From Methanosphaera stadtmanae (GTDB lineage: Archaea > Methanobacteriota > Methanobacteria > Methanobacteriales > Methanobacteriaceae), in the NCBI GenBank assembly GCA_015062825.1, contig SUTR01000022.1, positions 1 to 38,799 on the forward strand: DNA of 38,799 nucleotides. The letters run 5' to 3'. A model generated the notes under the pieces. That model searched no databases. It saw only the letters and a program-made list of their open reading frames with translations, and had not been told where the DNA came from. A program made the translations under genes and the position numbers. Shown here piece by piece: positions 1 through 38,799 of the stretch; the first letter of the stretch is position 1; the number at the start of each line of letters is the position of its first letter.

Positions 1-387
1 AATGTAATGAATTATTGATTTTAATTATTTTAATTACCATTATTTCTTATAAAAAAATTTAGTTTTTTCCATCAAATGTAACTTTTTTCTATAGATTTAT
101 ACTAAAAAAAATCAAAGATTTAAAAATCAATATTCTTATCCAATATTTTTTTAATTGTAATTAATATATGACATCATTTTAATATACATACTCTATAATA
201 ACCTAATCTTATATTTTGATTAGTTTTCCATGAGTTTTTAGCATGTTTTTCATCATATGATTTTATTAGTTCTTAAACATTAGGCATATGAGGCGTTATA
301 TCTTATTTATTTTATAAAAAAGTTTATTCGAGGTTTATTTTTATTATTGTAAAAATTTTAAGCATTATTTCTTTAATTAAAATGTAA

Positions 388-418
388 GCAAGTACTTGCA
401 GTCGAAAATATTTATATA
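388..418 (+). promoter_or_regulatory. Palindrome and strong archaeal promoter
   Basis: GCAAGTACTTGC at 388-399 is a perfect 12-bp palindrome. It is followed at once by CGAAAA (403-408), which looks like a purine-rich BRE, and by the TATA-like stretch TATTTATATA (409-418). This order is typical of strong archaeal promoters, including those of stable RNAs. Transcription would start about 25 bases downstream, near 440. The palindrome next to the BRE is a plausible operator; the regulator is unknown. Confidence 0.5.
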
Positions 419-439
419 TTTACCCGTATAGAATTATAA

Positions 440-605
440 GTAGGACTGGGAAAGTATTTTTCAGTGACAAATAATTATGGTTGTGATTCTAATGAACAAG
501 GCATATTAATCATAATTTGTTAATTAATACCCCTTATAAATTGGATGTGCATCCATGAGTTTTCCAAAAGGCTCTGAGTGATGTACACAAACACCCCAAG
601 CAATT
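440..605 (+). ncRNA. Candidate structured RNA
   Basis: No reading frame of useful length follows the promoter at 403-418, yet the stretch is less AT-rich than its surroundings and can fold. GGATG/CATCC (543-554) forms a tight hairpin, and ACAAAT..TTATG near 470-480 can pair with CATAATTTGT near 510-520. CTGA next to GTGATGT (574-583) recalls adjoining D' and C' boxes of archaeal C/D guide RNAs, but no convincing outer C and D boxes were found. The ends are guesses from the promoter and from where folding stops. Confidence 0.3.
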
Positions 606-882
606 TGAGTAAAATGAGAAAAATAATATATAATCAACATACTTAATATAAACAATCAAAAAATAAAACGTGTACTTAAAGGTCAAATGTAATGCACAAA
701 TTGATAAATTATCAACTTAATAAAGAAATCCATTTCCTTTAACTAGAACTTACCCCCAAAAAAATCTACAATGGATTCTATTTGATAAGCAGACTATCAA
801 AAAATAAATGTTTAAAGAAAAACCCCAAACATAATAATACAACATAAAATAGAGCATTGCATTTGAATTAATTAAAAAAGAG

Positions 883-1014
883 ATGAATGTAAACAAAGAG
901 TTTATTTATGATGATATTTTCGGGATTTGTAATAGACTAATCCATTTCCACATCGGTTATTGTCATAAAAGACTTTATTGTTTAAAAGCAGGAATAATAA
1001 ATAAAAACTCCTAA
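883..1014 (+). CDS. Possible 43-residue Cys/His-rich peptide
   Basis: An ATG at 883 opens a 43-codon frame ending in TAA at 1012-1014. The middle of the peptide is rich in Cys and His (ICNRLIHFHIGYCHKRLYC), a pattern that could bind a metal. A terminator-like hairpin lies 30 bases downstream on the same strand. Against it, the ribosome-binding site is weak (only AAAGAG directly before ATG) and no family is recognised. It may be a chance frame; the rest of 606-1163 shows no other gene. Confidence 0.2.
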   Translation: MNVNKEFIYDDIFGICNRLIHFHIGYCHKRLYCLKAGIINKNS

Positions 1015-1043
1015 AAAAAATAATATAAAAATATAAACAGATT

Positions 1044-1079
1044 TAGGAGACTTGAAATCTCCTACCCCTCACTTTTTTT
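1044..1079 (+). terminator. Hairpin plus T-run terminator
   Basis: TAGGAGA (1044-1050) and TCTCCTA (1058-1064) form a perfect 7-bp stem with a 7-base loop, followed by a run of seven T at 1073-1079. Oligo-T tracts end transcripts in methanogens. It would end a plus-strand transcript coming from the 388-1014 region, and it lies beyond the 3' end of the convergent minus-strand permease gene. Confidence 0.45.
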
Positions 1080-1163
1080 AGATATATTTAAAGCATAAGA
1101 TATTTGATAATATAACTTACTTCTAAGAACTCTTTTTAAATACTAGACAAACAACATACTTAA

Positions 1164-2369
1164 TCAATGTTCATACTTAAAGAAGCTCCTATCAAACAGT
1201 ATTCCTATATATGCAAGTGCCGCTGAGACTATTATTGCAAGTAGTGTCGGGCCTAATATGATTGAATCCATTGAGATTGTTATATTATATACTACAAATC
1301 CTGCAAGCCATGAGAACATATTCCATGACCATACTCTGATGTTCTCCCTGGTATTGCTTGTCAGGTAATATGATACTAAAAGTACTGCTGCCATTGGTGC
1401 AAATACTGATGCTATTAGGTATAGGAAGTTAATGTAATAATTCATTATGCCGGATATTGCAAGTATTGCACTTAATAGGCTTACTATTATTCCAACTGTT
1501 TTTGGATTGAGTTTATTGTATATTACATTAGCTGATTGGCCTGCTGAATTTGCTGCCATGAAATTTGTTGTTATTGTTGAAAGTACTACTATTATTATTC
1601 CTGATACTCCTAGATTTGCAAGAAGTATTGCCTGTGCTATTGTAACGCCTACTCCTATATGTGCTATTTCTATTCCTATAACGTACATCCATAAACTTGC
1701 AATTGTATATGCCAATGAGGATAGAAATGTTGCCATAAATGGTTTTTCCACATCCTTTGTATAGTCTGATATTACTGGAAGCCATGATATTGGCATTGCT
1801 ATGGATATTTCAAATATGTTCCAGAAACTTAGATTGGAGGCGGCCGGAATACCTGTTATGGAGGGGATATTACTTGGATTTATGTACCATAATCTTATGG
1901 ATAATATTGCCAGGAGTATTGTGAGTATTATCATTATTGCTGTGGTTATCTTTGAGATTCTCTTGAGGCCTACATGGACATATATTGCTATGAGTACTGC
2001 TAGCAGTATGCATATTGCAGGAGTTGATATTGGAAGATTGAGGCTGTTTATAGCTGATGCTCCCTGTGCATTCAGTACAGCTACCCATGCTACTAGCTGC
2101 ATCACATTTAATGTTGCAAAAAACTTGGATCCGTACTTGCTAAATGTAGATTGTGTTAGTTGCATTGCATTCATTCGAACTTTGGCTCCCATGTATCCAA
2201 CAAGAAATAGTAATAATCCACCTAGGATGTGTCCTAATATTAATGCAGTCCACATGGAAATTGATGATGTAGTATTTGCTATGCTGATTCCAGCCTCTAT
2301 TTCTGAGACGGATATTGCTACTCCAAACCATATTACTGCATTTGTTAAAAGTCCTGTTCGATTTTCCAT
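1164..2369 (-). CDS. cytX: Hydroxymethylpyrimidine permease, CytX-like (NCS1 family)
   Basis: A 401-residue integral membrane protein with about twelve hydrophobic segments, of the size and pattern of the nucleobase:cation symporter-1 family. The N-terminal stretch (GLLTNAVIWFGVAISVSEIEAG) and the NAQGASAINSL motif resemble CytX-type proteins, which are thought to import the thiamine precursor hydroxymethylpyrimidine. ThiM and ThiE, which use the thiazole and pyrimidine halves, lie at 27-28.7 kb, which fits a thiamine salvage role although the genes are not linked. The ATG at 2369 is the first methionine; its upstream ribosome-binding site is weak. No TPP riboswitch fold was seen in front. 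Cytosine or another nucleobase remains possible as substrate. Confidence 0.7.
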   Translation of the reverse strand: MENRTGLLTNAVIWFGVAISVSEIEAGISIANTTSSISMWTALILGHILGGLLLFLVGYMGAKVRMNAMQLTQSTFSKYGSKFFATLNVMQLVAWVAVLNAQGASAINSLNLPISTPAICILLAVLIAIYVHVGLKRISKITTAIMIILTILLAILSIRLWYINPSNIPSITGIPAASNLSFWNIFEISIAMPISWLPVISDYTKDVEKPFMATFLSSLAYTIASLWMYVIGIEIAHIGVGVTIAQAILLANLGVSGIIIVVLSTITTNFMAANSAGQSANVIYNKLNPKTVGIIVSLLSAILAISGIMNYYINFLYLIASVFAPMAAVLLVSYYLTSNTRENIRVWSWNMFSWLAGFVVYNITISMDSIILGPTLLAIIVSAALAYIGILFDRSFFKYEH

Positions 2370-2559
2370 ATAACTGCCTACTGTTAGCTAATATTTTTTG
2401 TTTTGTTTTTCTATTAGTTAGTTTTGTCATTATTAATATTTAAAAGTTATAACTATTGTTATATAAGTCTTGTTTAAATAAAATACACACTCAAAAACAA
2501 GAAAAATAGATAAAAAAGAAGATGAAAATAAAAAGAAAGAACAATCATTAATTCATACA

Positions 2560-4407
2560 TTATACTACTATCTCGCCCTTGACTTCAGGCTTTATCCTGA
2601 AGAGCAATGCATCCAATATTATTACAATTACAGAACCGATATTATGTACCAATGCACCGGTTATTGGTGTTAAGATTCCCATCATACCAAGTATCATTGC
2701 AATTGTATTTAACGTTAATGAGAATATTATCCCATACTTTATAGTATTATATGTTCTCTTTGACATTTTAAGTACATGAGATAGATAACGTACATCATCA
2801 TTAATAAATACAACATCAGCCGAGTCTATTGTAATATCACTTCCAATATTACCCATGGCCACACCTACATCGGCACGTTTTAGTGCTGATGCATCATTTA
2901 TTCCATCACCTACCATGATTACCTTCTTAAGTCGTCCTTTTAAGTCATCTACAAAATTCAACTTATCCTCTGGCAGACAGTTTGAATGTACATCATCAAT
3001 ATTAACCTGTCTTGCAATATCTGCTGCTACAGAATCATTATCTCCTGTCAGAAGAGTTACATCATATTTATCATCCCTTAATACCTTAATGAGATGTTCA
3101 ATATCCCGTTTAGGAGTGTCTTTTATTGAAAAGGTACCTATAAACTTATCATCATAGTATGTGTAGATAACAGTTGATGCATCATCAATATTATATACAT
3201 CTTTAGGTATTGTTATATCATATTTTTTAAACAGTTTTTCATTTCCTACCAGACACCTTTTATCATCTATAGTGCAGGTTATTCCCATACCCAATTCTAC
3301 TTCAAATTCTTGAGCATCATATAGTTGATTACCATCATAATAGTTTATTATTGCCTGTGATAATGGATGATCATAGTTTTTCTCAGCAGATGATGTTATT
3401 TTAACCAATTGCTCCTCTGCAATATTATTAAATGTCTTTACTGCAACTACTTCAGGTATTCCTGTGGTGATGGTTCCAGTCTTATCAAATACTATGTTGT
3501 CTGTCTTGTATAATGATTCCATCACTGCAGGGTTTTTTACCAGTATTCCATGTTTTGACAGGTTCCCCATTGAGGCAATTATAGCTGTAGGAGTTGCAAG
3601 TATTAATGCACACGGACAGAATACTACCAGTACAGTAACGGCATTGGTAATATTATGTGTTACAAGCAATGTATATATTGCCATTGTAAATGATATTCCA
3701 ACCACCCAATTTGCCACCTTATCTGCCTCTCTGATTATAGGAGTCTCCTCATTGTTTACCTCTTCAATTAATGATATGAGTTTCTGTAATGAATTAGATT
3801 TTCCATCAGCTGTTACATGGACTATTATTTGTCCATAATTATTTATAGTACCGGCATATACCTCATCATCTATTGTCTTGTCAACAGGCAATGATTCACC
3901 TGTAATTAATGATTGATTTACTGTTGTAGTTCCATTGATTATTTTACCATCTGCAGGTATTGTTTCACCAGGATTTATCTTAATGATATCATCCTTTTTA
4001 ATTGTCAATGCATCAACCATTGACTCAACATCATCCTTTATTAGTCTTGCCTGTGATGGTTGGAGTTTAATTAATTTCTCTATTCTAAGCTGTGTTGTGG
4101 ATACTGTTATCTCTTCAAGAAGTCCACCAATTTCCATTATCACAGCTATTTCTGCAGCTGCAAATACTTCACCAATATATAGTGATGCAATTATTGCAAT
4201 GGATACCAGCACATCTGCTTTAATGTCATGTTCCTTAACTAATCCTACTATTGATCCATAGATTATTGGAATTGCACATAGTACCAATGCAATATATGCC
4301 GGATCAATGGATGCTATTTTGATATTCATGTGACTTAGTATTACACAGAATATTGCTATGGCTATCCTCAGTATATCCTCTTTAAATTCATATATTTTTC
4401 CATTCAT
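2560..4407 (-). CDS. Heavy-metal-translocating P1B-type ATPase
   Basis: A 615-residue metal-pumping ATPase. Visible motifs are TGES (169-172, actuator), CPCALILATP in the sixth membrane segment (CPC at 264-266), the phosphorylated Asp in DKTGT (D308), HPLSQA of the nucleotide domain and GDGIND near residue 495. It has no N-terminal HMA metal-binding domain, so it is shorter than typical CopA or CadA. The CPC..ATPTA form is common in copper exporters, but the last membrane segment (ALVHNIGSVIV) lacks the MxxSS copper signature, so zinc, cadmium or manganese is equally possible. AGGAGGTG lies about 8 bases before the ATG. A palindrome at 4490-4511 sits in the promoter region. Confidence 0.85.
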   Translation of the reverse strand: MNGKIYEFKEDILRIAIAIFCVILSHMNIKIASIDPAYIALVLCAIPIIYGSIVGLVKEHDIKADVLVSIAIIASLYIGEVFAAAEIAVIMEIGGLLEEITVSTTQLRIEKLIKLQPSQARLIKDDVESMVDALTIKKDDIIKINPGETIPADGKIINGTTTVNQSLITGESLPVDKTIDDEVYAGTINNYGQIIVHVTADGKSNSLQKLISLIEEVNNEETPIIREADKVANWVVGISFTMAIYTLLVTHNITNAVTVLVVFCPCALILATPTAIIASMGNLSKHGILVKNPAVMESLYKTDNIVFDKTGTITTGIPEVVAVKTFNNIAEEQLVKITSSAEKNYDHPLSQAIINYYDGNQLYDAQEFEVELGMGITCTIDDKRCLVGNEKLFKKYDITIPKDVYNIDDASTVIYTYYDDKFIGTFSIKDTPKRDIEHLIKVLRDDKYDVTLLTGDNDSVAADIARQVNIDDVHSNCLPEDKLNFVDDLKGRLKKVIMVGDGINDASALKRADVGVAMGNIGSDITIDSADVVFINDDVRYLSHVLKMSKRTYNTIKYGIIFSLTLNTIAMILGMMGILTPITGALVHNIGSVIVIILDALLFRIKPEVKGEIVV

Positions 4408-4489
4408 TGCTTACACCTCCTGCTAATAGGAAATATTTTTTTTAAGGTAAATTTTCATGATTATTACAGTTTAGTTAAATTATTAATAA

Positions 4490-4511
4490 ATACCTATACC
4501 CCTATAGGTAT
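4490..4511 (-). promoter_or_regulatory. Palindromic operator candidate of the metal ATPase
   Basis: ATACCTATA (4490-4498) and TATAGGTAT (4503-4511) are perfect 9-bp inverted arms around CCCC. The inner part, ATACCCCTATAGGTAT (4496-4511), resembles boxes bound by CsoR/RcnR-type metal sensors in bacteria (ATACCC...GGGTAT). It lies about 80 bases before the ATPase start, so metal-dependent repression is a reasonable guess. No regulator gene is in the window. Confidence 0.45.
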
Positions 4512-4679
4512 AATATAAGTTATGATTAACTAATATTTAAACATATTTTAGCACAAAAACAAAAAGATAAAAATAAATATAAAAAAAATAAAGTAAAAAC
4601 AATAAATTCCAAATAAAACAAGACAATAAACAACAGTAAACAAAAAACAAAACAAAAAACAATAATTACACTCAACTCT

Positions 4680-4910
4680 TACAGACAACAACAAAGCAAT
4701 AAACACAGGAAAAATAGTCTTCAATAAATGGTAAAACACTAAAAGATGAAAACGGTAAGGTAATCTATGCAAAAATAGTAAACAACACAGTAATTGTTGA
4801 ATATACATTACCAGATCCAGATAATGCAAAGGATTATACTATTCCCAACTACTTTAATATCACCAGATTATGAGCGTCTTGAAGATAGTAAAACTTTAAC
4901 TGTCAATTAA
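4680..4910 (+). pseudogene. Adhesin gene 3' fragment 1
   Basis: This stretch is a near copy of the last Ig-like repeat of the intact adhesin gene (about 13350-13584): it encodes broken pieces of TGKVVF..NGKT.KDENGKVIYAKIVNNTVIVEYTLPD and ends with the same SKTLTVN and TAA (4908-4910). Small deletions change the frame, for example at about 4722 and after 4840, and there is no start codon or signal peptide. It is either a decayed gene end or a silent cassette. Bases 4560-4680 before it are AT-rich and hold nothing recognisable. Confidence 0.75.
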
Positions 4911-5010
4911 TAAAATAATGTTACAATTAACTTTTATAGAAAAAAAGAGGGTGATTAATTGTAATCATCCCCCTAATTTTTTTCATATGGATTATTGGAA
5001 ATTGAGAGAA

Positions 5011-5715
5011 TTAATTCACATATGATTTTAAGTCTTTAAGGTTCCATACTTCTTTTAAGAAATCAAATTCACATTTTTTCAAAGCTTTTATTAATTCTTT
5101 ATCAAAGGATATGAATATTAATTTATTATTTTTTAAATCATAATATTCACATAAATCCAGAATTATCATCATATCTTCTTTATGAATATTATTTTTGGTT
5201 AAAATGGATGTAACTTTCTTATATGATTCATTATGTTTAGGAATTAGGATTAGTTTCTGTAAAAAATTGTTTTTATATATTAAAGTACTTCTTTTAAGGT
5301 TTATTACATATTCCAATATGACTTTTCTAAGCTGGAATATATCCACATTATAGAAGTTATTTCTTTTCCAAATAGATTTTATTATGTCTTTTTTTACTTT
5401 TTTATATACTTTTTTATTTCAATATAAGTATTGTTTATTATTCTTTATAATAATGGAGGTAAATATTTCAAGATTTATGAATTCATCGGAATAATTATTT
5501 AATATTGAAATACAATCATATAAGAAAGTAGTTATGAAGTTTATTTTATTATCAATTACTTTGTTAATTTCCTCTTTTATATGTTCTGTATAATACATTT
5601 GATTATGAGAATCCTTTGCAAACTCTTTGACTAAAATATGATTAGGTTCAATTTCAAATAAATATGTTATAATAATATTTGTATCAAGACAGTATTCATC
5701 TAAATTAATTTTCAA
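5011..5715 (-). pseudogene. PIN-domain nuclease, copy 1, with internal stop
   Basis: A 235-codon frame homologous to the intact gene at 15328-16041. It starts at TTG 5715, overlapping the end of its partner gene by 11 bases, and begins with the PIN signature LDTNIIITYLFEIEP; the second acidic site is HIKEEINKV, the third region HKEDMMIILDLCEYYD and the last FISFDKELI. The frame is unbroken except for one TGA at 5419-5421 (codon 99), where the intact copy has an ordinary sense codon (..YEYANKSFKK). A product stopping there lacks the last acidic residues and should be inactive. TGA is a normal stop in nearby genes, so readthrough is unlikely but not excluded. Confidence 0.75.
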
Positions 5716-6298
5716 TAAACTCCATTGCTAACAATTCTTTCATACTTTTATCAGGCTCATTTAATCCAGTATAAAATTTATCATTGAACAATTTTTTATG
5801 CTCTTCTAACTTTGATTTATATAGTATATAATTATCTTCATATATATTACTGTCATTTTGTAAATCAAATATTTTACAATTTAAAACATTACTAAAATCA
5901 CTTAATAATCTATTAATAAAATTTAAAGAACAATAAATATTTTGTACTTCATCTTCAGTTAATTTATCCACATCATTACTTAAAATATTATTAGAAACAT
6001 CATTCAAGACAATTAATATATGATTTATCATTGACCAACAATCCATAAAATCATAAAAGAGAGTATTAGACAATTCATTATTATTAACAAGCAATGTACT
6101 TATCTTTGGTAAATATCTATCACATATATCACTTAAAAAATTAACCGAATCAATTAGAATAAATATTGAATATTCCTCATTTTTAAATATTTTCAAACGT
6201 TCAAAAGGAAGTCTGATAAAATCTAAAAAAGTAGAAATATTAACAGTATTCAATTCAATATTAGAAACATTCATTTTTGAAACAGTTGTAACATCCAT
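5705..6298 (-). CDS. Helical partner protein of PIN module, copy 1
   Basis: A 197-residue protein, probably mostly alpha-helical, without membrane segments or a known motif. It aligns with the protein of 16038-16589: both have an early L.D.I..P stretch, a Y.P.IS..L.NN...L.YDFM block near the middle, F.N.LN.K, and a K.F.DK.Y segment near the end. It is the first gene of a two-gene unit with the PIN nuclease. GGAGGTTAAATCTA lies directly before the ATG, so translation should be strong. Position and pairing suggest an antitoxin or regulator of the nuclease, but this is inference. With the nuclease broken here, it may act as an orphan. Confidence 0.65.
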   Translation of the reverse strand: MDVTTVSKMNVSNIELNTVNISTFLDFIRLPFERLKIFKNEEYSIFILIDSVNFLSDICDRYLPKISTLLVNNNELSNTLFYDFMDCWSMINHILIVLNDVSNNILSNDVDKLTEDEVQNIYCSLNFINRLLSDFSNVLNCKIFDLQNDSNIYEDNYILYKSKLEEHKKLFNDKFYTGLNEPDKSMKELLAMEFIEN

Positions 6299-6432
6299 TA
6301 GATTTAACCTCCAAAAAATTATTATGGTAATATTTATCTTTGTAATAAATAATATAAATTACCATTAATATCAATTGATAAAAAAATATTTTTTTCACAT
6401 ATAAACAAGTTTCAGGAATTTAAATAAGTAAA

Positions 6433-6757
6433 CAACATCCAATTAAACATAAAACTCAACTAATCATAGTTACAACCCTATATACAAAAAAAAAACAACA
6501 ATAATACCAGCAAGTACATGTTTCACAATGCAAATCTCACAGACAACAACACAGGTAAAGTAGTATTCAAGATAAACGGTAAAACAGTTAAAGATGAAAA
6601 CAGTAAGGTAATCTATGCAAAAGTAGTAAACAACACAGTAGAATTTGAATACACATTACCAGAATCATATAAAGCTAAGATTATACTATTCCCAACTACT
6701 TTAATATCACCGGATTATGAACACATTGAAGATAGTAAAACTTTAACTGTCAATTAA
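6433..6757 (+). pseudogene. Adhesin gene 3' fragment 2
   Basis: From about 6433 the sequence follows the intact adhesin gene around 12970-13060 (ACTAATCATAG, then TTTCACAATGCAA.TCTCACAGAC) and then joins the final repeat of the same gene, ending in SKTLTVN and TAA at 6755-6757. It is therefore a chimera of the first and last Ig-like repeats. A 79-codon frame opens at ATG 6518 (TGKVVFKINGKTVKDENSK), but there is no signal peptide, and a local frame slip replaces the usual AKDYNITAV with AKIILFPTT. It is best read as a non-functional gene end or cassette. Confidence 0.7.
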
Positions 6758-6792
6758 TAAAATAATATTACAATTAAATTTTATACTAAAAT

Positions 6793-7068
6793 GAATACCT
6801 CAACCTCTACATGTTTAGGATTGAAAAAACTTCAGTAAAAAGTATAACTTCACTTAATCTAAATCATACTAAAAGAGAATTTGAATAGAAATCGACATTC
6901 TGTAATCCTTTTGCGTATCATCTTGTGTTAGTAACCAAGTATCATATAAAAGTTATTACTCAAGATGTTAAGAACCCACGGGACGTGGGGGATAGCTTAG
7001 TATATTTAAGTTTCAATAAAAACTTATAACCTAAGAATATCCCACTTCTACAAGATGAAAAGGTTCAA
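6793..7068 (+). mobile_element. Miniature IS605-type element A
   Basis: The left end (GAATACCTCAACCTCTACA at 6793) and the right end (hairpins, then GGTTCAA at 7062-7068) match those of the tnpB element at 17900-19639. Inside, only the start of a Y1 transposase is left: about 6890-6970 encodes NRHSV and, after a frame slip, YHLVLVTKYHIKVIT, the typical opening of IS200/IS605 TnpA. That fragment runs straight into the right end, so most of tnpA and all of tnpB are gone. With no intact gene, it could move only with proteins supplied in trans. Confidence 0.7.
6972..7068 (+). ncRNA. Orphan omega-RNA-like right end (element A)
   Basis: Homologous to the RNA-coding right end behind tnpB at 19541-19639. 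Stem CCCACG/CGTGGG (6975-6989) replaces CCCTCG/CGAGGG, and the long-range pair CTTAG (6996-7000)/CTAAG (7031-7035) replaces CTTGG/CCAAG, so both stems keep pairing through double changes. The final hairpin around TTCTACAA is weakened here. If transcribed, the guide would be read from 7069 on. No tnpB lies with it. Confidence 0.5.
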
Positions 7069-7172
7069 TCTTTTAATTGCATAAGTATATATATTAAATT
7101 AAACAAATAATGTTAACCATACAATAATTTCAAAAGTAGTAGAAGTTATAGTATAAAGGCTAAAATGTTAAT

Positions 7173-7201
7173 GTTAGGATTTCTTTTGTGGAAATTCTAA
7201 C
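7173..7201. other. Hairpin with 11-bp stem
   Basis: GTTAGGATTTC (7173-7183) can pair with GAAATTCTAAC (7191-7201) with one G-T pair, around the loop TTTTGTG. It is not followed by a clear T-run and is not linked to a gene. It could be part of a small RNA or a decayed element end. Confidence 0.3.
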
Positions 7202-7408
7202 CATTCAACATCAATCTATTTTTTAAAAGACCTTAATTTATAAATTTTTATCAGCACTTTTAAAATGACTTATTCAATAATTATTAATAACAAATTGTAG
7301 AATATTATTACTGTAGATATAAATGAAGATTCCATAGCTTTTGGATAATTATTATTTTAGCCAATAGTTATCTAAAAACACTCCGATTAAATAAAAGAGA
7401 GTGAAACT

Positions 7409-7504
7409 ATGACTTCTACTACACTTGAAGGAGTCACAATAATATTAATTGTACTCCAGATAATTAAAGAAATAATTTCTTTATATAAACTTATGAACGA
7501 ATAA
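7409..7504 (+). CDS. Possible 31-residue hydrophobic peptide
   Basis: ATG at 7409 to TAA at 7502-7504 encodes a 31-residue peptide with a polar start, one hydrophobic stretch (VTIILIVLQIIKEIISLY) and a charged end. GAGAGTG lies about 7 bases ahead as a possible ribosome-binding site. Size and layout recall the single-span toxins of bacterial type I systems, but there is no sequence match to a named family and no antisense RNA can be shown. It may be a chance frame in AT-rich DNA. Confidence 0.3.
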   Translation: MTSTTLEGVTIILIVLQIIKEIISLYKLMNE

Positions 7505-9109
7505 TAACCTCCCACATCCATAAATACTAATTAACCTTCTATTTCGAATCAGATATGCCCACATATTCATTATACTAATTTTATTACATAGATTTCATTC
7601 ATACTTTTATATTTTTTAACAAATAAATAGGTTAAACGAATAAAAACATTACACTAAATCAAATTTTAACAATTAAAACAAACATAATCTCTATTCAACA
7701 ATAAACACTGAAAAAAAATAATATTCAAAATTAAAAATCCAAAAATATTAATAAAAACGAAAAAAAATAAGGAAAAATACTTTGAATAACTGGATGAAAA
7801 ATAATTATTTTTATTCATCAATTTCAAGTACCACTTTGAAATATAATTAAAAGCAGATAATCACCCACATACGTCAATTTTGACTGACAACCCCATAATA
7901 TGTATTACTATTTAACTTTATAATTTATTATTCAAGAAAGATAATACTCATAGGCATCATCTGAAAGAACCATACTAATTTAATTATCAAGTTAAATTTT
8001 AGGATAAAATCCATAGAATTTATGAAAATATGCAAGTTCAAAATAATTTTTATAATCTTCTATTTATTAAATAAAACTTCTATAATCTTTATTTATCATA
8101 TAAAAATAAGTATACTCCCCCCCTAGACAGTTAAATAATATCCAATTATAGAATAAACAAACACATATAAAGCATTATTGAAAATCAATTTAACACACTT
8201 AAACTTATTAAATAGATGGGTTTTGACTTAAAAATTACTAGCAGAAAAACTTTTTAATATATATTTCAATATTTTTACAAATCTAATAATTACATTAATA
8301 TTCTTATTTAATTCAAAACATTTATATATTATTATCATTATAATTATAAACATTGTTTAATTTATATTGAATATTGAAATTTATGAATTGAAAAGATTAA
8401 TACAGAATCAGAAAGGTAAACATCCCATAATAAATATGATAATGCAACTATAAAATAATAGAAAAAAGCATATAGAGTAAAATAATTAACCAATGGGTTT
8501 TAAAACTTTTTTGTTTAATGATTATGAAATTCATAGCATGAAAACATAAATAGTAAATAAACACAAGTAATACAATTTACCATTATTGTTTTGTTTAAAC
8601 CAATATTATGAGTTAAATTATCCAATCACATTTTTTTAACAAAATAATTAGAAAAATGATCCAAAACATTTAAAAAAAAAAATGATGGTGCCTTAAAATA
8701 AAGATATTTGAATCTTGATATTAACCTATAATATATAATACCAATAATATTTTAATATTATAAAAAACTTAAACATTAATATAATTAAGGATGAATCACT
8801 TTCAATTTATAATGTAATGGTTTTATTTGATGAAATATGGAGAAAACAATTAAATAATGTGAAAAAAAGGATTGTTCTTCCAAAATACAATAATTATAAA
8901 ACTCATAATATGAAACTAAAAACTTAATGGAATAATTATAGATGTTGATACATTTCATTAACTGGTTGTTTCTGTTGATATAAACATAAAACATTTAAAA
9001 ACAATGATGAAACATTTAATTTATAAAAAATATATTAAAAATAAATTAGATTAATTAAAAATTATTAGATTATTATGTTAATAATCTTATATTTTTCAGG
9101 TGATTAACC
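7505..9109. other. 1.6-kb region without a clear gene
   Basis: AT-rich DNA with no convincing gene. At about 7700-7760 a faint match to the adhesin repeat (AATAAACACTG..AAA, TATTCAAAA) suggests a fourth, strongly decayed adhesin fragment. A direct repeat lies at 8040-8210 (listed separately). A 36-codon frame at 8817-8927 and a longer minus-strand frame at 8785-8994 have no recognisable features or good ribosome-binding sites. The last 60 bases hold the leader of the Ntn hydrolase gene, with AGGTGATTAACC before its ATG. Confidence 0.4.
8040..8210 (+). repeat. Direct repeat R1 (adhesin upstream region)
   Basis: About 170 bases that match 10556-10725 closely, from AAAATAATTTTTATAATCTT through CAGACAGTTAAATAATATCC to ACACACTTAAACTTATTA. 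The other copy lies just upstream of the intact adhesin gene. R1 and R2 bracket the Ntn hydrolase/RelE operon. No adhesin coding sequence follows R1. Confidence 0.8.
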
Positions 9110-9916
9110 ATGACAATAGCTATTGCATTAAAGATTAATGATGGAATTGTTCTTGCAACCGATAGTGCATCAACTATAGTCGGTGAAGAAAATGAAGAAG
9201 GAGTACGTTCCGTTTATCATACTTATTTTACTGCAGATAAATTATTCAATCTTAAAAAAGGAAGTCCAGTTGGAGCCATTACTTGGGGAAATGGGAGTGT
9301 AAATAATGAATCAATTTCAACTTTGGTTAAAAATTTCAGAGAAAAAACAAAAGAAGAAGAATATGAATCTGTTGAAGTTATCGCTAATGATTTCAAAATA
9401 TTTTTAAAAAATAAAATTTCCCCAGAAACTTCGTTAGGATTTCTCATTGGAGGTTATTCTAGAGGAAAAGGTCATCCTGAAATGTTTTTGATAAGTATTG
9501 ATAAAGGCAGCATTAAAGAAATTGAAGAAATTAATCCAAATGATCCTCTTTCAATTTCATGGTTTGGAGAAACTATTTTCTTAAGTCGATTATTATTAGG
9601 GCTTGATAAAGAGTTGATAAATATAATTGAGGACAATGTTAATGATAAAAAAATTAGTAATAAAATCCTTAACGATATCCATGAAAAATTACAATTACCA
9701 TTGGGTGTTCCAGCAATGCCTATTCAAGATGCTATTGATTTAGTTAAATTTTTAGCAGACATATCTGTTAACTCATCAAGATTTGTACCGGGACCTCAAG
9801 TAATTGGAGGACCAATAGATATTGCAGTAATAACAAAACATGAAGGTTTTAAATGGATACAAAGAAAACATTATTATAATGAAAAGTTAAATTTAACTAC
9901 TATGGAGGATGAATAA
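9110..9916 (+). CDS. Proteasome-beta-like Ntn hydrolase
   Basis: A 268-residue protein whose start has the layout of proteasome beta/HslV-type subunits: MTIAIALKINDGIVLATDSAS. After loss of Met1 the N-terminal Thr2 would be the nucleophile; D18 matches the conserved Asp17 and K44 in ADKLFNLKKG the conserved Lys33, followed by a GAITWGNGSV strand as in the family. It is longer than a typical beta subunit (about 200), with an extra C-terminal part. No signal peptide, so it is cytoplasmic. GGTGATTAACC precedes the ATG. The next gene starts inside or just after its stop codon, so it is translated with the antitoxin/toxin pair. Peptidase activity and target are inferred, not shown. Confidence 0.7.
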   Translation: MTIAIALKINDGIVLATDSASTIVGEENEEGVRSVYHTYFTADKLFNLKKGSPVGAITWGNGSVNNESISTLVKNFREKTKEEEYESVEVIANDFKIFLKNKISPETSLGFLIGGYSRGKGHPEMFLISIDKGSIKEIEEINPNDPLSISWFGETIFLSRLLLGLDKELINIIEDNVNDKKISNKILNDIHEKLQLPLGVPAMPIQDAIDLVKFLADISVNSSRFVPGPQVIGGPIDIAVITKHEGFKWIQRKHYYNEKLNLTTMEDE

Positions 9917-9917
9917 T

Positions 9918-10142
9918 ATGAATCATTGTTTTTCCACATTCAAACCCACAACCAAATATAATGAACTAAATAACCAACATGTATGTGAAATTGTAGAAGA
10001 CTTAACTTTACAAACATCAACATTCAATATTCCCAAAACAAATAATTGCAGAGAATATCATGAATTTCTAGGAGAATTAAAAAAACTTCATGATAAAGTT
10101 GAATCTGATGATTTAAGTGATTTTACAGAGTTAAAATTATGA
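9918..10142 (+). CDS. Antitoxin-like protein of the RelE pair
   Basis: A 74-residue protein, acidic towards its C-terminus (KVESDDLSDFTELKL), placed directly before and overlapping by four bases (ATGA) the RelE-type toxin gene. The ATG at 9918 is chosen because GGAGG (9904-9908) lies 9 bases ahead; an ATG at 9909 would leave no spacing. No DNA-binding fold is evident from the sequence, so the antitoxin call rests on size, order and overlap. Its own family is not recognised. Confidence 0.6.
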   Translation: MNHCFSTFKPTTKYNELNNQHVCEIVEDLTLQTSTFNIPKTNNCREYHEFLGELKKLHDKVESDDLSDFTELKL

Positions 10143-10450
10143 ATAAATATAAAATAAAAATTATTAATTCTTGTCAAGATTTTCTTGATGGATTAAAGAA
10201 AAATAATTCGCATATTCATAATCAAATTTGCAACACCATAAAAGAGGTAATAGAAAATCCATTTAACAGTAAATTTAAACGATTAGAATATTCCGACAAA
10301 GATAGAAGAGCTCGCTCGGGAAACTTTAGAATAGTATTTTTTATAAAAGAAAATTATATTTTCATAACTAAAATCGAACAACGAAAAAATGTATATAAAT
10401 CAAGTGTCGGTTGTCCAAAAATGAGTAAAAAGAAATTAAGAAGTTTATAA
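10139..10450 (+). CDS. RelE/ParE-family toxin
   Basis: A 103-residue basic protein with the RelE-fold pattern: early KIKIINSCQDFLDGLKK, then FKRLEYSDKDRRARSGNFRIVFFI and a final strand ITKIEQRKNVYK. The R.R.GNFRIVF and R..VYK motifs are typical of RelE-type ribosome-dependent mRNA interferases. It overlaps the upstream gene by four bases, which is the usual order antitoxin-toxin. About 15 residues beyond the last strand are unusual but basic. The pair belongs to a three-gene operon with the Ntn hydrolase. Confidence 0.8.
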   Translation: MNKYKIKIINSCQDFLDGLKKNNSHIHNQICNTIKEVIENPFNSKFKRLEYSDKDRRARSGNFRIVFFIKENYIFITKIEQRKNVYKSSVGCPKMSKKKLRSL

Positions 10451-10555
10451 TTAACCCCTCCTAAAATTAAATACTTATAACTTCATATCCCCATTTTTTT
10501 CATGACACTTCATAATAGAGATTTTCTATTTCCATCCCCCCCTTTTAATTCATAT

Positions 10556-10725
10556 AAAATAATTTTTATAATCTTCTATTTATTAAATAAAACTTTTAAA
10601 ATCTTTATTTTACATATAAAAATTAGTATTAGCCCCCCCCAGACAGTTAAATAATATCCAATTATATAATAAACAAACACATATAAACCATTCTTTAAAA
10701 TCAATTTAACACACTTAAACTTATT
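10556..10725 (+). repeat. Direct repeat R2, upstream of the adhesin gene
   Basis: Second copy of the 170-bp repeat at 8040-8210, ending 120 bases before the adhesin start. It probably contains part of the adhesin promoter region. Differences between copies are scattered single bases and small indels, as expected after a duplication that is not very recent. Confidence 0.8.
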
Positions 10726-10845
10726 AATAAATTGAATATAAATATAATAATTAATTAATCAACAAAACAAAACATTAATAAAGTAATTTTTAATATAATA
10801 TCTGTTGGTTAATTACATTGTAAAATATAAAGAAGATGAACAAAT

Positions 10846-13584
10846 ATGAACAAGAATGTTAAAAGAATATTCTTTGTATCAATACTATTATACATGCTTG
10901 TAGGAATAACATCAGCAAACGCTACAGACCAAACCCTAGATGTAGCAATAGATGACACTACAGATACAATAACAGCTGAACAAACAACACCTACAACAAA
11001 TGATAATACCATTGAAACAACAAAGAATCTAGAAAAAACAGACAAAAACTTAAAAACAGCAAGTAAGATTGTTAATGCTACATCTAGATATAAAGAAGCA
11101 CGAACTGCAATACGAGAAATTGTTAATAATTCAGAATATGATGAATTAATAATAAATTTAAATCCTATAAACTATGCTGTTGGATCAAGCGGTTATAATC
11201 CCGGAGAATATAGTCGAAATATTATTATGAATGGTAATGGAGCTACATTTAGTGGAAAGTATCTTTACTTTAATAATAATTGTAATTTTACATTTAATGA
11301 TGCTACCATAAGTCATGAATTACATAATTATGTAAATATGACATTCAATAATATGACCATTATCGGAGTAATAGAAAATAAAGAAGAAGGAATACTCATA
11401 ATAAATAATAGTACATTAAATTCACAACTAACAAATTATGGAAAACTTGTAATATCAGATGATACAATATTTGGTGAAAATTTTGGTCTTACAAACAATG
11501 GTGAAATTATCATGAATGATACTAGTAAATTATTAGCTTATCGTCCTGTATATGATGGTGATTATGTTTTAGAAAATTTTACTTTAAATTCTGATAAAAC
11601 AAATACCGGTAATTTAACTGTGAACAATTGTATAATAAATGGTAAATTTGATAATTCTAATGATACTGATTTAATAATTAATAATTCTACTATTAATAAT
11701 TTAATTAATAATGAAGGAACACTTACATTAAATAATAGCATAGTCAATTCCACTATTAATAATTATGGTACAATATATATTGATAATAATACGATAATTA
11801 CTGATAATGCACAAATAATTGGTTTAGGAGACATTGTAACAAATGATATTACAAAATTACTACCATACATTGAATCTATAAATGGTAATTGGACTATTAC
11901 AGATATTTCATTAAATAAATCCTATAATTTTAATGGAAATATCTCATTAAATAATTGTAATATTACTACTGAAAATAATGTAAACTTCGGAATATTAAAC
12001 ATCAATAACAGTAATATTATCGTAGATGAAAAATCAAAATGGATTACAAATTATGGACTTATTGTCATTGACAATATTACTACAACAGGAGATATAACAA
12101 ACTATGGTGAAGTATATGAGGAAAACATACCTGAAGATTATGTTTATGATAATACATACCACATAATAAATAATGACACTATTAAAATATATTTCGATAC
12201 AACAAAAGCAAATAATTTAAGTATTCTTGTAAAAGAAGGCGACACACTTGACTTCCAAGGAACAATTGGTGGAGTAACAGGACTCTCAAGCCTAGTAATA
12301 AACAAACCAGTTAATATAATCACATCAACTAATGATGGTAGAATAGAAAACTTCAGCAGCATAACATACAACAATGGAGCTTCAGGATCTAATATAACAG
12401 GACTTTACACATACAACACCCAATTCTATGTAAGAAATGCACACAACATGGTATTTGATAACATATCAAATGTCGTAGTCTCTAAAGCTATTGGATGGGG
12501 TGTAGGACAAACTAGTATTGGACATAATTCAACAAATATCCTAGTTAAAAACAGCTACTTCTACACAAAAGACAACGGTGGAAGCAGTACCTTTGTATTT
12601 AACTGGGCTGACAACTCAACACTTGTTAACTCTACAGTTGAAGCAGATGGAAATGTGGGAAACCTAGTATATCTTACAACATACAATGTAGACATACCAA
12701 GTGGAACAATAGCAAACTGTAACAACCAAATACTTAACAACATTATTATAGGACCTGAAACACCAGCAGCTATATGTTGGGGTATAGTACTATCCGGTGC
12801 AAACAACAACATAGCAAACAACAGAATATACTATGTAGGTTCTGGAATAGTCAACCAATGGGGTAGCGGAATAACAGGTGAAGGAGTAGACGACAATGAA
12901 ACAAGCCTTGTAACAATAGAAAACAACACCCTCACCAACAACACCCACATAAAACACAAACCAACAAACGAACTAATCATAGACACAACCACATTCACAC
13001 CAGGAGAAACTACAACAATAACAGCAACTATACGCTTCACAATGCAAGCACTCACAGACATAAACAAAGGAAAAGTAACATTCAAAGTCAACGGTAAAAC
13101 ACTAAAAGACACAAATGGTAAAGTAATCTATGCAAAAGTAGTAAACGGAACAGCAACAATAGAAAACTACATAGTACCAGACACATGGAAAGAAGGCTCA
13201 ATAATCGAAGCAGTATACTCCGGATCCACACAATGTGATAAATTAACAAGTGAAAAAACAGAAATTACCCTAAATAAAGAAGCACCAACATTCACCATCG
13301 ATCCAGTAGAACCAGCAACAATTGGTAGTACAATAACACTAAAAGCAACAATCACAGACAACAACAAAGAAATAAACACAGGAAAAGTAGTCTTCAAAAT
13401 AAACGGTAAAACAGTCAAAGACGCTAACGGTAAGGTAATCTATGCAAAAATAGTTAACAACACAGTAATTGTTGAATATACATTGCCTGATTCATATAAA
13501 GCAAAGGATTATAATATCACAGCTGTTTTAATATCACCGGATTATGAACGCCTTGAAGATAGTAAAACTTTAACTGTCAATTAA
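10846..13584 (+). CDS. Large secreted adhesin-like protein
   Basis: A 912-residue surface protein. It starts with a signal peptide (MNKNVKRIFF..LLYMLVGITSANA) and a Thr-rich stretch. Residues of roughly 80-430 are Asn-rich repeats (NNSTINN, LTLNNSIVN) that look like a parallel beta-helix; 450-700 is a second, pectate-lyase-like beta-helix part (NNIANNRIYYVGSGI). The last 200 residues are two Ig-like repeats with KVNGKTLKDTNGKVIYAK and KINGKTVKDANGKVIYAK. No membrane anchor or pseudomurein-binding repeat is seen at the C-terminus. It belongs to the adhesin-like proteins abundant in gut Methanobacteriales. Its repeat R2 lies upstream and a terminator at 13607. Fragments of its 3' end are found at 4680, 6433 and 14855. 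Confidence 0.85.
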   Translation: MNKNVKRIFFVSILLYMLVGITSANATDQTLDVAIDDTTDTITAEQTTPTTNDNTIETTKNLEKTDKNLKTASKIVNATSRYKEARTAIREIVNNSEYDELIINLNPINYAVGSSGYNPGEYSRNIIMNGNGATFSGKYLYFNNNCNFTFNDATISHELHNYVNMTFNNMTIIGVIENKEEGILIINNSTLNSQLTNYGKLVISDDTIFGENFGLTNNGEIIMNDTSKLLAYRPVYDGDYVLENFTLNSDKTNTGNLTVNNCIINGKFDNSNDTDLIINNSTINNLINNEGTLTLNNSIVNSTINNYGTIYIDNNTIITDNAQIIGLGDIVTNDITKLLPYIESINGNWTITDISLNKSYNFNGNISLNNCNITTENNVNFGILNINNSNIIVDEKSKWITNYGLIVIDNITTTGDITNYGEVYEENIPEDYVYDNTYHIINNDTIKIYFDTTKANNLSILVKEGDTLDFQGTIGGVTGLSSLVINKPVNIITSTNDGRIENFSSITYNNGASGSNITGLYTYNTQFYVRNAHNMVFDNISNVVVSKAIGWGVGQTSIGHNSTNILVKNSYFYTKDNGGSSTFVFNWADNSTLVNSTVEADGNVGNLVYLTTYNVDIPSGTIANCNNQILNNIIIGPETPAAICWGIVLSGANNNIANNRIYYVGSGIVNQWGSGITGEGVDDNETSLVTIENNTLTNNTHIKHKPTNELIIDTTTFTPGETTTITATIRFTMQALTDINKGKVTFKVNGKTLKDTNGKVIYAKVVNGTATIENYIVPDTWKEGSIIEAVYSGSTQCDKLTSEKTEITLNKEAPTFTIDPVEPATIGSTITLKATITDNNKEINTGKVVFKINGKTVKDANGKVIYAKIVNNTVIVEYTLPDSYKAKDYNITAVLISPDYERLEDSKTLTVN

Positions 13585-13606
13585 TTAGAATTTTACTTAT
13601 AATCAT

Positions 13607-13639
13607 GTGGGGATTTGATTTCCCACTGATACTTTTTTT
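13607..13639 (+). terminator. Terminator of the adhesin gene
   Basis: GTGGGGA (13607-13613) pairs with TTCCCAC (13620-13626), with one G-T pair, and a run of seven T follows at 13633-13639, 23 bases after the adhesin stop codon. Confidence 0.6.
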
Positions 13640-13856
13640 AATAATTATCCATATTTCTCTATGTATCTATTTTTCAATTTAACTTTTTATTATTCTTAAA
13701 TATGATTATTCATCTTCACAGAATATAATTTTAGATTAAAAAGATTTTATTTAGCAGATAATTCCAAGTAGATATCAATAATATTAAAGAATATTGTAAA
13801 GTATTAAAGTTAATTATTACATATCATTATTTATCTAGTAAAAATAAGTGATGTTC

Positions 13857-14147
13857 ATGGTATATACTATAGAAGAAATTAGAAGAATCGTGGTTCCCAT
13901 AGCCAAAGAATATGGAGTTGCCAAAATAAGTCTTTTTGGTTCCTATGCCAAACAAAAAACAACTGAAAATAGTGATTTGGATTTTATAATGGACAAGGGC
14001 GATGTAGTAGGTTTGCAATATTTTTCATTATTGAGAAAATTGGAGAATGCATTCAATTGTGATATTGATCTAATTACAACTGGTTTTTCTAATAAGGACT
14101 TTTTAAATAGAATCAATAAAGAAGAAGTGTTATTGTATGAACGATAA
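13857..14147 (+). CDS. mntA: MNT-domain nucleotidyltransferase (MntA-like antitoxin)
   Basis: A 96-residue minimal nucleotidyltransferase. The signature GSYAKQKTTENSDLDF has the GS motif and the first two acidic residues; a third acidic site is in CDIDLITT. Such proteins are the antitoxins of HEPN-MNT (type VII) systems, where they AMPylate the HEPN ribonuclease. ATG 13857 is chosen because AAGTGATG lies close ahead; GTG 13848 and ATG 13851 are alternatives. The stop codon overlaps the start of the HEPN frame at 14137. Confidence 0.8.
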   Translation: MVYTIEEIRRIVVPIAKEYGVAKISLFGSYAKQKTTENSDLDFIMDKGDVVGLQYFSLLRKLENAFNCDIDLITTGFSNKDFLNRINKEEVLLYER

Positions 14148-14471
14148 GAAGTGAAAAAATTTAGAATATCTGTTATATCATTGTAATAGAATGCAAAGTC
14201 ATGTAGAATATTTTGGTGATGATTGGCCAAATACAGTTCTAATGAACATTATCAAGCAGCATGTGGATTAGAAATAGTAGAAATAGGAGAATATATCAAA
14301 AGGTTATCTCCTGAATTTTTAGAAGAACATGATAAAATAGATTGGAGTGGATTAATAGGATTAAGAATTATCCACGCACATCATTATGAAGGTATAATGT
14401 ATGATTTAGTGTGGGAAGTAATCAAAAAAGATATCCCTGAGTTAAAAGATTATTTAGAAAAAATATTATAA
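14137..14471 (+). pseudogene. HEPN-domain (DUF86) toxin gene, broken
   Basis: The frame from ATG 14137 reads MNDKK, a TGA stop, then KNLEYLLYHCNRMQSHVEYFGDDWP, and must shift frame near 14228 to continue as KYSSNEHYQAACGLEIVEIGEYIKRL to the TAA at 14469-14471. Joined, this is a DUF86-type HEPN protein of about 110 residues with the R-x4-H motif kept in LRIIHAHHYEG. One nonsense codon and one frameshift mean that no full product is made. The MNT partner before it is intact. An 82-residue C-terminal piece could be made from 14223. Confidence 0.75.
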
Positions 14472-14476
14472 TATTA

Positions 14477-14629
14477 TTAATTTCTCATTTTTGTATTTTT
14501 ATATATTTCTTTTGCCTCTTTAAATATTTGTTTTTCTTTTTTAGTACGAGGCCGATTAATGTATTCCAAAAATGCTTCTAATTCTTCTTCTGTTTCTATG
14601 TCTGGTGTTGGTGGTATTGGTCGTGCCAT
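14477..14629 (-). CDS. Small charged protein, 50 residues, copy 1
   Basis: The frame from ATG 14629 to TAA 14477 encodes MARPIPPTPDIETEEELEAF..., a proline-rich start followed by an acidic helix and a basic helix (TKKEKQIFKEAKEIYK). A second copy at 17151-17303 shares protein and upstream sequence, which supports a real gene. The AAGGGGGAGTG string ahead of the start serves as ribosome-binding site. The family is not recognised. Its size and charge would suit an antitoxin or DNA-binding accessory protein, but no partner gene is next to it. Confidence 0.6.
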   Translation of the reverse strand: MARPIPPTPDIETEEELEAFLEYINRPRTKKEKQIFKEAKEIYKNTKMRN

Positions 14630-14800
14630 AATTTTCACTCCCCCTTTTCTTGGATTATTTCTATATTTTAATGTTTATATATCTAATTGTATTACTATTT
14701 ATAAATTATTATAATTTTTATTGTTTTGTATATTTAATTGATTAAAAATATATGAATTTTATTATAATTATATATAATATTATTTAAAATAAAACTCATA
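14477..14800. repeat. Segmental duplication, copy 1
   Basis: About 325 bases, comprising the 50-residue gene and its upstream region (ATTTTAATGTTTATATAT, later AATATATGAATTTTATTATAA), match 17151-17480 in the same orientation. The two copies bracket adhesin fragment 3, PIN module copy 2 and element B. Confidence 0.75.
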
Positions 14801-14854
14801 AAACTTAAGACAATGTAAAATATATTTTTACTTAATGAGAATTTATCACACTCA

Positions 14855-15085
14855 AAAGCAACAATCACAGACAACAACAAAGAAATAAACACTGGAAAAG
14901 TAGTATTCAAAACCAACAGTAAAACAATCAAAGATGAAAATGGTAAAGTAATCTATGCAAAAGTAGTTAATGGTCATTTGACTGTGGATTACACACTACC
15001 AGAAATCTATAAATCAGGAAACTATACTATAACAACTACTTATATTGGTACAAATTATGATAAATTAACAAGTAATTCACAATAA
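14855..15085 (+). pseudogene. Adhesin gene 3' fragment 3
   Basis: An open stretch of 76 codons without a start encodes one Ig-like repeat: KATITDNNKEINTGKVVF, TNSKTIKDENGKVIYAK, then VDYTLPEIYKSGNYTI and a stop at 15083-15085. The beginning matches the last repeat of the intact adhesin gene; the end (GTNYDKLTSNSQ) resembles the end of the preceding repeat (STQCDKLTSEKT), so it is another chimera. It has no signal peptide or promoter of its own. Confidence 0.7.
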
Positions 15086-15327
15086 ACATAGTAAAAACTT
15101 AAAAAATAGTTACACACAATACAAGCAATTAATATCTATAGAATTAATGTATACCTGATTAGATTAGAAGGAGATATTAGTTTTTTCCACGATATTACTT
15201 TTTTACTAGATAGAATTGGATCTGTTGATGCATGTTAATTTTAAATAATGTAATAAATTTGATGCGAATAAAAAAAATTTAATATAATATAAATAAAATT
15301 ATTTTACTTTAATTAGTATCATGTAAA

Positions 15328-16041
15328 TTAATCTTGTGTTCTGTTGTTTATTAATCGTCGAATATCTTGAAGGTTATATATGTTCTTTATGAATTTAAAA
15401 TTACATTTAACTAAAGAATCATAGAAATTATTATCAAATGTTATGAATATGAATGTTATATTGTGTTTTAAATAATATTCATAAATGTCTAGGATTATTT
15501 CGTTATCTTCTTTATGAGAATTATTTTTTTCTAATAAATGATTTATTTTTTCATGTTTATTGATATGATTAGCTATAATAATACATTTTGAATAGAGTTC
15601 ATCTTTATATTTATTGATAATGTTTTTAAAGGAAATATCAAAGTTTCTTAATCTTTTTAGTAAATTAAATCCATCCATATTCTCATCACAAGATTCTTTC
15701 CATATTTCTTCTAATACTGTTTTGACATCATTTTTTTTAAATGATTTGTTAGCATATTCATAAAAGTCATGTTGTTGGATAAACATTTTAATAAACTTAT
15801 TTTTATTAAATATCATATTATTATATTCATCTAAAAATATTATTGCATCTGCCAGTATTTGTTTAATAATAATTACCTTAATTTCTACTATTTTGTCACA
15901 TTCATTGAGTATATGTTTTGTTAAGTAGAAATAATCTTCGGATTGATTAATGTACTCTTGCATTATAGTATAGTTTGGTTCAATGAAAAATAAGTAAGAA
16001 ATTATAGTATTAGTATCAAAACATACGTTATCAAGATTCAT
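15328..16041 (-). CDS. PIN-domain nuclease, copy 2 (intact)
   Basis: A 237-residue protein with the pattern of a PIN ribonuclease. The first acidic site is in CFDTNTIISYLFFIEP (D9), the second in HILNECDKI, the third in NSHKEDNEIILDIYEYY and the last in FIFITFDNNFYDSL. Between the second and third sites about 100 residues are inserted, so it is much longer than a VapC toxin (about 130). It starts at ATG 16041, overlapping the stop of its partner by four bases (ATGA). It has no signal or membrane segment. The related gene at 5011-5715 is broken by a TGA. A toxin or RNA-cleaving defence role is inferred from the fold and pairing. Confidence 0.75.
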   Translation of the reverse strand: MNLDNVCFDTNTIISYLFFIEPNYTIMQEYINQSEDYFYLTKHILNECDKIVEIKVIIIKQILADAIIFLDEYNNMIFNKNKFIKMFIQQHDFYEYANKSFKKNDVKTVLEEIWKESCDENMDGFNLLKRLRNFDISFKNIINKYKDELYSKCIIIANHINKHEKINHLLEKNNSHKEDNEIILDIYEYYLKHNITFIFITFDNNFYDSLVKCNFKFIKNIYNLQDIRRLINNRTQD

Positions 16042-16589
16042 TTATCAGCAAACCCCAGTGGCATTATTTTTTTTACTATTTTCTCATTACTTTCATTATT
16101 GGACTCATCATAATATTTATCATAAAATATTTTTGTATTCTCATCTAATTTAAGTTTATATCGGTTATATGCCATAGTATATTCTTCTTTAGATATATTT
16201 TTATTAATATACTCATTTTTTATGTTTAAGATATTATGAAAGTCATCTAAGATATAATCTACAAAGAGTAAATTTTCATATATAGTATCTAGGAATGGAT
16301 CTATATCAACAAATACTTTGGTTGTTATTTCATCAAGTTTATCAAATATATAACTTGACATTAATCTTACTTCCATAAAATCATATAGCAAGTCACTCTT
16401 ATAATTGTCATTATTTTTTAATATTGATGATATTAGTGGAAAATACTTGTTGAAATTTGTAATATTCAAATCAATAGAATTGATTATTTCAGGATTGGAT
16501 ACTTTATTTTTATTCATTAATGAATTATATAATGGAATTTGAATTACATCCAATAAATTTTTTAAATTATAATCAATGCATAAAGACAT
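16038..16589 (-). CDS. Helical partner protein of PIN module, copy 2
   Basis: A 183-residue protein homologous to that of 5705-6298: LLDVIQIP near the start, YFPLISSILKNN and LLYDFME in the middle, FHNILNIKNEYI and a KIFYDKYYDESN segment near the end. Identity between copies is limited, so the two modules are not recent duplicates. GGTG lies 5 bases before the ATG. It is the first gene of the two-gene unit, as antitoxins usually are. No known antitoxin DNA-binding motif or HEPN R-x4-H motif is seen. Its function is unknown. Confidence 0.65.
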   Translation of the reverse strand: MSLCIDYNLKNLLDVIQIPLYNSLMNKNKVSNPEIINSIDLNITNFNKYFPLISSILKNNDNYKSDLLYDFMEVRLMSSYIFDKLDEITTKVFVDIDPFLDTIYENLLFVDYILDDFHNILNIKNEYINKNISKEEYTMAYNRYKLKLDENTKIFYDKYYDESNNESNEKIVKKIMPLGFADK

Positions 16590-16626
16590 GTTAACACCTA
16601 ATATTTGATTTGTTAATAATATTTTT

Positions 16627-16721
16627 TAACCTCTCCATCTTGTAGAAGATAAAGATTCTTGGGTTGTAATTTTTTATTGGAACTTAAATATACCAAGTTA
16701 TCCCCCACATTCCGTGGGTTC
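16627..16721 (-). ncRNA. Orphan omega-RNA-like right end (element B)
   Basis: On the minus strand the order is stem CCCACG/TGTGGG (16718-16704, with one G-T pair), CTTGG (16697-16693) pairing with CCAAG (16662-16658), then the ATCTT-CTAC-AAGAT hairpin. This is the layout of the tnpB-linked RNA at 19541-19639. A guide would be read from about 16626 downwards, into the leader of the PIN module. Confidence 0.5.
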
Positions 16722-17064
16722 TAAACATCTGGAATAATAACGTTTATATGATACTTGGTTACTAACACAATATGATACATAACGGAATACAGAATGTTGA
16801 TTCCTATTAAAATTTCATTTCATATGTAATAATGTCTCTTTAAAAGTATTTATACTTTTAAAATACAATATCGACTAATATTCTATAATGATAGATTAAA
16901 ATGTTTTTTTTTAAAATATTCCAAAGAATCATCAAAAGTATAAATAATCCAATGGAAAATCTGTTGATTTTTTTTAATAATTTTTAGTATGATTTAGATT
17001 AAGTGAATTCATACTTTTTACTGAAGTTACATTCCATCCCCCACCTGTAGAAGTTGAGGTATTC
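16627..17064 (-). mobile_element. Miniature IS605-type element B
   Basis: Same ends as elements A and C but on the minus strand: left end GAATACCTCAACTTCTACA starts at 17064, right end closes near 16627. Inside, about 16725-16805 holds the opening of a Y1 transposase gene (NQHSVFR, then after a frame slip YHIVLVTKYHINVI), which runs straight into the right end. Compared with element A it keeps about 160 more bases between left end and tnpA remnant, with no gene in them. It lies directly upstream of PIN module copy 2. Confidence 0.7.
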
Positions 17065-17150
17065 CTTTTAGGATAAATTTTCTAAAAAAAAATCAATTAA
17101 TTCTATATGATTATATTCCTAAGTATATTTTAATAAATGAGAATTAACAA

Positions 17151-17303
17151 TTAATTTCTTATCTTTGTTTTTGCATAGATTTCTCTTGCTTGTTTTCCCA
17201 TTTCTTTTTCTTCTTTTGTAGGTCATCTATTCATATATTCAAGGAATGCTTCTAATTCTTCTTCCGTTTCAATGTCCTGTGTTGGTGGTATGGGTCTTGC
17301 CAT
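17151..17303 (-). pseudogene. Small charged protein, copy 2, with internal stop
   Basis: Second copy of the gene at 14477-14629. From ATG 17303 it reads MARPIPPTQDIETEEELEAF and on to LEYMNR, then TGA where copy 1 has CGT (Arg 28), then PTKEEKEMGKQAREIYAKTK to TAA at 17151. Apart from this one nonsense codon the frame is open over its full length, so loss of function looks recent. Confidence 0.65.
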
Positions 17304-17480
17304 AATTTTCACTTCCATTTCTTGGATTATTCCCATATTTTAATGTTTATATATTTAAGCGTATAACTATTTATTAAGTTATTATAATATTTATTATTTT
17401 GTATATTAATTTAATTAAAGATATATGAATTTTATTATAATATTAATTATAATATGTATTTTTTACATTAAAACTCATTA
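17151..17480. repeat. Segmental duplication, copy 2
   Basis: Direct copy of 14477-14800, including the upstream AT-rich region of the small gene. Homologous exchange between the two would excise or circularise 2.7 kb. Bases 17481-17780 hold no gene; the end of this stretch may contain strongly decayed IS630 sequence. Confidence 0.75.
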
Positions 17481-17780
17481 AATCTATGAAAATTTTAATA
17501 TATTATTTCTCGGATGAGACTTTAAATCAGTAGTCTGTTATGACTAACATTATAATTTAAGTTAATCTTGTTATAATTTCAAGATATTTAATGATTAAGA
17601 TCACCATTTTAAAATCATTTTTACAATCACCTATTCAATTACCTATGAAACTATTAATTTCCAAAACAGAAGTCAATAGAAAAAATATGTAGAAAAGAAG
17701 ATACCTATAATTCAAGAAAAATAAGTAATTTACAAAGAGAAATAATATTAAAAAACCTTCAAAATTCAAAAATAAAGTAA

Positions 17781-17899
17781 ATCTTATCAAAAGAAAAGCC
17801 AATTTACTTAATCATTGACAATGCAAAAATACATCATGCAAAAATAATAGAAAATGTTTGTGACATATTAAATATGAAATTAATTTTTTATCCAAAAGC
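17781..17899 (+). pseudogene. IS630-type transposase remnant
   Basis: An open stretch encodes KPIYLIIDNAKIHHAKIIEN and then VCDILNMKLIF, which is the DDE-domain segment around the second catalytic Asp of IS630/Tc1-like transposases (IYLIIDNAxIH). It is cut off at about 17899 by the left end of the tnpB element, just where the family continues with the ..LPPYSPDLNPIE stretch. Upstream of 17781 the frame is lost by stops and shifts. Confidence 0.65.
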
Positions 17900-18322
17900 G
17901 AATACCCCTACCTCTAAGGTAGGGGATGAAAATTTTTCAAACATAGTACCAAAAAGTATTAACAATAGCAAAAGTATTAATACTATAAAAATTATAAAGT
18001 AATACAAGAAGTAATAACAGTATATAAACAAAGTAATATATATTATAAATCAAACTTAAAGAATTGATTATATTAGTAATATATTATTTTAAAAGTTATT
18101 ACTTCTGGGAAAAAAATATTCCCTATTGGAAAAAGGATTAGACAACAAATAAACATCTAGAAAAAAAATTCTGATGAAAAAGATTATGAGGATAGGAGTA
18201 ATTAAGTAATATCTCTAATTACTAGAATTTTCCCCAATAAAGAAAAAGTAGGCATATCTTTTTGTTGTATTCTAGTCTTTAAATTAAAAAAAAAGAATGG
18301 ATTTTTCGAAGGTATACTTATT

Positions 18323-19477
18323 ATGGTATTGATAAACAAAGGTTTGGAAATTCGAATATATCCCAAGGATGAACTTATTCCACTGATACATCAGAACATT
18401 GGAAATGCACGATTTGTATGGAATAAGGTATTGGAACGATACAATCAGATGTATGAAGAAGCTATGGAAAGTGAAAAAGAGATTTATCCATCATTAATCT
18501 TGTTTAATAATATTCTTAAAGATTTGAAAAAAGAATTCACATTTTTGAAAGATAGTGAATCCACCAGTTTACAACAAGTACTAAGAGACTTATCACAATC
18601 TTTCACACAATTTTTCAATAATACTTCCAATTATCCGACATTTAAATCTCGTAAAAAGACTAAAAAAACATTCAGGGTACAAAATAATAACAATAGTATA
18701 AGGGTAGAAAACAACAAGTTAAGAGTACCCATACTGGGATTTATAAAATATAAAACAAGTGATGAATATCAGATATATCTTCATACTTCTAAAATTAACA
18801 ATGCAACAATTAAATTCAAAAATGGAAAATATTATGCTGTTGTTAATGTAGAAATTGATTATACTCCATGGCCACATTGTCGTGGTAATGTAGGCATAGA
18901 TATGGGTATGAAAACATTTGCAACATTGGATGACGGTACTAAGATAGCCAATTTAGACCTCAAACATGAAAATGAAATGATAGAAAAATACCAAAGAAAA
19001 ATGAGCCGACAAAAATATGGAAGCCACAACTACTACAAAACACTACAAAAATACTGGAAATGGATAGATAAAAGAAATAATAAACTAGACGATTTCCTAC
19101 ATAAAATAAGCTACACCATTGTCCGCAATCATCAAAACATATTCATGGAAACACTAAACATCAAAGGCATGATGCAAAACAAAAAACTTGCACCCAAACT
19201 ACAAGCAATAAGCATAAGCAAATTCATCAGCATGATCAAATACAAATGCCACTGGAACAACAGAAACTTCATACAAGTAGATATGTTCTTCCCATCAAGC
19301 AAACTATGTAATGTATGCAAAGAAAAATACGAAGAACTAACACTCGACATGAGAACATGGACATGCCCCCATTGTAACACAGAACACGACAGAGACATCA
19401 ACGCAGCAAAAAACATACTATACGAAGGATTAAAAATACTAGCCAGTAATTTGTTAGATGAAACAACAATAACATAA
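18323..19477 (+). CDS. tnpB: TnpB RNA-guided nuclease
   Basis: A 384-residue TnpB, complete. The N-terminal part has the usual IYP...NIGNARFVWNKVLERY stretch; the RuvC-like nuclease has D193 in VGIDMGMKTFATLDDG, E276 in FMETLNIKGM and D358 in DRDINAAKNI, with a Cys4 zinc finger (CNVC..CPHC) between the last two. All three catalytic acids are present, so it should be active. TnpB proteins cut DNA matched by an omega-RNA from the element's right end and help keep the element at its site. That RNA overlaps or follows the 3' end of this gene. An ATG at 18323 fits the family start; GAAGGTATAC lies before it. Confidence 0.9.
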   Translation: MVLINKGLEIRIYPKDELIPLIHQNIGNARFVWNKVLERYNQMYEEAMESEKEIYPSLILFNNILKDLKKEFTFLKDSESTSLQQVLRDLSQSFTQFFNNTSNYPTFKSRKKTKKTFRVQNNNNSIRVENNKLRVPILGFIKYKTSDEYQIYLHTSKINNATIKFKNGKYYAVVNVEIDYTPWPHCRGNVGIDMGMKTFATLDDGTKIANLDLKHENEMIEKYQRKMSRQKYGSHNYYKTLQKYWKWIDKRNNKLDDFLHKISYTIVRNHQNIFMETLNIKGMMQNKKLAPKLQAISISKFISMIKYKCHWNNRNFIQVDMFFPSSKLCNVCKEKYEELTLDMRTWTCPHCNTEHDRDINAAKNILYEGLKILASNLLDETTIT

Positions 19478-19499
19478 AAAAATAATAATAATATATATA

Positions 19500-19639
19500 T
19501 AAATTATTCACAGGAAAAATAATACAACACTTCCTGTGATGAACCCTCGGTGCGAGGGGGATAGCTTGGTAATCTTTGGAATCAGTAGTGATTTCAACAA
19601 CCCAAGAATCCCCATCTTCTACAAGATGGGGAGGTTCAA
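19500..19639 (+). ncRNA. Omega-RNA of TnpB (right end)
   Basis: Hairpins in order are CACAGGAA/TTCCTGTG (19509-19538), CCCTCG/CGAGGG (19544-19558) and CCCCATCTT/AAGATGGGG (19610-19631), with CTTGG (19565-19569) able to pair with CCAAG (19602-19606). The element ends with GGTTCAA at 19639. By analogy with known IS605 systems the RNA would start within the 3' part of tnpB and its guide would be the 16-20 bases from 19640. The two related right ends at 6972 and 16627 keep the second hairpin and the long-range stem by paired changes. Confidence 0.65.
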
Positions 19640-19810
19640 GGTATAAACTTTTGTTATAATTAGAGTTACAACTAAACAATATTGATACAACAAGACAAAA
19701 TTAGTGAAATTACAATTAAAAACACTGAAAGATTTTAATAGCTATTAATAATATATAATTAATAACAAATACTGTGAAAATAGAATTCTCTTGTAGGTAG
19801 GGTGTTTTTA

Positions 19811-22800
19811 ATGAAAAAATATATATTATTACTATTATTATTAATATTAACTATTATTCCTGTAAGCTTTGCATATAATGACACCACATCATATGATAAT
19901 GGTTATTCTGATTCAAATATTGTTTCAAGCGTTGAAGATGAAAGTGCAAATGAGATTTATTTTGATGCCAATGCATTGAATGATAATGGAAACGGTAGCA
20001 AGAGCAATCCCTATAAATATTTGACATCAGCTAGAATTGTGAACAATTCAAAAATCCACCTATCAAGTGGAGTGTATAATTATTCAGGCCGTAAGTCATT
20101 TTCAAATATTACAATGGAAGGAAGCATAACTGGAGATACCATTGTTTCTGGTGGATACTTGATTAATAATGAATATTTCAGTCTTTCAAATTTATCATTT
20201 ATCAATACGGATATTTCCAATAAATATGATTTTAAAGCAGATAATGTTATATTCAGGCAATATAATAGTAATCTAATACATAGCAGCAATGGAAGTATCA
20301 TCATTAACAATTGTAGTTTCAGTGACTGCTATAATATTAATGGTGGTAGCTTATATGTTGAAAATACTGAAGTATATATTAATAATTCAGTTTTTACATC
20401 AAATAGTGCAGGTACTGGTGGAGCAATTTGCTGTGTTAATAGTAATCTTAGCATCAACAACTCTGTATTTAAAGATAATCGTGCAGATACAATGGGTGGT
20501 GCATTGACACTGTTTAACTCCAACAGTGACATTTATAATGTTTCATTTATCAATAATACGGCCATGTTTAATGGTGGGGCAGTTTACTTCTTTGATGGTG
20601 CATCAAACATATCAAATTCATTATTTGAATACAATAATGCTAGAATTGCAAGTGCAATATATCTGGATAATATAAGTCCATCACGAATCACTTCAAATTA
20701 TATAAGATACAATAATGCCAGCAAATCTTCTACACTTTATATTGTTGCATCAGAAGATTGTATAATTGGTGAAGATAACGTTTTAACAGATAATTTCTGT
20801 CCTGATGAGGATATCATCATACAAGCTATGCCAGATACATTCATTGGAGATGGTAATGTTTCATTCTATCAGTATATTGATATGGATAATATTACATTGC
20901 CTGAAAGCTATGATCTTCGTAGCTATAATCAGGTAACTAGTGTTAAGAATCAGTTTTCTGATGGTAATTGCTGGGCTTTTGCCGCTTTGGCATCACTTGA
21001 ATCGTGCATATTGAAGGCTTCAGGTATTACCTATGATTTTTCTGAAAACAATATGAAAAACATATTGGCATCCTATTGTGATTATGGATGGAATTACCTT
21101 CCAAATAATGGTGGAAATAATTATATGTCACTTGCATATCTTACAAGTTGGCTTGGACCAGTACTTGAATGTGATGATGCATATACTATAAGTTCAATAA
21201 TATCACCGGTATTGGATAGTCTGTTGCATATTCAGGACGTGGCATTTATTAGAAGGGCAAACTTCACAGATAACCTCATGATTAAGGAGGCATTGATAAG
21301 ATATGGTGCTGTTACAAGCAGCCTCTACTGGAACTTTTCATGCAGCAATGGCGGAAATTATTATAATAATGAAATTAATTCTGCCAATCATGCAGTAAGC
21401 ATTGTAGGATGGAATGATTCATATTCAAGATACAACTTTAAGACAACACCTGAAGGTGATGGTGCATGGATAGTCAAGAACAGTTGGGGAACAGCAAGTG
21501 GTGAAGATGGATATTACTACATATCATACTATGATGCAACCCATACGTTAATGGACTATTCATTCACATTCATCCTAAATGATAGCATAGCCTATGACAA
21601 CAATTATCAGTATGATCTTGGAGGCTATACAGATTACTTCCTGAACAATACAACTACTGTGTATTATAAGAATATCTACACATCAAGAAATGATGAATAT
21701 CTAATGGCCACATCAACCTACTTCAATGATGATACCAATTATACTGTTAGAATATATGTAAATGATAATCAAGTCCATATGCAAGAGGGATTTGCAACTG
21801 CAGGATATCATACCATAAAGCTTAACAATCCAATATCCCTAAAACAATATGATAACTTTACAGTGGAATTCAAGATTACAACAGCCACAGATGCAGGAGT
21901 ACCTATATCTGAGAATATTACAACACACAAATATTATTATAGGGAAAATGTGTCATTTATAAGCTATGATGGAATTGTATGGCAGGATTTATGTAATCTT
22001 TCATGGGAATATCCTAATCATATATACTATTCACAGACGGCATCAATTAAAGCATTTACAAAAAATACAATCACAAAGATAAAGGTGGAATCAACTGATA
22101 CAAACAACTGCACAATCAAGGCCACAATCTCAGACCAATATGACAATCCCATAACAGACGGAGTGGTTACATTTATCATAAACAATGATACCCTGACATT
22201 AAACAATACTAATGGAACGGTCATAATAGATAAACAATTGCAATTAGGACAAAACAACATTACTGCAATCTTTAATAAAAATGCTACAAAAGTCTGCAAT
22301 GACAGCATTACAATAAACGTCAAAACAGATAGCATATCCACCATTACAACCACAATCACAGGCCATAAATTAATCATTGCTGCAAATATAACAGATATAA
22401 ACAATGTCCATATAAATACTGGAAAGGTAGTCTTTAAGATAAATGGCAAGACAATTAAGGATGATGCTGGTAAGGTAATCTATGTAAAAGTTGTAGATTC
22501 AACGGCAAATATAACATATGATCTTCCAGATAGTCTAAACAATAGGACTGTAAACATCAGCGTTGTATACTCTGGTTCAAATTACATATCATCATCCAGA
22601 AATGATAGCAAAGTCATGATAAAAATAGATGATGATACTGATATCAGCATTATACAACCAGAGGAGCCTGTAAAGGCCAATACCATCATTACAATAAAGG
22701 CACAGATAACATCATATGCAAATGGAAAAGTAGTGTTTAAGCTAAATGGAAAAACTCTTAAAGATGAAAATGGTAAAATAATATATTTAACGCCCGATGA

Positions 22801-22927
22801 AAACAGTATAGCAACACTTTACTATAATCTTGGAAATCTAAAAAGCAAAGATTATACATTGACGGCAGTATTGATAACAAACAATAAACGAATAGAGACA
22901 AACACTACCATAACAATAATACAATAA
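19811..22927 (+). CDS. Secreted papain-like protease with beta-helix and Ig-like repeats
   Basis: A 1038-residue surface protein. A signal peptide (MKKYILLLLLLILTIIPVSFA) is followed by a polymorphic-repeat beta-helix to about residue 330 (GGALTLFNSNSDIYNVSFINN). Residues 360-600 are a C1A-type cysteine protease: oxyanion Q381 and nucleophile C387 in NQFSDGNCWAFA, H527 in NHAVSIVGW and N557 in KNSWG, so the catalytic set is complete. The end holds Ig-like repeats with KINGKTIKDDAGKVIYVK and KLNGKTLKDENGK, shared with the adhesin at 10846. ATG 19811 is used rather than GTG 19802 since GGTG lies just ahead. A role in cutting host or wall peptides is likely but the substrate is unknown. Confidence 0.85.
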   Translation: MKKYILLLLLLILTIIPVSFAYNDTTSYDNGYSDSNIVSSVEDESANEIYFDANALNDNGNGSKSNPYKYLTSARIVNNSKIHLSSGVYNYSGRKSFSNITMEGSITGDTIVSGGYLINNEYFSLSNLSFINTDISNKYDFKADNVIFRQYNSNLIHSSNGSIIINNCSFSDCYNINGGSLYVENTEVYINNSVFTSNSAGTGGAICCVNSNLSINNSVFKDNRADTMGGALTLFNSNSDIYNVSFINNTAMFNGGAVYFFDGASNISNSLFEYNNARIASAIYLDNISPSRITSNYIRYNNASKSSTLYIVASEDCIIGEDNVLTDNFCPDEDIIIQAMPDTFIGDGNVSFYQYIDMDNITLPESYDLRSYNQVTSVKNQFSDGNCWAFAALASLESCILKASGITYDFSENNMKNILASYCDYGWNYLPNNGGNNYMSLAYLTSWLGPVLECDDAYTISSIISPVLDSLLHIQDVAFIRRANFTDNLMIKEALIRYGAVTSSLYWNFSCSNGGNYYNNEINSANHAVSIVGWNDSYSRYNFKTTPEGDGAWIVKNSWGTASGEDGYYYISYYDATHTLMDYSFTFILNDSIAYDNNYQYDLGGYTDYFLNNTTTVYYKNIYTSRNDEYLMATSTYFNDDTNYTVRIYVNDNQVHMQEGFATAGYHTIKLNNPISLKQYDNFTVEFKITTATDAGVPISENITTHKYYYRENVSFISYDGIVWQDLCNLSWEYPNHIYYSQTASIKAFTKNTITKIKVESTDTNNCTIKATISDQYDNPITDGVVTFIINNDTLTLNNTNGTVIIDKQLQLGQNNITAIFNKNATKVCNDSITINVKTDSISTITTTITGHKLIIAANITDINNVHINTGKVVFKINGKTIKDDAGKVIYVKVVDSTANITYDLPDSLNNRTVNISVVYSGSNYISSSRNDSKVMIKIDDDTDISIIQPEEPVKANTIITIKAQITSYANGKVVFKLNGKTLKDENGKIIYLTPDENSIATLYYNLGNLKSKDYTLTAVLITNNKRIETNTTITIIQ

Positions 22928-23100
22928 CTAAAAATACATAATCTCCCTCAATCCCCCTTTTTAATGTGTTGATTATTGAGCAATAATATAAATTAAATAG
23001 ATTTATCAAAAAAATAGTAAAATAAAAAGGGAATCTTTAGAAAACATTAATCAAAATAGTTATTGGAAATTTATCTTAAATTTCACTAAATTTCCAGCAT

Positions 23101-23508
23101 TTACCATAGATATATCTTATCCTTATCTTCTGGATTTCTGTATCTTTCTTCATCAGGCATTGCCTCTATTATTGCCTGATTTTCTGCAGCCTTTTTATTT
23201 GCATAGTGTCTTGTTATTAAGACTATTGCAAGTATGAGTATTGTTGCTGGTATAAATGTTCCTGTAAGTTTCATACTTTGTTCTACAATGAATATCAGTA
23301 TTGGTATTCCTATGATAATGTATAAAAAGAATATCCAAAGTTCTGTTCCATGAGTCCATATGTCATTGATTGGTGGCTGTCCATATCCCTGCTTTTCCGG
23401 TGTTTTTCTTATTCCACGATGTTCGGATATTAGTTGTGGTACTGTCTTTAGAGAGTATGCAACTGCTATTGCCAGTATAAATCCAAAAATGTTATTTATC
23501 ATATCCAT
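23101..23508 (-). CDS. Small membrane protein of unknown function
   Basis: A 135-residue protein with an N-terminal hydrophobic helix (NIFGFILAIAVAYSL), a polar loop, two more hydrophobic helices (LWIFFLYIIIGIPILIFIV and FIPATILILAIVLI) and a charged, acidic tail. GGAGAAAAATC precedes the ATG. No family is recognised. It is a single gene facing away from the UspA gene. Confidence 0.65.
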   Translation of the reverse strand: MDMINNIFGFILAIAVAYSLKTVPQLISEHRGIRKTPEKQGYGQPPINDIWTHGTELWIFFLYIIIGIPILIFIVEQSMKLTGTFIPATILILAIVLITRHYANKKAAENQAIIEAMPDEERYRNPEDKDKIYLW

Positions 23509-23712
23509 GATTTTTCTCCAAAAAATATTTTTTTATCATTAGTAATTATATCTTTATAATTTGTTAAATATTCATTTTTTGGTATGCTTAAATTTATATT
23601 CCAATATACTTAATTCCCTTATTAAATTAAAAATAGAAATGGAATACTTTTTTATGTAACGATATACATATATTTTTATATACAATAATTATGAATGTGG
23701 GGATATATATTT

Positions 23713-24165
23713 ATGAAAATTGAAAAAATCTTATTACCTGTTGACGGTTCTAAAAACTCTGAAAAAGCAATTGATTATGCATTAACTATTGCTGAAGATG
23801 AAGATTCTGAAATTATAATTTTAAATGCCGTTGACAGTAAACGTATGACTAGCCTTCCAGAAGATGCTTTAGAACAGGAACATGAACTTGTATTTGAACA
23901 GGAAGGAAGACGGGTAACTGAAAACATTAAAGATATGTTATTAGAAAGAAGTAACTGTCCTGAAAAGATTAAAATCAGACTTCTTACATTAGAAGGTAAT
24001 CCTGCTGCACTCATTAAGAAAGTATCACAGGATGAAGATGTTGATATGGTTATAATGGTAAGTAGTGGTAAACACTTTGTTGACAGATTACTCTTAGGTA
24101 GTGTGACTGAAAAAACAGTCAGACAATCACCAGTTCCAGTATTGGTCATACCAGCTGAAGAATAG
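23713..24165 (+). CDS. Universal stress protein (UspA family)
   Basis: A 150-residue cytoplasmic protein. KILLPVDGSKNSEKAIDYAL at the start and the ending MVSSGKHFVDRLLLGSVTEK then QSPVPVLVIP give the UspA fold with an ATP-binding G-2x-G-9x-G(S/T)-type region, here with SSGKH and GSVTEK. ATG 23713 is preferred over one at 23695 because GGGGAT lies 8 bases ahead and the family starts with K(I/F)..ILLPVDGS. The promoter region (TATATTTTTATATACA near 23670) is upstream. Confidence 0.85.
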   Translation: MKIEKILLPVDGSKNSEKAIDYALTIAEDEDSEIIILNAVDSKRMTSLPEDALEQEHELVFEQEGRRVTENIKDMLLERSNCPEKIKIRLLTLEGNPAALIKKVSQDEDVDMVIMVSSGKHFVDRLLLGSVTEKTVRQSPVPVLVIPAEE

Positions 24166-24208
24166 AACCGTTTGTTCTAATAATCCACTTCATTTTATTT
24201 TTTTTAAA
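24163..24208 (+). terminator. Terminator of the UspA gene
   Basis: TAGAAC/GTTCTA (24163-24179) forms a 6-bp stem over the stop codon, followed by T-rich sequence and a run of eight T ending near 24205. Confidence 0.4.
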
Positions 24209-24353
24209 TTATTAATAATGATTTTTAAACTATAATCTGTTTATTATAGGTTTTCTTTACCATCACGAAGATGATGTTTATTGTTTTAGAATAAAAATAA
24301 ATTTTATCAAAAAAAAGTAATTAAAAAGAAAAAAATAGTTTTTAATTGAAAAT

Positions 24354-25139
24354 TTAGTTTATCTTTTCAATTAATTCTTCCAGGTGTTTAATATACATAT
24401 TTCTGATGTCTTTTGATTGTGCCAGTCCTTCAATTACACATTCTACTTCATATCCATTTGATTCGAACATGGATTTCCATGAGTCTTCCTCATCGCCTGC
24501 CATATCATTTTGAGCATGATCTCCTGCCACTACCATCAATGGTTTTAAAACAATCTTCTTGTATTGTCCTTCTTTAATCATTGCAAGAACATCATCATAG
24601 GAAGGTTCTGCTTCAACTGTTCCTATATAATAATTTTCATAATTTTTATCGGTTAATTTATCCTGTAATGTGGTGTAAATTTTGTTTGAATCAGCTGGTG
24701 TTCCATGGCCCATGAAACAAACTGCAGTGTCATCATCATATTCTGCTTTTGTAATTGCATCAATTAGATCATCATAATCCCTGTCATATTTGATTAGTGG
24801 TTCACCGAGTATGAGTGTGTCAAACTTATCCTTATAATCATCCAGATGATCCTTGATTTTATAATGATATTCTGTTCCATCCATCATATGTGTAGGCTGA
24901 ACAATAAGTGTTTTTACTCCATCATTTACTGCTCTTTCTAATGCATCCTTTACATTGTCTATTTCTAGGTTGTCACGTTTTTTAAGTTTGTTTATTATCA
25001 TTTGACTTGTAAATGCTCTTCTGATTTCATAATCCTTGAAGTAATCCCTGATGTCATTTTCGATTGCTCCAATTGTAAGGTCACGGTTATTGTTGTATGA
25101 TGTTCCAAAACTTACTACTAATATTACTTTATCGGCCAT
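24354..25139 (-). CDS. cbiK: Anaerobic cobalt chelatase CbiK
   Basis: A 261-residue protein of the CbiK class of chelatases, which insert cobalt into sirohydrochlorin in anaerobic B12 synthesis. VVSFGTSYNNNRD opens the fold; the metal-binding residues are E90 in MDGTEYH, H145 in MGHGTPAD and H208 in VAGDHAQNDMAGD, at nearly the same numbers as in the Salmonella enzyme. Methanogens normally rely on the short CbiX/CfbA form, so this bacterial-type version suggests transfer. There is no signal peptide. GGATGATG lies before the ATG. It stands alone, without other cobalamin genes nearby. Confidence 0.85.
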   Translation of the reverse strand: MADKVILVVSFGTSYNNNRDLTIGAIENDIRDYFKDYEIRRAFTSQMIINKLKKRDNLEIDNVKDALERAVNDGVKTLIVQPTHMMDGTEYHYKIKDHLDDYKDKFDTLILGEPLIKYDRDYDDLIDAITKAEYDDDTAVCFMGHGTPADSNKIYTTLQDKLTDKNYENYYIGTVEAEPSYDDVLAMIKEGQYKKIVLKPLMVVAGDHAQNDMAGDEEDSWKSMFESNGYEVECVIEGLAQSKDIRNMYIKHLEELIEKIN

Positions 25140-25395
25140 TTTATCATCATCCTATCTTATTATTTGATTATAGTTTTTCTAAAAAGAATTTATATAAAAT
25201 CTCTTATATCAATTGCCATAATAATTATCTATTAAAATGTATTAAAGTTCAATTGATAATTTTTATAATGTATTTGATAGTTTATTGATGAAAATATTTA
25301 TAATTATGTTTTTGTAAAATCCCTTTAAAGATAATAAAGTATTTCATTTTAATATTAAGTTATTTTTTTAAAAAATAAGTAGATTTGATGATTAT

Positions 25396-25641
25396 TTAAT
25401 CATCACATTCGAATGTTAGATATTTATTTACTACTGATGCATCAAAGAATGTGTCTATCATATCAAGTGATACCAGTGATGAGTTTTTAAGATGTATTTC
25501 TGTTTCAACTCCAATATCTGTTAGGCAGTCATATAATGCATCAAGGTTTTTTCCATAGTAATCAGGAAATGAAAATTTCTCTTTAAGGTAGTCATGTGAA
25601 TGTTTCTTTATGCATTTTCCATCCAATTCTATGATTTTCAT
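25396..25641 (-). CDS. Barstar-family ribonuclease inhibitor
   Basis: An 81-residue cytoplasmic protein with the barstar core FPDYYGKNLDALYDCLTDI, which contains the two Asp residues that in barstar (D35, D39) plug the active site of barnase. The ATG at 25641 is used because GGAGTTGAT lies just ahead and the protein then starts MKIIELDGK like its family; longer versions lack a good site. It follows the barnase-like gene by 28 bases on the same strand, so the pair forms a toxin-immunity operon. Confidence 0.85.
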   Translation of the reverse strand: MKIIELDGKCIKKHSHDYLKEKFSFPDYYGKNLDALYDCLTDIGVETEIHLKNSSLVSLDMIDTFFDASVVNKYLTFECDD

Positions 25642-25669
25642 ATAATCAACTCCAATACTAAGTATATAG

Positions 25670-26131
25670 TTATACTTCCTTAAATGTTGCATAATGATCA
25701 TCGGTATAGTATACCTTATAGTCTTCTGTAGAGTATACTATTCTTTTTGCTCCGCGACTTGTACCGTTTGCATCTATGTCACATTCTATGTATTTGCTTT
25801 CTATGTGAGGAAGTATACCCTGACGATTAGTAAATACATCTCCTCCAATACTTTTACCCGGCGCATATTTCTTTAATGGTCCTCCTTGCCATCCCAGATT
25901 TTGAGCTTCCTTCTTGGTTATGTAATTTTTTGGCAATTTATGAAACTCTTTTATGTATGCTGAGACTTCCTCTACAGTTATATATTCTCCATCTTCTTGT
26001 ACACTTATATTTTGTGATGTGTTTGTTGAAACATCTGCAGCAGTATTATTGTCAAATACATTCAATCCAAATATTCCACCAAACAGTAATACTATTATAA
26101 CTGCTAATACAGATAGTATTTGCTTGTTCAT
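25670..26131 (-). CDS. Barnase-like secreted ribonuclease
   Basis: A 153-residue protein with an N-terminal signal peptide or anchor (ILSVLAVIIVLLFGGIFGL) and a barnase domain from about residue 50. It keeps NYITKKEAQNLGW, APGKSIGGDVFTNRQGILP and DHYATF. The catalytic residues align with barnase: K73 (K27), E116 (E73), R126 (R83), R130 (R87) and H146 (H102). It should be an active guanyl-preferring RNase, exported or membrane-bound with its domain outside. GGAGG lies 8 bases before the ATG. The barstar gene follows directly. Use against competitors is a reasonable inference. Confidence 0.9.
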   Translation of the reverse strand: MNKQILSVLAVIIVLLFGGIFGLNVFDNNTAADVSTNTSQNISVQEDGEYITVEEVSAYIKEFHKLPKNYITKKEAQNLGWQGGPLKKYAPGKSIGGDVFTNRQGILPHIESKYIECDIDANGTSRGAKRIVYSTEDYKVYYTDDHYATFKEV

Positions 26132-26165
26132 TATTTAAACCTCCAATACTAATTTATTTAAAAAC

Positions 26166-26969
26166 CTATTTGTGTTGTTTCTGCTCATATTTTGTCAGTA
26201 CTTCATCCACATGTATAAAGTAGTCACATCTTTTAATGTGCTTGTTTTTTCTTCTTTTGTTTATACAGTCATAGATTTTATTGTCTTCATCCAAGGCTAT
26301 GCTTAGACAACAGTAGTCATCCATTGTTTCATCATCCAGCTGTTGTCCATTGTATATTTTATCGGTATGTGGCGTTAGTGTTATGACGGCACATAATTCC
26401 AGATCATATAATGATGATATTGTATATGATTTAGCCTCTTTTTTTGTGTCTATCTGTGATATTGTTTTTGATAGTGCCGCATCTATTGCTATTGTATCTG
26501 TCAGGAATGGTATTTCACTATAGGTTATTTGGTTATCTATTTTATATGCAAATTCTGTTGATATCAGTGCTTCTACCAGTTTTCTTGTGGGATATTTGAT
26601 TATTATCTGAAATCCTAATGAAAATCCTGTTTCTATCATATCATCTATTATGAATGCATAGTCATCATATTCTGGTATTAGATAATAGTTGTCTAATAAT
26701 ATTATTGTATTGTCTTCAAATTCATCAAGCAAATTATATGATACATAGCCTATTGTCTGATTTTCATATGTTATCTGCTTGTATAGGAAGAATGTTTCAT
26801 CATCATCTATCGTTTTATCTTCTTGTAATATTGTATCGTGTAGTGTTGGATATTGTGTCCTTATGAATTCTTTTAGGTTGATTTTATGTGTATGATTATC
26901 TTCTGTTAGTGATATGTAGAATTTCGAATGATCTTCTGGATTTTCCAGGATTTGATATAAGTTTTGCAT
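26166..26969 (-). CDS. Unknown protein, possibly acetyltransferase-like
   Basis: A 267-residue soluble protein. No known motif is certain. The stretch QTIGYVSYNLLDEF...LLDNYYLIPEYD resembles strands 4-5 of GNAT acetyltransferases, and KYPTRKLVEALI could be the following helix, but the acetyl-CoA loop (Q/R-x-x-G-x-G/A) is not evident. The C-terminal part has a Cys pair (DDYCCLSIALDED) and a basic segment (NKRRKNKHIKRC). GAGGTAATATTAT precedes the ATG. It lies 34 bases upstream of the barnase gene on the same strand and might share its transcript. Confidence 0.5.
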   Translation of the reverse strand: MQNLYQILENPEDHSKFYISLTEDNHTHKINLKEFIRTQYPTLHDTILQEDKTIDDDETFFLYKQITYENQTIGYVSYNLLDEFEDNTIILLDNYYLIPEYDDYAFIIDDMIETGFSLGFQIIIKYPTRKLVEALISTEFAYKIDNQITYSEIPFLTDTIAIDAALSKTISQIDTKKEAKSYTISSLYDLELCAVITLTPHTDKIYNGQQLDDETMDDYCCLSIALDEDNKIYDCINKRRKNKHIKRCDYFIHVDEVLTKYEQKQHK

Positions 26970-27171
26970 ATAATATTACCTCTTAATATTATTTATTTGT
27001 CTATCTTCTTGTTAATATCTTCTTATTTTATGAAGATTAAGTGAAGATGAATATTAATGTGATGATTATAATGGGACAATTATATCAGTTAAAACCGTGA
27101 AAAAGTATAAAAAAAGGGAGGGATGGTAGAAATAGCATTTATTTAATGTATTGTTAGTTTTTTAGGTTTTA

Positions 27172-27798
27172 TTATCCTTTTACCAGTTTGTAGAAGTTTT
27201 GTGATGTTTGCTGTGGATTGTCACTTAGCATTATGGCTGATACTACTGCGACTCCGTCAAATTTGTTTTCTTCTATTATTTCTCTTGTGTTGTGTTCCTT
27301 GATTCCGCCAATTCCTACTTTTGGTATTTTTATGTTATCTCTGATTAATTCAAGGTCTTCCTTTGTTATTAGTTCTGCATCTTTCTTGGTGTCTGTTGGT
27401 ATTAGTGTTCCAACACCCAAATAGTCGGCCCCTTGCTTTACTGCTTCTGTTGCCTCTTGGTATGTGGTTGTGGTTATTCCTATTATTTTATCGTCTCCTA
27501 GAATACTGCGTGCTATATCACAGGGCATGTCTGTTTGTCCAAGGTGTACTCCTTCTGCATCTACTGCCTGTGCTATGTCAAGGCGGTCGTTTATTATTAG
27601 TGGTACGTCATATTTTGATGTGATCTCCTTTACCTTGACTGCTAGGTTGTAGAAGTCTCTGGTTGAGGATGTTTTTTCCCTTAGCTGTACAATAGTGCAT
27701 CCGCCCTTTATTGCCTCTTCTATGACTTTTAGAAATTCGTCCTCAGAGAGGTTAAACTGGTCTGTTACAAGGTATACTGTGTAGTCTATCATGGTCAT
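27172..27798 (-). CDS. thiE: Thiamine-phosphate synthase
   Basis: A 208-residue TIM-barrel enzyme that joins HMP-diphosphate and thiazole phosphate to thiamine phosphate. Motifs seen are GGCTIVQLREK (phosphate/substrate site), PLIINDRLDIAQAVDAEGVH, LGQTDMP, and GIGGI near the end. The start is uncertain between GTG 27804, ATG 27798 and ATG 27792; the middle one is used. It follows thiM with almost no gap, so the two are translated together. Confidence 0.9.
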   Translation of the reverse strand: MTMIDYTVYLVTDQFNLSEDEFLKVIEEAIKGGCTIVQLREKTSSTRDFYNLAVKVKEITSKYDVPLIINDRLDIAQAVDAEGVHLGQTDMPCDIARSILGDDKIIGITTTTYQEATEAVKQGADYLGVGTLIPTDTKKDAELITKEDLELIRDNIKIPKVGIGGIKEHNTREIIEENKFDGVAVVSAIMLSDNPQQTSQNFYKLVKG

Positions 27799-27806
27799 AG
27801 TCACTC

Positions 27807-28661
27807 TTAGTTTTTTGTAATGTTAGCATATCTGTTTATTATCTTTTCATCCATGAGTGATAATGCATCTATCAGTTCGCTTCTGAATGTTCCTGTTCCT
27901 TTCTTATGATATGCTACTTTTTGATTTGCTACTTCTCCTGCTATTGCCATGACTGCTGCTGCGGTTGTTGCAGCCATTATTGGTGTGGTTACTGCTGCAT
28001 ATGATGCCATGAGACATCCAAGCATGCATCCACTTCCTGTAATGTCACTTAGCATTGGATGTCCATTTCTAATTACATATGTGTCTTTTCCATCGGATAT
28101 TATGTCTATTTGTCCTGATACTGCTATGGTAGTATCAAGTTTTTGTGCTATGCTTTCTACAAGTTTTACATTTGAATCAAGAGTATCTTCATTTATTACA
28201 TCTGTATCTGCTACATCCACTCCTTTTGCCTGTGTACATTCATCTAGGATTTCATATAGCATTGCTAGTGTTTTTATCTCTGATAGGTTTCCTCTGATTA
28301 TTGATGGTTTTGCCTCTTTCATTAATTCCATTGTTGTATCGTTTCTTATTTTGCTTACCCCTATTCCTACAGGATCTAGTACATATGCTTTTTGGAGTTT
28401 TGCTGCTGTCTGGGATGCTATTTTCATGGCTTCTATTTGTGATTTATATAGTGTTCCGATGTTTATTAATAATGTGTTTACTACGGTTACCATTTCTTCG
28501 GCTTCATCGGGTTCATTTGCCATGATTGGTGATCCACCTATTGCAAGTACTGCATTTGCACAGTCGTTTATTGTTACAAAGTTTGTTATACAATGGGTTA
28601 ATGGACTCCTGCTTCTTAAGTTTTCTACTGTTTCTATTATTTTATCATTTATTTGACTCAT
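27807..28661 (-). CDS. thiM: Hydroxyethylthiazole kinase
   Basis: A 284-residue kinase that phosphorylates the thiazole part of thiamine for salvage. SPLTHCITNFVTINDCANAV and GGSPIMANEPDEA near the start, DPVGIGVSKIR in the middle and DITGSGCMLG (catalytic Cys in the anion hole) fit ThiM. AAGAAGTGA lies ahead of the ATG. It is the first gene of a thiM-thiE unit. Together with the cytX-like importer at 1164 this indicates use of thiamine breakdown products from the habitat. Confidence 0.9.
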   Translation of the reverse strand: MSQINDKIIETVENLRSRSPLTHCITNFVTINDCANAVLAIGGSPIMANEPDEAEEMVTVVNTLLINIGTLYKSQIEAMKIASQTAAKLQKAYVLDPVGIGVSKIRNDTTMELMKEAKPSIIRGNLSEIKTLAMLYEILDECTQAKGVDVADTDVINEDTLDSNVKLVESIAQKLDTTIAVSGQIDIISDGKDTYVIRNGHPMLSDITGSGCMLGCLMASYAAVTTPIMAATTAAAVMAIAGEVANQKVAYHKKGTGTFRSELIDALSLMDEKIINRYANITKN

Positions 28662-28854
28662 ATATTCACTTCTTATATTTTTAATTATTATTCATTACAA
28701 ATTCTATAATTATTTATGTTTTTAATAGAATATAAGATTTATTGAAAAAATGTTTCAGTAGAGAAAAATACTATACATTTATTAATTAATTAGTAAAAAG
28801 AATGAAAATATATAGTTTTTATTCGAATAAATGAATTAAAAGAGGAATATTGTT

Positions 28855-29658
28855 TTATTTGCTTTTTATTTTTTCATAGATTTTCTCGGTTAGTGGCAAT
28901 GATATGAACATGTAGATATAAATGCTTAGTATGAGAGCTATTATATTTGCTATTGATGTAAAGGCCATGAGCTGATTTTGTATCTGTGGATATAGGGAGG
29001 TTAATGCTGATATTCCTGCAACACTCATACTTGTACTTCCTATTCCACATGCTATTGCATATGAATATGGATGTAATGGTATTATATTTGCAAGTATTGG
29101 TACAAGTATGCTTAGTATTAGTGCTCCCAGTACTGTTGCTATAATGTATACTATCATGAATCCTTTTGTTTCAGATGAATTGAAACCATACTTATCTATT
29201 ATGACTGCCATTTGTGGTTCCCTGCAGATGGAACTGGTCATTCCTATTGCTTCACGTTTGAATCCTAATATTATTGCAAGGGGCAGTCCTATTATTATTG
29301 CTCCAAGGTCTCCTAATTGTTCAAGTATTATTAGGGGCCCTACATCAATCAGCATGTTAATGTTTTGTCCACTTATTATTGACAGTTTTGCTATTAGTGG
29401 TCCTATGATGATTAACATTATAATGCTTGCAGTTTTTGATTGTTTAATGTTTATCCATGTAATTTTTGATGATTTGTATAGTATGACTGATATTATTAGT
29501 GCATAGATCATGGGTAGTAAGATAATAGTAACTTGATTAAATAGTGAATATTTTAGTTCTCCTATATATTGAGAGATGAGAAATATCAACAGTACTGATA
29601 AATGTAATTTATAATCAAAAAGCTCTTTATCATATTGTCTTCTTTTGTCATTAGTCAC
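28855..29658 (-). CDS. Multi-pass membrane protein, paralogue 1 (possibly DUF3100)
   Basis: A 267-residue protein with about eight hydrophobic segments, homologous over its length to that of 30268-31164. Both share the cytoplasmic-looking loop GMTSSICREPQMAV.ID..GFNS and IPLHP(Y/F)..(A/G).ACGIGS. It starts at GTG 29658 with AGGATG about 10 bases ahead. The conserved polar loop with Arg, Glu and Pro inside a membrane protein suggests a transporter. The family name is a recollection and not certain. The N-terminus is a short charged tail (NDKRRQYDKELFDYKLHL). Confidence 0.6.
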   Translation of the reverse strand: MTNDKRRQYDKELFDYKLHLSVLLIFLISQYIGELKYSLFNQVTIILLPMIYALIISVILYKSSKITWINIKQSKTASIIMLIIIGPLIAKLSIISGQNINMLIDVGPLIILEQLGDLGAIIIGLPLAIILGFKREAIGMTSSICREPQMAVIIDKYGFNSSETKGFMIVYIIATVLGALILSILVPILANIIPLHPYSYAIACGIGSTSMSVAGISALTSLYPQIQNQLMAFTSIANIIALILSIYIYMFISLPLTEKIYEKIKSK

Positions 29659-29822
29659 TGTTTAATCCATCCTAAATTTGATTATTTCCAGAATTATTTT
29701 TTAGGAAAAAAATATTCAATGATTTACAATACATATGCAATAATAAATTATCCCTATAATGCATAGGTAATGTTAAATCTAAAATAAAATAAATAAAAAT
29801 AAAAAAAAGTTTATATTGAGTC

Positions 29823-30290
29823 TTATATCATTCCTGATGTGATAAGTACTCCCTGAGCTATTAAAGCTGATCCCAAATATGTACCAAGTATTACAAAGAA
29901 TGTAACCAGAATTCCCTTTAAACCAACTTTCTTAAACTCATTCAAATCCTTACCCATAGCAATTCCTGCATAAGCAAGCAGTATGGTTGTTAATGAAATC
30001 AATTCAACACGAGATGTATAATATATTATCACTCCAGAAACTGGAGATATTGGAAGTGCTAAAATCAATCCAATCAGGCTAATATATAAAATAGACGGTA
30101 TGTTTACAGGTATTATTTTCTCAAGTATTAACCCTACCAATGATATTAAACATAGTATAAACATTCCAACAATGGACTCCTGAAATGGATACTGATATCC
30201 AACGTAGTTTCCTATTGCAGACATTATTGAAAAGATCACTAGAATTCCTATCCATTCAAGTACGGTATCAATCGACAAATTCGCTTTCAA
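29823..30290 (-). CDS. Small multi-pass membrane protein, partner of the family
   Basis: A 155-residue protein with five hydrophobic segments (for example ESIVGMFILCLISLVGLILE and ISLTTILLAYAGIAMG). It starts at TTG 30290, overlapping the upstream gene by 23 bases; GGAG lies 12 bases ahead. The overlap indicates that it is made together with the larger membrane protein and may form one complex. No family is recognised with confidence. Confidence 0.6.
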   Translation of the reverse strand: MKANLSIDTVLEWIGILVIFSIMSAIGNYVGYQYPFQESIVGMFILCLISLVGLILEKIIPVNIPSILYISLIGLILALPISPVSGVIIYYTSRVELISLTTILLAYAGIAMGKDLNEFKKVGLKGILVTFFVILGTYLGSALIAQGVLITSGMI

Positions 30291-31164
30291 TATTTAACAG
30301 TTCTCCTTCACGTTCTTCATTATCTGTTTTAATAATTACAGGTATTATCGGTTCTAACTTTCTATATAACCATTCTGTTAATGGGATTGCGACAAAGATA
30401 TATACATACATTCCTGTTACCATTGCAATCAAGTTTGCCATTCCACTGAATGCTTCCATCTGAACTGCATATTGTGGAAATATTGTTGAAAGTGATGCTA
30501 CTGCTGCAGCATTCATACTGGCACTTCCTATTCCACATGCCATTCCATATGCAAATGGATGTAATGGTATTATATATACCAGTACACTTGCAAGTATACT
30601 TATAAAGGGTGTTCCCAGTACTGTTCCTATGAGAAATACTGTGAAAAATCCTTTTGTTTCTGGTGAGTTAAATCCGAATCTGTCAATTACTACTGCCATC
30701 TGTGGCTCTCTACAAATGGAACTTGTCATTCCTATTGATTCGCGTTTAAATCCTAATAGTAATGCTATAGGTAATGCTGCAAATATTGTACCAAGGTTTC
30801 CTACTTCCTGTAGTAAGATTGCAGGTCCTGCATTGAATATTATTCCAATGTTCTGTCCACTGGCTATTGCAAGCTTGGCAAGCAGGGGACCAATCAACAG
30901 CATCATTATTGCACTTGCCCTATTGGATTGCTTTTCTCCTATCCATGTTATAGGCTTGAATACATATATTGCTACGGCAAGTATAAGTGCATACAATAAT
31001 GGCATTATCACTATTGATATTCCTGCTAATTGTAAGCTTATTATTCCAATATATTCGGATATAACTATAATTAACAAAACGGTTAAGTGTAATTTATAAT
31101 CCTTAACGGGTTTTATTAAGTCTTCGTTATCTGAAGTATATTTATTTTTGACTTCCATAGTCAT
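30268..31164 (-). CDS. Multi-pass membrane protein, paralogue 2 (possibly DUF3100)
   Basis: A 298-residue protein with eight or nine hydrophobic segments, the longer paralogue of the protein at 28855-29658. It contains GMTSSICREPQMAVVIDRFG and IPLHPFAYGMACGIGSASM. An acidic tail (NEEREGELLNIESEFVD) is extra. AGGAG lies 4 bases before ATG 31164; ATG 31158 is the alternative. The stop is TGA, used inside the next gene's start region. Gene order paralogue 2 - small partner - paralogue 1 suggests a small transport operon of unknown substrate. Confidence 0.6.
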   Translation of the reverse strand: MTMEVKNKYTSDNEDLIKPVKDYKLHLTVLLIIVISEYIGIISLQLAGISIVIMPLLYALILAVAIYVFKPITWIGEKQSNRASAIMMLLIGPLLAKLAIASGQNIGIIFNAGPAILLQEVGNLGTIFAALPIALLLGFKRESIGMTSSICREPQMAVVIDRFGFNSPETKGFFTVFLIGTVLGTPFISILASVLVYIIPLHPFAYGMACGIGSASMNAAAVASLSTIFPQYAVQMEAFSGMANLIAMVTGMYVYIFVAIPLTEWLYRKLEPIIPVIIKTDNEEREGELLNIESEFVD

Positions 31165-31881
31165 ACATCTCCTGAAGTAATACTATTTTAAGAATTAATA
31201 ATACATATATTTTCTTATCAAATAGAAATCACTACAGACATTTGAAATGTTCATTATTTTAATTAATATTATTTAATAGTTTCTAATATAAAAACATTCA
31301 ATAATTATTTTAGATAATTAATTAAACAATGATTAATATTTATCATTATTATAATATATAATTTAAAACAATTTATAAATTTATTGATTAAAAATAAAAA
31401 ATTTATAGAAAAAATAGAAAAAAAATAAAAAATAAATTAAAGAAAAAAAATAATTGAAAAATAAAATATCAAATAAATAAAGCAAAACAAATAAAAAGAA
31501 ATAATCATCCATAATATTAAAAAAAAGCATAGTTAAATAAAAAATTCAGAAAAAAAATTCATAAAACTTTTCAATTAATAAAAAAAAGCATTATGAGAAG
31601 TTTTATAAAAAATCATAAAAAATGGATTTCTACACTTAAATCGTAAAATAAGAACAAAAAGAAGAGTAATAATAAAATAAAAAGATTTAAAATACTTCTA
31701 GACCATAACAGCTAATTAAAATGTTCCAAAAATGTGTTGATTAGTGATTTTTTGTTCCAAAAAAGTGCAACAAATGAGAATTTTTGATTCCTAAAATGTG
31801 AACAAAAACACCCCTTTGTTCCTAAAAAGTGATTAAATATTCTTGTTATATGCACAAAAAAAATGATAAAAAAAGAAAGTT
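31165..31881. other. 0.7-kb AT-rich region without a gene
   Basis: Very AT-rich, A-run-dominated DNA with no reading frame worth calling. Near its right end lie four spaced direct repeats (31723-31831, listed separately). The left 60 bases include the leader of the membrane-protein operon. Confidence 0.6.
31723..31831. repeat. Four 14-bp direct repeats, 31-33 bp apart
   Basis: GTTCCAAAAATGTG (31723), GTTCCAAAAAAGTG (31754), ATTCCTAAAATGTG (31787) and GTTCCTAAAAAGTG (31818) share the pattern rTTCCwAAAAwGTG. Start-to-start distances are 31, 33 and 31 bases, close to three helical turns, so bound proteins would lie on one face of the DNA. The spacers are unrelated to one another. They look like a binding array for a regulator or an initiator rather than CRISPR repeats. 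Confidence 0.6.
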
Positions 31882-32076
31882 CTAAAAACCCTTATATTGA
31901 TAATGGAAAGTGGTAACCTTCTGATTCTTACAATTAATCTCAAAGGTCCACTCTATCTCATCACCATCATTCAACTGATACATCTCAACAATCTCACGTG
32001 GAACCTCAACATACATAGGCTTATCTTCATCATCATTTTCACGCATAACTTTCCTCTTAAACTCTAACTTAACCAT
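31882..32076 (-). CDS. AbrB/MazE-like small DNA-binding protein
   Basis: A 64-residue protein with the swapped-hairpin pattern YVEVPREIVEMYQLNDGDEIEW: a strand, Pro-Arg-(E/D), a helix, then L..GD.(I/V)E as in AbrB and MazE. It would act as a dimeric transcription factor or antitoxin. The C-terminal part (TFEINCKNQKVTTFHYQYKG) forms extra strands. It is the second gene after the coiled-coil protein on the same strand, and the 31723-31831 repeats lie just downstream of it. Confidence 0.65.
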   Translation of the reverse strand: MVKLEFKRKVMRENDDEDKPMYVEVPREIVEMYQLNDGDEIEWTFEINCKNQKVTTFHYQYKGF

Positions 32077-32094
32077 TTAAATACCACCTGTAAA

Positions 32095-32358
32095 TTATAA
32101 CTTCTTCAATTCATCATCAATATCTTTAATTGATTCTTCCTTTTTCCTAATAGAATCTTCAAGTTCACTGATTTGATGCTTTAAATCATCAATTTCCTGA
32201 CTAAGAATAAACTTCTGAATTTCAAGCTTACCATCCTCAGTCTGTGACCATTGCTTTGCATTATCAACAAACTCCTCCTTACTAAGATTCATCTGTTTTA
32301 AAACATCTTCATGATTATCAGCAAAATTATTAAAAATATTTTCTAAACGTTCTGACAT
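32095..32358 (-). CDS. Small coiled-coil protein
   Basis: An 87-residue acidic protein. Residues 1-45 are a helical region with KQMNLSKEEFVDNAKQW; residues 46-87 form a heptad coiled coil (EIDDLKHQISELEDSIRKKE). No signal or membrane segment. It is the first gene of a two-gene unit with the AbrB-like protein, 18 bases apart. Function unknown; the pairing suggests joint regulation. Confidence 0.6.
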   Translation of the reverse strand: MSERLENIFNNFADNHEDVLKQMNLSKEEFVDNAKQWSQTEDGKLEIQKFILSQEIDDLKHQISELEDSIRKKEESIKDIDDELKKL

Positions 32359-32541
32359 AAAAATATACCACTAACTAATTTTCATCTATAGTATAATATT
32401 ATAACATTAATTATTTAAAATTAATCAAAAAAATATAGAAGACAAATGAGGATGATTAAAGTAATATATTAAGTAAATTTAATTAATTAAAAAAGAAATT
32501 AAGGAAGATGCAACTAAGCATTCCCCTTCAACATCACCATA

Positions 32542-34113
32542 TCATATTAAGTTATGATAGGCAAGATAATAATTCATCATTTTATATGATTTCTCAGAAC
32601 TGCCTGATGCTATAGTTCCATGAGGAGTTTTAACCTCACATGTAACACTTACAATACCCCTCTGATTACAGTAATCCTCAACAGCTCCAGGATATTCTGC
32701 TGCAGCCTTATCATATATTATGCTGCGACTTGATGTTTTTGAACTGATATATTTTGAAAGAGCTGCACTTTCCTTTAAGGGACTGTATGATCCCATAGCT
32801 GCATCAGCTCCTGGTTCTCCACCCGGCATCGTACAATGAAAATCACCTAAACTAACCGCTTTCTTACTTATGGCAAAGTTAACCAATTTATTTGACAATG
32901 TTCCACTTTTATCGGCAACGGCATTAAGATTTACACCATTAAGTGTTCGAGTATTGTTTCCTGTGTAACTTGGAGCTGCAAATGGGAAGATATAAAGTGT
33001 TCCATGAATTTTTTTAGTGGCAAGATTATTAATTAAACGTACAGCTGCTAATTGACTGGACAATTCATTTCCATGAATTCCTGCTACGATAAATACGCAT
33101 TTACCATTTCCATCACCTAAAACCACATATGGAGTAGCACTACTTGCACAATTTACAAGTTCCTCTGTTATGGATGTTTTAGGTAAGCTATTGTATAAAA
33201 CAGTGTTTTTCTTGATATTTCCCTTGCTTGCCCAGTTGATTGTATATATCTTTAATGATACGATAAGTTTGCTAGTTTGAGTACTTGATAAATGACGAAT
33301 TGTTCCTCCATAGACTACACTTATGGTATAATTTCTTACTATGTTTAATGGAGTATATTTAGCGCTTGCAGTACCGTTTTTAACCGTTACTTTAGCAAAA
33401 GTTAATCCATTTACCTTAAATACTAACGTTCCACCATTGACCAACCTATTTTTGTTATCATATACCTTGGCATTTATTGTTGTTGATGTATTAGTCTTGG
33501 CATTAACATTACCTAAAACTATTTTTGTTGCAATCTTCTTAATGGTTAATGTTGCATTGGCACGATTGGAATTTACTGTGGATGATCCGGCATAGACTGC
33601 TGTGATATTGTATTTTCCACTTTTTAATGATGATGTATCATATGCTAATTGTGCCTTACCATTAATTATCTGGACAACACCAAGGGTAATTCCATTTATC
33701 TTATATGCAAGCTTACCACTAGCCACATACTTATTTAATGTTTTGTCGACAACTGTTGTTCTTAAAACAACAGTATCTGAATAGGTTGCAGTTATATTTG
33801 CAACTGACATCTTACTTGAATGTTTAGTTTGATTGTTATTGGAAGCTGTTTTCACATAGTTTAACTGATTGTCCTGCGTTTTAGTGATTGATTTATTATA
33901 TGAATTGTCTGTTGAGATATTCTTGTTATAAGTAGCTCTATTGGTATTTTGTGTATCTTCCTGATTGTTATTTACATATGCAGGGCGTTCTATAGTTATA
34001 TCCGTTGCATCTGAGATTTGATTTATTCCATCAGTATTGTTTATGCCTGCATTTACTGTAGGAATAAAACATAATAAACATAATAGTAATATTATTAGTC
34101 CAAACTTTCTCAT
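32542..34113 (-). CDS. Secreted Ig-repeat protein with zinc deacylase domain
   Basis: A 523-residue exported protein. A signal peptide (MRKFGLIILLLCLLCFIPTVNA) precedes an Asn/Thr-rich stretch and two Ig-like repeats of about 95 residues each (KLAYKINGITLGVVQIINGK, GTLVFKVNGLTFAKVTVKNG). From residue 330 it has an AstE/AspA-type (M14-related) zinc hydrolase: H347 and E350 in IHGNE, H426 in LGDFHCTMPGG and the likely catalytic E493 in VTCEVKTPHG. ATG 34113 is chosen since GGAGG lies 11 bases ahead; TTG 34131 is less likely. It is probably a cell-surface peptidase or deacylase, substrate unknown. Confidence 0.75.
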   Translation of the reverse strand: MRKFGLIILLLCLLCFIPTVNAGINNTDGINQISDATDITIERPAYVNNNQEDTQNTNRATYNKNISTDNSYNKSITKTQDNQLNYVKTASNNNQTKHSSKMSVANITATYSDTVVLRTTVVDKTLNKYVASGKLAYKINGITLGVVQIINGKAQLAYDTSSLKSGKYNITAVYAGSSTVNSNRANATLTIKKIATKIVLGNVNAKTNTSTTINAKVYDNKNRLVNGGTLVFKVNGLTFAKVTVKNGTASAKYTPLNIVRNYTISVVYGGTIRHLSSTQTSKLIVSLKIYTINWASKGNIKKNTVLYNSLPKTSITEELVNCASSATPYVVLGDGNGKCVFIVAGIHGNELSSQLAAVRLINNLATKKIHGTLYIFPFAAPSYTGNNTRTLNGVNLNAVADKSGTLSNKLVNFAISKKAVSLGDFHCTMPGGEPGADAAMGSYSPLKESAALSKYISSKTSSRSIIYDKAAAEYPGAVEDYCNQRGIVSVTCEVKTPHGTIASGSSEKSYKMMNYYLAYHNLI

Positions 34114-34392
34114 TATAAAGTATTCCTCCAAATTTATATATTTATGATAATGTTTGTATTATAAACTTATTATATTTAATATCATTACAACAGGATAAGA
34201 AATATACTAATCAAAAAACCATATTAAATTACAAAAATATAGCATTTACAAAGAATAATAATGATTATGAAAATTTGCATATAAACTAAAACATTAAAAA
34301 AAGATAGGATAATATAAAAAAAAAGACTCTCAAAAACTATTTAATAGAACAAAGAAATAATTTATAAAACTAAAAAAATGAAAAAATGGGGA

Positions 34393-35037
34393 TTATTTGA
34401 TTTTCCATGAGTTTTCAATAGTGTCAAACACACCAAATACATCAGAAGATATTCCTGAAGGACACTGTCCAAAGAATCTGTAATAGTGACCATTGGATTC
34501 TACCCATGTATCCCTATAGGATGTTGATCCTACATTATAATTGAAACGCATAGCATTTTTTCCACTGATTGTAACAGGTTCTGATGATTCTAAGTTGAAC
34601 TGTCCTGAACCTTCCATTACACCATATATACTATCTGACTTATATGCTTCCTCAAAGCTTACACCATTTGGAAGCTTGTCGAATTTGGATATTTCAGCCT
34701 TTATAATATATACGTCTGTTACATTGGTAGCACTGGTATTTATCACATCACTTGAATTTTCCAACTGAGAAATTGCTGCTTCATTATCATTGTAGATTTT
34801 TTTACTGGTCGGATTTAATATGATGGATGATGGACTGCTTGACAAAAATGGCGTCTTGATAGCATCGTTATATTCATAGACAGTCCATGTATTTGGAAGG
34901 TCAAATGAATAATCGTTGTCTTCAAAATGATTCATATCACCATTTGCTGTTAGATATGTTGGTGTCAGCATGAAAAATAATGCTATGAGAACTACCGAAC
35001 ATATAAGTAAAATATAAGGTAATGCTTTAAATTTCAT
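34393..35037 (-). CDS. Membrane-anchored extracellular protein of unknown function
   Basis: A 214-residue protein with one N-terminal membrane anchor (LPYILLICSVVLIALFFML) and a soluble outer domain. That domain has the layout FEDNDYSFDLPNTWTVYEYN...MRFNYNVGS..YRDTWVESNGHYYRFFGQC, which resembles the PsbP-like/DUF-type domains common in secreted methanogen proteins. ATG 35037 is used with AAGTGAT ahead; GTG 35046 is possible. It follows the fumarase beta gene closely and probably shares its transcript. Confidence 0.6.
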   Translation of the reverse strand: MKFKALPYILLICSVVLIALFFMLTPTYLTANGDMNHFEDNDYSFDLPNTWTVYEYNDAIKTPFLSSSPSSIILNPTSKKIYNDNEAAISQLENSSDVINTSATNVTDVYIIKAEISKFDKLPNGVSFEEAYKSDSIYGVMEGSGQFNLESSEPVTISGKNAMRFNYNVGSTSYRDTWVESNGHYYRFFGQCPSGISSDVFGVFDTIENSWKIK

Positions 35038-35046
35038 AGTTATCAC

Positions 35047-35577
35047 TTATTTATTCTTTTTATATAAATTTTCATCATGAGAATCCATAGTTACTATTAA
35101 TGGTCCGAAACGTTTGACATTCAATTTCCATATGGCCTCGGGCATTCCCAAATCTAGCCATTCAACACCATCCACATTTTCAATGCTGCTTACATACAAT
35201 GCTGCACAGCCACCTACTGCGGTTAGAAATACTGCGTTGTTTCTAACTAATGCCTCTTGTGTATTATCATCCATTCCACCCTTACCAATTATAGCTTTAA
35301 CTCCCATATCAAGTACATCGGCCTCATATGGATTCATCCTCATACTTGTTGTAGGACCAACTGCTACAATATTATAATCTTCATTGTCCTGTTGAATTAT
35401 AGGACCTGCATGGAATAGTACAATACCTTCCAAGTCCATGGGTGCACCAGATTCTATTATACGTTTATGTGCACTATCACGAGCTGTATAAATAGTTCCT
35501 GTTAGAAATACTGTATCTCCAGCATTTAATTTACTGATATCCTCATCGGTCAATGGTGTGTTTAATTCATATTCCAA
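35047..35577 (-). CDS. fumB: Fumarate hydratase class I, beta subunit
   Basis: A 176-residue protein matching the C-terminal half of class I fumarases. [45 protein letters not shown] and [11 protein letters not shown] are typical. The partner alpha subunit, which carries the iron-sulfur cysteines, is not in the window. In methanogens these subunits serve the incomplete reductive TCA branch. It starts at TTG 35577; no better in-frame start exists before the first motif. It is transcribed away from the DUF2070 gene; the 170-bp space between should hold both promoters. Confidence 0.85.
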
Positions 35578-35748
35578 TATAAAACCCCATTATTTTATTG
35601 AATAAAAAAAAATTTTAAATTATTATTATATATCTATGTAAATCTATACTAATAGTATTTTTCATATAACGTGTAATATAAGTAATATACTTATCTTATT
35701 TATGATAAATATATTATACATATACAATTATAGTAGGAAATTAATATC

Positions 35749-37560
35749 ATGTCTGTAAGCGATAGAATAATGGGACTTACAAAGTATATGATTACTTTAC
35801 CCAAATCAAAAATAACAATGTTTCTAATATTCGTTGTTAGCTTCCTAACCGGAGCTATAGCCGGATGTTTGGAACCGGGACTGACACTTGAAAGTGTAGT
35901 GTACACGTTCCTTAGTGGAGGAGCAACGACATTCTTCCTATTAGGACTTACAACCATAGGAGCAGGAGCACTTATTCATACAGCTGTCAATTCATTGAAT
36001 AAAAGACACATGAAACAGAAACAAGCATTGTTTGTAGCATTTCTTGGAATGTTTATAATATGTATCTTATTTTTAATCGGAACGGGACTTACATTACTAT
36101 TAAATCAGGATTATAAATTAAATACATTATTACTTGGAATATTATTTGCATTTGCCCTTGAAACATTAGTAATATGGAGTACTTCAAATATACGTTTTAT
36201 GGAAGGAGCATTAATAGGAGCTATACATCCAATACTTACATTGAGTATGATGGTGCTTATTAATTATCTTACCCAAACAACAACGGGAATAAATTCCGTA
36301 ATATCATTATATCTAAAGGCAATAATAGGAGCATTAGTACTTGCAATAGCAGTATACTCCTTTGTATCAATAGTTGAATCACCTATTAAAAATAATCTAG
36401 GAGTAGGTGGATTGGAACTTTTAAGCCTATTTATAGGACATATAACCGAGGGTTCCAATGCAATGGAGGAAGTATTTAGTAATATGGGTGAATCCGTAGA
36501 TACGATAGTTTCATTCATAAGCTTCAAAGACAAAAATGACAAGATTAAACTAAACTACATATCACCATGTGTACATCCAGGACCTGTCGGTAGCATTGGT
36601 GGTGGAAACCTTCCAACAATAATGGCACAGCAATTACATGATCCATCAATCATTGCCCATGGAGCGGCAACACATGACCTGAATCCAGTAGCGTCAAAGG
36701 AAATAATAAAAATAACGGAAGCAGTGGAAAACGAATTGCCAAACTTAACCTATGGCAATACTGCCAGTGAATTTATAAGAGTGCAATCAGAAGAAGCAAA
36801 GATAGGAGCACAATTCTTTAATGATGGAGCAGTCATACTAAGTACATTTGCACCAAATCCTGCAGATGACATAGATTATGGTGTTGGACTGTCAATGATT
36901 TATCAGACAAAATACAAGACAGGAGCAAAGAATGTAGTGCTTGTTGATTGTCATAATTGTCTTAAGGGAAATGAAGAAAGATTGATGCCGGGACATAATC
37001 GTGTAAAACAAATAGAAGAGACAATTGACAAACTGGAAGTGCTAGAACAATATCCAATCCGAATGGGATGGGCATATGATCCAATAGATGATATTGAAAT
37101 TAAGGATGGTATCGGTGAAAGTGGTGTTAAAATCATGATTACCGAGGTAAACGGTCAGCATATGCTATATGTAGTGTTTGATGGAAATAATATGCTTCAG
37201 GGATATAGGGAAGAAATATTTGAAGCAGTACATGATGAATATCCACAGATTGATATGATAGAGGTTATGACTACAGATACCCATATGGTAAACACCATCT
37301 CCGGTGGAGGATTGACAGTAGGAACAAAACATGGAGAACTTTTAATACAGCATGTATTGAATCTGATTCATGATGCAATAGAGGACATGGAAGAAGTAAG
37401 TGTTGCATCAGCTACGGCACGAGTAAACATTAAGACGTTTGGACCAAACAATTCAACAGAACTTGTTACAACAATAAGTTCCATCGTATCAGTAAGTAAG
37501 CTACTTGCACCACTCATATTCATATTTGCAATAATCATCACGATTTGGTGGGTATTCTAA
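35749..37560 (+). CDS. DUF2070-family archaeal membrane protein
   Basis: A 603-residue protein with seven or so N-terminal hydrophobic helices up to about residue 210, a large soluble domain and a final membrane helix (LLAPLIFIFAIIITIWWVF). The soluble part has the characteristic stretch SPCVHPGPVGSIGGGNLPT, then HGAATHDLNPV and VDCHNC; the many His, Asp and Cys suggest a metal site. This is the DUF2070 family of archaea, of unknown function. It stands alone, and a T-run follows its stop. Confidence 0.8.
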   Translation: MSVSDRIMGLTKYMITLPKSKITMFLIFVVSFLTGAIAGCLEPGLTLESVVYTFLSGGATTFFLLGLTTIGAGALIHTAVNSLNKRHMKQKQALFVAFLGMFIICILFLIGTGLTLLLNQDYKLNTLLLGILFAFALETLVIWSTSNIRFMEGALIGAIHPILTLSMMVLINYLTQTTTGINSVISLYLKAIIGALVLAIAVYSFVSIVESPIKNNLGVGGLELLSLFIGHITEGSNAMEEVFSNMGESVDTIVSFISFKDKNDKIKLNYISPCVHPGPVGSIGGGNLPTIMAQQLHDPSIIAHGAATHDLNPVASKEIIKITEAVENELPNLTYGNTASEFIRVQSEEAKIGAQFFNDGAVILSTFAPNPADDIDYGVGLSMIYQTKYKTGAKNVVLVDCHNCLKGNEERLMPGHNRVKQIEETIDKLEVLEQYPIRMGWAYDPIDDIEIKDGIGESGVKIMITEVNGQHMLYVVFDGNNMLQGYREEIFEAVHDEYPQIDMIEVMTTDTHMVNTISGGGLTVGTKHGELLIQHVLNLIHDAIEDMEEVSVASATARVNIKTFGPNNSTELVTTISSIVSVSKLLAPLIFIFAIIITIWWVF

Positions 37561-37832
37561 AGCCCACTACAAAACCTTTTTTTTATTAAAAAGCAGAAAT
37601 TTAAAAGATTCATCCCCCCAATATCCTAAAAAATAATTTAATGTATTATTTTTATGAAAATAAGATTAAATAGGAATTTTTAATCAAATCTGGATTAATT
37701 TCGAAAAATCATTATAAAAGAATTAAATCTAATACAAATCTATATATCCTAATAATGATATAACATTATAAAAATAAAATATATTATAACTTTTTAAAAA
37801 TAATATATTACCAATAAAATAGGTGATTTAAA

Positions 37833-38405
37833 ATGGTTAAAACATTAGAAAATTTATCCAAAGCATTTGTAGGAGAAAGTCAAGCAAGAAACAGATATAC
37901 AATGTATTCAAAAATAGCAAAAAAAGAAGGATATGAAAAAATAGCAGAAATATTCCTTTTAACAGCAGACAATGAATTCCAACATGCAAAAGTATTATTT
38001 AAAATGATTCAAGAATTAAAAGAAGACAAAGACTGCATAGACATACCAACAAGTGTAGCATTTACCTATGGTACAACAGCAGAAAACTTACTTGCAGCTG
38101 CTGAAGGAGAAAATGATGAAGCAACATCAATGTATCCTGAATTTGCAGATGTAGCAGAAGAAGAAGGATATCCTGCAATTGCTGCAAGATTAAGAAATAT
38201 TGGATTAGTAGAAGCACATCACGAAGCAAGATACAGAAAATTATTAGCAATGGTAGAAGGTAAAACATTCTTTGAAAGAGACGAAGAAGTTACATGGGTA
38301 TGCAGAAAATGTGGATATGTATACAAAGGAGAAAAACCACCTGAAGTATGTCCTATCTGTGAACATCCATCAAGCTACTTTGAATTATGTGTTGATGACT
38401 TCTAG
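37833..38405 (+). CDS. Rubrerythrin
   Basis: A 190-residue protein with an N-terminal ferritin-like diiron domain (FVGESQARNRYTMYSKIAKK, NEFQHAK, EVAEEE-type repeats as DVAEEEGY, GLVEAHHEARY) and a C-terminal rubredoxin domain (CRKCGYVYKGEKPPEVCPIC). It reduces hydrogen peroxide in anaerobes. AGGTGATTTAAA lies ahead of the ATG. A superoxide reductase gene follows 80 bases downstream, so the two form an oxygen-defence pair. Confidence 0.93.
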   Translation: MVKTLENLSKAFVGESQARNRYTMYSKIAKKEGYEKIAEIFLLTADNEFQHAKVLFKMIQELKEDKDCIDIPTSVAFTYGTTAENLLAAAEGENDEATSMYPEFADVAEEEGYPAIAARLRNIGLVEAHHEARYRKLLAMVEGKTFFERDEEVTWVCRKCGYVYKGEKPPEVCPICEHPSSYFELCVDDF

Positions 38406-38485
38406 AATTGATACATAATTAACACCTAAACTCCCCCATTAGATTAAGAAGATTAAAAATAAATAAGAAAATGGAGAAAAATACT

Positions 38486-38799
38486 ATGAGTTTTGATTAT
38501 ACAAACATAATTAGATGCAAAGGTAGTGGAAATGTATTAGAATTAATTTATCCAGGACCAGATGTAGATGTTGAAGAATTAAATGTAATTGAAGCAAGAG
38601 ACGAAGGAGAAGGCGAAGTTAAACATAAACCTGTAGTTACAAGAGTAGATGATGCATATCTTGTAAAAGTAGGAGAAGCAGAACATCCTATGGATGAAGA
38701 CCACTTTATTGCAATGATTGAAATCATAGCAGATGGTCAAATACATAAACAATACCTAAAACCTGGAGACAAACCAGAAGCAACATTTAAAATCCCAGA
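38486..38799 (+). CDS. Superoxide reductase (desulfoferrodoxin), truncated at window end
   Basis: The first 104 codons of a gene that runs out of the window. From about residue 60 it shows the SOR core: VGEAEHPMDEDHFIAMIEI with the His ligands of the centre II iron, then HKQYLKPGDKPEATF. The N-terminal part has only one Cys (RCKGSG), so the four-Cys desulforedoxin-type centre is missing or altered, although an N-terminal beta domain is still present. ATG 38486 has GGAG about 11 bases ahead. It reduces superoxide, and the peroxide made can be used by rubrerythrin. Confidence 0.8.
   Translation, partial: MSFDYTNIIRCKGSGNVLELIYPGPDVDVEELNVIEARDEGEGEVKHKPVVTRVDDAYLVKVGEAEHPMDEDHFIAMIEIIADGQIHKQYLKPGDKPEATFKIP

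Follow-up and report, generated by a model that had tools for sequence, protein, structure and literature searches.

Ordinary type II toxin–antitoxin modules are thought to depend on Lon, Clp and other general AAA+ proteases (PMC8165232). In a Methanobacteriaceae genome, a gene for a proteasome-like Ntn hydrolase forms a tightly packed operon with genes for an antitoxin and a predicted RelE-fold toxin (Table 1), which raises the question of whether a toxin–antitoxin module can bring its own protease, or whether the hydrolase has merely come to lie beside the pair. Here, the window denotes the whole stretch of 38,799 nucleotides that was analysed. As the preliminary description of this DNA had claimed, the antitoxin gene starts at the hydrolase stop, its ATG lying 1 nt past it, and the start of the toxin gene shares 4 nt (ATGA) with the end of the antitoxin gene, an overlapping gene pair being one mark of type II modules. 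The antitoxin ORF could open at 9909; the GGAGG upstream suits the ATG at 9918 instead, and homologous antitoxins likewise begin at the equivalent methionine, with gaps of +1 to +4. The naming of the middle gene as an antitoxin was upheld by its position and C-terminal tail, but not by any recognisable antitoxin domain.

Table 1. Features of the operon and its surroundings (window coordinates)
Feature	Position	Strand	Basis or remark
Shine–Dalgarno AGGTGAT of hydrolase gene	9098–9104	+	Sequence, just 5' of ATG 9110
Proteasome-like Ntn hydrolase, 268 aa, intact ORF, ATG start	9110–9916	+	ORF, alignment, model
Shine–Dalgarno GGAGG of antitoxin gene, within hydrolase 3' end	9904–9908	+	Sequence
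Antitoxin, 74 aa	9918–10142	+	
Antitoxin N-terminal half, ~40 codons, tracks hydrolase type	9918–10037	+	Boundary approximate
Antitoxin C-terminal half (putative toxin-binding tail) and stop, tracks toxin type	10038–10142	+	70% identity to L113 tail
RelE-superfamily toxin, 103 aa, ATGA overlap with antitoxin	10139–10450	+	Profiles and model
Paralogous two-gene unit	5011–6298	-	Copy at 5011–5715 apparently split into two ORFs
79-aa ORF	6518–6757	+	Nearly repeats the C-terminal end (~13340–13584, + strand) of the 912-aa protein
912-aa adhesin-like protein	10846–13584		
MNT/HepT-type toxin–antitoxin pair	13848–14147 and 14223–14471	+	Pfam Polbeta/NTP_transf_2 and HepT-like
Paralogous two-gene unit	15328–16589	-	
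IS605-type TnpB (OrfB)	18323–19477	+	Pfam

The hydrolase has no match in Pfam. A PADLOC scan returned nothing. In an alignment of 24 homologues, Asp18 and Lys44 never vary, and position 2 is always occupied by Thr or Ser (24/24); Thr2 is the N-terminal residue after removal of the methionine. These residues match the Thr1/Ser1–Asp17–Lys33 triad of proteasome homologues (PMC8665760), the equivalence of Asp18/Lys44 to Asp17/Lys33 being set by motif and order, not by superposition. An AlphaFold2 model with the 24 homologues as input reached a pLDDT of 86 and a pTM of 0.83. In a Foldseek search with this model, beta subunits of the 20S proteasome came out on top (E 6e-9; TM scores normalised to the target reached 0.72), with Anbu further down the same list. 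The hydrolase is accordingly modelled with the proteasome alpha/beta-type Ntn fold. Both points had been anticipated: the proposal of Thr2, Asp18 and Lys44 as a proteasome beta catalytic set is borne out by their conservation in the 24 homologues, and structure prediction, named beforehand as a place where the idea could fail, returned the Ntn/proteasome fold. Identity with a canonical 20S proteasome beta subunit was rejected, since the protein scores 11.6 bits against the archaeal proteasome beta model TIGR03634, far below its cut-off of 224.

The hydrolase belongs to an uncharacterised group of proteasome homologues in archaea, bacteria and phages. Its relatives in named records include Methanobrevibacter, and in wide genome samples it is rare and patchily distributed. 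Fuchs, Alva and Lupas (2021) described 22 new families of proteasome homologues, for example PMI-1 to PMI-6, and saw nothing in their genomic surroundings that hinted at a particular function (PMC8665760). The present hydrolase has in common with these families the proteasome fold, the Thr/Ser-Asp-Lys triad, the lack of a propeptide and the occurrence in prokaryotes and phages. Like PMI-2 to PMI-6, it carries extra helices (residues ~167–194 of the model) between the third and fourth conserved helices (H3/H4); it is this insertion and the taxonomic range, compared with the published descriptions (PMC8665760), that liken it to the PMI group. Unlike the families as published, two subfamilies described here have a clear genomic context. 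No relevant text on a proteasome-like protein in a toxin–antitoxin operon was found, nor one among the listed papers that cite PMC8665760, in full-text searches that covered only a minority of subscription papers and preprints.

The toxin is assigned to the RelE superfamily by profile and predicted fold. It matches the RelE-like toxin profile phrog_1213 (E 3e-9) and RelE3/RelE/YoeB profiles in the PDB (E 4e-7), and its model matches RelE/YoeB at a target-normalised TM of ~0.76. In a family-wide search, all five of its closest homologues (43–100% identity) adjoin the hydrolase or a hydrolase remnant, while none of 25 more distant RelE loci, examined in roughly 3-kb stretches, has a hydrolase nearby. 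Where the upstream ORF of these distant loci could be read, most show a different, RHH/VapB-like antitoxin N-terminal half, with weak Pfam support. In a set of 254 ORFs, the antitoxins of L049 and L047 match ordinary antitoxins through their tails (E 3e-5 and 2e-4) but not through their heads; the tail of the window antitoxin has no ordinary match in the same set. Further, no credible Pfam domain, for DNA binding and autoregulation or otherwise, was present in the middle proteins scanned. Collectively, the region that normally binds DNA appears to have been replaced, in the hydrolase-linked modules, by a segment matched to the hydrolase. These modules share toxin families and detectable antitoxin C-terminal tails with type II RelBE/ParDE, VapBC-like (PIN) and MazEF/PemIK modules, but differ from them in lacking a recognisable DNA-binding domain in the antitoxin and in encoding a hydrolase upstream.

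The operon is not an isolated case. In 42 of 43 curated loci with a hydrolase of the ~270-aa type, the next ORF begins between -45 and +25 nt from the hydrolase stop, often at exactly -8, an arrangement far beyond chance. A small overlapping gene nearly always comes after the hydrolase, and many loci then carry a toxin of the RelE, PIN or MazF family, typed by Pfam for representatives and by clear resemblance for the remainder. After the ~270-aa hydrolase, a RelE-type toxin occurs in Methanobacteriaceae (the window, L003 and L045–L049), a PIN toxin in Acidobacteriota (L007, L011, L014, L015, L016, L018, L021 and L101) and MazF/PemK in L006, L100, L103 and L105; the partner genes of L012, L102 and L044 are of no recognised kind. 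A second, distant hydrolase subfamily of ~400 aa in Methanobacteriaceae repeats this three-gene arrangement, with three distinct toxins of the RelE superfamily (L112, L113, L116 and L117). In a tree of 74 hydrolases, which took one each of the identical pairs L004/L044, L009/L077, L014/L108 and L018/L107, RelE accompanies hydrolases of both subfamilies, PIN those of a single clade, and MazF crops up at several separate points; the toxins have been gained several times independently. The search for hydrolase homologues beside toxin genes, the other check on which the idea could have failed, found them next to several unrelated toxin families.

Toxins are not universal. The other loci of the ~270-aa type, from alphaproteobacteria, Firmicutes and phages, encode just a small partner, of ~45–65 aa, and no recognisable toxin, and a group of 307–320-aa paralogues in the genus of the window (L002 and L051–L067) adjoins a conserved DNA-glycosylase-like gene instead. 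In profile searches, the orphan partners had no detectable homology to the antitoxin heads. A Tyr-x-Tyr...Gly-Ser motif, noticed by eye in both, was discarded when such searches could not tell it apart from background ORFs. The antitoxin heads of the ~400-aa group have a motif of roughly N-x-I/V-L/M...L/I-P-x-D/N-Y/F-G...A in common across three toxin types.

The antitoxin is a mosaic, as L113, a locus with a ~400-aa hydrolase, shows. Compared with the window, its hydrolase is 31% identical and its toxin 61%, the last 33 residues of its antitoxin are 70% identical (82% to those of L003) and its antitoxin head is unalignable. Compared with L112, in turn, its hydrolase is 60% identical, its antitoxin head (first 45 residues) 62% and its toxin only 25%. 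Judged by these identities, L113 is a chimera: its toxin and the tail of its antitoxin are of the window type, its hydrolase and the head of its antitoxin of the second. Mantel tests point the same way: head similarity correlates with hydrolase similarity (rho 0.48, p 0.019) and tail similarity with toxin similarity (rho 0.55, p 0.002), and head and toxin are unrelated (rho -0.13, p 0.77). Hydrolase and toxin similarity also correlate (rho 0.43, p 0.02), and with nine loci in two hydrolase clades the tests are statistically modest, so that the L113 chimera is the stronger argument. In archaea and bacteria alike, the N-terminal half of the antitoxin follows the hydrolase type and the C-terminal half the toxin type, a pattern that points to the protease as a dedicated switch for toxin release. 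The hydrolase is very probably tied in function to the antitoxin head.

Loss of the hydrolase is also telling. Only about the last 30 hydrolase codons are left in L039/L154, and L024/L050/L156 have lost hydrolase residues 1–150 and the triad with them; in both cases, the antitoxin and toxin ORFs are intact. In L109 and L128, hydrolase and toxin decay together. Provided that the toxins of the deleted loci are active, the antitoxin needs no hydrolase to work; this argues against an essential chaperone-like role and fits either a releasing protease or a separate effector.

The best explanation, to which we give a probability of about one half, is a three-gene toxin–antitoxin module whose own proteasome-like peptidase acts on an exchangeable antitoxin head and so releases the toxin. 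The antitoxin would consist of two exchangeable parts. Its C-terminal tail would bind and block the RelE mRNA interferase, as suggested by kinship with ordinary RelE-antitoxin tails and by co-variation with the toxin; its N-terminal segment, where ordinary antitoxins carry a DNA-binding domain, would be recognised by the co-encoded hydrolase, as suggested by the co-variation of the two. Methionine aminopeptidase would expose Thr2, and the hydrolase, once activated or more abundant, would most likely cleave or degrade the antitoxin from the head without an ATP-dependent unfoldase, whereupon the freed RelE would cut mRNA and growth would halt. Physical contact, proteolysis and a trigger, be it stress or a virus, are what we infer here. 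No AAA+ partner or trigger was found at these loci, and the lack of such a partner would fit an unstructured segment as the point of entry. Similarly, the hydrolase deletions fit a releaser, which can be lost safely. A known protease that acts on an antitoxin without being of the AAA+ kind is alike in principle, although its fold differs from that of the window hydrolase.

Several observations count against release: the DNA-glycosylase-like neighbour of the 307-aa paralogues, the missing AAA+ partner and trigger, and the correlation between hydrolase and toxin. Further, the many hydrolases with only a small partner imply that toxin control is not the sole role of the family, and as orphan partners lack detectable homology to antitoxin heads, the idea of a substrate is not needed for them. 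The original proposal of a dedicated hydrolase controlling toxin release is sustained in part, by the Ntn fold and the repeated association with toxins; proteolysis of the antitoxin would be the putative action, and toxin control not the only role of the family, given the toxin-less loci.

The strongest rival, possible though somewhat doubtful, handles those toxin-less loci better than proteolytic release does. On this view the hydrolase would itself act as an effector, a protease that arrests growth or serves in defence, and would be inhibited by the small protein encoded downstream. A hydrolase with an orphan partner would then be a complete two-gene system, and the three-gene form would arise by fusion of the inhibitor to the tail of a RelE, PIN or MazF antitoxin, yielding a bifunctional antitoxin that holds two effectors. 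This would explain the small overlapping partner beside nearly every hydrolase, with or without a toxin, as well as the co-variation of head and hydrolase, the tolerated loss of the hydrolase and its cargo-type positions in phages and satellite phages. However, it presumes that the putative hydrolase is toxic, and proteasome-like peptidases that lack an unfoldase are not known to act as potent toxins.

An unlikely alternative is that the hydrolase does not degrade its partner but makes a single, specific cut in it or ligates it to a different protein. Connectase, a proteasome homologue of methanogens, works as a specific ligase (PMC8665760), and the small partners resemble dedicated substrates. 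Against this, no conserved cleavage motif was found across the partners, and the two-helical S3/S4 insert described for connectase (PMC8665760) is absent from the model of the window hydrolase.

Mechanistically, the nearest parallel is the toxin–antitoxin–chaperone (TAC) module, whose ChAD sequence is transferable (PMC5105189). As in TAC (SecB-like) modules, there are three genes, the third component is paired with a short exchangeable antitoxin extension, and one kind of third component serves unrelated toxin families (PMC5105189). By the same logic of an antitoxin segment specific to a third component, the hydrolase could bind and protect the antitoxin head, a stabilising role that we regard as improbable. 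In TAC modules the third component is SecB-like and required for neutralisation; here it has a predicted peptidase fold with intact catalytic residues (conserved in 24/24), the segment is N-terminal, at the site of the DNA-binding domain, and loss of the third component appears to be tolerated. Were the hydrolase needed for neutralisation, its deletion in two lineages should have been lethal, unless the toxins are inactive, and a chaperone-like role was rejected as the main reading on account of those loci with antitoxin and toxin intact. Finally, mere hitch-hiking, with hydrolase and toxin genes piling up in the same mobile islands without a functional link, would suit the patchy distribution and the MNT/HepT pair and IS605-type TnpB in the window, but is very improbable, as the order is fixed, the genes overlap or are nearly contiguous, and the independent associations and the L113 mosaic contradict it; the earlier suggestion of an accessory gene joined by accident is disfavoured on the same grounds.

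Should proteolytic release be correct, proteasome homologues that had no informative context when discovered would gain a function and a testable substrate, and there would be a toxin–antitoxin design in which the releasing protease lies in the operon, matched to the antitoxin through an exchangeable segment. With natural swaps such as L113, the old problem of how an antitoxin comes to be degraded at the right moment can be tested directly, and the antitoxin heads could be used as portable, unfoldase-free degrons. More broadly, there may be a general class of protease-gated modules, in which short, exchangeable recognition segments, each paired with a proteasome-like peptidase, have repeatedly been grafted onto RelE, PIN or MazF antitoxins in place of DNA-binding domains and the toxin-less pairs are the core unit in phages, satellites and bacteria; the case for this class is evenly balanced.

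Some further observations concern the surroundings of the operon and its relatives. The operon is flanked by a fragment of an adhesin tail on one side and a complete adhesin-like gene on the other, and is perhaps at a site of insertion or recombination. The second toxin–antitoxin pair, of the MNT/HepT type, lies 3.4 kb downstream. In the two paralogous units on the minus strand, the second protein opens in a PIN-like manner (FDTNTIISYLF and LDTNIIITYLF) and has no credible Pfam match. L003 is labelled as a Clostridium MAG; its hydrolase is 81% identical to that of the window, and the label is likely due to binning contamination of the public MAG. In L118, the orphan partner gene is duplicated behind a single hydrolase (~2754–2888 and 3079–3213).

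The ~400-aa hydrolase is also carried by a Streptococcus satellite phage and prophage (L142 and L145), a Providencia phage (L143), L144 and L146, usually with a small downstream ORF and where accessory cargo is typically found, such as next to lysis genes or at one end of the element; a scan of viral_contigs with this hydrolase type gave no matches. On plasmids of Rhizobium gallicum (L148) and Mesorhizobium (L151), it lies within ~2 kb of multiubiquitin and ThiF/E1-like genes, a context that possibly links a proteasome homologue to a bacterial ubiquitin-like pathway.
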